A stretch of 64,000 nt of DNA, taken from NCBI GenBank assembly GCA_947499155.1, contig CANMND010000004.1, positions 202,633 through 266,632 of the forward strand, read 5' to 3'. This DNA comes from an uncultured Sphingomonadales bacterium. Lineage in GTDB: Bacteria > Pseudomonadota > Alphaproteobacteria > Sphingomonadales > Rhodothalassiaceae. Shown one piece after another: positions 1 through 64,000 of the stretch. The notes beneath the pieces are model-generated. The model made no database searches. It was not told the origin of the DNA and saw only the letters and a program-made list of their open reading frames with translations. Each line of letters begins with the position of its first letter. The first letter of the stretch is position 1. The translations under genes were made by a program, and so were the position numbers.

Positions 1-526
1 CAGAATTAACAAGAACTGTCAGGGCAAGGGTAAGGAAAATAGCCGTAGGATCATTGAGACCAGATTCAAGCACCAGCGTGTTTTGCAGGCGGGGTTGCAG
101 GCCAATGCGGCTTTGTTGAATGAGCAAGAATGTGGCAGCAGCATCTGTCGAGCCAACTACGGCCCCCAGCAAAAGGCCATGTTCAAGAGGAATGCCCAAA
201 ATATAGCTGGCAGGTACTCCGACAATAGTGGCCGTCAGTACAACGCCGATGGTTGCAAGCAGAATGGCGGGAAGCCGTGCGCCCTTTAGCCTGCGAATGT
301 CAGTTTCCAGTCCACCTGCGAACAATATGATCGCAAGAGCGACGCTGCCCAAGGTATGGGCGGCCTGGAAATCCGAAAAGAGCACCTGTCCGGGACCATC
401 TTCACCCATCAGCATTCCGGCAATCAGGACAATCAGAAGGATGGGAGCTCCCAATCTGCGCGACACAGGGATCAGCAAAAATCCCATGAAGACAAGTAGA
501 CTGGAGAGCAGAAGTAGTTTTTCCAT
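1..526 (-). CDS. CPA-type (CvrA/NhaP2-like) cation/proton antiporter, N-terminal part
   Basis: The reading frame opens with ATG at 526 and runs off the window edge after 175 residues, so the C-terminal part lies outside. It is strongly hydrophobic with several membrane segments starting at residue 1. Two conserved antiporter signatures are visible: GSTDAAATF near residue 126 and ESGLNDPTAIF near residue 155, both in the ion-translocation core of the CPA1/CPA2 monovalent cation/proton exchangers. By family it should exchange K+ or Na+ for H+ across the inner membrane. CvrA/NhaP2 proteins carry a TrkA-C regulatory domain further on, which cannot be checked here, so the ion is unknown. It is separated by about 110 bp from the next gene on the same strand. 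Confidence 0.85.
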   Translation of the reverse strand, partial: MEKLLLLSSLLVFMGFLLIPVSRRLGAPILLIVLIAGMLMGEDGPGQVLFSDFQAAHTLGSVALAIILFAGGLETDIRRLKGARLPAILLATIGVVLTATIVGVPASYILGIPLEHGLLLGAVVGSTDAAATFLLIQQSRIGLQPRLQNTLVLESGLNDPTAIFLTLALTVLVNS

Positions 527-636
527 TTAGACGATCCGTGCCAGAGGTGGAGGCATAGGTGGGACTTAGCACATAATGTCGTATTTTAGTGTGTAAAGGG
601 TGGACAATAGCGGAAAAATTGGCGTCTGGCACCCGG

Positions 637-1560
637 TCAATATCTGCGAGACATCATGTCTGGTGATATTGGCATGTCGGCGATAGCGTTCGCCGTTCTG
701 TGTGCGATTGCGACATGCAGGTTGTTTTGGGCGCGGGTACGCCTGTCATGTTCCTCAAACAAGGAGCGGACCCCATTGTTGGGAAAAACAGTCGTGTCTT
801 TCACGCCACAAGGTGTCACAGCCTGCAGGTTGCTGCCCACTTTGTAGGTCATGTTCGACGTGGCACGAATCCTGTCGCTGGCAACAATCCTTCCACGCAT
901 CAGAAGCTGAAGCCTAATGTCATAGTGTGCACTTATCAGGCGCGTTTCTTCTGTGAAACGGGCTATTTCCATGCGGTCACAGCGTATGAGCTGATTTTTC
1001 CACAAGCGTTTTGGATATTTCTTTTCACGCAGCTTACTGTTTTTGACAGTTTCCCGAAATGTCACCGGCTCTGATGTGACTTCGAGGACGGCATCAGCCT
1101 TTCGCGGCGACCGAACCAGCCGGATATGGGCGGGAAGGCTGTCAAGAAGGCTCCCGGTCAGATCTTGTGCCAGAATTCGATTGTCGCGGACATGGACATA
1201 AAGGGTGAGGGCATGACGTTCCAGCCAGCCATCATAAAAGCCCGGCCAGTTGTTCGCCACATAGGCGCGTGCGGCAGGTGCATCATACCAATGGATATAG
1301 TGCAGGCTGTCATAGAAAAGGCCATGCTCTGGAGCCTGGGGCGGCAATCGGTCAAGGCGGTTGATAAAATTGTGGCTCAGGGCATCTGGCGTGAAACGTG
1401 CCTGCGCCAGACCTTCATGAAACCAGGCGCGGTCATCAGGGTCTTGCCAGCCGTGCTCACCCGATGAGCCATGGCTTCCAGCCGGGGGGACTGAATAAGG
1501 TCTGGGGCCATCTGAGGTAACACAGGCGGTACAGAGCAATACCAGCAGCGCTATCCCCAT
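637..1560 (-). CDS. putative lipoprotein of unknown function
   Basis: A 307-residue protein I do not recognise. It starts with a very short hydrophobic segment ending in LCTAC at residues 9-13, which reads as a lipoprotein signal with Cys13 as the likely lipidated residue, although the -3 position is Cys rather than the usual Leu. The mature part is rich in Arg, His and aromatic residues and has no membrane segment, so it would be anchored in the envelope and face the periplasm. About 80 bp upstream of the start lies the palindrome AGTATA-AC-TATACT (1640-1653), which could be a promoter -10 element or operator. The gene stands between the antiporter and pyrF with no evident functional link to either. 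Confidence 0.6.
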   Translation of the reverse strand: MGIALLVLLCTACVTSDGPRPYSVPPAGSHGSSGEHGWQDPDDRAWFHEGLAQARFTPDALSHNFINRLDRLPPQAPEHGLFYDSLHYIHWYDAPAARAYVANNWPGFYDGWLERHALTLYVHVRDNRILAQDLTGSLLDSLPAHIRLVRSPRKADAVLEVTSEPVTFRETVKNSKLREKKYPKRLWKNQLIRCDRMEIARFTEETRLISAHYDIRLQLLMRGRIVASDRIRATSNMTYKVGSNLQAVTPCGVKDTTVFPNNGVRSLFEEHDRRTRAQNNLHVAIAHRTANAIADMPISPDMMSRRY

Positions 1561-1688
1561 AAGGCGCGCTTGCCATAAGACAGTTGAGGCAGAAAAAATT
1601 ACAAATCCCCTTCCGATTCAATTTCCTCCAGCTCAGTGTAGTATAACTATACTGTCATTTGGATGAACAGGGCGCACCAAGGTAATGA

Positions 1689-2411
1689 TCAGATTTCAGT
1701 GATGGATTCGATAATCGCGTGGGCAGCTGCTGACGGGTCTTCGGCCTGCGTGATGGGGCGCCCGACCACGATCACATTTGCTCCTGCATCAATGGCCTCT
1801 TCTGGAGTCATAAACCGTTTTTGGTCATCGGCGGCGCTGCCTTTTGGGCGAATTCCAGGGACGACCAGTTTGAAATCACGGCCTGCTATGGAGCGGACTG
1901 TAGAAATTTCATGAGGGGCGCAGACGACACCATCAAGGCCGGATTTCTCGGACAGGCGAGCCAGCCTTGCCACCACTTTGTGGGCTGAACCTTGCATGCC
2001 GAAACTATCCAGATCCCCTTCATCAAGGCTGGTGAGTACGGTGACAGCAACGACCCAGGGCGGGGTCTTCATGCCAACGCGTGCCGCTTCATTGGCGGCC
2101 GTATCCATGGCTGCCCGCAACATCTCCTTTCCTCCTGCGGCATGAACTGTGAGGATGGCCGGCTTAAGTTGCATGACAGACTGTACAGCCCCTGCCACCG
2201 TATTGGGGATATCATGAAATTTGAGATCAATGAACAAGGGCACGTCATAGTGTGCCAACTTCTCCACCCCTTGCGGCCCGTGTGCACAAAAAAACTGCAA
2301 CCCAACTTTGAAGCCACCAACAAGGTCCTTCAATTGTCCGGCCAGTTGAAGGGCATGGTTAAGGTCACTGGTGTCAATTGCACAGAAAAGGGGGTTTTTA
2401 AATTGTGCCAT
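1689..2411 (-). CDS. pyrF: orotidine 5'-phosphate decarboxylase
   Basis: This enzyme converts OMP to UMP, the last step of de novo pyrimidine synthesis, in the cytoplasm. The 240-residue length is normal for bacterial PyrF. The catalytic signature DLKFHDIPNT is present near residue 58, and the phosphate-binding C-terminal part contains VVPGIRPKG and VIVVGRPIT. The open frame extends about 30 codons further upstream into the lapA-like gene. I chose ATG 2411 because the AAGG five bases before it is a good ribosome binding site and because family members start with this N terminus (MAQFKNPLFCAID). It is the last gene of the ihfB-lapA-pyrF group on the minus strand, 43 bp after the lapA-like stop codon. 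Confidence 0.95.
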   Translation of the reverse strand: MAQFKNPLFCAIDTSDLNHALQLAGQLKDLVGGFKVGLQFFCAHGPQGVEKLAHYDVPLFIDLKFHDIPNTVAGAVQSVMQLKPAILTVHAAGGKEMLRAAMDTAANEAARVGMKTPPWVVAVTVLTSLDEGDLDSFGMQGSAHKVVARLARLSEKSGLDGVVCAPHEISTVRSIAGRDFKLVVPGIRPKGSAADDQKRFMTPEEAIDAGANVIVVGRPITQAEDPSAAAHAIIESITEI

Positions 2412-2454
2412 GGGAACCTTCATTTGACTGGCGAGAAGAAATTGGGCATGCCCG

Positions 2455-2817
2455 TTAAGTCTTTGCGGGAGGAGTTGCCTGTCCTGGAACTTGTGCCTTG
2501 TCAATGGCGCCCATCATAAGAGCCCTTTTTTCAGCAGACTTGCCGGGTGTGTCAGCAAGGAGATGCTCTGACCTTTCTGCGCGCTTTTCCGCACGCCGGC
2601 GGGCGATAAAACCACGCAAACGCGGTGGCGCAAGGACGAGAGCAGTGAGAATAACGCCAAAAAACATGCCGCCAAAAAAAATGGCATAGAGCGGCATTCC
2701 GACTGTCAGATCGGTTACGGGCAGATGGAGCAGGGTAAAGGTTCGGTTGTTAACAGCAAGAACCACAAGCACCAGTGCAAGCAGGAGTGCCGGTAATCTG
2801 ATAAATAATATACGCAT
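2455..2817 (-). CDS. lapA: LapA/DUF1049-domain membrane protein
   Basis: A 120-residue inner-membrane protein with two hydrophobic segments (about residues 5-25 and 40-62) followed by a basic, Arg-rich cytoplasmic stretch (ARRRAEKRAERSEHL). This is the layout of LapA (YciS) family proteins. In E. coli LapA works with LapB to assemble and control lipopolysaccharide synthesis through FtsH and LpxC. No lapB gene with tetratricopeptide repeats is next to it here. It lies 34 bp downstream of ihfB and just upstream of pyrF, the order commonly seen in alphaproteobacteria, so the three are probably co-transcribed. The C-terminal 40 residues look disordered. Confidence 0.8.
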   Translation of the reverse strand: MRILFIRLPALLLALVLVVLAVNNRTFTLLHLPVTDLTVGMPLYAIFFGGMFFGVILTALVLAPPRLRGFIARRRAEKRAERSEHLLADTPGKSAEKRALMMGAIDKAQVPGQATPPAKT

Positions 2818-2851
2818 GACTTTGTCCGGCGTTCAGTGTTCGGGCGCTTTA

Positions 2852-3142
2852 TCAGGTTCCGTGCTGGGGGTTTAGCTTGTCACGCAGGTCCTTGCCGGTT
2901 TTAAAGAAGGGGACGTGTTTTTCATCCACCTGTACGGATTCACCTGTACGCGGGTTACGGCCAACACGTGCCGGGCGGGTTTTGACTGAAAAAGCGCCAA
3001 AACCACGCAGTTCCACACGGTCGCCGCGACAAAGGGCAGCGGTAATTTCTTCAAAAATTGTTCCGACAATCCGTTCCACATCACGCTGAAAGAGATGTGG
3101 GTTGGCTTCAGCCAGTTTTGCTATGAGCTCAGATTTGATCAT
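2852..3142 (-). CDS. ihfB: integration host factor beta subunit
   Basis: A 96-residue DNA-bending protein of the HU/IHF family. The signature [19 protein letters not shown] and the following RTGE are the beta-ribbon arm that inserts into the DNA minor groove, and the N-terminal [12 protein letters not shown] matches IHF-beta better than HU. It pairs with IHF-alpha (not in this window) and assists sigma-54 promoters, which is relevant because a sigma-54 promoter occurs at 28997-29012. The start at 3142 has AGGA nine bases upstream. A promoter with a -35 TTGACG and -10 TAGACT lies at 3256-3285, so ihfB seems to be transcribed separately from rpsA, whose terminator lies upstream. Confidence 0.96.
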
Positions 3143-3255
3143 GGGTGGCGATCCTGTAGCTGTGATCTGGTTTCAAATCGACTGATAACGCCGACACCTT
3201 AGTTTTGCCAGGCACCGCCCCTTGCAAAGGGGATGCCAAGCAGAAACAACTCGTT

Positions 3256-3285
3256 AGTCTATGAGAGTTCCATATGCAGCGTCAA
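3256..3285 (-). promoter_or_regulatory. predicted sigma-70 promoter of ihfB-lapA-pyrF
   Basis: On the minus strand TTGACG (3285-3280) and TAGACT (3261-3256) are separated by 18 bases, a fair match to the housekeeping consensus. It lies about 110 bp upstream of ihfB and downstream of the rpsA terminator, so it would start a new transcript. The long leader between it and ihfB contains no gene that I can see. Confidence 0.55.
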
Positions 3286-3337
3286 GTTAAGCCTCTGTCA
3301 TGGCAGGGTTTTGGCGTTTGATCAGGGCGAACCAGAT

Positions 3338-3378
3338 AAAAATGGCCGCTCTCGGGGGCAATACCCATGAGCGGCCAT
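3338..3378 (-). terminator. intrinsic terminator of rpsA
   Basis: On the minus strand ATGGCCGCTC and GAGCGGCCAT form a perfect 10-bp stem around a 17-base loop, followed by TTTTT. It begins 25 bp after the rpsA stop codon. Confidence 0.9.
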
Positions 3379-3403
3379 CAGTAATTTAGACCAGATCAAT
3401 CAA

Positions 3404-5176
3404 TCAGACGTCTGATTCGCTTTTTGAATCGTCGTCTGAATCTGACTGTGCGTCTACAGTTTCTGCGTCGTTATCTGCATCACTTTTGTCCTCGCGGGCC
3501 TTTTTAAGGGCGGCGCCAAGGATATCGCCAAGGCTTGCACCGGAGTCGGTGGTGCCATATTCAGCGACGGCCTTCTTCTCTTCGGCCACTTCAAGCGCCT
3601 TGATCGACAAGGAGATGCGGCGCTGGCCACGGTCCACATTGGTGACCAGTGCATCCACCTTGTCGCCGACGGAGAAGCGGTCAGAGCGCTGGTCGCCGCG
3701 ATCGCGGGCAAGGTCGGACCGGCGAATGAACGAGGTGTAGCCATCGGTGATGGAAACCTCGATACCGCCGTCGTTCACCTCTGTGACGGTGCAGGTGACA
3801 ATGTCGCCCTTCTTGTTGGCGGCAACATCGGCGAACGGATCGCCTTCAAGCTGCTTCATGCCAAGGCTGATGCGCTCTTTGTCCACGTCCACGTCAAGCA
3901 CCTTGGCTTTCACATGGTCGCCCTTGGAGAATTTGGCGATTGCCTCTTCGCCAGGGGTGTTCCAGTCGATATCGGACATGTGAACCATGCCATCCACGTC
4001 GAATTCGAGACCAATGAACAGACCGAACTCGGTGATGTTCTTGATTTCCCCTTCGACATCTGAATCCGGCGGGAACTTTTCTGCAAAAGCTTCCCATGGA
4101 TTTTCCAGGCACTGCTTGAGGCCTAGGGAAATGCGGCGCTTGTCGGGATCGACTTCCAGCACCATCACTTCCACTTCCTGGCTGGTGGAGATGATCTTGC
4201 CCGGATGGACGTTCTTTTTCACCCAGGACATTTCAGAGACGTGCACCAGACCTTCAACGCCAGCTTCAAGCTCGACGAAGGCACCATAGTCGGTGATGTT
4301 GGTGACGGTCCCGGTGAATTTTGCCGAAACCGGATATTTGGCTTCGATGCCTTCCCATGGATCGGCTTCAAGCTGCTTCATGCCAAGGCTGATGCGCTGG
4401 CTGTCCTGGTTGACGCGGATGATTTGAACCTTGACGGTTTCACCGATGGTGACAACGTCAGACGGGTGGTTCACACGCTTCCATGCCATGTCGGTGACGT
4501 GAAGCAGGCCGTCAATGCCGCCAAGATCGACGAAGGCACCATATTCGGTGACGTTTTTCACGACGCCATCGACCACATCGCCTTCTTTCAGACGCTCAAG
4601 CAGTTCTGCACGCTGCTCGGCACGTGTTTCTTCCAGTACCGCCCGGCGCGACACAACAATATTGCCACGGCGACGATCCATTTTCAGAATCTGGAACGGC
4701 TGGGGAATATTCATCAAGGGGGTGACATCGCGTACAGGGCGGATATCCACCTGGCTGCCGGGAAGGAAGGCCACAGCACCATTGAGATCGACTGTAAAGC
4801 CACCCTTTACGCGTCCGAAGATCACGCCTTCAACGTGTTTGTCTTCGCCATGGGCAGTTTCAAGATGGTTCCAGGATTCTTCACGGCGGGCCTTGTCACG
4901 GCTTAAGACCGCTTCGCCATTGGCGTTTTCTACACGATCAACGAAGACTTCCACTTCATCGCCAACGGACAGTTCCGCAGGTGCACCGTGAGCGCCGAAT
5001 TCCCGCAAGGGGACACGGCCTTCCGCTTTCATGCCAACATCGATAACAGCGAGATCGTTTTCAATGGCGGTCACAATACCTTTGACCACACGGCCCTCGA
5101 ATTGCGGCTGTTCTGACATTGTTTCGTTCAGAAGAGCTTCGAAATCCTCAAGAGAGGGCATTTGCATATCTGTCAT
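3404..5176 (-). CDS. rpsA: 30S ribosomal protein S1
   Basis: A 590-residue protein built from six consecutive S1 (OB-fold) RNA-binding domains. The repeats are visible as recurring motifs such as VTEYGAFVDLGGIDGLLHVTD, NITDYGAFVELEAGVEGLVH and ITEFGLFIGLEF. S1 docks on the small ribosomal subunit and unfolds mRNA for initiation. The C terminus is an acidic low-complexity tail of about 45 residues rich in Asp and Ser. It lies about 190 bp downstream of cmk on the same strand; cmk-rpsA is a classic pair. The leader between them may hold translational autoregulation, as S1 does elsewhere, but I see no defined structure that proves it. A strong terminator follows. Confidence 0.97.
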   Translation of the reverse strand: MTDMQMPSLEDFEALLNETMSEQPQFEGRVVKGIVTAIENDLAVIDVGMKAEGRVPLREFGAHGAPAELSVGDEVEVFVDRVENANGEAVLSRDKARREESWNHLETAHGEDKHVEGVIFGRVKGGFTVDLNGAVAFLPGSQVDIRPVRDVTPLMNIPQPFQILKMDRRRGNIVVSRRAVLEETRAEQRAELLERLKEGDVVDGVVKNVTEYGAFVDLGGIDGLLHVTDMAWKRVNHPSDVVTIGETVKVQIIRVNQDSQRISLGMKQLEADPWEGIEAKYPVSAKFTGTVTNITDYGAFVELEAGVEGLVHVSEMSWVKKNVHPGKIISTSQEVEVMVLEVDPDKRRISLGLKQCLENPWEAFAEKFPPDSDVEGEIKNITEFGLFIGLEFDVDGMVHMSDIDWNTPGEEAIAKFSKGDHVKAKVLDVDVDKERISLGMKQLEGDPFADVAANKKGDIVTCTVTEVNDGGIEVSITDGYTSFIRRSDLARDRGDQRSDRFSVGDKVDALVTNVDRGQRRISLSIKALEVAEEKKAVAEYGTTDSGASLGDILGAALKKAREDKSDADNDAETVDAQSDSDDDSKSESDV

Positions 5177-5365
5177 GTATCAGATTCGTTTCAGTTGTCG
5201 GGGAGCTTTTCATGCCGACCGGTTGTCTCCGGCGGTCTTCTTCCGGGGCTCCATGGCTGACGCCAATCGCCAGCCTTCTTTCCATCCCGGAAGCCAATGG
5301 TTTCATCGCGAAAACACGCACATTTCAGTGCCCGCATATGGCGGATGTCGCCCTGGCCTCATGGT

Positions 5366-6004
5366 TTATCGCGCGGCGTGCTGCTCAACAATAGCACAGG
5401 CGCGCGCGAAGGCCGTTTCTATATCCAATTCGGTCGTATCTAGCAAGTGTGCATCGTCTGCGGCCTTTAGGGGAGCATCACTGCGGGCGCTGTCTCGTTT
5501 GTCCCGATCCTGCAGATCCGCGAGTACACTTTCCTTGGCAACATTCAGCCCTTTGTCCTGCAGCTCTTTTGTTCTTCGCCTGGCGCGGACCTCGTCGCTT
5601 GCGCTGATGAACAGTTTTATATCCGCATCCGGGCAAATAACGGTTCCGATATCACGCCCGTCAAGAACGACTCCAGCCATGCCTTGCGGTGGTTTGGCCG
5701 CAAAATCGCGCTGAAAGGCGAGAAGGGCTGTCCGGACATCGGGAATCGCCGCCACAATGGATGCTGCGCGGCCTGTATCTTCTTTGCGCAGGTCCGGATC
5801 ATTTAAAAGCCTATGGTCCAGATTCCGGGCTGCGGCAAGGGCGGCATTGGGATCTTTTGGATCAGCCTTTTGGCGTAAAAGTGTCAGTCCCACGGCGCGG
5901 TATAAAGACCCAGTATCAAGATAGGCGAGATTGAACTTTTCTGCGAGCTTGCGGGCAAGAGTGCCTTTTCCAGAAGCTGCGGGTCCATCAATGGCGATAA
6001 TCAT
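5366..6004 (-). CDS. cmk: cytidylate kinase
   Basis: A 212-residue P-loop kinase that phosphorylates CMP and dCMP with ATP. The Walker A motif GPAASGKGT is at residues 7-15, the LDTGSLYRAVG element near residue 30 matches the substrate-binding region, and LDGRDIGTVICPDA near residue 115 is diagnostic for Cmk. Its ATG overlaps the aroA stop codon in the form ATGA, so the two genes are translationally coupled. The order aroA-cmk-rpsA is widespread in alphaproteobacteria. Confidence 0.96.
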   Translation of the reverse strand: MIIAIDGPAASGKGTLARKLAEKFNLAYLDTGSLYRAVGLTLLRQKADPKDPNAALAAARNLDHRLLNDPDLRKEDTGRAASIVAAIPDVRTALLAFQRDFAAKPPQGMAGVVLDGRDIGTVICPDADIKLFISASDEVRARRRTKELQDKGLNVAKESVLADLQDRDKRDSARSDAPLKAADDAHLLDTTELDIETAFARACAIVEQHAAR

Positions 6005-7341
6005 AGATCAACTATATCCGCGTTAAGGCAATTCATAAGGTCAATGAAGCCAGGAAAGCTTGTGGCAATAGGCCGGCCGTCACTAATGGTGACAGGATCC
6101 TTGGCAGCACAGCCCAGAACAAGGGCCGCCATGGCGATCCGATGGTCAAGATGAGTTTCCACACTGGCGCCACCTTTGGGCGGCGCACCCGTGCCATGAA
6201 TAACCAGGCCATCAGGGAACTCTTCCACTGAGACGCCATTGGCAGCAAGGGCTGTCGCCATCGCATTCAGACGGTCACTTTCTTTGACCCGCAATTCGGA
6301 AAGGCCGGAAAAATAGCTTGTGCCATCCGCGCAGGCTGCAGCAACAAACAGGGCCGGGAATTCATCGATCATATCAGAGGCAATAGCGGGATCTGGTGAG
6401 ATAGCCTTCAAGGTGTCAGGAGCTTGCAGGCGAATATCAGCCACTGGCTCGCCGCCTGCATCACGGGCATTCAAAAGTGTGATGGTGACGCCCATCTGCT
6501 GCAATGCGCCAAGAATGCCTGTCCGTAACGGATTGACGCCAATGGATGTGAGCGTGATATCCGATCCGGGACTAATGGCGGCGGCGACCAGCGGGAAGGC
6601 CGCAGACGAGATATCGCCAGGCACCGCTATGTCGAGAGGCTCAAGCTCTTGCTCTCCGGTGACAGAGACAGTGCGGGCATGGCCGTCAGCTTTTACCGTG
6701 ATCGGCGCCCCCATGGCTTTCAGCATACGTTCGGTGTGATCGCGGGTGGCTCGGTCCTCATGGACAGTGGTGATGCCCGGCGTATTCAGGCCGGCCAGAA
6801 GAATCGCAGACTTCACCTGGGCAGACGCGACAGGCGGCGTGAAGGTGATTGGCGATGGTGAGCTGCAACCGTGGACGGTCAGAGGCAGCCTGTCTCCCGC
6901 TCGTGCATCAAAACGCGCTCCGAATCGGCTTAGTGGCGTAATCACGCGGGCCATGGGGCGGCTGCATAATGATTCATCACCTGTGAGGACAGCCGTAACC
7001 GGCTGACTCGCCAGCAGGCCCATAAACAAGCGGGTCGTGGTGCCGGAATTTCCCATCTCCAGCACATTGGAAGGAGACAGCAAACCACCTGTTCCCACCC
7101 CATGCACGTGCCAGCGTCCATCATTTTTGTGCACGATCTCCACCCCCATATTCATGAGGGCGGTGGCCGTACGCATGATATCTTCGCCCTCCAGCATATG
7201 GCTGATGCGTGTTTCACCAGTGGCCATGGCGCCCAGAATCAGGGCACGATGGGAAATGGACTTGTCACCCGGAACAGCGGTGTTTCCCTTAAGGGTGGTT
7301 ACTCGATGGGAACGTAAGCGAAGTGGATTGATTTTATTCAT
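6001..7341 (-). CDS. aroA: 3-phosphoshikimate 1-carboxyvinyltransferase (EPSP synthase)
   Basis: This enzyme joins shikimate 3-phosphate and phosphoenolpyruvate in the sixth step of the shikimate pathway. The 446-residue length is normal. Signatures PGDKSISHRALI near residue 25 and GNSGTTTRL near residue 100 bind the phosphates, and LRVKESDRL lies in the C-terminal half. The frame is open for 83 codons further upstream, but that part is unlike the family; ATG 7341 (MNKINPLRLRSH) is the natural start. Upstream and divergent is the FYDLN-type gene at 7486. With hisC and the pheA-aroF fusion it is one of three aromatic-pathway loci in this window. Confidence 0.96.
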   Translation of the reverse strand: MNKINPLRLRSHRVTTLKGNTAVPGDKSISHRALILGAMATGETRISHMLEGEDIMRTATALMNMGVEIVHKNDGRWHVHGVGTGGLLSPSNVLEMGNSGTTTRLFMGLLASQPVTAVLTGDESLCSRPMARVITPLSRFGARFDARAGDRLPLTVHGCSSPSPITFTPPVASAQVKSAILLAGLNTPGITTVHEDRATRDHTERMLKAMGAPITVKADGHARTVSVTGEQELEPLDIAVPGDISSAAFPLVAAAISPGSDITLTSIGVNPLRTGILGALQQMGVTITLLNARDAGGEPVADIRLQAPDTLKAISPDPAIASDMIDEFPALFVAAACADGTSYFSGLSELRVKESDRLNAMATALAANGVSVEEFPDGLVIHGTGAPPKGGASVETHLDHRIAMAALVLGCAAKDPVTISDGRPIATSFPGFIDLMNCLNADIVDL

Positions 7342-7485
7342 GAAGGCTTGGCTTTTCCGTGGTTTTTTTAGATGTGTTGCGGAAGTTTTTGACAGATGTG
7401 TCCTGTCATGGCAATGCATGCCGCTTCCATTATGACAGTGCGCGCTGCGCCGGTTGTCGAAATGACCATTGCAAGGAGCAAATTT

Positions 7486-7839
7486 GTGGCAAAACCTGAA
7501 TGGGGAACAAAGCGCACCTGTCCCAAATGTGGCACGCGCTTTTACGATCTGCAAAAGGCCGATCCCGTCACCTGCATCGATTGCGGGCACGAATGGGTGC
7601 CGGAGTCGATTCTGAAGTCCAAACAGACCATGCCATCGGCTGCAGCCAAGAAGGTGAAGCCCAAGTTGGTCGATTCTGAAACCGACCTAGGTGATGATGA
7701 GGACGATGATCTCGATCTGGGTGACGATGAGGATATCGAACTCGACGATGATGACGATGTGGACATTTCAGTCGAGGATGATGACGAAGACGATGATGTA
7801 GCCTCCGTCGTTGGTGCACCTATCAATGACGAAGACTGA
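7486..7839 (+). CDS. FYDLN acid domain protein (TIGR02300 type)
   Basis: A 117-residue protein with a zinc-ribbon-like head (TCPKCGTRFYDLQKADPVTC and a later CGHEW) and a long extremely acidic tail of Asp/Glu runs. This is the TIGR02300 family, confined largely to alphaproteobacteria and of unknown function. I chose GTG 7486 because AAGGAG lies seven bases upstream at 7473-7478 and the product then starts with AKPEWGTKRTCP as in the family; the open frame continues 30 codons further upstream. It is divergent from aroA and lies 99 bp before tRNA-Ala, its usual position. Confidence 0.88.
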   Translation: MAKPEWGTKRTCPKCGTRFYDLQKADPVTCIDCGHEWVPESILKSKQTMPSAAAKKVKPKLVDSETDLGDDEDDDLDLGDDEDIELDDDDDVDISVEDDDEDDDVASVVGAPINDED

Positions 7840-7938
7840 TCAGGCCTTTATCGAAGGCAAGTGAATTATTCTGTGGGTGGCGGTTTTCCTGCTTGATCAG
7901 TTGGAAGGTTGCCGATATGGTCCGCGCCACCCACAAAT

Positions 7939-8005
<67 letters not shown>

Positions 8006-8014
<9 letters not shown>

Positions 8015-8067
8015 TTCCAGCATAGGCTGGAATGGTGGCCCCTCGGGTTTATTTATTTTCCGAAAAG
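8006..8067 (+). repeat. tRNA-Ala 3'-end hairpin repeat, copy 1
   Basis: The unit starts with GCTCCACCATT (the tRNA 3' end), continues with a hairpin and CCCCTCGGGTT, and ends with TTTTCCGAAAA. In this copy the arms CCACCATTCCAGC (8009-8021) and its complement (8026-8038) make a perfect 13-bp stem around ATAG, so the hairpin includes the tRNA 3' end and could act in termination or 3' processing. Related units are at 8095-8137 and 9294-9355. Confidence 0.8.
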
Positions 8068-8094
8068 CAAACTGCGTTCACTTTCGCTCCGCGC

Positions 8095-8137
8095 GCTCCA
8101 CCATTATCGCCTAGACGATAATGCTGCCCCTCGGGTT
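8095..8137 (+). repeat. tRNA-Ala 3'-end hairpin repeat, copy 2
   Basis: GCTCCACCATT (8095-8105) and CCCCTCGGGTT (8127-8137) are the same as in copy 1, but the hairpin between them has different bases: CATTATCG (8102-8109) pairs perfectly with CGATAATG (8116-8123). The structure is kept while the sequence changed on both arms. Its left flank, tcgctccgcgcgctccacc, resembles that of copy 3. Confidence 0.75.
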
Positions 8138-8561
8138 CACTGATCCAGCCCCTGAATTTCCCGTCATTCCATGGTATATCCCACGGAATCAACAGCCACG
8201 TCTGCATGGCTCTTGACGATATAGTCCCCACTACCTCGCTGCGATTTAACGATGAGATGTCATGTCGGCCCCGTCACCGGGCTTTCAATCATGATTTCAT
8301 GATCGCGTGCCATGCCTCTGATCCTGGGGAAAGAAGTTCCGTGCTGGAGATGGTCCGAGATGGCCGAAACATGGGAAACAATGCGCCCCTATTTGCTTGG
8401 CACTCCTCACGGCAGTTGATCATCTCTGTTTGTGAACCAAGAAGCGGGGCAATCAATAAAGAGAATTTGGAACGCGCTGATACACACTGGAATGTTTGGC
8501 TCCATTAAAACTTAATTATGAATTCCTGCGCAAGGTTTAGATATTTACTATGGAGCACTCC
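8138..8561. other. gene-poor stretch upstream of the HEPN-like gene
   Basis: About 420 bp with no convincing gene. An open frame at 8206-8508 has no good ribosome binding site and no family resemblance. A CGTCATTCC motif at 8162-8170 resembles the end of the palindromic element at 9392-9480, so this may be a degraded copy. The stretch before the gene is more AT-rich than the housekeeping genes nearby, consistent with acquired DNA. Confidence 0.5.
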
Positions 8562-9245
8562 ATGAGCACTAAAGGTGAGATCAAGCGCAAAATGCGGAAC
8601 TCGCCCCTCACGCAGATGAAGGGCGAAGGCGTTCTCGATCCAGATGAGTTATCCCTGTTCGAGTGGTACGTACACGAAAACTCGAATGTGATCGAGCGGA
8701 TGCTGGCTGAGGAGCGCGAATTCGCTCTGCAACAAAGCTCTGACCTCGCAGATAGCAGCGGAATGGTGGCTGCCGAGTACTACATCAAGAGAGCGCGCTA
8801 CGCAGACATCATCTATATGGCTTCCCTCTTGGAAACTTACCTCATTCGAGCGTGTGAAAGGTTGATAGCAGTCTTGAGCGACCACAACGTCACCTTCCGG
8901 CCCAAAGAATTTTCGGGAAACAAGTGGACCAAAAGGCAGAAGTTTCTCGAACTTTACGGCAGTTTCACCTTTCCGAAGAAATATTGGCCCGACCTTCAAA
9001 CACTCGTTTTGGTACGAAATACACTTGTCCACGAGAACGGGCGTACAGATCGCATTCCCTGTGATGACGCGCAACGGATCGAGGAGTGTCCAGGAATTTC
9101 GATCAATCAGTATGAGGTGGTGATCTACAAGGAATATGTTGAGCATTGCCTTTCAGCGTTCAAGTCATTGGTTAAGTTCCTCGACAAACAGCTCGATCAA
9201 ACCATTGGCCGCTCCCTGCAACCACAAGTCTTAAATGGCATATAA
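8562..9245 (+). CDS. HEPN-like protein, possible ribonuclease
   Basis: A 227-residue mostly helical protein. The sequence VRNTLVHENG at residues 151-160 contains R152, N153 and H157, which is the Rx4H form (RNxxxH) of the HEPN active site used by many toxin and defence RNases. It is preceded by a helix with conserved-looking ASLLETYLIRACERL (residues 87-101), similar to HEPN proteins of the MAE_28990/RiboL-PSP type. I chose ATG 8562 because GGAG lies six bases upstream; an in-frame ATG at 8550 has none. It is the only gene between tRNA-Ala and the palindromic repeats and no antitoxin partner such as an MNT nucleotidyltransferase lies next to it. Function is inferred from the motif alone. Confidence 0.6.
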   Translation: MSTKGEIKRKMRNSPLTQMKGEGVLDPDELSLFEWYVHENSNVIERMLAEEREFALQQSSDLADSSGMVAAEYYIKRARYADIIYMASLLETYLIRACERLIAVLSDHNVTFRPKEFSGNKWTKRQKFLELYGSFTFPKKYWPDLQTLVLVRNTLVHENGRTDRIPCDDAQRIEECPGISINQYEVVIYKEYVEHCLSAFKSLVKFLDKQLDQTIGRSLQPQVLNGI

Positions 9246-9293
9246 GAAAAATCTGCTTTCCGAGTACAAATTGAGGCCGCTATCGCTCCGGGT

Positions 9294-9355
9294 GCTCCAC
9301 CATTCTAGCACAGGCTGAAATGGCGACCCCTCGGGTTTACCAGTTTTCCGAAAAC
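9294..9355 (+). repeat. tRNA-Ala 3'-end hairpin repeat, copy 3
   Basis: This copy has GCTCCACCATT (9294-9304), an imperfect hairpin (CCATTCTAGC with GCTGAAATGG, 8 of 10 pairs), CCCCTCGGGTT (9327-9337) and TTTTCCGAAAA, the last now part of a CCAGTTTT/AAAACTGG hairpin. Together with copy 1 it flanks the HEPN-like gene as a direct repeat about 1.29 kb apart, as attachment sites of an integrated element would. Confidence 0.75.
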
Positions 9356-9391
9356 TGGGCGTCGCCCGCTTTCTCACCGCCACCGCTCTTT

Positions 9392-9480
9392 CGTCATTCC
9401 GTGGCCTGACCATGGAATCCATGGATACACTCGCGCAAATGCTGACAGAATGGATCCCACGGTCAAGCCGTGGGATGACG
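9392..9480. repeat. miniature palindromic element with CGTCATTCC / GGGATGACG ends
   Basis: The ends CGTCATTCC (9392-9400) and GGGATGACG (9472-9480) are near-perfect inverted repeats about 89 bp apart, and ATCCCACGG/CCGTGGGAT (9454-9462 and 9468-9476) forms a 9-bp hairpin. This resembles the non-coding CGTCATTCC-type interspersed repeats known from many proteobacterial chromosomes. No transposase is present. Confidence 0.7.
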
Positions 9481-9578
9481 CAGGCGGGGTGTTGTGGGAT
9501 GACGGGGCCGGAGTGTCATGGGATGACGGCGGGGCGTCACGGGATGGCAGGCCAAGGCACCACGGGATGGGGGGATAA
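9470..9578. repeat. degenerate tandem repeat of GGGATGACG units
   Basis: Five units with a core like cGTGGGATGACGg recur every 21-25 bases from 9470 to about 9576 (cores start near 9471, 9495, 9519, 9540 and 9563). The first unit is the right end of the adjacent palindromic element, so the array probably grew by repeated duplication of that end. Spacers differ in length and content. The rest of 9246-9752 holds no gene that I can support. Confidence 0.65.
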
Positions 9579-9752
9579 ATTTCATTCCTGCCCCATTTTT
9601 GGATAAATACTTTAATGTGGAAATTCCGCCTGTAAAACGCACACATCCTGCGTCAATTCCGCCGCCGATACAGGCTGCCATTTTCGTTTAATCTTTGCTG
9701 GCAAAGCGGCTTGCTCTTCACCGTGACATGGACTAGCTTGCGGGCCGCCCAT

Positions 9753-9842
<90 letters not shown>

Positions 9843-9876
9843 ATTGTTTATATAAGTTTCTGAATGACAACATAGG

Positions 9877-9899
9877 CCCGCATAATGCGGGTCTTTGTT
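9877..9899 (+). terminator. terminator after tRNA-Ser
   Basis: CCCGC (9877-9881) pairs with GCGGG (9887-9891) around ATAAT, followed by TCTTTGTTATTT. It lies 35 bp after the tRNA. Confidence 0.65.
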
Positions 9900-10187
9900 A
9901 TTTATAGAACTGACTGCCTTCGTAATGGGGCTGCCTTACAATCCCAAATGCCCTCAGCTCATCCGTCGTCTTATGGCGCGTCAGCCTCATCTGTTCCGGC
10001 ACAGAGTATCCATGAAGTCCGTCAGCGAATACCGATATTTGTTGAGCGATGAGGGGGTGGTCTGCATCATGCTGTATACGGACGTGGCCAATGAGGCACA
10101 TATGCGTGATTGCGCCCGTGCGAAGATTACGTCTTCGGGGTGGAAGGAAAGGCTTTGACCGCCGGTTGTATTGTTGTGGAGTAGAAG
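9900..10187. other. stretch with one doubtful small reading frame
   Basis: The region between tRNA-Ser and the VOC gene contains a 77-codon frame from ATG 9925 to 10158 on the plus strand. It has no ribosome binding site at either plausible start and I do not recognise the product, so I do not call it a gene. Its stop is 29 bp before the VOC gene, which would be compatible with a small upstream partner. Nothing else is visible here. Confidence 0.35.
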
Positions 10188-10682
10188 ATGAGACGTTTGC
10201 CCATTCTGAAAAGTCTGATGCCGGTTCTCGCGCTTTGCTTTTTGCCCTATATGGCGTCGGCGGATGTGGCGGGCATGAATATGGAGCGCCTTCAGTCAGT
10301 TGTGTCTGATAAGGGTGTGACGGGGCAAATCACTTTTCTTTATTATGATGATCTGGTGGAGCCGCGGGAATTCTATGGTGAGGTTCTGGGCCTTGCCCTT
10401 TATTACGAGCAGGAATGGGTGTCGATTTACCGCGTGGCGCAAGGGGCAATGGTCGGTGTGGTTAAGTTGGGGCGCGAACATCTGACGCCTGACATGAAGC
10501 GTGACTCCGTCATGGTCAGTATTGTCACCGATGATCTGGATGAATGGCACCAAAGGCTCAAGGCCGACAAACGGGTCATTTTTCAAAAGGATATTTATGA
10601 CCACCCTGCGGTTCCCATCCGCGCTTTTCTGATGACTGACCCCGGTGGTTATTCCGTAGAACTTTTGAAGTGGCGGGAATAA
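10188..10682 (+). CDS. exported VOC-superfamily (glyoxalase/dioxygenase fold) protein
   Basis: A 164-residue protein with a signal peptide (basic MRRLPILK, hydrophobic core, cleavage near MASA-DV) and one VOC-type beta-alpha-beta-beta-beta module pair. The pattern FLYYDDLVEPREFYGEVLGL at residues 46-65 is the usual first strand and helix, and MTDPGGYSVELLKW at the C terminus is the usual last strand with a metal-ligand Glu. VOC proteins include glyoxalases, dioxygenases and bleomycin-binding proteins; which reaction applies cannot be told. A secreted or periplasmic VOC protein is uncommon. GGAG lies six bases before the start. The DUF2254 gene behind it is convergent. Confidence 0.8.
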   Translation: MRRLPILKSLMPVLALCFLPYMASADVAGMNMERLQSVVSDKGVTGQITFLYYDDLVEPREFYGEVLGLALYYEQEWVSIYRVAQGAMVGVVKLGREHLTPDMKRDSVMVSIVTDDLDEWHQRLKADKRVIFQKDIYDHPAVPIRAFLMTDPGGYSVELLKWRE

Positions 10683-10723
10683 CAACCACCAGCACTTGCC
10701 AAAATTTCATCCGTCGTTGCTTT

Positions 10724-11983
10724 TCACTTTAGCAGTTTTGCTATCCGCTCCACGCGTATGAAGTCCTCATCCATGGACAAACCACCTTTTGCGCGGCCCA
10801 GTGCTTGCACTGAATGCCGCACTGTTTGTTCGCGAAAACCAGGAAAACCCAGTGTTGACAGGGACAGGAAGGCCTTTTGCAGTCTGATGCCGACCTCTAC
10901 AGCTCCGGCGCCGTCGCGCGCGATGGCTGTGAAAGCATCATCAAACATCTCCGCAAGAGAAAGCGCAGGTATGATGATGCGGTCGTACTTTTCTTCGACT
11001 TTCTCATCGTCATTTAAAGGCTCAGCCCACGCCGTAAACAAGCGCACGAGTCGGCCAATGATAACAATAGCCGTGCCGGGATCATTGACGGCTGGAGACA
11101 GCGCACGTGCTGCGATTTCAGCCAGAACGATAAGGCCAAAGCGTGGATCCGTATCAAAGGTCCTGTTGTCACCTATAATGAAAGCGTTGTTAATTTTCCT
11201 GGTGAACTTATCATCAATATCAGCCTTACTACTATCGAGGGTTACCAGCGAGCGTCCCGGTGCAAGAAACGAACCGGGCATGGCGTCGACCATCAGCCGC
11301 AAGTCATGCTCTTCAGCGAGACTCTGTAAAGCCGAGACGTTTATAAGTTGAATATAGCCGATCTCATTACCCAACACCTTTGCCCCTGCCAAAGTATTGG
11401 CGTCTGTCTTTTCGATGCCGCCCAGAAACGGCTTTAGTCGCCTCGATTTGATGCTCGCCAGTGCAGCTGCTTCGGCTTTGTCGATGGTCGTGCCGAGGCG
11501 GCCCAGACGGGCAATATTATCTATCCACCGCACGAGAGTTAAAACGACCCACCCAAAGATCCCAAGGGTCAGCACGAACAGCACGAACAGTCCACCGCGA
11601 TCATAGAAGCTGGTCTGCAATGTAACCAGCGAGACAATGCTGAAGATAAACGCGCCGATGAAGCTGGAAAGGGCGGTCTGGGAGACATCATCGGCGAGAA
11701 CGAGAGTAAAGGCGCGAGGAGTGGCCGAACTGCTCGCAGATGCATAGCTGGCAAGCATGGAGCCCACTGCAAACGTTGCGACTGCCAGCATGGACGTTGA
11801 GATGATTTTCAGCAGGGTCTCAATGGTATCATGCGTGATTTCAGGAACCAGGCGACCAATTGGTAAATAGTCTGCGCTCCGGGCGAGAAAAGATGCGCCA
11901 ACAGCCATTGCGCAATAGAGCAAAGGTCTGGCCCACAGCCGCTTTCGCAATTGGAGGATATAGTGGATGAAGCGCGTATTCAT
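10724..11983 (-). CDS. DUF2254 membrane protein
   Basis: A 419-residue predicted inner-membrane protein of the DUF2254 family, whose role is unknown. Four hydrophobic segments lie in the first 170 residues (around residues 18-38, 62-84, 106-127 and 135-156), and the C-terminal 250 residues are a soluble domain with the family-like stretch AARALSPAVNDPGTAI. ATG 11983 was chosen over an in-frame start 20 codons upstream because that extension is proline-rich and not hydrophobic. The gene stands alone, convergent to the VOC gene and divergent from the DUF3883 gene. Confidence 0.85.
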   Translation of the reverse strand: MNTRFIHYILQLRKRLWARPLLYCAMAVGASFLARSADYLPIGRLVPEITHDTIETLLKIISTSMLAVATFAVGSMLASYASASSSATPRAFTLVLADDVSQTALSSFIGAFIFSIVSLVTLQTSFYDRGGLFVLFVLTLGIFGWVVLTLVRWIDNIARLGRLGTTIDKAEAAALASIKSRRLKPFLGGIEKTDANTLAGAKVLGNEIGYIQLINVSALQSLAEEHDLRLMVDAMPGSFLAPGRSLVTLDSSKADIDDKFTRKINNAFIIGDNRTFDTDPRFGLIVLAEIAARALSPAVNDPGTAIVIIGRLVRLFTAWAEPLNDDEKVEEKYDRIIIPALSLAEMFDDAFTAIARDGAGAVEVGIRLQKAFLSLSTLGFPGFREQTVRHSVQALGRAKGGLSMDEDFIRVERIAKLLK

Positions 11984-12272
11984 CTGACGCTCACTGCTGC
12001 AATTAGGCTGAGGATACTGCCTTAATCCTGGGGGCACTTCCAAGAGAATACAGGTGTTTAGCTGGCATCACAACAGCGCCGCGTTATTGTAAAATATCAT
12101 TGTGAGGCATGAGTATGTGAGGTGGCCTGGAGCTTTCCTCACCGCTCTGCCTGGATAACTAAACGCTGTTGTGTTGTGGATTTTTCATTGGAGAGCCGCA
12201 CTTTATGCGGGTCTATTTGTCACCTTGGCAATCTATGGTGACATTTCCTTTCCGTCCAGCTAGCCTGGCTTC

Positions 12273-13106
12273 ATGTCACGGCTAGCCTGGTCAGATAAAG
12301 AGAACGACCTGATCGTTGCGGATTATTTCGCGATGCTGGTACATGATATTTCCGGCACATTTTATAGGAAGTCTGATCATCGGAGAGTGCTGGTTCCTTT
12401 ATTGTCGAACCGGTCGGAAGGCTCGATCGAATTCAAGCACCAGAACATCAGTGCAGTTCTTAAAGGGCTGGGAGAAGCCTGGATTTCTGGATACAAACCG
12501 GCCTTTAATTTCCAAATGTCATTGGTGGATGCGGTGGTGCGGTGGCTTGACCGGAATCCGGCCTGGCTGTCACGGGTTGCTGATCGGCAGATCACCGGCA
12601 TGGAAGAAGCGCCTCAACTCTGGATAGGGCCACCGCCAACAATGTCCAATCAGATGCCCCCCGACGAGCTGGATCAGATGCTGGGACTTGCACGTAAATT
12701 CGATGTGGTAGCACGTGATGCCCGCAATCGGGCCTTGGGACGTGCAGGGGAAGAGTTCATCTTATTCCACGAACGCTCTGTGCTGGAGAGCGCCGGGAGA
12801 GAAGACCTTGCTCGCAAAGTGCGCTGGGTGTCTGAAGACGATGGCGACGGCGCAGGCTATGACATTGCGAGTTTTGAAACGGATGGCGCGCCTCGCCTGA
12901 TCGAAGTGAAAACCACGAACGGCTGGGAGCGCACGCCTTTCCATATTTCACGCAATGAACTGGCCGTTGCTGATGAGCATCGGGATGAATGGTGTCTGCT
13001 CAGGCTTTGGAATTTCGCGCGTGAGCCAAAAGCGTTTGAGCTGCGTCCACCCCTTGATGCGCATGTATCCCTTACTCCCACCATCTTTCAGGCGAGTTTT
13101 GACTGA
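12273..13106 (+). CDS. DUF3883-domain protein with PD-(D/E)xK nuclease-like site
   Basis: A 277-residue soluble protein. The C-terminal half from about residue 150 reads as DUF3883: GRAGEEFIL at 156-164, GYDIASFE at 195-202 and LIEVKTTNG at 209-217. The spacing D197...E211-V-K213 matches the catalytic core of restriction-endonuclease-like folds. The first 140 residues are of unknown type. DUF3883 domains are often found in defence and restriction loci, but no methylase, helicase or other defence gene lies beside it here. It is divergent from DUF2254 and convergent with the baeRF gene, with only 18 bp between stop codons. Confidence 0.75.
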   Translation: MSRLAWSDKENDLIVADYFAMLVHDISGTFYRKSDHRRVLVPLLSNRSEGSIEFKHQNISAVLKGLGEAWISGYKPAFNFQMSLVDAVVRWLDRNPAWLSRVADRQITGMEEAPQLWIGPPPTMSNQMPPDELDQMLGLARKFDVVARDARNRALGRAGEEFILFHERSVLESAGREDLARKVRWVSEDDGDGAGYDIASFETDGAPRLIEVKTTNGWERTPFHISRNELAVADEHRDEWCLLRLWNFAREPKAFELRPPLDAHVSLTPTIFQASFD

Positions 13107-13124
13107 CCTGCCGTTTTAGTCCCC

Positions 13125-14243
13125 CTAAAGCGGGCGGCGGAGGATGGCGGCCAGTTCTTTCTGGTTGGGGATGTCTTTGCGGCGGACGCCCATGACATTG
13201 GCGCCAGTTTGCAAGGCTCTTCTGGCGATTTCATCGACGACACCGTAATTCTTGGCATCTCCTTCTTCATCGAATGTGACAAAACCGGTTTCTTCATCGA
13301 CATAGCCATCGATTACGGAATCGATATTAACCAGCAGGGTATCGATCGCGCCAAAAGTCGCTGCCCGGGCGGCGTCAGAGATATCAGTTGTGGTGCGATT
13401 GGCGTTGGTCCCCTGTTTGAACCGATCGTGGAAGGCTTCAATTTTACTTTTGTAGTGTTCGTCAAGTACGGGCCGTGCTTTTTGTGCCAGTTCCGCCTCG
13501 CTTAAATGCTCGGTATTCCCGGCGATGCTTGTCTCCAAAAACGGAATGGTGCTGACAGAGCGGAGGGTGGATTCAATTGGCTGGGTTGCAGCCAACACCA
13601 CCGGATGGTCGCTGTGCTTTAGGATTGGGCGCAGGGCTGCATCTACCTTGCGGGCAAATTGGGCAAGACGAACCCTGTGCAGGCCTCCTCCATGGATGCG
13701 GTCACTGGATGCACGGTCAGAGATGGATGGCTGGTCCAGAGCGCTTAAAACATCAGTCGGCAGGTCAGCAACCGGGACCTCGACAGCAGGCAGGGTACCG
13801 GACACCTCAATCAGCCTCACAGAATTCTCGGAAATAGCGAGGATATAGGCGGTGTGAGAAAATGTGATTGCGCGCAGCAAGGGCTTGAGGTTGAAACGAT
13901 CGGACACTTCCACCGATTCCACAAGTTCATTGGCGAGACGGTAAGTGCGAATGCGTTCAGGCGTGGCGAAGATTGCCAGACTGTTGGCCTGGTGAGCCCA
14001 GAACTGTGTGTCGGACAACAGCTCCTCAAACAGCTCTTGCAACGGCCATATGCGACGCTTATCCACATTCGCATCTTCCAGCTGAGCAATGGCTTCCTTG
14101 ACCATGTTGCCAAGGCTGATCCGGCTTTTCTCTATGTTGTGGGTGACAGGCGTAGTCTTGAGATAGATAGAGACGCAAACATCTGATTGTACCAGATTGA
14201 GGTCATCAAATTCCCTGGATGTAGGCGTATCAACGTACAGCAT
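13125..14243 (-). CDS. baeRF-family protein (bacterial relative of archaeal-eukaryotic release factor 1)
   Basis: A 372-residue soluble protein that resembles the bacterial archaeo-eukaryotic release-factor (baeRF) family: an N-terminal region with VSIYLKT, a middle part with KPLLRAITFSHTAYILAISENSVRLIEV, and a C-terminal part with DEIARRALQTGANVMGVRRKDIP resembling the eL30-like domain. The family is thought to act on stalled or hibernating ribosomes, but the role of most members is untested. AGGAG lies upstream of two adjacent ATG codons (14246 and 14243); the second has the better spacing. It stands alone, convergent with the DUF3883 gene. The family call is from memory of the motif pattern. 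Confidence 0.65.
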   Translation of the reverse strand: MLYVDTPTSREFDDLNLVQSDVCVSIYLKTTPVTHNIEKSRISLGNMVKEAIAQLEDANVDKRRIWPLQELFEELLSDTQFWAHQANSLAIFATPERIRTYRLANELVESVEVSDRFNLKPLLRAITFSHTAYILAISENSVRLIEVSGTLPAVEVPVADLPTDVLSALDQPSISDRASSDRIHGGGLHRVRLAQFARKVDAALRPILKHSDHPVVLAATQPIESTLRSVSTIPFLETSIAGNTEHLSEAELAQKARPVLDEHYKSKIEAFHDRFKQGTNANRTTTDISDAARAATFGAIDTLLVNIDSVIDGYVDEETGFVTFDEEGDAKNYGVVDEIARRALQTGANVMGVRRKDIPNQKELAAILRRPL

Positions 14244-14391
14244 CATAAAACTCCTGGAAAATATGCAACAAAGCGCACAGAAGCGACAGGCGAGCACTCA
14301 GCCTCTCAGTTGAGCCAGTATGAATATTATCAGGCTTTCAAAGGCTTATAATTCTACAGGACAATTCGTAATTTGCAAAATAACCTGTTTA

Positions 14392-15456
14392 TCACCCCTC
14401 AAGAGCAAACGACATTGAAGCTGCAAGGATAAGGGCAATCAGGTCTGCCTGACGGTTTGTGTCGGTTTTTTGGAACAGGTTACGCAGATGAAAGGCAACG
14501 GTTGTAGCTGTGATATTCATATCGGCAGCAATTTTTTCTGTTCTTTGGCCTTCAGCCAAGGCAAGAGCGATGCGTGACTCTGTAGGGGTCAGTCCGAACA
14601 GTTTTGCCACGACCTTTTGCGGGACTCGGACCCGCCTGTCAGGGTCTGCAAGCAACAAGACTGCGGCTGGGCCATAGTCGGTTCTTTCGAGAGAACATAT
14701 GAACGCGAGCAAGGGTCGCCCAATATCATTGCGTGCAAGGCTCAAACACCGGACTTTTTCACTGGCCATGTTACCAGCGTCGATCACCTCAAAAAGAGCC
14801 TGCCTTAGTTGTTTGGTTTCACTGGTGAGGGCCGTGGTCAGGGTGTCTCCCAGATGAAGCCCTTCATTATTTTTGGCCATGGTATGAGCGGCGCGGTTGG
14901 CATAAAGAATCTGACCATTGCGGTCGAACAGCAAAATGCCAGGCGACACCAGATCAAGGGCACGGCTCGCACTGGTCAGGGCCTGAGTCGTGATGTCTTT
15001 CATCGCGCGTCGCAAATCGTTAATTTCGCGCTCTGACTTGTCCTTGATGCGTCTGACCTGACGCAGCCGCGCCTCGATCGTTGCCAGAAGAAGATCAAAG
15101 TCTATGGGCTTTACCAGATAGTCGTCGGCCCCAAGCCTTTTACCATCGACGATTTCATGGGGGTGGGACAGGGCACTCAGGAAGACAAAGGGGGTGTCAG
15201 CAAGATCGGGGCATTGCTCTCGTACGACCTTTAGAATGTCAAAGCCGCTGCGCCCCGGCATATTGATATCGCATAAGATAAGATCGGGCCTGGCGCTGGT
15301 AATCTGGGCCAATGCCTGATGACCATCGGCAGCCTCCAGAACTGCGTATCCCGCCTCTTTCAGTTCGTCGCAGATATCTGTTCTGAGGCTTTCTTCGTCT
15401 TCAGCGCACAAGATCAGGCCCATGGGACTATCTTTCTCGGGATCAGGATATGACAT
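14392..15456 (-). CDS. response regulator with receiver, PAS-like and LuxR-type DNA-binding domains
   Basis: A 354-residue transcription regulator. The receiver is at residues 13-130 with acidic pocket ED at 19-21, phospho-acceptor D63 (LILCDINMPG) and the conserved Lys in DYLVKPID. A short coiled segment leads to a PAS-like domain (about 165-270, LVSPGILLFDRNGQILYANRAA). The C terminus (about 285-345) is a LuxR/GerE helix-turn-helix with LTPTESRIALALAEGQRTEKIAADM. ATG 15456 was chosen because GGAGG lies five bases upstream. It overlaps the histidine kinase by 14 bp, so kinase and regulator are surely partners. The target promoters are unknown. Confidence 0.9.
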   Translation of the reverse strand: MSYPDPEKDSPMGLILCAEDEESLRTDICDELKEAGYAVLEAADGHQALAQITSARPDLILCDINMPGRSGFDILKVVREQCPDLADTPFVFLSALSHPHEIVDGKRLGADDYLVKPIDFDLLLATIEARLRQVRRIKDKSEREINDLRRAMKDITTQALTSASRALDLVSPGILLFDRNGQILYANRAAHTMAKNNEGLHLGDTLTTALTSETKQLRQALFEVIDAGNMASEKVRCLSLARNDIGRPLLAFICSLERTDYGPAAVLLLADPDRRVRVPQKVVAKLFGLTPTESRIALALAEGQRTEKIAADMNITATTVAFHLRNLFQKTDTNRQADLIALILAASMSFALEG

Positions 15457-17200
15457 GGCATCCTCCAACATGTTCAACTGGTAGCCACAGGGTAGCCGTT
15501 GTTCCTTCTCCCTCGACGGACTCTATGGTGACGTCGCCTTTTTGGATGCGAGCCAATTGCCGGGCAATATTAAGGCCCAGACCTATGCCGGGCATGCTTG
15601 ATGTTTCGTGCGATCGGAAAAAGCGTTCAAATACACGTGGCAGATCGCGCTTGTTAATGCCAATTCCCTGATTTTCTATTCTACAGAAAACACGGTTTTC
15701 AAGTTTGCCGACCTCAATAGTGATCACAGAGTCCGCAATTGAGTATTTAATAGCGTTGGATAAAAGGTTGGATAAAACCTGCTCGGCCAAAGTGCGATCG
15801 CACCAGACTGTCTGGGGAATGTCGTCAGTTTTGATGTGAATGCGAGAGTCGTGCTTTTCAAAACTGCGCCGACAATGCTCTGCTAACTCCACCATGTCAT
15901 GGGCGTCGGGACTTAGTTCCACATGGCCGCCATCAAGCCTTGCTGTGGTAAGCGAGCTTTCGATCAGGCGGACCATCTGGGCTACTGCCTCTCTCATTCT
16001 TTGGTGACGCTGTTTTTGTTCTGCCGGACTCATGTCATGGCCACGCCGCAACAAGCGTTGAAGGCCAGAATCAATGACGGACAAGGGTGTGCGAAACTGG
16101 TGAGATACCATGCTTGCAAAGCTGCGGTAGAATTCACTGACCCCGCGCTCCAGCTGCAAGGAATGTTCCAGGCTATGGGCGGCTGCCTTGTAGCGAGTGA
16201 TATCGGCAACCCGGAGCACCTGGCCATTGTCTTCTGTTTTGCGAACGGTCAACTGGCGCCAGACCTGATGCGCCAGTTCAAGATCGCATTGCATATGGCC
16301 TTTTTGCTGGAAATCCGCTGTATGTTCATCGGGCTCTTCAATCCGTGCCGTTTTCCGCAAATCCTTGAACAATGTATCCAGATGCTGCCCCTTAGTGAGG
16401 CTGGAGGCAGAAAGGGGAAGCAGTTTTGAAAATTGCGGATTGATCAGCACCAGTCTGTTATTACTGTCAAAGGCGGCAAAGCCGTCAGGTGCTGTTTCGA
16501 TCGCTGCAACCACTCGTTGGCGTTCTGCTTCCAGATCCCGGGTCCGGGTTTTGACCTGTTGCTCCAGCTTGTCACGGTGAAGCGCAAGGGCATTTTGTGC
16601 CTTATGCTGTTGTCGCAGTGCCTCAATCAACAAAAAGACAAGAGCCAGTCCGCTTAACAAAATACCGATAATCAGGCCGATCACCTGAAGCATGTGGCGG
16701 CGATAGATATCAAGACGGGATCCAACTGTTTCCCATTCTTCCACCATCACCGCATTGGCAATCCGGTTGAGCTGGATCATCAGTGGATCAAGAGAAGCAT
16801 GGACAAGGTCGGTTGCCGGCGGGATGAGAAGACTGTGAAGTACTGGCTCTATATCATTGAGATGGACCAATGCATCATCAAGAACGCCATCGAGACCCAT
16901 TGCTTTGAGATATCTGCGTTGCGGACCGTCATCAAGCAAGGCCATGCGGCTGACAAGAATATCAAGCCGGAGCGCCGGATCAGCATCACGTGCGCCATGT
17001 AAAAAGCGGTGGACATCATCTGAAAGACGGTGCCCTGCAACCTGGGCCTGGGTTACAACCCACAGCATATTTTCATCCACATGGGCGCGCATGGCCTGTT
17101 CCAGCTGAAACAAGCGCAATAAGGTAAACATCAGAAACGCAACCAGCGTAAAAATCGCCAGACTCGGTAGAAGATAGGGCGGGAACTTGAACTTTATCAC
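15443..17200 (-). CDS. membrane sensor histidine kinase
   Basis: A 585-residue kinase. Two membrane segments (about 12-30 and 172-192) enclose a helical periplasmic sensor of about 140 residues. A coiled coil (195-230) leads to a PAS domain (about 232-345), then HisKA with the phospho-acceptor His367 (MVSHQFRTPLS), then the ATP-binding domain with N box LSNLLSNAIKYS, G1 IENQGIGINKRDLPRVF and G2 GIGLGLNIA. Its ATG overlaps the stop codon of the upstream SUOX-fold gene (ATGA), and its end overlaps the response regulator, giving a tight three-gene sensory operon. Confidence 0.93.
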   Translation of the reverse strand: MIKFKFPPYLLPSLAIFTLVAFLMFTLLRLFQLEQAMRAHVDENMLWVVTQAQVAGHRLSDDVHRFLHGARDADPALRLDILVSRMALLDDGPQRRYLKAMGLDGVLDDALVHLNDIEPVLHSLLIPPATDLVHASLDPLMIQLNRIANAVMVEEWETVGSRLDIYRRHMLQVIGLIIGILLSGLALVFLLIEALRQQHKAQNALALHRDKLEQQVKTRTRDLEAERQRVVAAIETAPDGFAAFDSNNRLVLINPQFSKLLPLSASSLTKGQHLDTLFKDLRKTARIEEPDEHTADFQQKGHMQCDLELAHQVWRQLTVRKTEDNGQVLRVADITRYKAAAHSLEHSLQLERGVSEFYRSFASMVSHQFRTPLSVIDSGLQRLLRRGHDMSPAEQKQRHQRMREAVAQMVRLIESSLTTARLDGGHVELSPDAHDMVELAEHCRRSFEKHDSRIHIKTDDIPQTVWCDRTLAEQVLSNLLSNAIKYSIADSVITIEVGKLENRVFCRIENQGIGINKRDLPRVFERFFRSHETSSMPGIGLGLNIARQLARIQKGDVTIESVEGEGTTATLWLPVEHVGGCHVIS

Positions 17201-17718
17201 CGTATGTCCAGTCGATGAAGCTGCCAGACCCAGCGATAGTCATAGCGGATATCTTGTAATTCCCGATGCTGGTCACGAGGGTAGACGATCCATAATGGCC
17301 CTTTGTCCCGCGAGGTGAGTGGCGTGCCATCCATGGTGTCTGCTATCAGAACGTCATATGTGTAAAAGTCCTTGATAGGGATGGTGATCACATAGTCATT
17401 CAGTGCAAATGCGTCGGCAATTTCACCTTCGGCATCGACGCGCTCCAAAAGGTCACGCATCAAAAACCCCTCAAAATGACGGACGCCATCCGTCACTACT
17501 GTTGAGGTGCGAAGGCTTTTACGCGGAAGCGAATTGAGCATTTCCCGATTGAATTGGATGGCTCTTTCGTTTGTCGACTCATTCCTTAAAGCCTTGATTT
17601 GGCCGGTGACAGTCAGCAGGGGGCGCCCATCCTGATCGGTTACGGACGGTTCCTGAGCGTTGGCGCTGCAGCCCATAAAAGCGATGATTATCAAACTGAT
17701 GTAATGCAGCAGACCCAT
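17197..17718 (-). CDS. periplasmic SUOX-fold (oxidoreductase molybdopterin-binding-like) protein
   Basis: A 173-residue protein with a signal peptide (cleavage probably at ANA-QE) and a fold signature of the sulfite-oxidase-type molybdopterin-binding domain: HFEGFLMRDLLERV, ALNDYVITIPIKDF, SRDKGPLWIVYP and YRWVWQLHRLDIR. The cofactor-ligating Cys of true enzymes in this fold is missing from the mature part, so it is more likely a binding or sensing protein than a catalyst. AGGGG six bases before ATG 17718 supports the start. As first gene of the operon, coupled to the kinase, it probably feeds a periplasmic signal to it; that is inference. Confidence 0.75.
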   Translation of the reverse strand: MGLLHYISLIIIAFMGCSANAQEPSVTDQDGRPLLTVTGQIKALRNESTNERAIQFNREMLNSLPRKSLRTSTVVTDGVRHFEGFLMRDLLERVDAEGEIADAFALNDYVITIPIKDFYTYDVLIADTMDGTPLTSRDKGPLWIVYPRDQHRELQDIRYDYRWVWQLHRLDIR

Positions 17719-18017
17719 GAAGTTCCCCTGTAGGCGACATGGCATCCAAGCCTGTACCTGTCGTAGCTTACCCGAGTTCTAAAAGTACATATTGGATTAG
17801 GTATACATGCATGGGAACAGGAATGAGGCAAGGGTGAACACCGTTTGCTGCCGTCAACACTGTAGCTGAAACGTGTCAATAGCTCCGACCCTGTTCGAAT
17901 GAACGGGGCGACTTTGTGAAGAATCTGATAATAGGCGTAAATGTGATGTTAATTGCGCTGTTTGACATGATTGCAGGATCAGCACAGGCGCATGTCAGGT
18001 TTCTTAAGGGGTGAACA

Positions 18018-18875
18018 ATGGGATTCCACAAAGTATTTGGCTGGTTTGCGCTTTTATGGCTGGCTCCGGCTGTGGCACTGGCGGGGGGAACCGCACATTT
18101 TGTGTCAGATGGTGCCACTGTCGTCGTGGAATTTGACGGCAAAGGCGCCATGCGAATCGAAGAGGTTGGTCAGTCCGATGCTTTTATGATTATGCGGGAG
18201 GGGAAATTATACAGCGTCGCCTATCAAGGTAGTAACCCGATGGTTATCGAAATAGGCGGCGCCATGGCCATGATGAGTACTCTGGGCGACGGAATGATGT
18301 TTAATCAGGATGCTGAAGAAATCGTGTCGTTCAGAAACACAGGGCACAGCGAGACAGTGGCAGGACTTCGGGGGCAGGTTTATGAAATGACCTTTATTGA
18401 CAAAAAGGGTGTTCATTCAACTGAAGTCATGGTTTTGAGCAAGGACCGGACCGTCCATGAAATGACGAAAACAATGGCGGGGATGAGTGACGCGCTCATG
18501 GGCGCAGTGAATGCGGAAAAGTCAGCTGATGAGTTGCTCATAGAGGAAAAGGTTATCGGAAAGGGCTATGGGGTTTTGCGCTATGGCGATGACTTTGCCC
18601 TGTCCCATATCGATAGCAACCAGCCTGCATCATCGCGCTTTGACCTGCCTGCGGAGCCTATGGACCTGTCAGGAATGAGCAGTTTCATGCAAGGCATGCA
18701 AGAGATGCAAAATGCTCAACAAGCTCAGGAACAGCAGCGCGAGGAGGATCCTGGATTTGTTGAAAAGAAGGCGGAACGTCAGTCCAATCGCGCAAAAAGA
18801 CGCACCGAAAAAGAGATAGACCGTACCACCGACAAGGCCGTCGACAAGGTTTTCAAAAAGCTGTTTGGTGGATGA
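18018..18875 (+). CDS. exported protein of unknown function with charged C-terminal tail
   Basis: A 285-residue protein I do not recognise. Residues 1-22 are a signal peptide (cleavage near ALA-GG). Residues 25-200 are beta-rich with many Met residues and a pattern like a lipoprotein-localisation or DUF4412-like barrel (YQGSNPMVIEIGG, LRGQVYEMTFID). Residues 215-245 are a Met/Gln/Glu-rich linker, and the last 40 residues are strongly charged and helical. AAGGGG six bases before ATG supports the start. It is 33 bp upstream of another unknown membrane protein gene on the same strand, so they are likely co-transcribed. Confidence 0.6.
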   Translation: MGFHKVFGWFALLWLAPAVALAGGTAHFVSDGATVVVEFDGKGAMRIEEVGQSDAFMIMREGKLYSVAYQGSNPMVIEIGGAMAMMSTLGDGMMFNQDAEEIVSFRNTGHSETVAGLRGQVYEMTFIDKKGVHSTEVMVLSKDRTVHEMTKTMAGMSDALMGAVNAEKSADELLIEEKVIGKGYGVLRYGDDFALSHIDSNQPASSRFDLPAEPMDLSGMSSFMQGMQEMQNAQQAQEQQREEDPGFVEKKAERQSNRAKRRTEKEIDRTTDKAVDKVFKKLFGG

Positions 18876-18908
18876 TGCGGTCATAATGGCTATCCAGGGA
18901 AACTGATT

Positions 18909-19892
18909 ATGTGGGACTTCAGGGTAGGAGAAGCCCTAGGGCTGATGTTTAAGACACTGCCGTTTATCTGGTTAAGGCTGGCGGTTTATTTCGGGATAAC
19001 ACTTGCCTATCTGCTGGTAACCGGAATGGGTGCGGGTATCGGCTGGGCCATAGGCGGCATGGGTGACGACGGCTTTCGCGCTAGTTCCGTTTTTTGGGGT
19101 GGTTTTGCAGGCTTTGGCATTGTTGGCGCCGTGATGTATTTTCTGCGTGAGTACATCCTTTATATTGTAAAGGCGGGCCATATTGCAGTGCTTGTTGAAC
19201 TGATCGACAAGAGGCCAATGCCCGAAGGGCGTAACCAGATCACCCACGCTACTGCCGTTGTAAAAGAACGGTTTGGCCAGGCCAGCGTTCTGTTTGCCAT
19301 CGATCAGTTGATCAAGGGTGCGGTGCGGGCGATCACAGGCTTGTTTCGTGGCCTTTTCGGCTTGTTGCCTATCCCCGGCGTTCAGCAGGCGATGCGGCTG
19401 TTTGAGGCGTTTTTAAGGGTTGCAGTCGGGTTTATTGACGAGGTGATTTTAGCTTATGCCATCCGCACCCGATCCGACAACGCCTGGGAGGCATCGCGTG
19501 AAGCACTGATCCTTTATGGGCAGAACTACAAGACGATGCTGAAAAATGCGGCCTGGCTCGTGGTGTTCATTTATGGCCTGTCGTTCCTGGTATTTCTGGT
19601 CATGCTCGGGCCGGCGGCTTTTGTTGCTTATCTTGTCCCCGGAGGCTGGTCAGCAACTGGGGTCATAATCGCTCTTTTATTGGCATGGAGTGTGAAATCT
19701 GCCTTGCTGGAGCCGTTCGCGGTTACTTGCATGATGCAGGCATTCTTCAAGGCCATTGAAGGGCAGGAGCCTGACCCGGAGTGGGAAGCAAAGCTGGAGC
19801 GTATGTCACGCAAGTTCCGTGACCTGAAATCCAAAGGGCTGACCGCAAAACAGGCCACCCCTGTTGTGCAAGAGCCGGAAGGAGCGGTCTGA
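18909..19892 (+). CDS. multi-pass membrane protein of unknown function
   Basis: A 327-residue protein with about five hydrophobic segments (roughly 20-50, 60-90, 135-165, 205-250), a pattern seen in uncharacterised inner-membrane proteins such as those annotated DUF4013-like, but I cannot name a family. The C-terminal 50 residues are charged and cytoplasmic, with LERMSRKFRDLKSKGLTAKQ. It follows the exported protein by 33 bp. Together they might form an envelope pair; there is no further clue to the role. Confidence 0.6.
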   Translation: MWDFRVGEALGLMFKTLPFIWLRLAVYFGITLAYLLVTGMGAGIGWAIGGMGDDGFRASSVFWGGFAGFGIVGAVMYFLREYILYIVKAGHIAVLVELIDKRPMPEGRNQITHATAVVKERFGQASVLFAIDQLIKGAVRAITGLFRGLFGLLPIPGVQQAMRLFEAFLRVAVGFIDEVILAYAIRTRSDNAWEASREALILYGQNYKTMLKNAAWLVVFIYGLSFLVFLVMLGPAAFVAYLVPGGWSATGVIIALLLAWSVKSALLEPFAVTCMMQAFFKAIEGQEPDPEWEAKLERMSRKFRDLKSKGLTAKQATPVVQEPEGAV

Positions 19893-19994
19893 CAGCCTTG
19901 CTTTATGGCGGGCATGGCACGTTTTACGGTCGGTCAATAATAGCAAAAACCTTGAAAAGGAACACTGGGCCCATGGTCCGGTCGGGGGCGGCTT

Positions 19995-20756
19995 ATGCCT
20001 AGATCTCTTCAGGATCATATCTGGTCGGACAAGTTGCGGATGAGAAAGGGAGGTGTGGTGAAAGTCATGCCTTTGGGAAGTAACGAAATGTTGGGATCGT
20101 TTTTGAGTATGAACACCCTATGTGATCGGCAGGCTCTTCATATTGGTTATTATCCGGCCTATGGCGAGATACCGGATCTTGGCCATCTCAATGTTTATAT
20201 CCGCTGGTGGAAAAATATTCTGGCCCGCGACGGGAGACCCACACGAAAGGATATTGCCTTTACAGACCTGCGCGGACTGCACAGCCGCATCACTTTATGC
20301 CGAATTCTGGAAGACCGGAGCGGCATGGTTGCCCATATCCTCGGTGAGGATGTGAAGGCGCTGTTCAGAAACTATATGCCTAATGACCAGGCAGATTTGA
20401 AAAGTGCTACTCATCTGCGAGAGCTGGTAGGCACGGAAAAGGCACCGGACTGTATCCACATGCACCGCATAGCGGATCAACGTAATATTGTTGTTTCAAG
20501 TGGGACTCTGGCGCTCGCCTCCAAGCGCACTATTGATATATCAGCGATGGACTTTCCCTTGGCCCCAATGAAGGGCGAGATGCCTTATGTGCTGACCATC
20601 TACGATTTTGACATAGCGTTTCAGGACCGTAATGTTTCCCATTACGGCCTGATATCTCGTCAGGATGCTCTTCGCAGGCAGAATAACACGTCACCAGAAT
20701 CTATTGGGATATGTCGTCTTTCATATCCTTCAGGTCCTCTTTGGCAGGGTCAATGA
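19995..20756 (+). CDS. PAS-domain (PAS_5-like) protein
   Basis: A 253-residue soluble protein. The middle part, about residues 55-190, looks like the PAS_5 family of alphaproteobacteria: a WWKNILARDGRPTRKDI opening, a LCRILEDRSGMVAHILGEDV beta hairpin and a later helix. There is no kinase, cyclase or DNA-binding output, so it may be a stand-alone sensor. The start is uncertain; ATG 19995 has GGGGG six bases upstream, while downstream in-frame GTG codons near 20056 also have a GGAGG. Its last 56 bp overlap the 3' end of the DUF3012 gene on the other strand. Confidence 0.65.
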   Translation: MPRSLQDHIWSDKLRMRKGGVVKVMPLGSNEMLGSFLSMNTLCDRQALHIGYYPAYGEIPDLGHLNVYIRWWKNILARDGRPTRKDIAFTDLRGLHSRITLCRILEDRSGMVAHILGEDVKALFRNYMPNDQADLKSATHLRELVGTEKAPDCIHMHRIADQRNIVVSSGTLALASKRTIDISAMDFPLAPMKGEMPYVLTIYDFDIAFQDRNVSHYGLISRQDALRRQNNTSPESIGICRLSYPSGPLWQGQ

Positions 20757-20937
20757 CGCATTCTTCAGCGTAGGTCTTTGCATCTTCCATTGACCATGAG
20801 GTTTTGTCCTTTTTCGCCATTTTATCGCACCAGGCTTCGCTTCCCGGCACCACATCACAGGCACTTAGAAGACCTGCAGCGAAAACCATTAGTGTCAGAA
20901 CTCCTGCTGTCCCTGAAACTGATTTAAGAGCATGCAT
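20701..20937 (-). CDS. DUF3012 small lipoprotein
   Basis: A 78-residue protein with a signal peptide and lipobox LLSAC (Cys27 as lipidated residue), followed by the DUF3012 pattern GSEAWCDKMAKKDKTSW and EDAKTYAEECV. The family is small, secreted and of unknown function. The two conserved Cys (W-C and E-E-C) could form a disulfide. Its 3' end overlaps the PAS gene by 56 bp in the convergent direction. Confidence 0.8.
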   Translation of the reverse strand: MHALKSVSGTAGVLTLMVFAAGLLSACDVVPGSEAWCDKMAKKDKTSWSMEDAKTYAEECVIDPAKEDLKDMKDDISQ

Positions 20938-21003
20938 AAAGGCTTCTCCAGTTCATTTTTACATATTATTTACGCAAGAATGACCCGGATGGTTCCAAAC
21001 TTT

Positions 21004-21426
21004 TTAAATATCGTGAGGGAAAGTTTTGCGTCGGGCTGCTATGCCGCGCTCGATTGCAGCAGCGGTAAGCCTTTCCACGTTAAAGCGGTGGCGCATGATT
21101 TCCAAAAGACGGAGTTCTTCTTGGCTTAAATGCCCATCAACAGCGGCAATATCACAGGCAACAGCATAAAGCAGATCCATATGACTGTCAGGAACCGCCT
21201 CGGCTATCAGGCCAAAGGCTGCATCAAGTCCATCATCATCATCGAGAATGTCTGCACATGTGCGTGCATCATTTACCATCCGGTTTTCATCATAGTCGTG
21301 AAACGCGGGCAGGGTTCGAACCAGATCGCCCATGCGCTTTAATTCATTGTCAGTCATCTGACGGTCTGAGGCAGAGATGAGAACCATGGCGTAAACAAGG
21401 GCAGTTTGTGGAGTGATAGTCGTCAT
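21004..21426 (-). CDS. TerB-like helical protein
   Basis: A 140-residue cytoplasmic all-helical protein. The alternating pattern ALVYAMVLISASDRQMTDNELKRMGDLV and VACDIAAVDGHLSQEELRLLEIM resembles the TerB/DjlA-N fold, in which acidic residues may bind metal. Tellurite resistance should not be assumed, since no other ter genes are present. It lies 66 bp upstream of the DUF3012 gene on the same strand and 98 bp after the helicase stop codon. Confidence 0.7.
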   Translation of the reverse strand: MTTITPQTALVYAMVLISASDRQMTDNELKRMGDLVRTLPAFHDYDENRMVNDARTCADILDDDDGLDAAFGLIAEAVPDSHMDLLYAVACDIAAVDGHLSQEELRLLEIMRHRFNVERLTAAAIERGIAARRKTFPHDI

Positions 21427-21524
21427 AAGAAGAGAGCCTTTATGGGCTGGGGGTCATGGACAGTCCAAGGGCACCTGGACGTGCAAGGGGAAACTTAAGC
21501 ATTAACAATGCGGGCTACAAGGTC

Positions 21525-24302
21525 TCAGGATAGTTTGGCTGTGTGCTGGCTATCAAAGAAGGCACGGACAGTGTGAACTGCATCAGCAAGACCCAGGCGT
21601 GTCACAGGTGCATCCGGAGGAAACGCAGATAACAGCCGTGTCGGCGTTTGCGCATCCAGCATCACGAAGATGCCGCGATCATTTTCCCGACGTACCAGCC
21701 GGCCAAACGCCTGTGCCATTTTAAGGCGTGTCAGCATGTCGTCATAGGAGCTGCCGCCAAAGGCCGCACGTCTTGCCTTGTGCAATATAGTCGGCCGGGG
21801 CCAAGGCACGCGGTCAAAAGCAATGAGACGCAGCGCATCACCGGGAACATCAACGCCATCACGGACGGCATCGGTCCCCAAAAGACAGGCCTGTCTGGAT
21901 GCGCGAAATATATCAACAAGAGTGCCGGTATCGATGGGATCCACATGCTGGGCGTATAGGGGAAGGTTATGGTGTTCCAGCGGTTCCCTGATGCGGGCAT
22001 GGACTGAGCGAAGACGTGCAATGGCAGTGAACAACCCCAAGGCACCGCCATGAGACGCCACAAACAATTCACGGCAGGCGGCGGCCAGTTGGGCGACATC
22101 GCCTTTTTTCAGGTCGTTCACAATCAAAATGCGTGTATTGGCAGCATAATCGAATGGTGAAGGGACAGACAGGCGTTTTGCCGGCTGGACCAAATGGGAC
22201 GCGCCGGTCCGTGTTTCTGCAGTGCGCCAGTTCTGCTGGTCCTCTGCCGTCTGCCGATCCAGTAATGTAGCCGATGTGATCAGAGCGCCATGGGCCGGTT
22301 CCAGTACGGTTTTTGCAAAAGGCTTGGTCGGATCAATCCAATGGCGGAACAGGCCAAGATTGGTCTCCCGGCTTTCAATCCGTTCAAGTTCAAACCAGTC
22401 GATGAAATCTGCTGGTCGGGTCTTTTGCAGATCTTTCAGCATTGTGCTCCAGGTGCGGACCAGATCGGCGCGAAGAGCAAGTGATCGGGCGGTGGCATCA
22501 AGGCGTCCCCGACTTCCGCTATCAAGGGTATCGCTATGGGCATTAAGGTGAACAAGAAGATGTGCGCCGAGATTTTTGATAGGCGATGATAGGCGATCAA
22601 GAAGCCGCGCCAGGCGTGCACTTGCCTCCAGAAGCTCTTTGCCCGGCTCTTCAGTGCCGCATTCCAGACTGTGGCCGCTTTGCCGGTCGCGTCCATTGCT
22701 GGTGCGGGCAAGGACATGGTCACGGACATGGGTCAGAAACACTTCATAAGGCCCACGGGGAGAGCCGGTGGACATTCGTTGAAGCCAGCCTGGGCCAGGC
22801 AGTATACGAGCGGCCTCAAGCACAGCCTCCAAAAGCGGCATGGCCTCTTCATTATCTGCAATCAGGTCTGAAATTCGTGCAAGCAGCCCGCGTGCGCGAC
22901 CCTTTCCGGTTTCTTCCCGACCCCGTAGCCAGCGCCTGAGTTCTGCCCCTTCAAGACCTGAAAGATGGGCTGAAAAGGCGCTGTCGGCTGCGGAAAACAG
23001 GTGATGGCCTTCATCAAAAACCAGACGGTTTGGCAGATCCGGATCACCCTGGCGGGTGGCAGCCTGAATCATGACCAGTGCATGATTGGCAACCACCAGT
23101 TCCGAGCGCCGGGTTTTGCGGATTACCCCTTCGATGAAGCAGCGGCGATAATGACTGCAGGCAGAATAAAGACATTCACCACGATGGTCGGTGAGAGCAC
23201 CAAGGCGCGCCCGGCCAAAATAACTGCCAAGCCAGCCGGGGAAATCACCGCCGACCATGTCGCCATTGCGGCTGTAGGCAAGCCAGCGCAGCACCAGTCC
23301 CATAAGCACGGCATCCCGTGCTGTGGCTGCACCGGAAAAGGAAATACGTGCGGCTTCTTCTATATTGAGGAGACAGGCGTAATTTTCACGGCCTTTGCGG
23401 ACTGTGACCCGTGCGGCACGGACTTTGGGATCGGGATAAAGTCGCGCCAGTTCCTGATCCAGTTGGCGTTGCAGCGCCTTTGTGTAGGTGGAAAGCCAGA
23501 CGGTTCCCTCATTCTTCGACGCCCAGACGCTGGCGGGGGCGATATAGCCCAGGGTTTTTCCAGTGCCGGTTCCGGCTTCTGCCAGCATGACATTGGGCGC
23601 ACCTTCCATGGTGCAGGGAGAAAACGCATGGGCAGCAGCGCGGCTATAGTCTTTTTGCGCCTCACGTGTTTCTGCATTGTCACCCAGAATATCAGCGAGC
23701 CTTTGGGCGGCCTCATCTTCTGTCACCTTGTGGTCAGAGGGCGGCGGCGGTGGCGGGCCATCTTCCCATTCTGGCAGATCCTGCCACAAGGCCATGCTGC
23801 CCTTGCGGTCTGCCCGTGATCCCAAGGCACCGAGCACCAGAGGGCCCCAGGGCCATCCAGCCCGGGCCATGCCATGGGCAATGGCGCTGATACCACGTTG
23901 CCAGCGATAGGTATCAGCAGCCGGGTCCGCAAGAAGTATGGCCGCTGCTTGCTTGAGGGCTAATGCTTCATCTGCCAGATCGGCCAGCGGCATGGGTTGG
24001 GCGAGGCTTTCCATGACTCCGCCAATGGTTGGCAAGGTAAAGCGTGCCGGGCGGACAAAAGCAAACAGCTCCAGAATGTCATAAGATGCAACACCCCCTG
24101 TACGCAGGCGTCTGGTGATCAGGGGAGCATTGCACAAGATATGCGGCGACTTTGAGAGATGATCTGCAGCTTGTCTGTGAGTCAGGGTGAGGAAATCGCC
24201 GTCAACCGTTAGAACAACAGCCCTGGCACTCCCCACAGCCATGGCGGGAAGACGTGCAAGCGCTGACTGTGGCTTGGGAAACTGGGCAAATGCATCGGTC
24301 AT
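21525..24302 (-). CDS. dinG: DinG-family ATP-dependent DNA helicase with Fe-S cluster motif
   Basis: A 925-residue superfamily 2 helicase. Walker A is EAGTGTGKTLGYIAPA near residue 243 and Walker B is VFDEGHHLF near residue 430. Between them are four Cys (YACLL, then GECLYSACSHYRRCF) that match the 4Fe-4S cluster of the XPD/DinG family. The C-terminal helicase half ends with FGRLVRRENDRGIFVMLD. The first 200 residues precede the helicase core and are of unknown function. Such helicases unwind DNA with 5'-3' polarity, for example at R-loops. It is about 80 bp upstream of the bacterioferritin terminator; the gene appears to stand alone. Confidence 0.9.
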   Translation of the reverse strand: MTDAFAQFPKPQSALARLPAMAVGSARAVVLTVDGDFLTLTHRQAADHLSKSPHILCNAPLITRRLRTGGVASYDILELFAFVRPARFTLPTIGGVMESLAQPMPLADLADEALALKQAAAILLADPAADTYRWQRGISAIAHGMARAGWPWGPLVLGALGSRADRKGSMALWQDLPEWEDGPPPPPPSDHKVTEDEAAQRLADILGDNAETREAQKDYSRAAAHAFSPCTMEGAPNVMLAEAGTGTGKTLGYIAPASVWASKNEGTVWLSTYTKALQRQLDQELARLYPDPKVRAARVTVRKGRENYACLLNIEEAARISFSGAATARDAVLMGLVLRWLAYSRNGDMVGGDFPGWLGSYFGRARLGALTDHRGECLYSACSHYRRCFIEGVIRKTRRSELVVANHALVMIQAATRQGDPDLPNRLVFDEGHHLFSAADSAFSAHLSGLEGAELRRWLRGREETGKGRARGLLARISDLIADNEEAMPLLEAVLEAARILPGPGWLQRMSTGSPRGPYEVFLTHVRDHVLARTSNGRDRQSGHSLECGTEEPGKELLEASARLARLLDRLSSPIKNLGAHLLVHLNAHSDTLDSGSRGRLDATARSLALRADLVRTWSTMLKDLQKTRPADFIDWFELERIESRETNLGLFRHWIDPTKPFAKTVLEPAHGALITSATLLDRQTAEDQQNWRTAETRTGASHLVQPAKRLSVPSPFDYAANTRILIVNDLKKGDVAQLAAACRELFVASHGGALGLFTAIARLRSVHARIREPLEHHNLPLYAQHVDPIDTGTLVDIFRASRQACLLGTDAVRDGVDVPGDALRLIAFDRVPWPRPTILHKARRAAFGGSSYDDMLTRLKMAQAFGRLVRRENDRGIFVMLDAQTPTRLLSAFPPDAPVTRLGLADAVHTVRAFFDSQHTAKLS

Positions 24303-24353
24303 GGACGTAGCTTAGCGCCTTCTGACGACCATGAACATATAAAGAACACTTTG

Positions 24354-24376
24354 TAAATAAAAAGGGATATTATCCC
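24354..24376 (-). terminator. short terminator after bacterioferritin
   Basis: On the minus strand GGGAT and ATCCC (24376-24364) form a 5-bp stem around a 3-base loop, followed by TTTTTATTTAC. The stem is short, but the U tract is clear. It lies 9 bp after the bfr stop codon. Confidence 0.5.
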
Positions 24377-24384
24377 GGACTTTT

Positions 24385-24864
24385 TCAGGGTTCCTGATCA
24401 CCCACCTGGCTTTGCAGGTAATTTTGTAGGCCCACCTGTTCAATCAAGGAGAGTTGGGTTTCCAGCCAGTCGATATGCTCTTCTTCAGAGGACAGAATTT
24501 CTCGGAAAAGGTGGCGAGACGCATAATCTTCCACTTCTTCGCAATAGGCGATGGCATCTTTCAGGGCCTTATGGCTGTCATGTTCCAGTGCGAGATCACC
24601 TTCAAGCATTTCAGGAACGGATTCGCCGATGCGTAGCCGGTTAAGGGTCTGAAGCGCTGGCAGGCCTTCAAGAAACAGGATTCGCTCGATCAAGAGATCG
24701 GCGTGCTTCATCTCGTCGATGGATTCCTGATACTCGTACTCTGCAAGCTTGTTAAGTCCACGATCTTTAAGGATTCGGCTGTGCAGGAAATACTGGTTGA
24801 TCGCCGTCAACTCGTTCTTGAGAACAATATTGAGGTGTTCGATTACCTTTTTATCGCCCTTCAT
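24385..24864 (-). CDS. bfr: bacterioferritin
   Basis: A 159-residue ferritin-like protein that stores iron in a 24-mer shell. The ferroxidase ligands are recognisable: Glu18 ([10 protein letters not shown]), Glu51/His54 ([10 protein letters not shown]), Glu94 and Glu127/His130 ([11 protein letters not shown]). Met52 (DEMKHADLL) is the expected haem ligand. AGGAG eight bases before ATG supports the start. The gene for its ferredoxin partner lies 140 bp upstream on the same strand behind a Fur box, so iron control of both is likely, though a separate bfr promoter in the 140-bp gap cannot be excluded; that gap holds the inverted repeat GCCCCAT/ATGGGGC (24904-24930). Confidence 0.96.
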
Positions 24865-25004
24865 TGGGTCTTCTCCTGCTTAAAAAACGACGCATAACAG
24901 CGCGCCCCATTGAACAACACATTATGGGGCATGATGCGACTATATTCAAGGAAGTGTGATAAATATCAGCAACTTGAGAATGAAAATCAGACCGAAGAGC
25001 AGGT

Positions 25005-25217
25005 TCAAGCAGGTACGGTATCGCCCATATCCGATTGGGGTGAATTTTCTGGAACATCCTTTGAAATGACATGTTTGGCAAAAGGCAGGCAGAGACCACA
25101 CTGCACTTTGCATCCCATATGCTTGTACACAGTGCGCGCACAGCCATGCTCTCCCAGCTCCTGGGCGGTGGCTTTTACATGTTTTTCTGTCAGTCCGTTG
25201 CAGATGCAAACATACAT
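25005..25217 (-). CDS. bfd: bacterioferritin-associated ferredoxin
   Basis: A 70-residue [2Fe-2S] protein with cluster ligands C4 and C6 (MYVCICNGLTE) and a C-x2-C pair (VQCGLC) near residue 40. Bfd delivers electrons to bacterioferritin so that stored Fe3+ leaves as Fe2+ under iron limitation. The start has GAGGA seven bases upstream. It is transcribed toward bfr and has a perfectly spaced Fur box over its promoter, which matches its known role in iron starvation. Confidence 0.93.
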   Translation of the reverse strand: MYVCICNGLTEKHVKATAQELGEHGCARTVYKHMGCKVQCGLCLPFAKHVISKDVPENSPQSDMGDTVPA

Positions 25218-25257
25218 GACGGAGTCCTCATTTGCGTTCCCTTGTTAATTATGCAAA

Positions 25258-25272
25258 TGAGAATGATTGTCA
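25258..25272 (-). promoter_or_regulatory. Fur box over the bfd promoter
   Basis: The minus strand reads TGACAAT-C-ATTCTCA, a 7-1-7 inverted repeat that fits the Fur consensus TGAnAATnATTnTCA. It overlaps a TTGACA -35 element; TAATTA lies 16 bases further and may be the -10. The site is 41-55 bp upstream of the bfd start. Confidence 0.75.
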
Positions 25273-25308
25273 AGACGAAAGGCGCTGGCCTTTCTGTCGC
25301 AGGGGCGT

Positions 25309-25776
25309 TTATGCAGTTTTTTCAGCACGTGCCATATCCTTGATGCGTTCCAGCATGGAAAACAGGCCATTGGCGCGCATGGGGGACAGATGTTGGCGCA
25401 GCCCAAGCTTTTCGAGGGTGGCGCGAGCGTCGATTTCCAGTATTTCAGCCGGGGTCTTGCCTGAAAAGATCAGCAGCATAATGGCAACAAGTCCCTTGAC
25501 GATATGAGCGTCACTGTCGCCTCTGAAGGTGAGTCGCGCACCAGACCCTTCTTTTTCTGCCACGAGCCAGACCTGGCTGGTGCAGCCTCTTACCTTATTG
25601 TCATCGGTATAGGCGTCTTGTGACAGGGGTGGCAGTTTTCGGCCCAGTTCGATGATATAGCGATAGCGGTCTTCCCACTCGTCCATCAACTCGAATCCGT
25701 CTTCCACGTCGATGAGCGAGGTGCCATCAAGGGTGAAAGGGGCGCTATCTTTTATCGATTCGGCAGAATATGTCAT
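25309..25776 (-). CDS. sufE: SufE-family cysteine desulfurase activator
   Basis: A 155-residue protein that takes sulfur from a SufS-type cysteine desulfurase for Fe-S cluster assembly. The active Cys is in KVRGCTSQVWL near residue 55, and RYRYIIELGRKLPPLS is the typical preceding helix. The frame extends 55 codons upstream, but the family starts near ATG 25776 (MTYSAESIKD). It is not linked to the suf operon, which is common in alphaproteobacteria. It lies near bfd and bfr but has its own leader, beyond the Fur box. Confidence 0.88.
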   Translation of the reverse strand: MTYSAESIKDSAPFTLDGTSLIDVEDGFELMDEWEDRYRYIIELGRKLPPLSQDAYTDDNKVRGCTSQVWLVAEKEGSGARLTFRGDSDAHIVKGLVAIMLLIFSGKTPAEILEIDARATLEKLGLRQHLSPMRANGLFSMLERIKDMARAEKTA

Positions 25777-25984
25777 GTGTCTTTTCATCGCTGGTTTATA
25801 GGGAAGGATTTGGCCCGCCTGCTCCTCAATGTCAATGCGTACGGCATTTTCTGACCGGTGACTTTGCGGATATGTGCAAAAACAGGATAGACATGACCGG
25901 TATATGATCAGGACCATGACACAGCCGGACGAGATATCCAAAGAGGCTAAAAATGAACTGCCACAGAGTTAAAGGGGATGGGCT

Positions 25985-27352
25985 GTGACTTTCAGCATAG
26001 GGAAGAAAACGGATCCCGAGGCTCCTGGCGGCAGGAGTGGAGCCTGGCCTCGTCCTCGCTATGCATGGGCAGTGGTGGCGTTGTTGATGATTATTTATAC
26101 GGTAGCCTTCATTGACCGGCAGATCCTGGCGTTGCTTGTGGATCCGGTAAAACGGGACCTTGGAGTCACTGACTTGCAGTTTGGTCTTCTGACAGGGCTG
26201 TCATTTGGACTGTTTTATACAGTATTTGGAATTCCCTTTGCCCGTCTTGCTGACAATCGCAGTCGCCGGGGGTTGATCGCCGGTGGCATTGCCTTGTGGA
26301 GCCTGGCGACAGCCGCATGCGGTCTTGTGCGGACCTTTCCCATGCTTTTTCTCGCTCGCATGGGCGTGGGTGTTGGTGAAGCGACGCTGACGCCGGCTGC
26401 CAATTCGATGATCTGTGACCTGTTTCCGCCTTCAAGACGTGGCCGCGCCATCAGTCTTTATACACTTGGCATTCCCTTTGGATCGGCCCTTGCGTTTTTA
26501 TTTGGCGGCGCTGTTATCTCTTATGTGGATCGGGTGGATGCTTATCACCTGCCTCTGTTGGGCGCTCTTCAGGGTTGGCAGATGACGTTTCTTATAGTCG
26601 GGTTGCCGGGCGTGTTGCTGTCACTTGCCATGATGGTGCTCGTGAGAGAGCCACATCGCCATGGGCGGGTCCAGACAGACAAGGCAATGTCCGTGGCTGA
26701 CGCTGCCCGCTATTTTCTGACACGCTGGCGCTTTTACGTGGTGGGCTTTGTCGGAATCGCCTTTTTATCCGCCCTTGGCTATGGCTCAGTCTATTTCATT
26801 GCCGCGTTTTATGGACGAATCCATGGCTTTACTCCCGGCGAGACTGGCCTTGCCTACGGGCTGGTTCAGCTATCCGCGGGCATTGGCGGTATTTTATTTG
26901 CCGGGTGGCTGGCCGATAAATGGGTGGTTGCAGGGCATCAGGATGCTCATTTTCGGATATTGATTCTGGCGCTAATTCTGGGTGCGCCCTTTGCCTTGGC
27001 CTATCCGCTGGTTGGAAGTGCGGTCCTTGCCATTGCCCTTATGGCCGGGTCAATTTTCTTTACTAACTGGATCTGGGGCACGGCCTATGCAGCGGTTGCA
27101 TCTGCCACACCCAATGATCTGCGCGGCCAGGCAACCGCCATTTATCTGTTTGCCATCAATCTGATCGGAATGGGCCTTGGCCCGACACTGGTTGGCCTGT
27201 TCACCACCCATATATTTAAGGACGAACAGATGATCGATCTGGCCTATGTTTATCTTGCGCTGACCTGCCTGCCTGTGGCGCTTGTCTGCCTGCTGGTGGC
27301 ACGGCCTGCCTTTGCCCGACAATGTGCGGCTGTCCAGAAGATTGAGGCATAA
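25985..27352 (+). CDS. major facilitator superfamily transporter (spinster-like)
   Basis: A 455-residue protein with twelve hydrophobic segments. The signature between segments 2 and 3 (GIPFARLADNRSRRGLIAGG) is the MFS motif A, and FLARMGVGVGEATLTPAANSMICDLFPPSRRGRA is typical of the spinster-like group (Spns). Substrate unknown; members of this group carry lipids, sugars or aromatic acids. GTG 25985 is the likely start, with AAAGGGG upstream. It is divergent from sufE and convergent with pspC, sharing a bidirectional terminator. Confidence 0.85.
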   Translation: MTFSIGKKTDPEAPGGRSGAWPRPRYAWAVVALLMIIYTVAFIDRQILALLVDPVKRDLGVTDLQFGLLTGLSFGLFYTVFGIPFARLADNRSRRGLIAGGIALWSLATAACGLVRTFPMLFLARMGVGVGEATLTPAANSMICDLFPPSRRGRAISLYTLGIPFGSALAFLFGGAVISYVDRVDAYHLPLLGALQGWQMTFLIVGLPGVLLSLAMMVLVREPHRHGRVQTDKAMSVADAARYFLTRWRFYVVGFVGIAFLSALGYGSVYFIAAFYGRIHGFTPGETGLAYGLVQLSAGIGGILFAGWLADKWVVAGHQDAHFRILILALILGAPFALAYPLVGSAVLAIALMAGSIFFTNWIWGTAYAAVASATPNDLRGQATAIYLFAINLIGMGLGPTLVGLFTTHIFKDEQMIDLAYVYLALTCLPVALVCLLVARPAFARQCAAVQKIEA

Positions 27353-27353
27353 A

Positions 27354-27384
27354 ATCATGGCCGGGTGTGGGACCCGGCCATGAT
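27354..27384. terminator. bidirectional terminator between the MFS gene and pspC
   Basis: ATCATGGCCGGGT (27354-27366) and its exact complement (27372-27384) give a perfect 13-bp stem around GTGGG. The minus-strand side is followed by TTTTA and the plus-strand side by GGTTTGATTTG, so it ends pspC best and the transporter as well. Confidence 0.88.
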
Positions 27385-27405
27385 GGTTTGATTTGATGGG
27401 GCTGA

Positions 27406-27792
27406 TCAGTCTTCAAGGCCCCTGAGATCACGATCAAGCTTGAAGCGTTTTGATGTCATGTAGCGCTCCATGCTTTGAATGCGCTTGTCGATGCTTTTGA
27501 ACCGCTTGCTGAGGTTGGTGGCGGTATAATCGGGCCGGGTACGGGCCGTGCGCCAGAAACTTTCCTCTTCTTCGTCCTTGTATAGGTCGGCGGGTTTTGC
27601 ATCGAGCACAAAGCCCATAACGAAATAAAGGATCAAGAGTGCGGGAAACCAGCCGATGAAGCAGCCGATGATGAAGGCGATACGGATGATAGTAACCTTG
27701 ATACCCGTATAGTCTGCAACACCCGCGCACACACCCATGATCTTGCCGTTGCGGGGGTCTTTATAGAGTTTGTTGGGGCTAAAGAGTGTCAT
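27406..27792 (-). CDS. pspC: phage shock protein C (PspC domain)
   Basis: A 128-residue inner-membrane protein. The PspC signature LYKDPRNGKIMGVCAGVADYTGI opens it, followed by a long hydrophobic segment (about 30-60) and a charged, helical cytoplasmic tail. In the phage shock system PspB and PspC sense membrane stress and release PspF from PspA. ATG 27792 has GGAGG ten bases upstream; it overlaps pspB by 14 bp. The tail of about 65 residues is longer than in E. coli PspC. Confidence 0.9.
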   Translation of the reverse strand: MTLFSPNKLYKDPRNGKIMGVCAGVADYTGIKVTIIRIAFIIGCFIGWFPALLILYFVMGFVLDAKPADLYKDEEEESFWRTARTRPDYTATNLSKRFKSIDKRIQSMERYMTSKRFKLDRDLRGLED

Positions 27793-28015
27793 GGCGGCGG
27801 GACCTCCAATCAGGAACTTCATCATCCAGAATACGCTCCAGCGTCTCTAGCCTGTCTTCCAGTTTCTCCGACAGGCGGCGCAGATCATCGAGCGTGGCTT
27901 CATCTTGCGCTGTCAGTCCCTTCGCCTTTTTCATTTCGGTTGCGTAATGACCGATAAGGGCGATGGGAATAACGATGACAAACAGCAAGATTAGTGGAAC
28001 TTCGAGAAAACCCAT
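27779..28015 (-). CDS. pspB: phage shock protein B
   Basis: A 78-residue protein with one N-terminal membrane segment (LEVPLILLFVIVIPIALIGHYA) and a leucine-rich cytoplasmic coiled coil (DEATLDDLRRLSEKLEDRLETLERIL). This is the PspB layout. It works with PspC as the stress sensor. It follows pspA by 12 bp. Confidence 0.9.
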   Translation of the reverse strand: MGFLEVPLILLFVIVIPIALIGHYATEMKKAKGLTAQDEATLDDLRRLSEKLEDRLETLERILDDEVPDWRSRRHDTL

Positions 28016-28027
28016 AATCGGCCCCTG

Positions 28028-28711
28028 TTATTTTTCGGCCTTTTGAGCCGGCTTCAACTTTGCCTTAAGGGCGTCGAGTTCAGCCTCGATGGCGTCTTCG
28101 GTCTCAAGACTTGCAAATTCATCCTCAAGCGTACGACCGGCACCGCGTCCAAGCTCCAAGGCGTCTGCTTCACCTTCCAGCCGGTCAAGTCTGGCGTCCA
28201 CCTTGTCAAACCGTGTGAAAGCGTCTTCGATACGGTTGTCATAAAGCGTGCGTTTGACGCGCAAGGTATTTTGCGCGGTTTTGTGACGCGCATCAATGGT
28301 GGCTTTCTTCGCCTTGGCCTCGCGCAGCTTGGCTTCCAGCTTGATAACGTCGGCTTCATGGTGGCCAAGGGCATCCCTTAGATGAGTCAGATCGTCTTCG
28401 ATCTGGGCGGTGATTTCCGTCAGCTTGGCCTTTTCCATCAGTGCCCCACGGGCCAGGTCCTCACGGTCCTTGGACAGGGCGAGTTCGGCCTTGCGCTGCC
28501 ATTCAGCCTCTGCTTCTGCCAGGCGTCGTATTTTGCGTTCGGCATCCTTCTGGTCAGCAATGGTCTTGGCTGCGGCGGATCGGACCTCCACCAGTGTGTC
28601 CTCCATTTCCTGAATCATCATGCGGATCATTTTTTCCGGATCTTCTGCATGGTCAAGCAGGGCATTGAGGTTTGAGTTTATGATATCGGTCAGGCGGGAA
28701 AAGATACCCAT
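28028..28711 (-). CDS. pspA: phage shock protein A
   Basis: A 227-residue coiled-coil protein of the PspA/ESCRT-III family. It opens with the amphipathic MGIFSRLTDIINSNLNALLDHAEDPEKM, which binds stressed membranes, and continues as long charged helices; the central part also binds the AAA+ domain of PspF and inhibits it. Two in-frame ATG codons (28717, 28711) are possible; the second gives the usual MGIFSR start and better spacing from AAGGA. It is the second gene of the psp transcript, 75 bp after a previously unrecognised 55-codon gene. Confidence 0.94.
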   Translation of the reverse strand: MGIFSRLTDIINSNLNALLDHAEDPEKMIRMMIQEMEDTLVEVRSAAAKTIADQKDAERKIRRLAEAEAEWQRKAELALSKDREDLARGALMEKAKLTEITAQIEDDLTHLRDALGHHEADVIKLEAKLREAKAKKATIDARHKTAQNTLRVKRTLYDNRIEDAFTRFDKVDARLDRLEGEADALELGRGAGRTLEDEFASLETEDAIEAELDALKAKLKPAQKAEK

Positions 28712-28785
28712 GGTCATTATTCCTTCTTTATTCGTGTCTCGCTGTCGTCACTCGGGTCGTTTGTGTCTTGCCCCGTTAGGTTCAT

Positions 28786-28953
28786 TCAGGCGTTGCGGCG
28801 GCGGATACGGTCGCGGCGCCGTTGGCGCGGGCCCCAGCCGAATTCGGCGCGGGCGCGGCTGGCATTGTTAAAGAAAACAATCATATCTTCGTTTTCTGAT
28901 TCAAGCGCATCCATGCTCGCAAGGGCAGCGCCGACATGGTTGAGAACGTTCAT
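28786..28953 (-). CDS. 55-residue protein, first gene of the psp transcript
   Basis: A short frame that starts MNVLNHVGAALASMDALESE and ends in an Arg-rich tail (GPRQRRRDRIRRRN). It has a clear ribosome binding site, GGAG seven bases upstream, and lies between the sigma-54 promoter (28997-29012) and pspA, on the same strand. It has no membrane segment. I do not know a family for it; E. coli PspD and PspE are different. A mixed acidic/hydrophobic N terminus with a basic C terminus could bind membrane phospholipids or PspA, but this is speculation. Confidence 0.7.
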   Translation of the reverse strand: MNVLNHVGAALASMDALESENEDMIVFFNNASRARAEFGWGPRQRRRDRIRRRNA

Positions 28954-28996
28954 TTTTTATCTCCACTCTTTATCGCTGTCGTTGTGTATGTAACTA

Positions 28997-29012
28997 AGCA
29001 AGGGGCGTGCCA
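28997..29012 (-). promoter_or_regulatory. sigma-54 promoter of the psp operon
   Basis: On the minus strand TGGCACG-CCCC-TTGCT (29012-28997) matches the -24/-12 consensus TGGCACG-N4-TTGCW at every defined base. It lies 44 bp upstream of the first psp gene. The AT-rich stretch 29013-29132 toward pspF probably holds the upstream activator sites for PspF. Confidence 0.92.
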
Positions 29013-29132
29013 GTTTCTGACTCATATCTAACTTATTGATATTGATAAATTTTTTATGACAGCTGTCAGCTTGTGCTTTTTTGGTTAGTAATTTATCCTG
29101 ATACTTAGTGAATTATACGGATTATTGGGATT

Positions 29133-30164
29133 ATGGCTGAGGCTGCTGTTCAGGTTTTGGGATCTGCCCCTGCTTTTCTCGATCTTATGGATCGGGTGAG
29201 CCATGTGGCACCGCTTGATCGCCCGGTTCTGGTGGTTGGCGAGCGGGGGACCGGCAAGGAACTGATTGCCGCCCGCCTGCATTATCTGTCGCGTCGCTGG
29301 GGGCAGGCGTTCGTCAAGCTTAATTGCGCGGCCCTGCCTGAGACCCTGATCGATAGCGAGCTGTTCGGTGTGGAGCCTGGAGCCTTTACCGGTGCGGTAC
29401 GCCGCCGTCCCGGACGGTTCGAGCAGGCGGATGGCGGCAGCCTGTTTTTGGATGAGATTGCAACATTGTCGGCAGCGGCTCAGGAAAAAATCCTGCGGAT
29501 CATTGAATATGGGCGGTTTGAGCGTCTTGGGAGCAATGAGACCCAAACTGTCGATGTGCGGGTCATTGGGGCTGCCAATGTGGACTTGCCGCATCTGGCG
29601 GACAAGGGAGAGTTCCGCGCTGACCTTCTGGATAGGCTCGCATTTGATGTTCTGACAGTCCCCCCCTTGCGCGCCCGGATTGATGATATTGAATTGTTAT
29701 CGCGCCATTTTGGTCGCGCAATGGCCCATGAGTTGGGCTGGTCTGGCTTTCCGGGCTTTTCACCAAATGCGATGGAGCGTTTGTCCGCCTATCCATGGCC
29801 CGGTAATGTGCGAGAGCTTAAAAACGTGGTTGAACGCGCGGTTTATCGCTGGAAGGACCCAGATAAGCCGGTGGCAGATATTGTGTTCGATCCATTTTTG
29901 TCCCCCTACCGTCCGGAGACTTCCAGTCCAAAGCTTGTCAGGGGCAAGGAGCATGACGGCGCGTGGCAGGGTTCTGACGCGGCGGCCTTGCCTCAGACCC
30001 TCCGGCTTCCGTATGATTTTAAGAGTGCCATGGCCGATCACGAAAAGCGTCTATTGGAAGACGCGCTTGCTGCTTGTCGCCACAATCAGCGTGAGACGGC
30101 GGAAAAGCTTGGTTTGAGTTATGATCAACTTCGTCATGCCGCAAAAAAATACGACTTGATATAG
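29133..30164 (+). CDS. pspF: sigma-54-dependent activator PspF
   Basis: A 343-residue enhancer-binding protein without a receiver domain. The AAA+ domain starts at residue 8 with Walker A GERGTGKE (36-43), the sigma-54-contacting loop GAFTGA at 83-88 ([21 protein letters not shown]), Walker [10 protein letters not shown], and an arginine-finger region [10 protein letters not shown] Fis-type helix-turn-helix ends the protein ([20 protein letters not shown]). It is divergent from the psp operon and should drive the sigma-54 promoter at 28997-29012; PspA is expected to bind and silence it. Confidence 0.95.
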
Positions 30165-30171
30165 GAAACGC

Positions 30172-30462
30172 ATGTCCGAGAAAACACCACCTGACCGTCC
30201 TGTCAGGATCGAAAAGACCCTGTTCTGGCCTGGTCTGGGCCTTGCGGCCCTGGTTATCGCCTATGGGGCCTATCGCTTGTATGTGCGTTATGGCGCCAGT
30301 GACATCACCCAGGCTGAAACCATCGTCTATGGCATGCTTTTGTTCATGATCGGTATTGCCGTCATGGCATTTGTGACAGTGGCCATACTCAAGCTGGGGT
30401 GGTGGCTGTTCGGGCGGCGTCGTGGACTTCACGATCACGAAGATGACGAGGACCGGGACTGA
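30172..30462 (+). CDS. small two-segment membrane protein downstream of pspF
   Basis: A 96-residue protein I do not recognise, with two membrane segments (about residues 17-37 and 51-76) and an acidic/His C-terminal tail (HDHEDDEDRD). It lies 7 bp after pspF, probably co-transcribed. By position it may join the envelope-stress response, but nothing in the sequence shows that. It is convergent with phaR, with only 3 bp between the stop codons. Confidence 0.65.
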   Translation: MSEKTPPDRPVRIEKTLFWPGLGLAALVIAYGAYRLYVRYGASDITQAETIVYGMLLFMIGIAVMAFVTVAILKLGWWLFGRRRGLHDHEDDEDRD

Positions 30463-30465
30463 CGC

Positions 30466-31047
30466 CTATTTTTTTCGCATGGAATCCAGCTGTTCCTGCA
30501 TGGCGGCAAGCTGTTTTTCCAAAGCGTCGATCTTGTCATTGCCCTCCTTTTGAGGGGCGGGTTTGACCTGGGGTTTGGCGGTCATGGCGGACAGGGGATT
30601 GAACAGGCTCATAGCCTGCTTGAAAATGGCCATGTTCTGTTGTGCTACATCATCCATCATCGAAAATATCTGGGTGGGATTGATGCCGCTTTCAAACAAG
30701 GAGCGCATCTGGTCTTCATTGCTGGTGAAGGCATCCATGGCCGATTGCAGATAGCCGGGTACCATGGCCTGCATCTGATCACCATAAAACGAGATCAACT
30801 GACGCAGAAATGGTACAGGCAGCATCTGCTGACCCTTGCTTTCCTGATCAAAGATAATCTGTGTCAGGACGGCGCGGGTTATATCTTCCTGGGATTTGGC
30901 ATCCTGGACGACGAAGTCCCGACCTTCACGAACCAGCTGTGCCAGGTGATCCAGTGTCACATAGCTTGATGTTTCTGTATTATAAAGGCGGCGATTTGCG
31001 TATTTCTTGATAATGATCGGCTCATTATCCTGTGTCTGATCCGTCAT
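30466..31047 (-). CDS. phaR: polyhydroxyalkanoate synthesis repressor PhaR
   Basis: A 193-residue regulator with the PHB_acc_N DNA-binding domain at the start (IIIKKYANRRLYNTETSSYVTLDHL) followed by a PHB_acc segment (LTQIIFDQESKGQQMLPVPFLRQLISFYGDQMQ) and a C-terminal coiled coil. PhaR binds both DNA and polymer granules and represses phasin and biosynthesis genes when no granule surface is free. ATG 31047 was chosen because the KKYANRRLYN motif lies near the N terminus in the family. It is divergent from the phaC-like gene. Confidence 0.93.
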   Translation of the reverse strand: MTDQTQDNEPIIIKKYANRRLYNTETSSYVTLDHLAQLVREGRDFVVQDAKSQEDITRAVLTQIIFDQESKGQQMLPVPFLRQLISFYGDQMQAMVPGYLQSAMDAFTSNEDQMRSLFESGINPTQIFSMMDDVAQQNMAIFKQAMSLFNPLSAMTAKPQVKPAPQKEGNDKIDALEKQLAAMQEQLDSMRKK

Positions 31048-31136
31048 GAATTGTTTGCCCGTTAAAAGGAACGTGTCATGACTTTGGCGTGTAGGATGGA
31101 TCGAAAGCAAGTTCTATTTGATGCAGGTGCGAACTG

Positions 31137-32255
31137 GTGGCGCCATGGCATAAGGGGCTGTCTGCCTTGACCTTGCTCCCGGATCAGATACGCAAGGTGC
31201 GCAATGAGGGGCCGGTCCCACTCGGTCTCCACCTTGTTTTGATGTCGCAAGGCGCAGGCCTTGAAACCGACCTTCTGGCAGGGGCCTTGCGCGGGATTGA
31301 CAGATGGCGCACGCACCCGTTCACCCGTCCCAATAGTGACACCAAGGTCCATCGTGACGTCGGCTCGTCCCGGCTTTTGGACTATGGCGGAAAGGGCAGA
31401 CCGGTGCTGCTGGTGCCGTCACTGGTCAATCCTTTTTATATTCTTGACCTGCTGCCAGGAAACAGCCTTGTCGCCTATCTGAGAGAGCGGGGTTTGCGTC
31501 CTTTTCTGGTGGACTGGGGCGTGCCTGGTCCGGTGGAGCAGGGCTTCACCCTTGCTGATTATATTGAACGCATGACTGAACTGGGGAGAGGGCTGAAGGC
31601 GGATTTTGGTGCGGCACCTGACCTTCTTGGCTATTGCATGGGGGGAACGCTTGCCCTGGCGGCAGCACTGCTGGAGCCTGAGACTTTCTCATCGCTCTCA
31701 CTTTTGGCCGCCCCTTGGGATTTTCACAAGGATGGTGACCTGCATCGGGCACTGGCGCTCGCATCCTTGCCGCTTCTGCCGATAATTACTGCTGCTGGCA
31801 TGGCGCCCCCGTTCTTTGCGCAAAGCTTTTTTGCAGCCCTCAGTCCGCGCGCTAGTCTTGAAAAATTTGCCGCATTTTCTGAGTTTGCATCCGACGGGGA
31901 ACAGGCGTCCTTGTTCGTGGCGCTGGAGGATTGGGTGAATGGGGGCGCATCCCTTGCGGGTCCTATGGCGGTTGAAGTGCTGCGGGACTGGTATTGTCTC
32001 AATCTTCCAGGACAGGGTCTGTGGTCTGTGGCAGGAAAGCGCCTTAGCCCCGGTGATCTGAACCTTCCCTGTTTTGCGGCAGTGCCCATGGCTGATCGCA
32101 TTGTGCCTCCATCGGGTGCCCTTGGTCTTGCGGGGAGGTTAAAGGTCCAGAAGCTGGTTCGTCCGGAAGCAGGTCATGTGGGAATGATAGTAGGCCGACA
32201 AGGCAAAAAGACCCTGTGGAAGCCACTGGCAGATTGGTTGCTAAAATCAACCTGA
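31137..32255 (+). CDS. phaC: short PHA synthase-like alpha/beta hydrolase
   Basis: A 372-residue alpha/beta hydrolase with the PHA-synthase form of the lipase box, GYCMGG, where Cys takes the place of the usual Ser nucleophile. DWGVPGP and LADYIERM are also typical of PhaC, and the Asp and His of the triad can be read in PMADRIVPP and EAGHVGMIVG. It lacks the N-terminal domain of about 200 residues found in class I PhaC and is close in size to class III PhaC, which needs a PhaE subunit not found here. GTG 31137 is the only start after the in-frame stop at 31119. With phaR beside it and phaB downstream, a role in PHA metabolism is likely. Confidence 0.75.
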   Translation: MAPWHKGLSALTLLPDQIRKVRNEGPVPLGLHLVLMSQGAGLETDLLAGALRGIDRWRTHPFTRPNSDTKVHRDVGSSRLLDYGGKGRPVLLVPSLVNPFYILDLLPGNSLVAYLRERGLRPFLVDWGVPGPVEQGFTLADYIERMTELGRGLKADFGAAPDLLGYCMGGTLALAAALLEPETFSSLSLLAAPWDFHKDGDLHRALALASLPLLPIITAAGMAPPFFAQSFFAALSPRASLEKFAAFSEFASDGEQASLFVALEDWVNGGASLAGPMAVEVLRDWYCLNLPGQGLWSVAGKRLSPGDLNLPCFAAVPMADRIVPPSGALGLAGRLKVQKLVRPEAGHVGMIVGRQGKKTLWKPLADWLLKST

Positions 32256-32375
32256 AGGCGGCTTTGTGATTGCCTGAAGTCGTGTAATGATCAATCCTGT
32301 TCGGATATGGGAAGCCAGCGGCAGAGCTCCCCGCGGGCACAGGGGTTTTAGACGCACAATCATGGGGAAGTTCAT

Positions 32376-33098
32376 ATGCTTTATACGGCAATAGTCACCG
32401 GCGGAACGCGCGGCATTGGTGCGGCAATTTCCGTGATGCTGAAAGACAGTGGCTATAAGGTTGCTGCCACCTATGCTGGCAATGATGAGCGGGCAAAGCG
32501 CTTTCATGAAGAAACAGGCATCGGCGTCTATAAATGGGATGTGGCGGATTTCGAGGCTTGCAAGAAGGGCTGTGCGGCTGTCGAGGCGGATATTGGCCCG
32601 GTTGGCATATTGGTTAATAATGCAGGCATTACCCGTGATGGCACCATGCAAAAGATGGATCACAGCATGTGGCAGGACGTGATCGACACCAATCTGGGGG
32701 GATGTTTTAACATGTCCAGAGCAGTGTTTGATGGCATGCGCGCCCGCAAATATGGACGGATCGTCAATATCGGCTCGATCAATGGACAGGCCGGGCAATA
32801 TGGCCAGGTGAATTATGCAGCCGCAAAATCCGGGATTCACGGCTTTACCAAGGCGCTGGCACAAGAAGGGGCACGGTCCAATATCACTGTGAATGCCATA
32901 GCACCCGGCTATATCGACACGGATATGGTGGCGGCCGTCCCTGAAGAGGTGCTGGAGAAGATTGTCGCCAGAATTCCTGTCGGGCGCCTTGGCAAAGCCA
33001 ATGAAATCGCCCGAGGTGTTTTGTTCCTTGTCGCAGAAGATGCAGGCTTTGTTACTGGCTCCACCCTTTCCATCAATGGCGGGCAGCATATGTATTAA
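32376..33098 (+). CDS. phaB: acetoacetyl-CoA reductase
   Basis: A 240-residue short-chain dehydrogenase that reduces acetoacetyl-CoA to (R)-3-hydroxybutyryl-CoA with NADPH, giving the monomer for PHA synthase. The nucleotide-binding motif TGGTRGIGAA is at residues 8-17, and the active-site residues are visible: NAG near 85, Ser140 (NIGSINGQAGQ) and the YxxxK of NYAAAKSG. NGQAGQYGQVNYAAAKSGIHGF is diagnostic for PhaB within the family. It is 120 bp after the phaC-like gene; no phaA thiolase is present in this cluster. Confidence 0.92.
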   Translation: MLYTAIVTGGTRGIGAAISVMLKDSGYKVAATYAGNDERAKRFHEETGIGVYKWDVADFEACKKGCAAVEADIGPVGILVNNAGITRDGTMQKMDHSMWQDVIDTNLGGCFNMSRAVFDGMRARKYGRIVNIGSINGQAGQYGQVNYAAAKSGIHGFTKALAQEGARSNITVNAIAPGYIDTDMVAAVPEEVLEKIVARIPVGRLGKANEIARGVLFLVAEDAGFVTGSTLSINGGQHMY

Positions 33099-33137
33099 TG
33101 AGAGCCGCCACGGATTGCGGAGTGCCGGAGGGTTGAT

Positions 33138-33920
33138 GTGCGTCCTGATGTGATTGCATTGCGAAAGTTTTATCAGCGCCCGCTTGGTCGTGCCACAGCA
33201 CGCTGTCTTGTAGATCAGGTCCAAAGCCTGTGGCCTGATCTCAGCGGCCAGCATGTGGCAGGGATCGGGTTTGCCCCGCCCATTCTGGACCGGTTGTCTG
33301 GCAATGCTGCCAGCCGGGTGGCGCTTATGCCGGCACCGCAGGGTGTGATGCACTGGCCCGATTCATCCCTGAATGCCAGCGCCCTGGTAGAGGAGCAAGA
33401 CCTGCCTTTGCCTGACGGCTCGTTTGATCGGGTTATTCTGGCCCATGCCCTGGAGGTGGCTGATCACATGCGCGGACTCTTGCGTGAGGTCTGGCGCATA
33501 TTGTCTCCAGGTGGCAGGCTCATTGTGATTGTACCTCGCCGACGCGGTATGTGGGCCGGATTTGAGAACACGCCCTTTGGCTCGGGCCAACCCTTCAGCA
33601 GCTATCAGGTCACGCAGACTCTGGCCAATCAGCTTTTACCGGTTGCACATGTGAGGCGCGCGTTGTTTCTGCCGCCCATGTCCCCACTTGCCAGAGGCGG
33701 CATCATGAAGGCGGCTGAAAAAATAGGTCCTTATGTTCTGCGCGGGTTTGCAGGCGTTCTGGTGGTCGAAGCGGAAAAGCAGGTTTATGGCGCAATTACG
33801 ACAGAACCGCGCCCGGCAAAAACCTTCAGAGTGACTGCTGCCCGGCCTCGTCTGGTGCCGCCACTGGCAACGCCCCGGGCAGACCACGACGAACAGCACA
33901 CTCTTCGAGGAAATGGCTGA
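33138..33920 (+). CDS. class I SAM-dependent methyltransferase
   Basis: A 260-residue methyltransferase of the Methyltransf_11 type. The usual glycine-rich motif I is degenerate (AGIGFAPPILDRL near residue 40), but motif ALVEEQDLPLPDGSFDRVILAHALEVADHM (about 82-110) and ILSPGGRLIVIVPRR (about 122-136) are clear. The substrate is unknown; alphaproteobacterial neighbours of this type are not MetW. GTG 33138 has GGAGG six bases upstream. Its last 95 bp overlap the 3' end of metX on the other strand. Confidence 0.78.
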   Translation: MRPDVIALRKFYQRPLGRATARCLVDQVQSLWPDLSGQHVAGIGFAPPILDRLSGNAASRVALMPAPQGVMHWPDSSLNASALVEEQDLPLPDGSFDRVILAHALEVADHMRGLLREVWRILSPGGRLIVIVPRRRGMWAGFENTPFGSGQPFSSYQVTQTLANQLLPVAHVRRALFLPPMSPLARGGIMKAAEKIGPYVLRGFAGVLVVEAEKQVYGAITTEPRPAKTFRVTAARPRLVPPLATPRADHDEQHTLRGNG

Positions 33921-35016
33921 AATCGGCATCAAATTCCGGGACATCAAGCAGAAAGCTGTCATGACCTGTGACGGCTTTGTAACAGCGATATGTCACGTCT
34001 GATCCGGCTTCACTCATCGCCTTGGCCAGGGAATGGGTCTGTTCTGGTGGATAGAGCCAGTCCGTATCATATGCGGCCAGAAGCATGCGGGTTGTTGTCC
34101 CCTTGAAGGCCGCAACCAGGTCACCACCGGGCGCCAGATCGAAGCCATCAAGGGCGCGGGTGATGAGCACGTAGCTGGCAGGGTCAAAGCGCTTTGTGAA
34201 GACGCTGCCGTGATAGTTAAGGTAGCTTTCCACCTGATAGTCCGGGTCTGGGGTCCAGATATTGGCGGCATCAGTCCGTAATTCGCGGCCGAAGCGGCTG
34301 TCCAGCTCTTCAGGAGAACGGTAGGTGAGGTGGGCAAGCATCCGCGCCACTTCCAGGCCGCGTGTTGGGGCGCGTCCGGTTTCATGGTACCGGCCATCGC
34401 ACCAGTCCTGATCGGCCATGATGGCGCGGCGGCCAATGGAATGAAGGGCGATCTGCTGCGGGCTGTGTCGGCCTGCCGTGGCAAGGGCCGTGGCAGAAAA
34501 GACCCGCTTGCCGAAATCTTTCACCCACTGCAAAATCTGCATTCCGCCCATGGATCCACCTATTGCCATGAACAGGTCGTCAATGCCGAGCCGATCAAGA
34601 AGCATGGCCTGGGCCCGCACCATGTCGGCAATGGATATGGGTGGGAAATCCGTGCTCCACACCCGTCCGGTTTGCGGGTTGATGGCGGCTGGTCCTGCAC
34701 TTCCCATGCAGCCTCCGGGCACGTTGACACACAGGATAAAGAAACGGTCCGTATCGAGGAGCTTGCCCGGCCCTACCATACGATCCCACCATCCAGGGCG
34801 TCCGGTTATGGGATGGGTGCCCGCCACCACCTGATCACCGGTGAGGGCGTGGGCTACCAGAATGACATTGCTGCGATTTTTATTGAGGGTGCCGTAGCTT
34901 TTGTAGGCAAGCGGAAACGGTCCCAGTGTCTGTCCGCAATCCAGCGTCAGGGGTTCGTCATCGCCCAGTATGAGCACATGGCCCGGCGGCGTTAAGGGTG
35001 GCTGATAAGGCTTCAT
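33826..35016 (-). CDS. metX: homoserine O-acetyltransferase
   Basis: A 396-residue alpha/beta hydrolase-fold enzyme for the first committed step of methionine synthesis from homoserine and acetyl-CoA. The nucleophile is Ser in IGGSMGGMQ near residue 155; the triad is completed by Asp in AYDTDWLYPP and His in VTGHDSFLLD. LVAHALTGDQ and WWDRMVGPGK are diagnostic. ATG 35016 was chosen to match the family start; the frame continues 47 codons upstream. No SAM riboswitch could be recognised in its leader, which also carries an inverted repeat shared with hisC. Confidence 0.92.
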   Translation of the reverse strand: MKPYQPPLTPPGHVLILGDDEPLTLDCGQTLGPFPLAYKSYGTLNKNRSNVILVAHALTGDQVVAGTHPITGRPGWWDRMVGPGKLLDTDRFFILCVNVPGGCMGSAGPAAINPQTGRVWSTDFPPISIADMVRAQAMLLDRLGIDDLFMAIGGSMGGMQILQWVKDFGKRVFSATALATAGRHSPQQIALHSIGRRAIMADQDWCDGRYHETGRAPTRGLEVARMLAHLTYRSPEELDSRFGRELRTDAANIWTPDPDYQVESYLNYHGSVFTKRFDPASYVLITRALDGFDLAPGGDLVAAFKGTTTRMLLAAYDTDWLYPPEQTHSLAKAMSEAGSDVTYRCYKAVTGHDSFLLDVPEFDADFSHFLEECAVRRGLPGALPVAAPDEAGQQSL

Positions 35017-35082
35017 GGCAGCTCTAGCTAATGCTTCATAAGAAAAACGGCAATCCTTTGCTTTTGTATCGGCGCAGGATAA

Positions 35083-35104
35083 AAGCAGGATATTGCCCCT
35101 GCTT
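35083..35104. repeat. inverted repeat between divergent metX and hisC
   Basis: AAGCAGG (35083-35089) and CCTGCTT (35098-35104) form a 7-bp hairpin with an 8-base loop. The direct repeat GCAGGATA occurs twice at 35074-35081 and 35085-35092. It lies in the 122-bp gap between the divergent starts of metX and hisC and may be an operator. On the minus strand it is followed by TTTTATCC, so a weak attenuator of metX is possible. Confidence 0.4.
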
Positions 35105-35138
35105 ATGGGTAAATCTACAAAATTGGAAGGAAAATGGA

Positions 35139-36248
35139 ATGGGCCAGCCAAAGCCAAACCCTTGGGTTATGACGCTTGCACCTTATGTTGCCGGACGGGC
35201 AAAAGTGGATGGTGTTGAAAAAGTGGTCAAGCTGTCAGCCAACGAATCGCCACTTGGTCCCAGCCCTAAAGCGATTGAAGCATTTGGACATGCCAGTGCT
35301 GCCCTTCATCTTTACCCGGATCCCGATTCTTATGAGCTGCGGCATGCGATTGCATCTGCCCATAATCTGTCACCGGACCGCATAATCTGTGGCGCGGGGT
35401 CAGACGAAATTTTGCATGTGGTGGCACAAGCCTTCGTCAAGCCCGGTGATGAGATTATCCATTCCCGCTATGGGTTCATGATGTACCCGGTCATCGCCCA
35501 GACGCTGGGTGCAAGGGCTGTTGCAGTTCCCAACAAGGACTGGAAAGCAGATGTGGACGGGATTTTGGCAGCAGTAACCGAGAAAACTCGGATCGTATTT
35601 CTTGATAACCCCAATAATCCAACGGGTGCCTGCCTTCCCAAAGCGGAAGTGGAGCGTCTGATTGCCGGTCTGCCAAAAGACTGTGTTCTCGTTTATGACG
35701 CAGCCTATGCCGAGTGCGTGGATCAGGATGATTATACGGATGGTGCCGACCTGGTAGAGCGCTATGACAATGTGCTGATGACCCGGACTTTTTCCAAGCT
35801 TTATGGCCTTGCAGCCCTTAGAATTGGCTGGGGTTATGGATCACCGGCCCTGATTGATCCCATGAACCGCATCAGAATGCCGTTTAACGCCAATGTTCTG
35901 GCCCAGCATGCGGCTATTGCTGCAGTGGCAGACAAGGACTATCTGGCTCATGTCAATGCCTTCACGATCAAGTGGCGCACCTGGCTTGCAGCCGAGATCA
36001 TGGCACTTGGGCTTGACGTGGTTCCAAGCCAGACAAATTTTGTGTTGATCCAGTTTCCTGACGACAAGGACTTTTCCGCCGAAGCCGCCAATGAGTTTCT
36101 GGCGTCACAGGGCTATCTTTTGCGCTGGCTTCCGGGGCAGGGGCTGACGAATTGTTTGCGCCTGACTGTGGGATCGGAACAGGATAATCACGCCGTTGTT
36201 GCCCTGTTGCGCGACTTTATGGACCGGGGATCTTACCCCAGTCCTTGA
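35139..36248 (+). CDS. hisC: histidinol-phosphate / aromatic aminotransferase (HisC family)
   Basis: A 369-residue pyridoxal-phosphate enzyme of fold type I. The PLP lysine lies in TRTFSKLYGLAALRIGWG near residue 225, and KLSANESPLGPSPKA is the usual N-terminal substrate segment. HisC members outside the his operon often act on prephenate, phenylpyruvate or hydroxyphenylpyruvate. Because this window holds aroA and a pheA-aroF fusion, aromatic amino acid transamination is as likely as histidine synthesis; the sequence alone does not decide. ATG 35139 has AAGGA seven bases upstream. It is divergent from metX. Confidence 0.88.
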   Translation: MGQPKPNPWVMTLAPYVAGRAKVDGVEKVVKLSANESPLGPSPKAIEAFGHASAALHLYPDPDSYELRHAIASAHNLSPDRIICGAGSDEILHVVAQAFVKPGDEIIHSRYGFMMYPVIAQTLGARAVAVPNKDWKADVDGILAAVTEKTRIVFLDNPNNPTGACLPKAEVERLIAGLPKDCVLVYDAAYAECVDQDDYTDGADLVERYDNVLMTRTFSKLYGLAALRIGWGYGSPALIDPMNRIRMPFNANVLAQHAAIAAVADKDYLAHVNAFTIKWRTWLAAEIMALGLDVVPSQTNFVLIQFPDDKDFSAEAANEFLASQGYLLRWLPGQGLTNCLRLTVGSEQDNHAVVALLRDFMDRGSYPSP

Positions 36249-36286
36249 ATAAATGGATTCTTCCAAGAGCATCGGGTCGGGCGGGA

Positions 36287-37348
36287 TCAGTATTTTACCA
36301 CCGGCCCGACTGTAGCAATAGGGAACGGGCCAAGAAGGATCTGTCCATTCTGTATGGTAAGGGGCAGCCGCAAGGCATCATGGGCGGCGTTATCGTCGCC
36401 TTTAGTGGTAATGGCAGCAATCCCCTCGGCAAGAAAAGGTGCAGCGTTCTTGTCGATCAGGCCCTGTGAAGCGAGATAGCGGATCAGGGGGGCTGCATCT
36501 ACCACGTCCAAGGTAAGGGCGCCAAGGGGGCGCATTTCTTCATCAAGGGCAAGACTTCCCTCAGCGCTGATTCGGACCGTTCCCCAATTGAGATCAAGCT
36601 CCTTGATCTCCAATGTGCCACCGTTGTCACGCCAGGTAATCAGACTTTGGGCGCTGACGGGCTGTGGCAGGCGGCCATGAAGTTCAGAGATGACCGCCAG
36701 CCGACTTATTGCGGGCGCGGGCGCGCCAATTGCAAAACGCCCCAGTGCAAGGTTTTTGATTGAAACAGCAATATCAGCCCGTTCCGGTCCCAATAGCGTA
36801 TCCTGACCTTGGGCCGGGTCCTCGCTGGTCGCATTATTTGCGCTGCCTGCACCGGGAATACGCAGATGAATCTGCATGCGGCTGGCGGCAAGCGGGCTGC
36901 CCTCACCAGCAGGAAAAGACAGGCGGACAGGCCCAAGATCCGCATCAAGGCGTGCGCCATGATCACTATTGACCAGAACACTGGCTCGCCCTTCAGGCGC
37001 TGTAAGGGAGAGGTCGCCCAAAGTCAGGTAAAATCCCTTGAACTGGGTGACCAGATGGCCCGGCGTCCATGGGTGTGTAAAAAGATTAATTACATCTGCC
37101 CCACCCTGCCATGGCAAAGCATGGCGTGGCGCACTGACGTTCACGTCGTTTGTATAAAGTTCCAGCCGATAGGGAAAGCCGCCCTTTTGAAGCTTGCCAG
37201 CACTGACATTGAACCCTTTGTCCTCTAACAGGGCGATCTCTGCGTTCGCTGTCTTTTCCAGGTGGCGCGCACTGAAATGCCAGAAGGCGCCGTAGCCCAG
37301 TGCTGCCAGCAGGAGCACGATGAAAAGAAGGCGGATACGGGTGCGCAT
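36287..37348 (-). CDS. DUF2125 membrane-anchored protein
   Basis: A 353-residue protein with an N-terminal membrane anchor (residues 5-23) and a large beta-rich periplasmic part of the DUF2125 type, a family restricted mainly to alphaproteobacteria (GYGAFWHFSARHLEK, KGGFPYRLELYTNDVNV). Function unknown. GGAG upstream of ATG supports the start. It is convergent with hisC, with 38 bp between the stop codons, and followed upstream by ydcF-like and ftsXE genes on the same strand. Confidence 0.85.
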   Translation of the reverse strand: MRTRIRLLFIVLLLAALGYGAFWHFSARHLEKTANAEIALLEDKGFNVSAGKLQKGGFPYRLELYTNDVNVSAPRHALPWQGGADVINLFTHPWTPGHLVTQFKGFYLTLGDLSLTAPEGRASVLVNSDHGARLDADLGPVRLSFPAGEGSPLAASRMQIHLRIPGAGSANNATSEDPAQGQDTLLGPERADIAVSIKNLALGRFAIGAPAPAISRLAVISELHGRLPQPVSAQSLITWRDNGGTLEIKELDLNWGTVRISAEGSLALDEEMRPLGALTLDVVDAAPLIRYLASQGLIDKNAAPFLAEGIAAITTKGDDNAAHDALRLPLTIQNGQILLGPFPIATVGPVVKY

Positions 37349-37394
37349 AAGGTCTCCGGGGTGATTGCTGCGTAGAAAGGATTGCTGGTGGATT

Positions 37395-37976
37395 CTATAT
37401 CAGAAGAGCACGCCCTTTTGCCGCAAGCAATTTGTTGTATTCGATCATCAGGCGACTAAAGGGGGCATCACTTTTGACAGGTGCTGCGAAAAGCTTCGGA
37501 CGCTCCTTATGGCGGGACATTTCGACAAGACTGCGGCGCATGTGCCAATCAGCAGTCACCAGCATGATTGTCTGATAGCCTCGTTGTTGCGCCCAGGCCA
37601 CGGCTTCTGCCGCATTGCCTTCAGTATCGCGGGCAGCTCTCCCAAGATCGATACAGCATGACACCAGACGACTGTCACCGGGCAGAGTGGATCTGATCAA
37701 CGCTGGCGCCAGTTCTGGGTTGACGCCTGAGACAAGCAGCCTTTCTCCAACACCGGCCTCAAGCGCCTTTAATCCCGCATGAATGCGTCCGGCACTGCCG
37801 GTAAAGACGACGATGGCATCAATATTTTCACCGTCGGGAAGTGTCTGTTCAATAGGGATGGTCAGACAAAACCACAAAAGTCCTGCCAGCCACAAAACCA
37901 TCAGACCAGCGAACCCGCGCAATATGCTTGAGAAAGCGAGCCATTTTGAATGGCGTTTTTTGAATATTGGGCGCAT
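37395..37976 (-). CDS. YdcF/SanA-family (DUF218) protein
   Basis: A 193-residue protein with one N-terminal membrane segment (about 17-38) and a DUF218 domain: DAIVVFTGSAGRIHAGLKAL, LLVSGVNPEL, NAAEAVAWAQQRGYQTIMLVTADWHMRRSLVEM. ElyC and SanA proteins of this fold affect envelope integrity and cell-wall precursor use. It begins 22 bp after ftsX ends, so the three genes ftsE-ftsX-ydcF are likely one transcript. Confidence 0.85.
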   Translation of the reverse strand: MRPIFKKRHSKWLAFSSILRGFAGLMVLWLAGLLWFCLTIPIEQTLPDGENIDAIVVFTGSAGRIHAGLKALEAGVGERLLVSGVNPELAPALIRSTLPGDSRLVSCCIDLGRAARDTEGNAAEAVAWAQQRGYQTIMLVTADWHMRRSLVEMSRHKERPKLFAAPVKSDAPFSRLMIEYNKLLAAKGRALLI

Positions 37977-37998
37977 TGGGCACTCTTGCCGATTAAGT

Positions 37999-38877
37999 TC
38001 AGGGCATTTTTGACAGCTCGCGTCGTACCGTCAGATGTGCGGCTGTCATTGTAAGAATGGCTGCAAAAATAGGCAAAACAAGGATGGCAATCCAACCGAA
38101 AAGTCCTGGGTCCAATTGCGGAATAAGTCCGCGCCCCAATTGGTCGGCAAAATAATCGACGCTGAAAAGGACTAATACTCCCATAATAAGGCCGGCCAGT
38201 CCGCCCTTCAGTCCCTGTAGCATGAATTGATAGCGAAATTCACCGGCAATGGTACGGTCTTCTGCCCCCATCCAGTGCATGATCTCAATGGTTTCCCTGT
38301 GACTTGCGAGCACAGCACGGGTGCCAAAGGCTGCGATCGCCGCCGTTGCCGCCAAAATCAGGGCAACGACCAGACCAGAGACGGCCTGCAGGCTTTTCGC
38401 CAGCCTGTTTAATGACACCAGCCAGCGTTCATGATCGTCAAGAGCTGCATCAGGTGCATCCTTGGACAGTCGGGCGCCAAGGGCCGTCAGGTTCATGTTG
38501 TAGCCAGGCAGCAGTTCCACATCCAAAAGGATAGGGACGGGCAAATCCGGTGTGACATTGCCCTTGCCAAGCCATGGCTCGAGAAGAGCTGTGGTTTCAC
38601 TGTCGTCAATGCGGCGGACGGCTTTAATGCCGGGCGTATCCTTGAGTATGGTCAAGGCAGCTGCGGCCTGGCGTTCCCGGTCTTCCCGGTCTGCTGTCAC
38701 AATCTGGACCGATATCTGCCGCGACAGGCTGCCTGCCCATTCATTGACAGCGCTATCAAGGGTCAGGCCAAAGCTTGCCGACAGCGTACAAAGAAAAACC
38801 ATGACGCCCAATACCCACGGTAGGGCACCGCCCGCAATGCTGCCCTGTGGCAGGAAGCTGAAACGAGGCCGCATCAC
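37999..38877 (-). CDS. ftsX: cell division protein FtsX
   Basis: A 292-residue permease-like protein with an N-terminal membrane segment (about 20-40), a periplasmic domain (about 45-160) and three further segments. ASHRETIEIMHWMGAEDRTIAGEFRYQFM near residue 195 is typical of FtsX. With FtsE it activates peptidoglycan hydrolases at the division site. Its start overlaps the ftsE stop in the form ATGA, so they are coupled. Confidence 0.92.
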   Translation of the reverse strand: MMRPRFSFLPQGSIAGGALPWVLGVMVFLCTLSASFGLTLDSAVNEWAGSLSRQISVQIVTADREDRERQAAAALTILKDTPGIKAVRRIDDSETTALLEPWLGKGNVTPDLPVPILLDVELLPGYNMNLTALGARLSKDAPDAALDDHERWLVSLNRLAKSLQAVSGLVVALILAATAAIAAFGTRAVLASHRETIEIMHWMGAEDRTIAGEFRYQFMLQGLKGGLAGLIMGVLVLFSVDYFADQLGRGLIPQLDPGLFGWIAILVLPIFAAILTMTAAHLTVRRELSKMP

Positions 38878-39626
38878 AGGCCTTTCCCATCGGATAAGCC
38901 CGCTATCATGTCCGGACTATGGATGTTGCGGGGCTTGCGGATGGGTCTGGTCTGGGGTGAATGGGAAAGCTGGCCATCCTCCAATTGCATGACTGCGCCA
39001 CCCATTTCTGCAACAAGGTCCAGATCGTGACTGGCAACAACCGTTGTCGTGCCCAGTTTGTTCAATTCAACAAACAGATGCATCAGGCGGCGGGCCATGA
39101 CCGGGTCCACATTGCCCGTAGGTTCATCGGCCAGCAACAGATCAGGTTTGGCGATTACAGCGCGCGCAATGGCAACCCTTTGTTTTTCACCGCCCGACAA
39201 GGTGGGGGGACGCGCATGCATGCGGTCTTTCAGGCCTACCCAGACAAGGAGTTCTTCCACATGCTCGCGGATTTTCGCATCCTGTGCTCCACCTGCGATT
39301 CTTAAGGGCAGGGCAACATTGTCGATGGCGCTCATATGGTCAAGCAGGCGATAATCCTGGAACACGACGCCAATACGGCGTCTAAGACCCGGCAGGGCCT
39401 CACGTCCGGCAGCCGTAATGTCTTTGCCGAACATGGTCACAAAGCCCCGTGACGGGCGATGTGCCAGATAAAGCAGTTTTAGCAGGGACGTTTTCCCTGC
39501 ACCGGAGGCACCGGTAAGAAAATGAAATGAGCCGGGCGTCAGCGTGAAAGAGATATCTTTCAACACTTCTGCACCCATGCCATAGCGCATGCCAATATTT
39601 TCAAATTTGACCAGACGGCTATTCAA
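38874..39626 (-). CDS. ftsE: cell division ATP-binding protein FtsE
   Basis: A 250-residue ABC ATPase. Walker A is GASGAGKTSLLKL near residue 37, the signature LSGGEKQRVAIARAVI near 143 and Walker B LLLADEPTGNVD. It powers FtsX. The start appears to be TTG 39626; family members begin at the same point (RLVKFENIGMRYG). A C-terminal tail of about 25 residues (HSPQTRPIRKPRNIHSPD and beyond) exceeds the usual FtsE length. Confidence 0.93.
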   Translation of the reverse strand: MNSRLVKFENIGMRYGMGAEVLKDISFTLTPGSFHFLTGASGAGKTSLLKLLYLAHRPSRGFVTMFGKDITAAGREALPGLRRRIGVVFQDYRLLDHMSAIDNVALPLRIAGGAQDAKIREHVEELLVWVGLKDRMHARPPTLSGGEKQRVAIARAVIAKPDLLLADEPTGNVDPVMARRLMHLFVELNKLGTTTVVASHDLDLVAEMGGAVMQLEDGQLSHSPQTRPIRKPRNIHSPDMIAGLSDGKGL

Positions 39627-39827
39627 GATTCTAATGTCAGTATTTCGCGGCTCGTGGTGCCTTTTGTTTCTGTATCATGTGATGGCCAGCATGGCACAGG
39701 CTCATGGTTGCGTCCAGAACGCAACATACCTGTTGGCGCTGATCATTGATATGAAGGGTCGAGGCTCTTTGAATCCTGATGCGATCCGGTTACAAGGCTT
39801 CTGTATGACAGAAAAGACGGATTGACG

Positions 39828-40778
39828 ATGATCCTGGAATGCCCTGACTGTAGCACACGCTTTCGCGTACCCAGTTCCGCTCTTGCCGGTGGCGCCCGGC
39901 GTGTGCGTTGTGGATCTTGCGGCCATATATGGCGCACGCAGCAAGATCATGGCAGCATGGCTGCTCCCGCATCTGTTGAAGCTTTGGCAGAAGAGCAGGA
40001 TTCAGCGGCACATGAAGAGCCAGGACAGCGCGAAGGAACAGACGCCGAGGATTTGACACAGTCCGGCATATTGTCCGCTATTGCTGAAACCGTCCAAATG
40101 GGACTGGAGACAGACCCGCACGCCTCCGGGGATGGCGAGGATAAACAGGATTTCGAATCACGAAACTTCGCCTATGGCGTCGTCCCTGGTGCTCAGGATA
40201 ATGCGGGCCTGGGACGGGAATTGGGCGAAGCAATGAACAAGCTGCGGATGGATGAGCCGATCTATGGCAATGCCAGCGTACCAGCGATCAGTCCTGAACC
40301 TCGCCCTGCCATTGTGATTGGATGGATTTTGTGGGCGGTGTTTGTGGTTGGTCTGGTTGCGACTTTCTTCCTTATGCAGCCGCAATTGATAAAAGCCTGG
40401 CCACCTGTGGAGCGTCTTTATTCTATGGTCGGCCTCACGACAAGCGAGCCGCCAAAGTTACCTTATCAGGTGCCGGATCCCGATGATGCCTTAAATATGG
40501 TGATAGACAGCGATCCTCTATGGGAGTCGAGCGGCGAGAGCTGGACGCTCCATATTGGAGGGACCATAAGCAATCGAACTGGTCAGGTTTATATTTTGCC
40601 CGAACTCGATCTGTTATTGGTTGGCGGCAACGGTCTCACGCTGACCAGGATGCCAGTCACACTTGGTCAGGCACGATTGGCACCACGGGAAACTATACAT
40701 TTTTCTATCAGTATTGAAGACGCACCAGCCGAGACAACCGGTATTGTGCATGAATGGAATAAGCGGAGCGCTAATTAA
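39828..40778 (+). CDS. zinc-ribbon (MJ0042) membrane protein
   Basis: A 316-residue protein. The zinc ribbon at the N terminus has C5/C8 (ECPDC) and C28/C31 (RCGSC), the MJ0042 form. A disordered acidic linker follows, then a membrane segment (about residues 163-186) and a C-terminal periplasmic beta domain (about 220-316) like DUF3426. The role is unknown; it regularly sits next to ftsEX and hpt in alphaproteobacteria. The start overlaps the stop of nothing, and the gene ends 1 bp into hpt. Confidence 0.82.
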
Positions 40779-41353
40779 TGACGGACCATATTTCTTTTGA
40801 TCCTGCCGCCCTGAAGACACTTTACTCAGCAGCCGAGATTGCAACACGGGTCGAGGAGATGGCTGACGCAGTTGTGGCGATTCATGACAATTATGACAAT
40901 CCCCTTTTGGTGGAAGTCATCATGAACGGAGCTGTCGTGTTCGCAGCCGACCTGGTTCGTGCCTTGTCGCGAAGAGGCCTGGTGGTCGAAATCGATTTTA
41001 TTGCCTTGTCCAGCTATGGCAAGGGGCAGGAAAGTTCGGGGAATGTGGTGCTGGAAGCAGATGCACGTGGTGCGATTGCTGGACGCGATGTGCTTTTGAT
41101 CGATGATATTCTGGAAACCGGGCGCACCTTGTCTTTTGCCAAGGAGTATTTCCTCTCCAAAGGCGCAGCACGCGTCCTGACCGGCGTACTGCTGGACAAG
41201 TCCGGTGACAGAGATCCGATCATCAAGGCTGACTTTGTTGGATTTGAATGCCCTGATTTATTTGTGATTGGCTATGGTATGGACTATGCTTACCGGCACA
41301 GGGAGTTGCCTTATATCGGCTATGTAGATCGGGGGGTGAGTGAGAGTGGCTAG
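40778..41353 (+). CDS. hpt: hypoxanthine phosphoribosyltransferase
   Basis: A 191-residue purine salvage enzyme that joins hypoxanthine or guanine to PRPP. The PRPP-binding motif VLLIDDILETGRTL lies near residue 107, and VDFVGFECPDLFVIGYGMDYAYRHRELPYIG is the usual C-terminal base-binding part. It overlaps the zinc-ribbon gene by one base and the receiver gene by eight. Confidence 0.9.
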   Translation: MTDHISFDPAALKTLYSAAEIATRVEEMADAVVAIHDNYDNPLLVEVIMNGAVVFAADLVRALSRRGLVVEIDFIALSSYGKGQESSGNVVLEADARGAIAGRDVLLIDDILETGRTLSFAKEYFLSKGAARVLTGVLLDKSGDRDPIIKADFVGFECPDLFVIGYGMDYAYRHRELPYIGYVDRGVSESG

Positions 41354-41732
41354 AATTTTGCTGGCTGAGGACGAGGCATCGGTCCGGTCTTTTGTGCGCC
41401 GAGGATTAGAGTCGCAAGGGCACGATATTATCGAAGCCTGTGATGGCGGTGAAGCCCTGGAGCTTCTTTACAGAGAAAACTTTGACTTGCTGTTGTCCGA
41501 TATTGTTATGCCGGTCATGGATGGGATCGCTCTCGCACTGAAAGCTTCGGCGAATTATCCAGATATGCCGGTCCTGCTCATGACGGGCTATGCGGCAGAA
41601 AAACAGCGCGCTCATAATATGGACAGCATGATTGCCGATGTTTTGTCCAAGCCCTTCACATTGGATCAACTGATAAAAGCGGTTCGCAGGGCCCTGGATG
41701 TACAGAAAGGCGACAAGGCCACAACGGCCTGA
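41346..41732 (+). CDS. cpdR: CpdR-like single-domain response regulator
   Basis: A 128-residue stand-alone receiver. The acidic pocket is ED near residue 8-9, phospho-acceptor D52 (LLLSDIVMPVMDG), Thr/Ser switch in LLMTGYAAE and Lys in VLSKPFTLDQL. In Caulobacter CpdR, when unphosphorylated, brings ClpXP to the pole to degrade CtrA and other targets. The hpt-cpdR order matches other alphaproteobacteria. GTG 41346 was preferred over GTG 41340 because it gives the usual ARILLAEDE start and better spacing from GGGGGG. Whether it acts in the CtrA pathway here is inferred. Confidence 0.85.
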   Translation: MARILLAEDEASVRSFVRRGLESQGHDIIEACDGGEALELLYRENFDLLLSDIVMPVMDGIALALKASANYPDMPVLLMTGYAAEKQRAHNMDSMIADVLSKPFTLDQLIKAVRRALDVQKGDKATTA

Positions 41733-41797
41733 AGCGCATCACTTTGGTATCCGGTCTTGCCTTCCGGATAAAAAACCACCCGATGGATCATTGTTGA

Positions 41798-42154
41798 TCA
41801 GGCTTCGATGTCGACCCGTTCGCGCCGTTCTGCTGAGGCATCCCGCCGGTCATTGGCTGCCTGCTCCCGAATTTCGGACTGCTCTTCACGGGCTGCACTG
41901 CGCTCTGCCGCTGCATCGCGGTCACCTGCACCGGGTGTTGAAGGCGCGTTGCTTACCGCATCAGCGCTTGGCTCCACAATGGCGCGTGCCTGCGCGGACA
42001 GGTCCAGTATCACACCTTCACCCCGATCAGACCCGCTGCGCAGAGCAGCACCCCCGCTGCCGGAATTGTCCCGAGTATTGGGGCTGGGCGGCTGGTTGCC
42101 CTGATTATGGCCAGGGACCAGTCCCGATAGTGAGCTGTCACCAATGATTGCCAT
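41798..42154 (-). CDS. low-complexity charged protein of unknown function
   Basis: A 118-residue product rich in Gly, Ser, Arg, Glu and Ala. The first half is disordered (MAIIGDSSLSGLVPGHNQGN), a short ordered motif GVILDLSAQARAIVE is central, and the rest is a charged helix of ERRE/RDAAAERSA type. The DLSAQA motif recurs in small uncharacterised alphaproteobacterial proteins. I cannot name a family. It is convergent with cpdR. Confidence 0.5.
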   Translation of the reverse strand: MAIIGDSSLSGLVPGHNQGNQPPSPNTRDNSGSGGAALRSGSDRGEGVILDLSAQARAIVEPSADAVSNAPSTPGAGDRDAAAERSAAREEQSEIREQAANDRRDASAERRERVDIEA

Positions 42155-42390
42155 GCGCTTTCTCCCGCAAGAGGCTTTCGCAGATTAATTTTTTCAACCC
42201 GCTTCTATCACACTAAAGGGCACAGTTTAACGGATCCTTGTCATTATATGGTATTTTAATGAATGCACCTTCTGGATGATATTCTGGCTGTGAATCACAA
42301 GGCTTAGGCAGTCGCATGATCTCTTGCCACAGTGCTTGAAACTATGACAAGCTAGCTGCTTGCCATGGTGCTTTATAGATGGGGATTTTC

Positions 42391-42840
42391 ATGTTTCGTG
42401 GTCTATTCTTATTCGCTTTGGGATTGCTTGCTGTATTATTTTTGACGGCTTGCCAGCCTGCTGAGGGTGAACTTGGTATAGATAAACCATGGGCAAGGGA
42501 GACACCGTCCGGGGCGCCTAATGGGGTGGTTTATATGGTCATTCGCAATGGAACCGGAAAGGCGGATACGCTGATTTCAGTCAATAGCCCTAGCGCAGGC
42601 CACAGTGGTATTCATACCCATATTGATGATGGCGGCATCATGCGGATGCGCCCGGTCGATGGATTGACCATCCCGGCGCGGGATACCGCTGTTCTTGAAC
42701 CGGGCGGCTATCATATCATGCTGATGGACCTGGTTGAGCCGTTGAAGGCCGGTGAGCTTGTTGCTGTGACACTGACGTTCAAAGAGGCAGGGGAACGCAC
42801 GCTTTCAGTCCCGATACTGGCGATGGGTGACATGCCCTGA
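42391..42840 (+). CDS. PCu(A)C-type copper chaperone lipoprotein
   Basis: A 149-residue protein with a lipobox FLTAC near residue 21 and a cupredoxin-like PCu(A)C domain. The copper ligands are expected in HSGIHTHIDDGGIMRMRPV and GGYHIMLMDL, the H(M)x10Mx21HxM pattern of the family. It delivers Cu(I) to the CuA centre of cytochrome oxidase, whose genes lie at 55.6-60.7 kb. ATG 42391 has GGGGA five bases upstream; an in-frame ATG lies four codons earlier. Confidence 0.85.
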   Translation: MFRGLFLFALGLLAVLFLTACQPAEGELGIDKPWARETPSGAPNGVVYMVIRNGTGKADTLISVNSPSAGHSGIHTHIDDGGIMRMRPVDGLTIPARDTAVLEPGGYHIMLMDLVEPLKAGELVAVTLTFKEAGERTLSVPILAMGDMP

Positions 42841-42905
42841 TTGTGCCCTTATTCTGCCGGGTTCAGATGGTGTCCTTGGTCCGATCACATGGCCAGGGGA
42901 GGTCT

Positions 42906-43706
42906 ATGTCTCAACGATTTAAGCTATCATTCTTGTCCCTGACCCTTGTCATGGGTCTGAGTGTTACCGATACGCCCGCATCAGCCCAATGGTTCATTCC
43001 CGGAGATCCGGAAGACTGGAAAGCCTCGGTCGGCTTGGGCGCAGGAATACGACCGGATTATCCGGGGGCAAAGAATCTTGTCGCTACCCCTGTCCCATTT
43101 ATCGATGTTACCTACAAAAAACGGTTTTTTCTTAATTCCGGGCGCGGGCTTGGGACGTTTCTTTATGGCGACAAGGATGGACGCCTGAAATATATGCTTG
43201 GTGTGGCTGTCGGGCCAAGCTTTGAAAGTCGCAGCCGCAAGGATGTGCCCGGCCTTCCCAAGGTGGGCATGACGGCGGCGGCCCGTGCGTTTGGGGAGGT
43301 GTTCTTCGATTCATGGTCGTTTGAAACAGTTGTTTCCAAGGACATGATCGGAGAAGGCCATGAGGGCATGTCTGTGGATCTCGGACTTAATTATACCCAT
43401 CGCGTGAAAGAGACAGGGCTAGTGCGAATAGGCCCGCAACTTCGCTATGTTTCTGGCGATTATATGGATAGTTTTTATACTGTCACACCACAGCAAAGTG
43501 CTCTGTCCGGCCTTAGCCCTTTTAATGCTGGAAGTGGAATTGACCGCGTGGGCGGCCGTGCCTATCTCAGCTACCCCATTGCCAAACACTGGAACATCGT
43601 CGGTCTCGTCAGCTACCATCTTTTGATAGCTGACGCTGCCAATAGCCCGGTATCCAGAACGCGGCACCAGATCGGACTTTATTCGGGGCTTTCCTATCGC
43701 TTTTGA
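42906..43706 (+). CDS. MipA/OmpV-family outer membrane protein
   Basis: A 266-residue beta-barrel with a signal peptide (cleavage at ASA-QW). The typical opening WKASVGLGAGIRPDYPGAKN near residue 40 and C-terminal aromatic residue (LSYRF) mark an outer membrane barrel of the MipA/OmpV family, which serves as scaffold for murein enzymes or as pore. ATG 42906 has GGGGAGG upstream and gives a proper signal peptide. It is 65 bp after the copper chaperone gene and convergent with the amidohydrolase. Confidence 0.88.
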   Translation: MSQRFKLSFLSLTLVMGLSVTDTPASAQWFIPGDPEDWKASVGLGAGIRPDYPGAKNLVATPVPFIDVTYKKRFFLNSGRGLGTFLYGDKDGRLKYMLGVAVGPSFESRSRKDVPGLPKVGMTAAARAFGEVFFDSWSFETVVSKDMIGEGHEGMSVDLGLNYTHRVKETGLVRIGPQLRYVSGDYMDSFYTVTPQQSALSGLSPFNAGSGIDRVGGRAYLSYPIAKHWNIVGLVSYHLLIADAANSPVSRTRHQIGLYSGLSYRF

Positions 43707-43714
43707 TCAGAGGA

Positions 43715-45394
43715 TCAGTCGCCATCCGCCTTATAGACGGTTTTCCCGTCAATAATGGTCAGGACTGCCCGGGTTTTTGGGATATCGGCCAGTGGTATGG
43801 TCATGATATCGGCGTCAAAGGCGGAAAAGTCGGCGCGCTTTCCAACACTGATTGATCCCAGATCCTGCTCCTGAAAAGATGCATAAGCGGGCCACAGGGT
43901 AAACATTTTAAGCGCATCAGCGCGACTGACTGCTTCTTGTCGGTGCCAATCCTCATTGGAAAATCCTGACAGGTCCATGCGGGCGACAGCAGCATAAAAC
44001 TCGATCATCGGATCACCGCGCTCAACCGGTGCATCGGACCCGGCAACGACGATGCTGCCGCTGTCAATCAGACTTTGCCATGCATACGCACCATCAAGTC
44101 GTTCCTTGCCCAGTCTTTGGGGAGCAAAATGAAGGTCGCCAATGGCGTGGCTGGGCTGCATCGATGGGATAACCGACAATCGTTTAAAACGGGGTAAGTC
44201 TTGGGGGGTAATGATCTGAGCATGTTCAATGCGCCAGCGCGGGTCCGCTACAGACCGCTTATTTAATGCAACTGCCTTGAAAGTTTGCTCATACCAGTCA
44301 AGAACAATGCGATTGCCCCGGTCGCCTATGGCGTGGGTGTTGATCTGGATTCCATTGCTGAGCGCCCAGTTGAGGAAGGGTATCGTCTCATCCTTTGTCA
44401 TCATCAACAGGCCGCTGCTATCCGCATCTGAATAGGGGGCCAGGAGTGCCGCTCCCCGTGAACCCAGTGCCCCATCCATGTAAAGCTTGACGGCGCGGGT
44501 GACAACATGACCGTTGGCGGACTGGCGCGGCCCATCTTTGAACAGCTCTTTTGCACCCTCGCGATTGATGGAGTTATAGACCCGCAAGGCAATATGTCCT
44601 TCGTCTGAAAGGGACTCAAGCAAGGCCACATCTTGCGCCGGGGCCGACATGAAGTGGATGCCAGTCCAGCCATAGCCGGTATATACCTCATTGGCTTTTG
44701 CATAGACGGCTTTTCTGTCTGGTGTTTTTTCCATGGCCTGGATTGAGGCGGCAAGGCCCATGGCGCTGTCAATCAGCATGCCTGTGGGGACGCCATTTTC
44801 ATCTCGCAGGATATCGCCGCCAAAAGGTGTTTTTGTTTCCGGTCCGATACCGGAAAGGGCAAGGGCGCGGCTGTTAAGAACTGCAGCATGACCATCGGAC
44901 CGTCCAAGGATGACCGGAATGTCTGGAACGACGGCATCCAGATCCTGCCGTGTGGGGAAGCGCCCTTCCGGCCAGTGTGTCTCTATCCAGCCGCGCCCGA
45001 TGATCACTTCAAGCGATTCATTGTTATCAAGATAGGTTTTGACCCGTTGCTTCAGTTCGGTAATTGAGGCCACACCCTCCAGATTCAGCGTCAACTCCCG
45101 CATTCCGATACCATCAAGATGGGCATGAGCATCTGTAAAGCCGGGATAAAGAGCCGCCCCATTGAGATTGAGCATATGGGTGTCGGGTGTTTTCAATCTT
45201 AGTGCACCTATGAAGGGGCCGACATAAGCGATCTGACCATCTTTAACTGCGACGGCCTCGGCCATCGGCTCCTTGTCAACGGCAGTATAAATAGGGCCGT
45301 TGTGGATGATCATATCCACTGCATTTGCAGAATTATGGCTAAGGAAAAAGGCGGACAAAACAAGGAGTGCGTAACGGGTAAGGGCTGTGCGCAT
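43715..45394 (-). CDS. exported YtcJ-like amidohydrolase
   Basis: A 559-residue metal-dependent hydrolase (Amidohydro_3 family) with a signal peptide (cleavage near ANA-VD). The metal-binding HxH is in FTDAHAHLDG near residue 91, WRIEHAQI near 366 supplies a further His, and AGSDAPVERGDP near 455 the catalytic Asp. The substrate is unknown; relatives hydrolyse amides or formamides, and some are annotated as amidase or exoenzyme-regulatory AepA. It is transcribed alone, 9 bp convergent to the MipA gene. Confidence 0.87.
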   Translation of the reverse strand: MRTALTRYALLVLSAFFLSHNSANAVDMIIHNGPIYTAVDKEPMAEAVAVKDGQIAYVGPFIGALRLKTPDTHMLNLNGAALYPGFTDAHAHLDGIGMRELTLNLEGVASITELKQRVKTYLDNNESLEVIIGRGWIETHWPEGRFPTRQDLDAVVPDIPVILGRSDGHAAVLNSRALALSGIGPETKTPFGGDILRDENGVPTGMLIDSAMGLAASIQAMEKTPDRKAVYAKANEVYTGYGWTGIHFMSAPAQDVALLESLSDEGHIALRVYNSINREGAKELFKDGPRQSANGHVVTRAVKLYMDGALGSRGAALLAPYSDADSSGLLMMTKDETIPFLNWALSNGIQINTHAIGDRGNRIVLDWYEQTFKAVALNKRSVADPRWRIEHAQIITPQDLPRFKRLSVIPSMQPSHAIGDLHFAPQRLGKERLDGAYAWQSLIDSGSIVVAGSDAPVERGDPMIEFYAAVARMDLSGFSNEDWHRQEAVSRADALKMFTLWPAYASFQEQDLGSISVGKRADFSAFDADIMTIPLADIPKTRAVLTIIDGKTVYKADGD

Positions 45395-45460
45395 GACGGG
45401 CTATTTCCTTTTATACGGCTTATTCGGCGCTATGCGGGATGTCTTTCTCTGACATAGGGA

Positions 45461-46129
45461 TCACTGAACAGGACTAATCCGTGCATTTTCTGCTGATTGC
45501 TTTTCTCTATCTGCGATTTTCTGTTCTGCCCAGCCGGCCATTTCAGTCACAATGGCGTTCATCGCATTATTGAACGCCAGCGCTGTTGCATCAGAAGAAT
45601 CGCCATTTACCTGATCTTGTACCGAAAAAGCGCGTGTGTCGAGTACATCGCTGGACATGGCATCCATCAGGATTGCGACCCAGACGATCTCAATGGACAA
45701 GGGGTCATCATTATGAGATTCGGCTTCAAATTTACGCACATCAAGGCGCAGGCGATATAAAAGCGGCAGGTCGATATTGACATCTCCCACGGCGTTGAGT
45801 GCCGTGCGATTGTCGAGAGAGCGGGCCACATGGCGCTGGATCAGACGCGAAGTTCGCTCTTCCCACCGTGCTTGCGGCAGATATTCATAGCGGACCGGCG
45901 AACGCTTGACGGCAATACGCATACTGTCCAGTGCGCCCGAGACCTGTGGTTCTTCGACAAACAGGACCGGGGCGCCAGGCTCTGGTGTACCCTGTCTGCT
46001 CAGTGGCTCCAGCGTAAAGACAGAAGGGGCTGGGCCACTGGGGCCGAGGCTGACAAGACTGCTGCATCCTGCAATGCTGATCGCTGACACAAGGACAACA
46101 AGGGCAAGGGTTGTTTTCACGATGTTCAT
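45461..46129 (-). CDS. PqiC-like ABC transporter auxiliary lipoprotein
   Basis: A 222-residue lipoprotein with lipobox SIAGC (Cys22) and an ABC-type transport auxiliary domain: FTLEPLSRQG, VLFVEEPQVSGALDSMRIAVKRSPVRYEYLPQARWEERTSRL, LRLDVRKFEAESH. In related systems (PqiC, LetC) it is an outer-membrane partner of MCE proteins. Its ATG overlaps the mlaD stop codon, making it the last gene of the mlaE-mlaF-mlaD operon. Confidence 0.85.
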   Translation of the reverse strand: MNIVKTTLALVVLVSAISIAGCSSLVSLGPSGPAPSVFTLEPLSRQGTPEPGAPVLFVEEPQVSGALDSMRIAVKRSPVRYEYLPQARWEERTSRLIQRHVARSLDNRTALNAVGDVNIDLPLLYRLRLDVRKFEAESHNDDPLSIEIVWVAILMDAMSSDVLDTRAFSVQDQVNGDSSDATALAFNNAMNAIVTEMAGWAEQKIADREKQSAENARISPVQ

Positions 46130-47073
46130 TCCTTTTGCCCTTTATATTCTGGTACCTGTGCACCGAAAAGAGCCTCTTGCGGCTGATCTTCGATTTTCTG
46201 CACAAGGCTGTTCAGCCGCATGGTCAGGCGTCGCAGATCGCCAATCAGCCGGGTAGTTTCAGGCAGGCTGGTATTAACAAAGCGGGAGATGCCGGGTCGA
46301 TTGTCTGCCACAAGGACAGAAAGGTCGCTGGCGAGCGTATTGGCGGCTTTTGCAGCATTGCCGGCTTCAATAAATGCAGTGCGTACCTCATCATTCATCA
46401 GATTTTCTGTAGTCTCAGCCACTGAATTCAGACGCTTGGCAGTCTGATGGAATTCGTTGATAGCCTCATCAAGGCCAGAAAGAGCCTTGTCGATATCATC
46501 AGCGCGGGCAGCAAAGCGGTCAGAGACTGTCTCAAGATTTTGAAGGATATTACTGACGCGTTCCCTGTTTTCTGGCCCCAGAAGCTCTTTTACATTATTG
46601 ACGGCAATAAGGGCTTCGTTCATCAGATTGGGGGCCTCTTCAAAGACCTGTTGAATGGGGGATCGTTCAGAGGGGATCCGGGCCATATTCAGCCCGTCAC
46701 GGGGCACGATCTGCGTATCCCCCTGACCGCCGCTGATCTGGACAAAGGCAATTCCGGTAAAGCCTTGCAGTTCAAGGCGTGCGCTGCTTCCTTCAAGGAT
46801 TGGCACGTCAGACTCAATTTTCACAAGGACCCGTACCTTCGAGGGATCTTCTCGCGGAATTGAAATGTCGAGGACGGTTCCCACGGGGACACCGTTAAGA
46901 CGGACCGTACTGCCTTCATTCAACCCTGCAACCGAGCCTTCGAAGATAATCTCATAAGGGATGAACTTTTGATCCACATCCACTTTTGCAAGCCAGATGA
47001 CGAAGGCAAAAAGGGCACCAATCATAATCAACATGAATGTGCCGATCAGCAGATGATGTGCACGGGTTTCCAT
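46126..47073 (-). CDS. mlaD: MlaD-like MCE-domain protein
   Basis: A 315-residue protein with one N-terminal membrane segment and an MCE domain (YEIIFEGSVAGLNEGSTVRLNGVPVGTVLDI, about residues 37-115) followed by a long helical region. MCE proteins form hexameric rings that carry phospholipids between inner and outer membranes. At 315 residues it is longer than E. coli MlaD (about 180), with an extended coiled coil after the MCE domain that may form a needle toward the outer membrane. It is 76 bp downstream of mlaF. Confidence 0.9.
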   Translation of the reverse strand: METRAHHLLIGTFMLIMIGALFAFVIWLAKVDVDQKFIPYEIIFEGSVAGLNEGSTVRLNGVPVGTVLDISIPREDPSKVRVLVKIESDVPILEGSSARLELQGFTGIAFVQISGGQGDTQIVPRDGLNMARIPSERSPIQQVFEEAPNLMNEALIAVNNVKELLGPENRERVSNILQNLETVSDRFAARADDIDKALSGLDEAINEFHQTAKRLNSVAETTENLMNDEVRTAFIEAGNAAKAANTLASDLSVLVADNRPGISRFVNTSLPETTRLIGDLRRLTMRLNSLVQKIEDQPQEALFGAQVPEYKGQKE

Positions 47074-47149
47074 CAGCGTGGTCTTTCCGTTTTCCGTCGC
47101 GGGACAGGTGGGATCTTGTGTCGTGGTTCCATATCAATCCGATTGTGTT

Positions 47150-47998
47150 TCATGAGGATACCCCGTCAGACTTGTCTCGACCACGGGACATTTGTACGGC
47201 TCGTGAGCGGGGTCCGTGGAAATAACTGTGAACCCAGGGGTGCTTGCTTGCGAGCATGTCTGAGATAGTGCCGCTCACGATAACCTTGTGTTCGGCAAGG
47301 GCAGCGATCCGGTCACAAGTGGTAAACAAAGTATCGAGATCATGGGTGACAAGCACAACAGTCAAGCCAAGGATATCACGCAGACGCAGGATCAGTTCAT
47401 CGAATGCTGCAGCCCCTATGGGGTCGAGGCCAGCGGTTGGCTCATCCAGAAACAACAGCTCCGGGTCGAGGGCGAGCGCGCGGGCAAGACCTGCGCGACG
47501 TTTCATTCCGCCTGACAGTTCTGACGGGTATTTAGAACCTGCATGAGGCTCAAGACCGACGATGGCGATTTTGTATGCGGCGATTTCATCCATCAGGCGC
47601 GCGGAAAGATCATAATATTCCCGTAGCGGCACCTGAATATTCTGAGTGACGGTCAGAGATGAGAACAAGGCTCCTTCTTGAAACAGAACACCCCATTCCC
47701 GACGGGCTTCTTTCATTTGGGCCGTTGAAAGCGAGGTCTGGTCAATGCCGGATATGGTGATGGTCCCGGCATTTGGCTTTCGCAGCCCGATGATAGAATG
47801 CAAAAGAACGGACTTTCCTGTCCCTGACCCACCAACAATGCCCAGAATTTCACCACGCCGGACGTCAATATCCAGATTGTCGTGGACCACATGGTTTCCA
47901 AAACGCGTGGAAAGACCGCGGACGGAAATCACGATCTCTCCATCAACAGTCTCGTGCAGTATAGCGGGGTCACGATGTTCGGCTTTTATCATTACCAT
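47150..47998 (-). CDS. mlaF: MlaF-like ABC transporter ATPase
   Basis: A 282-residue ABC ATPase: Walker A GGSGTGKSVLLHS near residue 56, signature ELSGGMKRRAGLARALALD near 157, and Walker B LLFLDEPTAGLDPIG. It drives phospholipid transport with MlaE and MlaD. It starts 7 bp before the mlaE stop codon. Each end of the protein is about 15 residues longer than E. coli MlaF. Confidence 0.92.
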   Translation of the reverse strand: MVMIKAEHRDPAILHETVDGEIVISVRGLSTRFGNHVVHDNLDIDVRRGEILGIVGGSGTGKSVLLHSIIGLRKPNAGTITISGIDQTSLSTAQMKEARREWGVLFQEGALFSSLTVTQNIQVPLREYYDLSARLMDEIAAYKIAIVGLEPHAGSKYPSELSGGMKRRAGLARALALDPELLFLDEPTAGLDPIGAAAFDELILRLRDILGLTVVLVTHDLDTLFTTCDRIAALAEHKVIVSGTISDMLASKHPWVHSYFHGPRSRAVQMSRGRDKSDGVSS

Positions 47999-49143
47999 CC
48001 AATCGTTGTGAAAAAGACGGCGAAAAACGCATCAAGGACGATGACCAGAAAGATTGATTCGACCACAGATGCAGTGGTGCGTGCCCCAAGAGATTCGGCT
48101 GTACCTTCCACGCTTAGGCCCTGAAAACAGCCACTGACTGATATTACCCCTGCAAAGAAGACGGATTTGATCAGGCCGATATACAACTCGTTCAGCAGTG
48201 CAAGATCATTCATTCTGTTGATGAATTGCGACGGCGAGATATCAAGGGTAAACCAGGCCATAAGCGCACCGCCGATAAGGCCCATAATATCGGCATAAAA
48301 AGTCAAAAGCGGCAAAACCAGAACCATCGCTGCAAGCCGGGGCAAGACCAGCACATCAATGGGGTGGATACCCAGCGTCTTCATGGCGTTCACTTCTTCA
48401 TTCATCACCATGGAGCCGATTTGAGCCGCAAAAGCGCTGCCTGACCGCCCGGCAATGATGACAGACGTCAAAAGAACTCCCAACTCACGCAAAACACCGA
48501 TACTGACAAGGTCGGCAACAAAGATCTCGGCACCGAACTGGCGCAGTTGTACCGCACCCTGATTGACAATGACGGCTCCGATCAAAAAAGAGATCAGGCC
48601 AACAATCGGCATGGAACGCACACCAACCACTTCCATCTGGTGAACAAGTGGCGTGAGACGAATGCGTCCTGGATGAAGAACGGATAGTAGAATTCGCTGA
48701 AACACATTACCAAGAAACGACAAAAGAGCCCCAAAATTACTGACAATGGTAATGCTTGCAATCCCGATATCTTCGATCATGCGCAGAATCACAGGCTCAG
48801 TCTGGGGCGGGCTGGTCATGCAGGCGTCATGCTTGCGGATTTGTTCTATCAGACGTTCTTGTGACTCATTACCAAAGTGGTATGAAGTGGAGACGCCTTT
48901 TGCTTCAAGGCCACAATAAGCCCGGTGCAGAAGCCACGCCCCCACCGTGTCGAGTCCTTCGATTCCTGATAAATCTATTTCTGCGCGATTTTGTGCCAAT
49001 GGGCGAACACTGGCTACGAGCTTCTCGAGCGTATCAGCCGTTTCGATCTGCCATGAACCACGAGGGCAAATACGCAGTACGTCGCCATGCGCATTGATAT
49101 CGAGATCCGGCTTGCTGATGTGTTCAATTCTCAGCCCTGTCAC
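47992..49143 (-). CDS. mlaE: MlaE-like permease with N-terminal STAS domain
   Basis: A 383-residue permease. Residues 1-110 are a STAS domain (AEIDLSGIEGLDTVGAWLLHRAY), a domain that E. coli encodes separately as MlaB; the remaining 260 residues are the MlaE membrane domain with RELGVLLTSVIIAGRSGSAFAAQIGSM and VNAMKTLGIHPIDVLVLPRL. The STAS-MlaE fusion is common in alphaproteobacteria. GTG 49143 has AGGTGA upstream. It is the first gene of the lipid-transport operon. Confidence 0.92.
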   Translation of the reverse strand: MTGLRIEHISKPDLDINAHGDVLRICPRGSWQIETADTLEKLVASVRPLAQNRAEIDLSGIEGLDTVGAWLLHRAYCGLEAKGVSTSYHFGNESQERLIEQIRKHDACMTSPPQTEPVILRMIEDIGIASITIVSNFGALLSFLGNVFQRILLSVLHPGRIRLTPLVHQMEVVGVRSMPIVGLISFLIGAVIVNQGAVQLRQFGAEIFVADLVSIGVLRELGVLLTSVIIAGRSGSAFAAQIGSMVMNEEVNAMKTLGIHPIDVLVLPRLAAMVLVLPLLTFYADIMGLIGGALMAWFTLDISPSQFINRMNDLALLNELYIGLIKSVFFAGVISVSGCFQGLSVEGTAESLGARTTASVVESIFLVIVLDAFFAVFFTTIGW

Positions 49144-49220
49144 ATATCACCTGCATTATGCCATGGTGTTCGCAGCTTAGCGCATGGGTAGTGATAATCC
49201 AAACTGTCAGGACACATTGA

Positions 49221-50435
49221 TCAGATCCGACCCGTCACAGCTTTTAATTCCAATCGCGCAATCTGACGGCAATGGACTTCATCCGGGCCATCTGCCAGCC
49301 GCAAGGTACGGGCTTGCGCATAGGCGTAAGCGAGCCCGTAATCGTCTGAAACGCCAGCAGCACCATGGGCCTGTATCGCCCAGTCTATCACCTGGCAGGC
49401 CATGGTGGGGGCGGCCACCTTGATCATCGCGATGTCTTTTTTCGCGGCCTTGTTGCCTTCCTTGTCCATGATGTAGGCGGCTTTCATGGTGAGGAGACGG
49501 GCAGAATCGATCATCACGCGCGACTGGGCGATGCGTTCGTCCCAGACGCTATGATCTGAAATCATTTTCCCAAAAGCCGTGCGCCCGGTCAATCTGATGC
49601 ACATGCGCTCCAGCGCGCGTTCCGTAAGGCCGATCAGTCGCATGCAATGATGAATGCGCCCCGGACCCAATCGTCCTTGCGCTATTTCAAAGCCCCGGCC
49701 TTCGCCCAGTATCATGTTATCTGCGGGCACCCGCACATTGTTAAAGGTGATATCCGCATGGCCGTGTGGGGCATCATCATAGCCAAAAACCGGCAACATG
49801 CGGTTGATGGTAATGCCGGGAGTATCCATAGGTACCAGAATCATTGATTGCCGTTTCCACGGATTTTCATGATCAGGCGCAGATTGCCCCATAAAGATCA
49901 GAATTTTGCAGCGTGGATCGCCTGCTCCTGATGTCCACCATTTGCGACCATTAAGGACATAACTGTCACCGTCCCGTTCAATACTGGCGCGGATATTGCG
50001 CGCATCAGACGATGCGACGTCCGGTTCGGTCATGGCAAAACCGGATCGGATATCTCCTGCCAGCAGGGGCTTGAGCCAGCGGTCTTTTTGAGCTTGAGTG
50101 CCGTAACGCACCAGTACTTCCATATTGCCGGTGTCAGGTGCTGAACAGTTGAAAATCTCAGATGCAAAGGGCGAGCGCCCCATTTCTTCGGCCAAAGGCG
50201 CATAGTCACAATTGCCAAGGCCTGCTCCATCGGTGCTGTCAGGCAGAAACAGGTTCCACAATCCTTCAGCCTTCGCCTTCTTCTTTAAGTTCTCCACAAG
50301 AGACAAGGGCTGCCAGCGGTTGCCTTTTTCCACTTCGGCAAAGATGTCTGCCTCATATGGGTAATAGTGCAAATCGAGAAAGGCGCGCACGCGGGCGAGC
50401 ATGTCCTGAGATCGGGGGGAGTGAGAAAAATCCAT
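49221..50435 (-). CDS. acyl-CoA dehydrogenase
   Basis: A 404-residue flavoenzyme. FAD/substrate motifs [20 protein letters not shown] near residue 135 and the C-terminal [39 protein letters not shown] place it with the long-chain, ACAD10/11-like dehydrogenases. It oxidises acyl-CoA to trans-2-enoyl-CoA with electron-transfer flavoprotein as acceptor; chain length is unknown. It begins about 50 bp after the terminator of the pheA-aroF gene and is not co-transcribed with it. Confidence 0.9.
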
Positions 50436-50484
50436 GGATGCGGCCCTCCTTTAGACCTTGGCCCAGTATCTTTCTCATTTCCGG

Positions 50485-50540
50485 AAAAATCCACCACCAC
50501 CTGGCCCGACCTCTCTTCATTGGGGGCAAGGTGGTGGTGG
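50485..50540 (-). terminator. intrinsic terminator of the pheA-aroF fusion
   Basis: On the minus strand CCACCACCACCT (50540-50529) pairs perfectly with AGGTGGTGGTGG (50502-50491), a 12-bp stem around a 26-base loop, followed by A and TTTTT. It lies 10 bp after the stop codon. Confidence 0.85.
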
Positions 50541-50550
50541 GTGTAATGGT

Positions 50551-52602
50551 TTAGACCAGTTCGGCCATCATTTCCTCGAACATGGGGAAAGTGAGTGCCT
50601 GTGGGCCATCAGACAGGGCTTCTTCCGGCTTTGGATGAAACTCAACAATGATCCCGTCCGCACCGACGGCTTTGGCGGCTCTGACCATGGGGATGACCAT
50701 ATCGCGACGACCGACAGCATGGCTTGGGTCAACTACAACTGGCAAATGGCTCATCTGCTTCAGCAAGGGGACAGCGGACAGGTCAAGGGTATTGCGTGTC
50801 GCAGGCTCAAAGGTGCGGATACCACGTTCACACAGGATCACCTGACGATTGCCCTCGGACAGGATATATTCTGCCGCCTGCAGTAATTCATCCAAAGACG
50901 CCATCATGCCACGCTTCAGAAGCACCGGGCGGTTGGCACGGCCCACCAGTCTCAGCAGCGGGAAGTTTTGCATATTGCGGGCACCGATCTGCAAAATATC
51001 GGATTTTTTCGCGACTTCTGTTACCTGATCCGGCGCAAGCACCTCTGTTATAATCGGCAGGCCATGGCGGTCACCTGCGGCTTTCAGCAGATCCAGGCCT
51101 TCATAGCCCAAACCCTGGAAGCTGTATGGGTTAGTACGAGGCTTGAAGCAGCCACCTCGTAAAATTGTGGCCCCATGAGCGCGGACATGCTCAGCGCAAT
51201 CCATCACCTGTTCTTCTGACTCGACGGAACAAGGCCCCGCCATCACAGTGAAGCCTTCACCAATTACAGCATTCCCGACCCGAATGATCGTATTGTCAGG
51301 CTTATGGGCGCGGCTGCCCAGTTTCCAGCCCTTGGGAGCTGCAGCGACTTTTTTGTCTTCTGCTTTTTCGGGAGCCTTGGATTTAGGGCCTGACGCAGCC
51401 TTGACATTTTCACGCAACAGTTCGGCGGGTACTTCTGTCGGGATAACGTCTTCTGACGGATAACACCCCAGAACCTTGAGAAAGCGTGCACGCCGGGCAA
51501 GGGTATCCACGGCTTCGACCATGATCTGATCCCGGATATTGCCAAGAAGATCGATATAAAACAGCTCTTCCCACGGATTGCCATGGAGTGGCCGCGATTC
51601 AAGCTTCAGCATATTTATGCCCTGGTCGCGAAATACCGTAAGGGCATCGACGAGAGCGCCAGGCTTCTGGTCAACAGAAATCATCAGAGTGGTCTTGGCC
51701 GGCACTGTTTCTGGAACATGGGCAGGTTTGCGTGCAACAACAATGAACCGGGTATGATTCTGGCGCTGATTGGCAAGGTCGCTCTTGATCTCAAACAGGC
51801 CCCATAGTGCCCCCGCTTCACGTGAGGCAATGGCTGCAGCACCACTTTTTGCACTGGCGGCCTTTTCAACTGCATGAGATGTGGATTCACAATAGATCAC
51901 ATCCACATCTCCCAGACGGGCGAGGAAATGACTGCATTGCGCATGAACCTGAGGATGAACATAAAGGGTTTTCACCTGACCCGGCAAAAGGCCGGCGTCC
52001 GCTGACAGCAGGCAATGCTCAATCTTGTGGGTCACCTCGCCGACGATGGAAAGTCCAGTGTGCTGCAACAGGTCATAGACATCGCTGATGCTGCCGGACG
52101 TGGTATTTTCAATTGGCAGGACCGCGTGATCAGCTTCGCCGCTTTCCGCCTTTTCCAGAACTTCTTCAAAGCTGTTGCAGCCGATCTCAACCAACTTGCC
52201 AGCGCGGCGGGTGAAATATTTGCGGCACGCCGCCTGACTGTATGATCCTTCGCCACCCAAATAGGCCACTCGGCGCAAGTCCGTTTCATCTTCTGAATTT
52301 TCGCGGGCATGAAGGCGGGCTTGTTGCAAGAGGACAGAATCCTCGATCACACCCTGGAACAATTTGGTCACCAGATGAGGGTCAAGGCCAAGGTCACGGC
52401 CCCGGCGGACCATGTCCACAAGACTTTGCCGTTCGATATCGCGGTCGCGCACCGGCCTGCCAGCCTGGATCTTGCTGTCCGCCACCTTAAGGCTGAGATT
52501 GCGGCGTGTCGCCAAAAGATCCAGAAGCTGTCGGTCGACATCGGATATAGTGCTTCTGGTTTTGTCGATATCATCGGCGGTGGTGGTTGTCGTGTTACTC
52601 AT
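50551..52602 (-). CDS. chorismate mutase - prephenate dehydratase - ACT - DAHP synthase fusion
   Basis: A 683-residue multifunctional enzyme for aromatic amino acid synthesis. Residues about 10-100 are an AroQ-type chorismate mutase (ISDVDRQLLDLLATRRNLSLKVADSK). Residues about 108-290 are prephenate dehydratase, with YLGGEGSYSQAA, ENTTSGSISDVYDLL and the catalytic TRF (NHTRFIVV). Residues about 300-375 are an ACT domain with GALVDAL and LESRPLHGNPWEELFY, the Phe-binding GALV and ESRP motifs. After a charged linker (about 395-430), a type I-beta DAHP synthase follows, with MAGPCSVESEEQ, GGCFKPRTNPYSFQGLG and VDPSHAVGRRD. ATG 52602 has GAGG upstream. The first three parts equal the E. coli P-protein; the fused DAHP synthase is unusual. 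An attenuator precedes it. Confidence 0.93.
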   Translation of the reverse strand: MSNTTTTTADDIDKTRSTISDVDRQLLDLLATRRNLSLKVADSKIQAGRPVRDRDIERQSLVDMVRRGRDLGLDPHLVTKLFQGVIEDSVLLQQARLHARENSEDETDLRRVAYLGGEGSYSQAACRKYFTRRAGKLVEIGCNSFEEVLEKAESGEADHAVLPIENTTSGSISDVYDLLQHTGLSIVGEVTHKIEHCLLSADAGLLPGQVKTLYVHPQVHAQCSHFLARLGDVDVIYCESTSHAVEKAASAKSGAAAIASREAGALWGLFEIKSDLANQRQNHTRFIVVARKPAHVPETVPAKTTLMISVDQKPGALVDALTVFRDQGINMLKLESRPLHGNPWEELFYIDLLGNIRDQIMVEAVDTLARRARFLKVLGCYPSEDVIPTEVPAELLRENVKAASGPKSKAPEKAEDKKVAAAPKGWKLGSRAHKPDNTIIRVGNAVIGEGFTVMAGPCSVESEEQVMDCAEHVRAHGATILRGGCFKPRTNPYSFQGLGYEGLDLLKAAGDRHGLPIITEVLAPDQVTEVAKKSDILQIGARNMQNFPLLRLVGRANRPVLLKRGMMASLDELLQAAEYILSEGNRQVILCERGIRTFEPATRNTLDLSAVPLLKQMSHLPVVVDPSHAVGRRDMVIPMVRAAKAVGADGIIVEFHPKPEEALSDGPQALTFPMFEEMMAELV

Positions 52603-52617
52603 GGTCGTTCCCTCAAT

Positions 52618-52647
52618 AAAAAAAAGCCTCCCGGGGTCCGGAAGGCT
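52618..52647 (-). terminator. attenuator terminator directly before the pheA-aroF fusion
   Basis: On the minus strand AGCCTTCCGG (52647-52638) pairs with CCGGGAGGCT (52634-52625) over 10 bp including one G-U pair, with a 3-base loop, followed by eight T (52625-52618). It ends only 16 bp before the ATG of the fusion gene, so it can only make sense as a conditional terminator in the leader. Confidence 0.92.
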
Positions 52648-52705
52648 GCTCACTACATGTTATGCCGATGGTTTCTTTAGTCGGCGAACGGGTGCGCACC
52701 CTTCC
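52640..52705 (-). promoter_or_regulatory. predicted antiterminator pairing in the pheA-aroF leader
   Basis: GGAAGGGTGC (52705-52696), located in the leader-peptide codons just after the Phe/Tyr run, can pair with GCAGCCTTCC (52649-52640), the 5' arm of the terminator, over nine base pairs with one internal G-G mismatch. This would exclude the terminator. A competing local palindrome GGGTGCGCACCC (52701-52690) could protect the terminator arm. The roles of these pairings are inferred from complementarity only. Confidence 0.7.
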
Positions 52706-52760
52706 CTGTGGGGGGCGTATAAAAGAAGCCAAAATAGGTAAAGCTGCGCGAAATATTCAT
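52677..52760 (-). CDS. Phe/Tyr-rich leader peptide of the pheA-aroF attenuator
   Basis: A 27-residue frame that begins MNISRSFTYFGFFYTPPT and ends with TAA at 52679-52677. Six of eight consecutive codons (F-T-Y-F-G-F-F-Y) encode Phe or Tyr. It lies between a promoter and the intrinsic terminator upstream of the fusion gene that makes prephenate and phenylpyruvate. Stalling of the ribosome at these codons when Phe- or Tyr-tRNA is scarce would free the antiterminator strand. No ribosome binding site precedes the ATG; the predicted transcription start falls at or next to it, so translation from a leaderless mRNA is probable, as reported for the trpL leader of Sinorhizobium. Confidence 0.85.
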   Translation of the reverse strand: MNISRSFTYFGFFYTPPTGKGAHPFAD

Positions 52761-52767
52761 GAGTCGG

Positions 52768-52797
52768 ACCATATGGTTCCGAAATGGGTAATGTCAA
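52768..52797 (-). promoter_or_regulatory. predicted promoter of the pheA-aroF attenuator
   Basis: TTGACA (52797-52792) is a perfect -35; TATGGT (52773-52768) is a -10 with 4 of 6 matches, 18 bases further. The transcript should begin near 52760, at the leader-peptide ATG. The rest of the gap up to the divergent prolyl aminopeptidase gene (52924) shows nothing further. Confidence 0.7.
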
Positions 52798-52923
52798 GAA
52801 AGTTTTTTGGCAGATTTAAGCAATAAATTGTTTCATTTGAAACTGAGTGAAAAAGTCTCCAAGGTGGTTGCAACCCCAGTGACAAGACGCCATCAAGGAT
52901 ATGGACATCTGCGGGAGACTTAA

Positions 52924-53928
52924 ATGCCATCGTCTGTCAAAAACCTTGATCACACACCGGGCCAGCTTGGTCTTTATCCACCCGTTGAAAGCCACCATCA
53001 CGGATATCTGCCCGTCGGGGATGGTCATGCGCTTTATTATGAGCTGTCAGGCAATCCGAAGGGGCTACCTGTTGTGTTCCTCCATGGCGGTCCCGGTGGC
53101 GGCACCTCTCCCGTGCAGAGACGGTTCTTTGATCCACAGCGCTACCACATCATCCTGTTTGATCAGCGCGGTTGTGGTCGGTCGCGGCCCTTTGCAGGTC
53201 TTGAACATAACACCACGGCTCACCTGATTGCGGATATTGAAAAGCTGCGAACGCATCTTGCAATAGAGCGCTGGCATGTCTTTGGCGGCTCCTGGGGCAG
53301 TACGCTGGCGCTTTTATATGCGCAGGCCTTTCCGGATCGGGTTCTGGGTCTGGTTCTGCGTGGCATATTTTTGATGCGCCAATGTGAACTGGACTGGTTC
53401 TATAAATTTGGGACCAATGCGATTTTCCCTGATGCCTGGGAAGATTTTATCGCTTTTATCCCGCCCGATGAACGCTCAGACATAATTGCCGCCTATTACA
53501 AGCGTCTGACCGGGCCAGATGAAACCGTGCGCCTTGAAGCGGCGAGGAGTTGGAGCAGTTGGGAAAGCCGGTGTGTCACTCTTGTGCCGGATCCTCATCA
53601 GGTCAAGCACGCCCAAAATACTGAATTCGCAGTCGCCTTTGCCCGAATCGAATGTCACTATTTTTATCATCGGGGGTTTTTGGAATCGGATGACCAGATC
53701 TTGCGGAATGCGGGGCTGATTCAGCATATCCCCACAGTGATTGTCCAAGGCCGCTATGACGCAATCTGTCCGCCACGCGCCGCCTGGGACCTGAAAAATG
53801 CCCTGCCGGATGCACAATTAAAACTGGTGCCGGTGGCCGGTCATTCAGCGTTTGAAAAGCCTGTCATTCATGAACTGGTTACTGCGACGTCATCGATGGC
53901 GGACCTCTCATATGAGAGCTGGGCGTGA
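52924..53928 (+). CDS. pip: prolyl aminopeptidase (proline iminopeptidase)
   Basis: A 334-residue alpha/beta hydrolase that removes N-terminal proline from peptides. HGGPGGGTSP (near residue 54) forms the oxyanion hole, the nucleophile is Ser in FGGSWGSTLAL near residue 121, Asp lies in QGRYDAICPP and His in VAGHSAFE. FDQRGCGRSRP is the family signature. GGGAG six bases before ATG 52924 supports the start. It is divergent from the pheA-aroF leader and convergent with tldD. Confidence 0.94.
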   Translation: MPSSVKNLDHTPGQLGLYPPVESHHHGYLPVGDGHALYYELSGNPKGLPVVFLHGGPGGGTSPVQRRFFDPQRYHIILFDQRGCGRSRPFAGLEHNTTAHLIADIEKLRTHLAIERWHVFGGSWGSTLALLYAQAFPDRVLGLVLRGIFLMRQCELDWFYKFGTNAIFPDAWEDFIAFIPPDERSDIIAAYYKRLTGPDETVRLEAARSWSSWESRCVTLVPDPHQVKHAQNTEFAVAFARIECHYFYHRGFLESDDQILRNAGLIQHIPTVIVQGRYDAICPPRAAWDLKNALPDAQLKLVPVAGHSAFEKPVIHELVTATSSMADLSYESWA

Positions 53929-53952
53929 TAACCGTGCATGATCGTTAATTGA

Positions 53953-55377
53953 TCAGGCGGCTATACCACCCACAGTCAGGGCATCCACCCGCAAGCTGGG
54001 CTGGCCCACGCCCACAGGGACGGACTGACCGCCCTTGCCGCAAGTTCCGATTCCGGGGTCAAGAGCGAGATCATTGCCCACCATGCTGACTCTGGTCAGG
54101 ACATCGGGACCATTGCCGATGAGGGTTGCGCCCTTCACTGGCTCGGCGATCACGCCATTGCGGATGCGATAGGCTTCTGTACAGGAGAAGACGAATTTGC
54201 CACTGGTGATATCAACCTGTCCGCCACCAAAATTGACCGCATAAAGTCCGTCATCCACGGACGCAATAATGTCCTTGGGGTCATGTTCGCCCGCCAGCAT
54301 GAATGTATTGGTCATGCGAGGCATGGGCTGGTGCGCAAAGGATTGTCGGCGACCATTGCCAGTGGACTCCACACCCATCAGCCGGGCATTGGTGCGGTCC
54401 TGCATATAGCCCTTCAAAATACCATCCTCGATCAGGACAGTGCGCTCTGACGCGGTTCCTTCATCATCAATGGTAAGGGACCCGCGGGAATTGCCGATGC
54501 TGCCATCATCTACGATGGTAATCCCGTCCGCTGCGACGCGCTTACCCATCAGATCTGAAAATGCGGATGTTTTCTTGCGGTTGAAGTCCCCTTCAAGGCC
54601 ATGGCCAATGGCTTCGTGCAATAAAATCCCAGGCCAGCCGGAGCCAAGCACCACCGGCATTGTTCCGGCAGGGGCATCGACGCTTTCCAGATTGACCTCA
54701 GCCTGTCTCAGCGCCTCATTGACATGGGCCTGCCAGACTTCGGGACGGAAAAACTCATGATAGCCGTGGCGACCACCGCTGCCATGACTGCCGCTTTCAA
54801 GGCGCTCGCCCGATTTCAGCACGACATTGATATTGAGGCGCACGAGCGGGCGAATGTCGCGCATGACCCGTCCTTCAGGGCGCAAAATCTCTACAACTTG
54901 CCAACTCCCTGAGAGAGACGCGGTGAATTGGGCGATGCGCGAATCTTTTTGGCGGGCATAGGAATCCATGTCGCTCATAAGCGACACCTTGAGGGCGAAT
55001 TCATGGGCCTCAAGTGGATTGTCGGCAGAATAGATCAGGCGATTCGTTCCAACAGGGGGGAGAGCAACCTGTCCCTTGTGGCCAAGACGGACGGCTTGCG
55101 CTGTATCGATGGCGCGGGAAATTGCATCGGTTGACAGCTCTGATGAATGGGCATAGCCAGTTGCGTCCCCTGCAATACCGCGCAGGCCAAAGCCCTGGGA
55201 TGCGTTGAAAGTAGCGGACTTCATGCGTCCATCATCAAACAGCAGGCTTTCAGACTGGACATACTCCAGAAACAATTCGCCATCATCAAGACCGGTCAGA
55301 CCCTTATCAACAAGCCGGGATACGGTTGTGCGGTCCATTTGCGGAGTCTGGTAAAAAAAATCTGTTGAAAGTGTCAT
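53953..55377 (-). CDS. tldD: metalloprotease TldD
   Basis: A 474-residue member of the TldD/PmbA family of zinc metalloproteases, which degrade or mature unfolded peptides and peptide-derived natural products (for example microcin B17 and CcdA in E. coli). The HExxxH zinc motif is in LHEAIGHGLEGDF near residue 255, with GSGWPGIL upstream. ATG 55377 was chosen; the frame reaches a GTG nine codons earlier. The partner TldE (PmbA) is not in the window. It is divergent from the cytochrome oxidase operon. Confidence 0.93.
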   Translation of the reverse strand: MTLSTDFFYQTPQMDRTTVSRLVDKGLTGLDDGELFLEYVQSESLLFDDGRMKSATFNASQGFGLRGIAGDATGYAHSSELSTDAISRAIDTAQAVRLGHKGQVALPPVGTNRLIYSADNPLEAHEFALKVSLMSDMDSYARQKDSRIAQFTASLSGSWQVVEILRPEGRVMRDIRPLVRLNINVVLKSGERLESGSHGSGGRHGYHEFFRPEVWQAHVNEALRQAEVNLESVDAPAGTMPVVLGSGWPGILLHEAIGHGLEGDFNRKKTSAFSDLMGKRVAADGITIVDDGSIGNSRGSLTIDDEGTASERTVLIEDGILKGYMQDRTNARLMGVESTGNGRRQSFAHQPMPRMTNTFMLAGEHDPKDIIASVDDGLYAVNFGGGQVDITSGKFVFSCTEAYRIRNGVIAEPVKGATLIGNGPDVLTRVSMVGNDLALDPGIGTCGKGGQSVPVGVGQPSLRVDALTVGGIAA

Positions 55378-55659
55378 GATTATCTGGTGCCTGCTTGAAT
55401 TCACTCATTTAAGGATAGGCGTTGAACGGCGTTGATCCAAGCCCCATGAGAGAATTTGTTTGTTTGAGGGTGATCTTGTTGTTGACCGCCGCCTCAACTG
55501 GTCATAAGGCACAGACGGCAAGACGGGGTGGGCAATTTGTCTCACCCTTGAAGCTGGATTGTATTATACAACAGGTGGTACCAAGAGAGATTGCTGTAAT
55601 CGCGGTGTATAAGGCAAAAATATGCCATGGGCAAAAACCGAACAAAAGCGGGATAAGCG

Positions 55660-56571
55660 ATGAGAATTCTACTGGGGACAATTGGCGCTGTCATTGCGGC
55701 CATCGTCGGGTCAGCTCACAAAGCTGCAGCTCAGGCTGTTGGGTTGCCTGAAAGCGGGGGTATGGGCTTTCAAGAACCTGCATCGCCGATCATGGAGCAA
55801 CTCGTCAGCTTCCATGACTTGTTGTTATGGCTGGTTACTGGAATCTGTGTTCTGGTGGCGGGGCTGATTTTATGGATTATTATTCGATATAATCGTAAAG
55901 CCAATCCGGTGCCTTCCAAGACATCTCATAATACCCTTATTGAGGTATTGTGGACCGCTGTGCCGGTTTTGATTCTGGTTGTTATCGCCGTCCCCAGTTT
56001 CAAATTGCTTTATGCCCAGGACCAGACGCCACCAGCCGATCTGGTGGTGAAGGCCATTGGTAGCCAGTGGTACTGGACTTATGAATATCCTGATTATGAT
56101 AATATGAGCTTTGACGCTGTCATGCTCTCGGAAAAGTTTTTTACTGACCAGTCGGCAGAGTCGCAGGCGCAGCGCGCAGAAGCCGTGGGTTATCTGCAGA
56201 ATTTCCTCAACAGTGACAAAACTCCTGAGATACACCGCCTTCTGGATACGGACACCCGGATTGTTGTGCCGGTTGGCAAAGTTGTGAAGGTGCTGGTAAC
56301 TGCGTCGGATGTGATCCATTCCTGGACGATTCCAGCTTTCGGCATCAAGGTGGACGCAGTGCCCGGGCGCCTGAATGAAGTTTGGTTCAAGGCGAACGAG
56401 ATCGGAACTTATTACGGTCAGTGCTCAGAGCTGTGCGGTGTCCGCCATGCCTATATGCCCATAGTGGTGGAAGCTGTAAGTCAGGAAGATTTTGACAGGT
56501 GGGTTGAGCGGGCGCAGGCGGAATATGCCGAAGCGCCTGCCACGACGCGTCTTGCGTCCATCAGCCACTGA
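55660..56571 (+). CDS. ctaC: cytochrome c oxidase subunit II
   Basis: A 303-residue subunit of aa3-type oxidase. A signal peptide (cleavage near AAA-QA) is followed by two membrane segments (about 50-75 and 93-115) and the cupredoxin domain with the CuA ligands: His in VIHSWTIPAFG, then CSELCGVRHAYMP, plus WYWTYEYP, the electron-entry Trp region. There is no C-terminal haem c. An insert of about 35 residues (VMLSEKFFTDQSAESQAQR...) occurs in the CuA domain. First gene of the cta operon. Confidence 0.96.
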   Translation: MRILLGTIGAVIAAIVGSAHKAAAQAVGLPESGGMGFQEPASPIMEQLVSFHDLLLWLVTGICVLVAGLILWIIIRYNRKANPVPSKTSHNTLIEVLWTAVPVLILVVIAVPSFKLLYAQDQTPPADLVVKAIGSQWYWTYEYPDYDNMSFDAVMLSEKFFTDQSAESQAQRAEAVGYLQNFLNSDKTPEIHRLLDTDTRIVVPVGKVVKVLVTASDVIHSWTIPAFGIKVDAVPGRLNEVWFKANEIGTYYGQCSELCGVRHAYMPIVVEAVSQEDFDRWVERAQAEYAEAPATTRLASISH

Positions 56572-56579
56572 GTAAATGA

Positions 56580-58241
<1,662 letters not shown>

Positions 58242-58260
58242 GGGTCTATCAGTCAAAGAC

Positions 58261-59178
58261 ATGACCAACGCCATTCACATAAAGCCGGTCACGGTACAGT
58301 CGGAAGCCATTCCCTTGGGTGGAGAGGTCCGTGACTATGTTTTGTTGCTGAAGCCGCGGGTCATGTCATTGGTGGTGTTCACTGGCCTGATCGGCATGAT
58401 CGTAGCGCCCGGCACTTTGCATCCGGTTCTGGCTTTTACTGCTATTTTGTGTATCGCCATCGGTGCAGGGGCCTCCGGTGCACTAAATATGTGGTTTGAT
58501 GCCGATATTGATGCGGTCATGGCCCGAACTGCCAAGCGCCCGATCCCGGCGGGGCGGCTGACGCGAACAGATGCCCTTGGTTTCGGACTGGTTTTGTCCG
58601 TGGGGTCGGTGACGATGATGGCTCTGGCCGTCAATTGGGTCGCAGCGGCACTTCTTGCCCTGACGATTTTCTTTTACGCTGTCATATACACCATGTGGCT
58701 TAAACGCCGTACGCCACAGAATATAGTGATTGGCGGGGCTGCCGGGGCTTTTCCTCCGATGATTGGCTATGCAGCAGTGACGGGGTCTGTGACGCTCGAC
58801 AGCCTGGTGTTGTTTGCCATCATCTTTATGTGGACACCGCCACATTTCTGGGCGCTCGCTTTGTTCATCAGGATGGACTTCTCAAAAGCCGGAGTTCCGG
58901 TCCTGCCGATTTCAGCGGGGGAGGACGCGGCACGAAGTCAAATCCTGATCTATAGCCTGATCCTTGCACCTCTTGGTGTTTTGCCATGGGTTTTGGGCTT
59001 TGGCGGATTGGCATATGGTATTGTGTCGTCCTTGCTGGGGACGTGGTTTGTAATTCGCGCGCTGGCTGTCTGGCGCGCTGTGGATAATGCAGACAAGCGG
59101 TTATTTACCTTTTCCATCCTTTACCTGTTTTTGCTTTTTGCAACGCTGGGTGTTGAACATCTGGCAAGGGCCTTATGA
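58261..59178 (+). CDS. ctaB: protohaem IX farnesyltransferase (haem O synthase)
   Basis: A 305-residue membrane prenyltransferase of the UbiA type that makes haem O from protohaem and farnesyl diphosphate. The Asp-rich motif [24 protein letters not shown] near residue 80 binds the diphosphate; the second Asp motif is [20 protein letters not shown]. It follows ctaD by 19 bp and its stop overlaps the next start. Confidence 0.96.
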
Positions 59179-59303
59179 GTATGGCGGACCGTGAATTCAA
59201 AAAGCGCCGCCAGAAGCGCAATATCGCGCTGGGTGTAGTCCTGTTGGCTCTAGTCATTTTGTTTTTTGTCGTGACCATTGTGAAAATGCGAGGGGCAGCG
59301 TGA
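59175..59303 (+). CDS. CoxF-like small cytochrome oxidase assembly protein
   Basis: A 42-residue protein below the size that gene finders normally report. It has a basic N-terminal part ([18 protein letters not shown]) and one membrane segment ([19 protein letters not shown]). Its ATG overlaps the ctaB stop (ATGA) and its TGA overlaps the ctaG start (TGATG), so it is coupled on both sides. Alphaproteobacterial cta operons carry a small CoxF-type gene in this position; the role is thought to be in oxidase assembly. Confidence 0.8.
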
Positions 59304-59860
59304 TGGAAAAAACGAAAATGAAAAACCTGAAGGCACTGATGCTGGCCATGCTGGCACTGGGTGCTTCTGGCGCGCTTGCTGTCTATGCCGTGCCGCTTTA
59401 CGAGATGTTTTGTAAAGTGACAGGGTTTGGCGGGACAGTGCAACGAGCGGATTCCAATGAATCAGAGCAGATTGACAGGGTCATAACCATAAGATTTGAC
59501 GGGAGTGTCGATGGTAGCCTTCCCTGGAAATTCAAACCAGTACAAGTGACGCAAGACGTAAGAGTGGGCGAAACAGCACTGGCGTTTTATGAAGCTACCA
59601 ACCTGTCTGATCATGCAATAACTGGCTCGGCCGTCTTCAATGTGACGCCTCACAAAGCGGGCCTGTATTTCTCAAAAATCGAATGTTTCTGTTTCACGGA
59701 ACAGACGCTTCAACCTGGCGAAACCGCATCCATGCCTGTGACATATTACATCGAACCGGACATTATGGATGATCGCAAAATGAACAATGTGCATGAAATC
59801 ACATTGTCATACAGTTTCTTCTTCCAAAGGGATGAGGATAATTTGGACGGTGAGGTCTAG
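59303..59860 (+). CDS. ctaG: cytochrome c oxidase assembly protein CtaG (Cox11)
   Basis: A 185-residue copper chaperone with an N-terminal membrane anchor (about 8-28) and an immunoglobulin-like domain. The copper-binding Cys pair is IECFCFTEQTL near residue 125, the Cox11 hallmark; PLYEMFCKVTGFGG is the other signature. It delivers copper to the CuB site of subunit I. ATG 59303 overlaps the stop of the CoxF-like gene; a GTG one codon earlier is in frame. Confidence 0.95.
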   Translation: MEKTKMKNLKALMLAMLALGASGALAVYAVPLYEMFCKVTGFGGTVQRADSNESEQIDRVITIRFDGSVDGSLPWKFKPVQVTQDVRVGETALAFYEATNLSDHAITGSAVFNVTPHKAGLYFSKIECFCFTEQTLQPGETASMPVTYYIEPDIMDDRKMNNVHEITLSYSFFFQRDEDNLDGEV

Positions 59861-59940
59861 GTGGCCACCGTTCTGGGGTTATAAAATGACAAAGAGGGCC
59901 GATTGCTGACCTGGCCCGAATAAAAAGAGAGAGTGAGACC

Positions 59941-60747
59941 ATGGCTGGCGATGTGAAACACGATTATCATCTTGTAAATCCAAGCCCATGGCCGATTGTC
60001 GGGTCAATCGCTGTCTTTACGATGGCTTTTGGTTTTGTCGGCATGATGCATGACTGGGGATTTGCCAATTATATTTTCGGGGCAGGCGTACTGGGCGTTT
60101 TCTACACCATGTACGAATGGTGGAGCGATGTGGTTCGCGAGGCTGAAGGCGGTGACCACAAGCCAGTGGTCCAGATTGGCCTCCGGTATGGCATCATCTT
60201 GTTCATCACATCGGAAGTCATGTTCTTTGTCGCGTGGTTTTGGGCCTATTTCAATGCGGCCCTGTTCCCGACAGAGGCGATTGGTGCTGTCTGGCCGCCT
60301 GAGGGCATCATCACGTTCAACCCTTGGCATATTCCTTATGTCAATACATTGATCCTGCTGCTGTCGGGTACTACTGTCACCTGGGCACATCATGCTCTTT
60401 TGGAAGATGACCGCGACGGACTTAAGAAGGGCTTGTGGGCGACGGTTCTCCTGGGTGCGCTGTTTACCTGTTTCCAGACATATGAATACAGTGTCGCGGC
60501 TTTTGGGTTGTCGTCGGGGATTTACGGCGCCACCTTCTTCATGGCCACGGGCTTTCATGGGTTCCATGTTCTGGTTGGAACCATATTCCTGACCGTCTGC
60601 CTGATCCGGTCTTATCGTGGTCATTTCAAGCCTGACCATCATTTCGGGTTCGAAGCAGCGGCCTGGTACTGGCATTTTGTGGACGTGGTCTGGGTCTTTC
60701 TGTTCTTCAGCATCTATGTCTGGGGCGCAGGAGCCATTACGCATTAA
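59941..60747 (+). CDS. ctaE: cytochrome c oxidase subunit III
   Basis: A 268-residue subunit with seven membrane helices. EVMFFVAWFWAYFNAALFP, TFFMATGFHGFHVLVGTIFL and FGFEAAAWYWHFVDVVWVFLF are the conserved stretches. It stabilises the catalytic core against turnover inactivation. It begins 80 bp after ctaG; a terminator follows 48 bp after its stop codon. Confidence 0.97.
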   Translation: MAGDVKHDYHLVNPSPWPIVGSIAVFTMAFGFVGMMHDWGFANYIFGAGVLGVFYTMYEWWSDVVREAEGGDHKPVVQIGLRYGIILFITSEVMFFVAWFWAYFNAALFPTEAIGAVWPPEGIITFNPWHIPYVNTLILLLSGTTVTWAHHALLEDDRDGLKKGLWATVLLGALFTCFQTYEYSVAAFGLSSGIYGATFFMATGFHGFHVLVGTIFLTVCLIRSYRGHFKPDHHFGFEAAAWYWHFVDVVWVFLFFSIYVWGAGAITH

Positions 60748-60794
60748 GGCACTCCCCCCACTTCAAACAGGCTCAACACGGCCCATATAGTGCA

Positions 60795-60831
60795 GAAACC
60801 GGCAAAGTCTCTTCGCCGGTTTCGCTTTTTT
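60795..60831 (+). terminator. intrinsic terminator of the cta operon
   Basis: GAAACCGGC (60795-60803) and GCCGGTTTC (60815-60823) form a perfect 9-bp stem with an 11-base loop, followed by GC and six T. It separates ctaE from surf1. Confidence 0.9.
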
Positions 60832-60888
60832 GTGACGCGATGAATTTTTAAAACTTTGTCTTGTGGAAGAAGAGAAAAAGAGCTGACG

Positions 60889-61578
60889 ATGAACAGATTC
60901 CGGCCCGGTTTATGGACTACGGTTATCGTCTTGATCTCCATCGTGATTCTGGGTGCGCTAGGCCAATGGCAACTTGATCGGCGGGCCTGGAAACACACAC
61001 TTGTTGATGAGATCGCTACCCGAAGCTCAGGTCCGCCTGTGAGGCTGCCAGCTCATATTGAAAAGCCGGAAGACTGGCGCTATCGGCATGTGAAGGTGCG
61101 CGGTCATTTTGATCATGGGTCTGAAATCATTTCGATTTCTGGTCGCGGTTATCACATCATCACACCCTTGATAAGGGCGAATGGGGAAGATCCTGTGCTC
61201 GTCGTCCGTGGTTATGTGCCCCCGACACGTCAGGCTCAGATAACGCGTCAGGATGGCCTGATTGAGGGTGAAGTGGAGGTGCGTGCAATCGCGCGTCTCA
61301 AGCAAGTGCCAAACATGTTCATTCCAGATAATGACCCCGCTGCCGGCATCTGGTACTGGCGCGATCTGGATGCCATGGCGAAATCCGTTGGTCTAGACCC
61401 TGTGGTACCGCTGTTCCTGGAAGCGACTGACACGGCGGCAGGCGGCTGGCCACAAGGTGGCATAACCCGGCTCGATATCCCGGATAACCATCTGCAATAT
61501 GCATTGACCTGGTTTTCATTGGCGTTCGTGCTTTTGGTCATATATCTGATTTTCGGCTTCAAGCGCGGTCAGGAATAA
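60889..61578 (+). CDS. SURF1-family oxidase assembly protein
   Basis: A 229-residue protein with two membrane segments, near both ends (about 8-26 and 205-225), around a periplasmic domain. LGQWQLDRRAWK, WRYRHVKVRGHFD and NHLQYALTWFSLAFVLLVIY are SURF1 signatures. It helps insert haem a into subunit I. ATG 60889 fits the family; a TTG 11 codons earlier is in frame. In many alphaproteobacteria a DUF983 gene and thrC lie near it; neither is here. Confidence 0.93.
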   Translation: MNRFRPGLWTTVIVLISIVILGALGQWQLDRRAWKHTLVDEIATRSSGPPVRLPAHIEKPEDWRYRHVKVRGHFDHGSEIISISGRGYHIITPLIRANGEDPVLVVRGYVPPTRQAQITRQDGLIEGEVEVRAIARLKQVPNMFIPDNDPAAGIWYWRDLDAMAKSVGLDPVVPLFLEATDTAAGGWPQGGITRLDIPDNHLQYALTWFSLAFVLLVIYLIFGFKRGQE

Positions 61579-61657
61579 TCTGTAGCCATTGCTTGGCATT
61601 CCTCACCTTTAAGCTTAATAGTTTTAATCGAGACAGAAAAATGAAAGGTCAGACTCT

Positions 61658-62968
61658 TTGGTCCATATAAACAGTGTCCCAAATGCGCCCGCATCATCTG
61701 GCAGGGCACCGCGTTTGACGCGTTTGCCAAATGGGCTTCGCGTGGTGACGGATCGCATGGATCATGTGGAATCCGCCTCTATAGGGGTCTGGATCGGCAC
61801 TGGTGCGCGCTATGAAACTCTGGCTGAAAATGGCATGTCTCACATGCTTGAGCACATGCTCTTCAAGGGGACCAAAAGGCGCAGTCCACGAGCCATTGCA
61901 GAAGAAATCGAATCGGTTGGCGGGCACATGAATGCGTATACAGCCCGTGATCATACCACGTTTTACGCCAAGGTCCTGAAAGAGGATGTGCCACTTGCAG
62001 CCGATCTTCTGGCTGATATTTTACAGAACTCCCTGATAGATGAAAATGAGTTAAGACGCGAAAGAGAAGTAATTATCCAGGAAATCGGTCAGGCCGAAGA
62101 TACGCCCGATGATATCGTCTTTGATTATCTTCAGGAAGCTGCCTATCCCGACCAGCCATTGGGCCGGTCTATCCTGGGGACTGAACAGCGGGTCGCCGGG
62201 TTTATGCGTGATGACGTGATCTCTTATCTCAAGTCATGCTACCGCGCGCAAAACATGGTCATTGCTGCGGCTGGAAACATTCAGCATGACGAGATCGTGC
62301 GTCTGGTGGAGGACCTGTTCATTGATATCCCGCAAGGGCAGGGGCGTGCATTTGAGCCTGCTACTTATCTTGCGGGCGAACGGCATGAGCGTCGGATCAC
62401 GGAACAACTGCATCTGACACTTGGGTTCCCCGGCCAGGCTTTTGGTAACCCCGATTATTATGCAGCCCAGGTGTTTTCCACCATTTTTGGCGGTGGCATG
62501 TCTTCACGGCTGTTTCAGGAGGTACGCGAGGTCCGGGGTCTGGCCTATTCGATATACAGCTTTGGGGTATCACAATGCGACACCGGTCTGTTTGGGATTT
62601 ATGCGGGGACTTCACCTGAATTCGCTCACGATCTGGTCGACGTAATCGCAAGGGAAATGCATCAGCTGATGAAGGCGGTGCCGGAGGAAGAGATTTCCCG
62701 TGCTCGCGCCCAATTGAAAGCAGGTTTGCTGATGTCTCTGGAAAGTACCTCTTCCCGGATCGAGCAGATGGGACGGCAGATGCTGATCTTTGACAGGATC
62801 ATCGATACCGATGAACTGGTGGAGCGCGTGGAGGCGGTGGACTCATCTGCGCTTGTCCGGGTATGCGAACATATGATGGGCACCGGGCGTCCAACAGTTG
62901 CGACGGTTGGTCCGGTAGGGACACTGCCGGACTATGATAAAATAACCGGACTGTTTGCTTTGGCCTGA
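61658..62968 (+). CDS. M16 zinc peptidase (processing-peptidase-like)
   Basis: A 436-residue M16 peptidase. The inverted zinc motif HMLEH (residues 62-66, GMSHMLEHMLFKG) and the later Glu in ELRREREVIIQEI complete the site; IFGGGMSSRLFQEVREVRGLAYSIYS is the substrate-binding Gly-rich loop of mitochondrial processing peptidase relatives. The frame starts at TTG 61658, with AAGG eight bases upstream, and no better start is visible. It is commonly placed near the oxidase operon in alphaproteobacteria. The second M16 subunit is not adjacent. Confidence 0.92.
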   Translation: MVHINSVPNAPASSGRAPRLTRLPNGLRVVTDRMDHVESASIGVWIGTGARYETLAENGMSHMLEHMLFKGTKRRSPRAIAEEIESVGGHMNAYTARDHTTFYAKVLKEDVPLAADLLADILQNSLIDENELRREREVIIQEIGQAEDTPDDIVFDYLQEAAYPDQPLGRSILGTEQRVAGFMRDDVISYLKSCYRAQNMVIAAAGNIQHDEIVRLVEDLFIDIPQGQGRAFEPATYLAGERHERRITEQLHLTLGFPGQAFGNPDYYAAQVFSTIFGGGMSSRLFQEVREVRGLAYSIYSFGVSQCDTGLFGIYAGTSPEFAHDLVDVIAREMHQLMKAVPEEEISRARAQLKAGLLMSLESTSSRIEQMGRQMLIFDRIIDTDELVERVEAVDSSALVRVCEHMMGTGRPTVATVGPVGTLPDYDKITGLFALA

Positions 62969-63166
62969 ACAGGTTTAGACATTGCAAAATGCGTGATGGA
63001 GCGTTAAACCACGGCACAGTGAGTTTGAATTGTTGCAGTGGCAGGCCGTAAATGTGACGGCATGTCACATGGTACCCATTATGGGCCGCGCTTTAGACAA
63101 GCAGACGGCCTTTTTTTGGAATTGATAAAACGGGCATCCAAGCTCGTTAAGCTCTGGGATCGGAAG

Positions 63167-63712
63167 ATGAGTAGTAATCCGGGCACTGCAGGACAAGTAA
63201 AGGGGGACGAGGCCACTCGCCGGGACTTTCTTTACATCGCCACGGGCGCAGTGGGTGCAATTGGTGCGGCATATGCCGTTTGGCCATTTATCCACCAGAT
63301 GAATCCGTCGAAAGACACACTGGCATTGGCCACCATCGAGGTGGATCTGGGCGCGATTGAAAGCGGCCAGTCCGTCAAGGTGATGTGGCAGGGCAAGCCG
63401 GTCTTTGTCCGTAATCGCACCGACAAGGAAATCGAGGAAGCCCGTGACGTCGACCTGTCGTCGTTGCGCGATCCCGAAACCGATGAGCAGCGCACAAAGC
63501 CCGGCCACGAGAACTGGCTGGTTATGGTGGGTGTCTGCACTCATCTGGGCTGCGTTCCGCTTGGGGAAGCGGGAGAGTTTGGCGGCTGGTTCTGCCCTTG
63601 TCACGGCTCGCACTATGATACGGCAGGGCGTATTCGCAAGGGGCCCGCGCCTCTCAACCTTCCGGTACCGAACTATCAGTTCGTCACCGATGACCGTATT
63701 CTGATCGGCTAG
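63167..63712 (+). CDS. petA: ubiquinol-cytochrome c reductase Rieske iron-sulfur subunit
   Basis: A 181-residue subunit of the bc1 complex. A Tat-type signal/anchor ([26 protein letters not shown]) is followed by the Rieske domain with ligands in CTHLGCVPL and CPCHGSHYD for the [2Fe-2S] cluster. ATG 63167 gives the usual short N terminus; the frame is open for 43 codons upstream. It is 14 bp before petB. Confidence 0.96.
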
Positions 63713-63726
63713 GGAGCTCAAAGCGA

Positions 63727-64000
63727 TGGCAACGGGAGGCTTTAAGCCAAAAAATAAGGCTGTGCGCTGGTTTGATGAGCGTCTGCCGATTTTCTCACTC
63801 CTTCATGGATCGCTTGGTGCCGGATATCCGGCTCCGCGTAATCTGAATTATTTCTGGAACTTTGGCAGCCTTGCCGGGCTGATGCTGGTTGTTCAGCTTG
63901 TCACCGGTATTGTTCTGGCCATGCATTACACGCCAACAGCGGCGGGTGCGTTCGATTCGGTCGAGCACATCATGCGTGATGTGAATTATGGTTGGCTCAT
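63727..64000 (+). CDS. petB: cytochrome b of the bc1 complex, N-terminal part
   Basis: The first 91 residues, cut by the window edge. [35 protein letters not shown] and [16 protein letters not shown] are typical of cytochrome b helix A and its surroundings, and DVNYGWL opens helix B. It starts 14 bp after petA in the usual order petA-petB(-petC). Confidence 0.95.

Follow-up and report, generated by a model that had tools for sequence, protein, structure and literature searches.

What controls the expression of a gene that joins chorismate mutase (CM), prephenate dehydratase (PDT) and DAHP synthase (DAHPS) in a single protein, and why does the leader peptide encoded ahead of it contain tyrosine as well as phenylalanine codons? 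The gene in question lies in a 64,000 nt stretch of DNA (hereafter, the window), whose host shares its genus group with Iodidimonas muriae and strain Q-1. An original prediction held that the gene is preceded by a complete ribosome-mediated attenuator. The proposed parts span window positions 52797–52618 on the minus strand, ahead of the 683-amino-acid CM-PDT-ACT-DAHPS gene, and the promoter, the 27-codon leader, the strand GGAAGGGTGC and the hairpin with eight T were each recovered at the predicted position. In the direction of transcription, the features of the locus are:

52792–52797, minus strand: −35 box TTGACA; the same box is found in relatives, 36–37 nt 5' of the leader ATG
52768–52773, minus strand: −10 box TATGGT, with an 18 nt spacer from TTGACA
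52767–52761, minus strand: gap of 7 nt between the −10 box and the leader ATG
52677–52760, minus strand: leader peptide open reading frame (ORF), MNISRSFTYFGFFYTPPTGKGAHPFAD; 27 codons plus stop, probably leaderless
52737–52749, minus strand: strand 1 (GCGCAGCTTTACC), predicted from minimum-energy folds to pair with strand 2 if no ribosome blocks it
52742–52719, minus strand: control codons F7, Y9, F10, F12, F13 and Y14, in the run F7-T-Y9-F10-G-F12-F13-Y14
52696–52705, minus strand: strand 2 (GGAAGGGTGC), putative 5' half of the antiterminator, inside the leader ORF (folding models and a strand-pairing test)
52641–52650, minus strand: strand 3 (AGCAGCCTTC and neighbours), putative 3' half of the antiterminator, overlapping the 5' arm of the terminator
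52618–52647, minus strand: intrinsic terminator with a 10 bp G+C-rich stem (AGCCTTCCGG/CCGGGAGGCT), a 3 nt loop and eight T (in the sequence, hairpin 52647–52625 and T run 52625–52618)
50551–52602, minus strand: fusion gene of 683 amino acids with CM, PDT, ACT and DAHPS domains

Fifteen nucleotides lie between the T run and the ATG of the gene (position 52602). The promoter is a consensus match only, of a kind that occurs six times in 6 kb (4.1 expected). The divergent neighbour (52924–53928, plus strand) appears, from a translation judged by eye, to be proline iminopeptidase-like.

The element was compared with chance by means of a fixed finder, which combines (i) a short ORF, (ii) the number of Phe/Tyr codons within nine codons, and (iii) a downstream terminator; all shuffles preserved dinucleotide composition. 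The window leader scores 6 (six Phe/Tyr codons in nine, plus terminator), a score reached by none of 20,000 shuffles of the upstream region (8 of these reached a score of 5, and 60 a score of 4). When tiled over both strands of the window, the finder returned this site and two others, both with a score of only 4; the latter were rejected as alternative leaders, one lying inside coding sequence and the other antisense to coding sequence. The 180 nt span also folds more stably than shuffled versions of itself (z = −3.12), of which one in 200 did as well. Among CM-PDT loci in general, a Phe/Tyr-rich ORF (four of nine codons) followed by a terminator was found at 103 of 172, compared with 0.17% of 1,720 shuffles. 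An Rfam scan of the window yielded no family at its gathering score; the Phe_leader model (RF01859), whose gathering score is 55, gave 18.9 bits, which leaves the element outside that family.

Can the parts act as a switch? Eleven leaders, from alpha- and gammaproteobacteria, were folded under a ribosome model in which the 13 nt in front of the A site are assumed to be masked. In all eleven, a ribosome placed at the first Phe/Tyr codon, with RNA that stops short of the terminator's 3' arm, gives the pairing of strands 2 and 3; in all eleven, a ribosome that has reached the stop codon leaves downstream RNA that folds into the terminator. In the window leader, the modelled 2:3 pairing is 0.64 for a ribosome at each codon up to T15, 0.34 at P16 and 0.06 at P17. 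All clustered Phe/Tyr codons are thus permissive for antitermination in the model, while the later F25 is not; Y9 and Y14 have the same value (0.64) as the Phe codons, so that both kinds lie within the permissive stretch. The end of the Phe/Tyr run coincides with, or falls just inside, the start of the drop in 2:3 pairing in all six family leaders. A mutually exclusive antiterminator and terminator, with well-placed control codons, is hence what the models give. The co-adaptation of antiterminator and terminator, which the original prediction proposed to look for in homologues, is supported by a pairing test, used in place of counting covariation on a leader alignment: with strands picked by eye after folding, six species allow 720 combinations, and the one that joins each species' own strand 2 to its own strand 3 came out best. 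At equilibrium, the full-length RNA of the window leader adopts the terminator even with a ribosome placed at codon 7 or 12; the decision must therefore be kinetic and made during transcription, as is usual for attenuators.

From this anatomy, a sequence of events can be proposed. Transcription would start at or adjoining the leader ATG, and a ribosome would begin on a leaderless or nearly leaderless mRNA, translating the Phe/Tyr run as RNA polymerase transcribes what follows. Under a shortage of charged tRNA-Phe (and perhaps of tRNA-Tyr), it would stall at codons 7–14 and cover strand 1; strand 2 would then pair with strand 3, the terminator's 3' arm not yet having been synthesised, and the gene would be transcribed. 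A ribosome that reaches codon 16 or further would instead cover strand 2, and the terminator would form.

The leader, its Phe/Tyr run and the switch are conserved in homologues. The family (Iodidimonadaceae) is represented by seven genomes: five with the triple fusion, one (G013) with a CM-PDT gene that has no DAHPS, and one (G036, 64% complete) with no match. A Phe/Tyr leader precedes all five fused genes, which is the outcome that the original prediction had called for. Besides the window's, these are the leaders of Q-1 (G026; MNRKICSFYFGFFFTPPIREVANPFGC, with a single Tyr), I. muriae (G020; MIMQRSFFYFGFYFTSPTGEVV), G006 (MSRSRSYYYFGIFTFRPCGGSRCRSSAIQL) and G031 (MSSIRTFYFGRFYFFRPAGGRDRPSSASML); that of the unfused gene in G013 (locus L008; MDVKMTSARLGFFAFFTGFPQGGAG) is Phe-only. 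The tripeptide Y-F-G is invariant in the five fused-gene leaders, its codons changing only synonymously (TAT/TAC, TTT/TTC, GGC/GGG/GGT), and the flanking codons differ.

With the shuffle test, the folding models and conservation all in its favour, we consider it highly probable that the element is a ribosome-mediated transcription attenuator of the CM-PDT-DAHPS gene. It is the switch itself that the folding models and conservation show; stalling, termination and the response to amino acids are inferred. Sensing of Phe by the leader is very likely; sensing of Tyr is plausible, with about an even chance.

Of the 170 gammaproteobacterial genomes with a match, 150 were fetched. Those counts below that are given for 78 genomes leave out 29 of the 103 loci scoring at least 4 for the leader, and keep 4 loci with a score of 3. 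Those left out are (i) two duplicates of family loci, (ii) ten Alteromonas-group loci (all Tyr-less, one a duplicate), (iii) 14 near-duplicates (all Tyr-less), (iv) one partial contig (Tyr-less), and (v) the doubtful Tyr-bearing ORFs L152 and L218. Three loci from the Alteromonadaceae search set (L046–L048) have no such leader. TyrA and CM states were read by hand from search tables, an equal open-frame length at neighbouring places being taken as a fusion.

A first property of these loci is the short distance between promoter and leader. Since only 7 nt separate the window's −10 box from the leader ATG, the mRNA probably starts at or next to the ATG, with a predicted 5' end at ~52761–52760, and is probably leaderless; the best match to AGGAGG 5' of this ATG covers three of six positions. 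The gap is 6–7 nt in all six Iodidimonadaceae leaders (two of them counted from a hand-chosen upstream ATG). By a simple promoter score, a −10 box lies 5–9 nt before the leader start in 42 of the 78 leaders, as opposed to 1.7% in shuffled sequence; in another 23 it lies 20–45 nt before the start, and E. coli-type leaders (MKLTPFFFAFFFTFP) belong here. The 42 short-gap leaders (e.g., L076, L108, L136 and L209) include all six from the family and many that are Alteromonas- or Shewanella-like. A leaderless start is thus likely for about half of the surveyed pheA leaders. Leaderless translation is usually considered rare in gammaproteobacteria; among the Alteromonas- and Shewanella-like members of this class, leader mRNAs of this kind may be common. 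In those portions of the literature on leaderless attenuators and pheL leaders that were available to us, no description was recognised for pheA; the Vitreschak 2004 survey of proteobacterial attenuators may already list some of the leaders.

The second property concerns the gene itself. The fusion protein consists of chorismate mutase (residues 16–94), prephenate dehydratase (112–293), ACT (304–367) and type I-beta DAHP synthase (~425–683) domains. The DAHPS part can be aligned over its whole length to the Thermotoga maritima enzyme (1rzm), and the residues matching the metal ligands, at positions which we take to be those of the ligands, are present together with other conserved active-site residues. 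A C-terminal DAHPS-like domain occurs in 46 of the 172 loci, 39 of them gammaproteobacterial. The ligands are intact in ten of the 46 (eight genomes, after removal of two duplicates), namely in the window's family and in three gammaproteobacterial genomes; the other 36 are without intact ligands. (The latter comprise L079, L096, L108, L113–L115, L117, L119, L132, L138, L148, L194, L195 and 23 more loci.) Many genomes nevertheless preserve the reading frame of the ligand-less gammaproteobacterial domain, which may be kept in a non-catalytic, perhaps regulatory, role rather than be a decaying pseudogene. For two of its activities the fusion has counterparts in the window genome, which also encodes a second prephenate dehydratase and a type II DAHPS. 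No other chorismate mutase of the CM_2 type was found in that genome, and a search for an AroH-type enzyme found none.

The gene, including its switch, appears to have come from elsewhere. Outside the family, genomes of the host order match only the dehydratase part (~30–39% identity) or DAHPS. Among 385 genomes of the class, a search for other alphaproteobacterial fusions returned, besides the window's own, two matches that passed E 1e-70, both to the DAHPS part only. Alteromonadaceae CM-PDT proteins, on the other hand, match the window protein at 54–58%. In a tree of the 78 CM-PDT proteins the family falls among gammaproteobacterial entries, with an SH-aLRT value of 92 for the group that it forms with Alteromonas-like proteins; the DAHPS parts of G737 and G692 are the ones with which those of the family cluster, at a weak 81. 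This suggests transfer from gammaproteobacteria, the direction being deduced from a tree that is midpoint-rooted and has no alphaproteobacterial outgroup.

We now turn to the Tyr codons. A TyrA match at E 0.001 is absent from ten of the 78 genomes (the window's, I. muriae and eight gammaproteobacteria), and TyrA without chorismate mutase is found in five (G026, G006, G031, G013 and G692). Tyr occurs within the Phe run in 14 of these 15 genomes without a CM-TyrA fusion, compared with 2 of the 63 that have CM and TyrA in one open frame (Fisher p 1.7e-12). The counts are phylogenetically clumped: they involve three changes of TyrA state, four changes of Tyr state and one to three independent pairs, so that with about three evolutionary events behind them the statistics cannot settle the rule, and no significance is attainable. 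The one exception among the 15 is G013, the family member with an unfused CM-PDT, whose leader is Phe-only even though its TyrA has no CM and its only CM is in PheA. A second chorismate mutase in G006 and G031 also speaks against the rule. There are two reverse exceptions, G863 and G850, with Tyr codons beside a CM-TyrA fusion; in G771, a single Tyr lies outside the run.

Our reading of these patterns is that Tyr codons are kept where tyrosine would be made via this protein (i.e., where there is no TyrA, or TyrA without CM), and not on account of the DAHPS fusion. In its general form, pheA leader codons would record the tyrosine route of the cell: where a separate CM-TyrA exists, only Phe is sensed, and where tyrosine has to pass through PheA (with a TyrA that lacks CM, or with no TyrA and hydroxylation of Phe), Tyr codons join the run and both Phe and Tyr are sensed, from a leaderless mRNA. 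We advance this general form tentatively, as a real but minority prospect. Synthesis of tyrosine from phenylalanine without TyrA is described for Dyella japonica and proposed for Legionella (PMC7311316). The absence of a TyrA match applies to the whole window genome (G000) and to I. muriae; the congener Q-1 has one. A phenylalanine hydroxylase motif was sought in 680 kb of contig stretches and the 64 kb window (744 kb of 2.81 Mb, ~26%) and was not found there.

The strongest competitor is that the same attenuator senses Phe only. The Tyr codons would then be neutral, one base removed from Phe codons, in a run that needs only to be slow under Phe shortage. The single Tyr of the Q-1 leader and the Tyr codons of the two gammaproteobacterial genomes possessing CM-TyrA fit this idea, as does the Phe-Tyr-Phe leader AroR of Corynebacterium glutamicum, which is reported, in a review, to respond to Phe and not to Tyr (PMC11802643). 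However, one Tyr position (that of Y-F-G) is invariant in all five fused-gene leaders of the family, and drift alone does not predict the split by CM-TyrA state, few though the underlying events are. We rate Phe-only sensing a little short of an even prospect.

Less survives of the reason first offered, that Tyr codons are present because the fused DAHP synthase makes the enzyme feed both products. Within the family it holds, all five fused genes having Tyr in their leaders and the single unfused one having none, and Tyr is in the run in seven of the eight genomes with intact-ligand fusions. Across the 78 genomes, however, the run contains Tyr in 8 of the 30 fused genes and in 8 of the 48 unfused ones (Fisher p 0.39): 22 of the 25 fused gammaproteobacterial genes have no Tyr there, while in eight genomes gammaproteobacterial genes without DAHPS have Tyr leaders all the same. 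In addition, the leader is Phe-only in G756 (L095), a genome that combines CM-TyrA with a fused DAHPS that is intact. Fusion as the main reason was therefore rejected; since the intact fusions mostly have Tyr, we retain it as an unlikely rival. Tyr codons appear to track the lack of a CM-TyrA fusion much better than they track DAHPS. Nor is uniqueness of the gene or of its dual leader supported: 39 of the gammaproteobacterial loci fetched have a DAHPS-like domain, the fusion of a DAHPS I-beta domain to the CM-PDT C terminus is already in print for Shewanella oneidensis (PMC1173090), and Phe/Tyr leaders also precede unfused gammaproteobacterial pheA genes.

Being the sole chorismate mutase of the cell was likewise rejected as a reason, given that G013 has a sole CM and no Tyr codons, while G006 and G031 have two CMs and Tyr codons. 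Finally, a plain terminator or processing site next to a chance short ORF, with any regulation not acting via translation, could appeal to the lack of an Rfam family at gathering score, but is very improbable in the face of the shuffle test, the synonymous conservation of the codon run, its fixed position relative to strand 2 and the own-strand pairing.

The element is real and conserved, and by design a classical ribosome-mediated attenuator. Its combination of Phe/Tyr codons, a probably leaderless start and a triple-fusion gene is new, and its principle is ordinary; a further example of a textbook switch is no surprise. What may prove useful is the comparison across many pheA leaders, which lets codon content be read alongside pathway wiring; G013, G863 and G850 are the clear exceptions. 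If the proposed link between leader codons and tyrosine route is true, (i) a few leader codons would reveal the amino acids for which an enzyme is needed, and leaders could predict missing tyrosine routes, and (ii) the window gene would be a compact model, in which a single promoter and a single leaderless leader serve one protein that carries the first shikimate step and two post-chorismate steps.

Among known systems, the pheA/pheL attenuator (RF01859), found in Escherichia coli and further gammaproteobacteria, has the same control-codon leader, competing antiterminator and terminator, and CM-PDT gene. The attenuator in the window differs from it in that (i) the leader has Tyr besides Phe codons, (ii) the gene is extended by DAHPS, (iii) there is no Shine-Dalgarno site, and (iv) the start lies 7 nt after the −10 box, versus ~26–36 nt in enteric-type leaders. 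A leader mRNA that begins with the leader ATG, as predicted here, has been described for trpL of Sinorhizobium meliloti (PMC7298713) and for several attenuator leaders of Streptomyces lividans (PMC8079986); these concern other amino acids and genes, and their 5' ends are measured, whereas that of the window is predicted. AroR of C. glutamicum, likened to the window leader by description and not by sequence, places Phe-Tyr-Phe codons before the DAHP synthase gene aroF and acts by ribosome-mediated attenuation; it differs in belonging to another phylum, in preceding a separate DAHPS gene and in its reported response to Phe rather than Tyr. The gene has its nearest counterpart in aroQ-pheA-aroA(I-beta) of S. 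oneidensis, with the same C-terminal fusion of DAHPS I-beta to CM-PDT. The DAHPS domain of S. oneidensis is called a pseudogene in PMC1173090, whereas the window's family and three gammaproteobacterial genomes keep the metal ligands.
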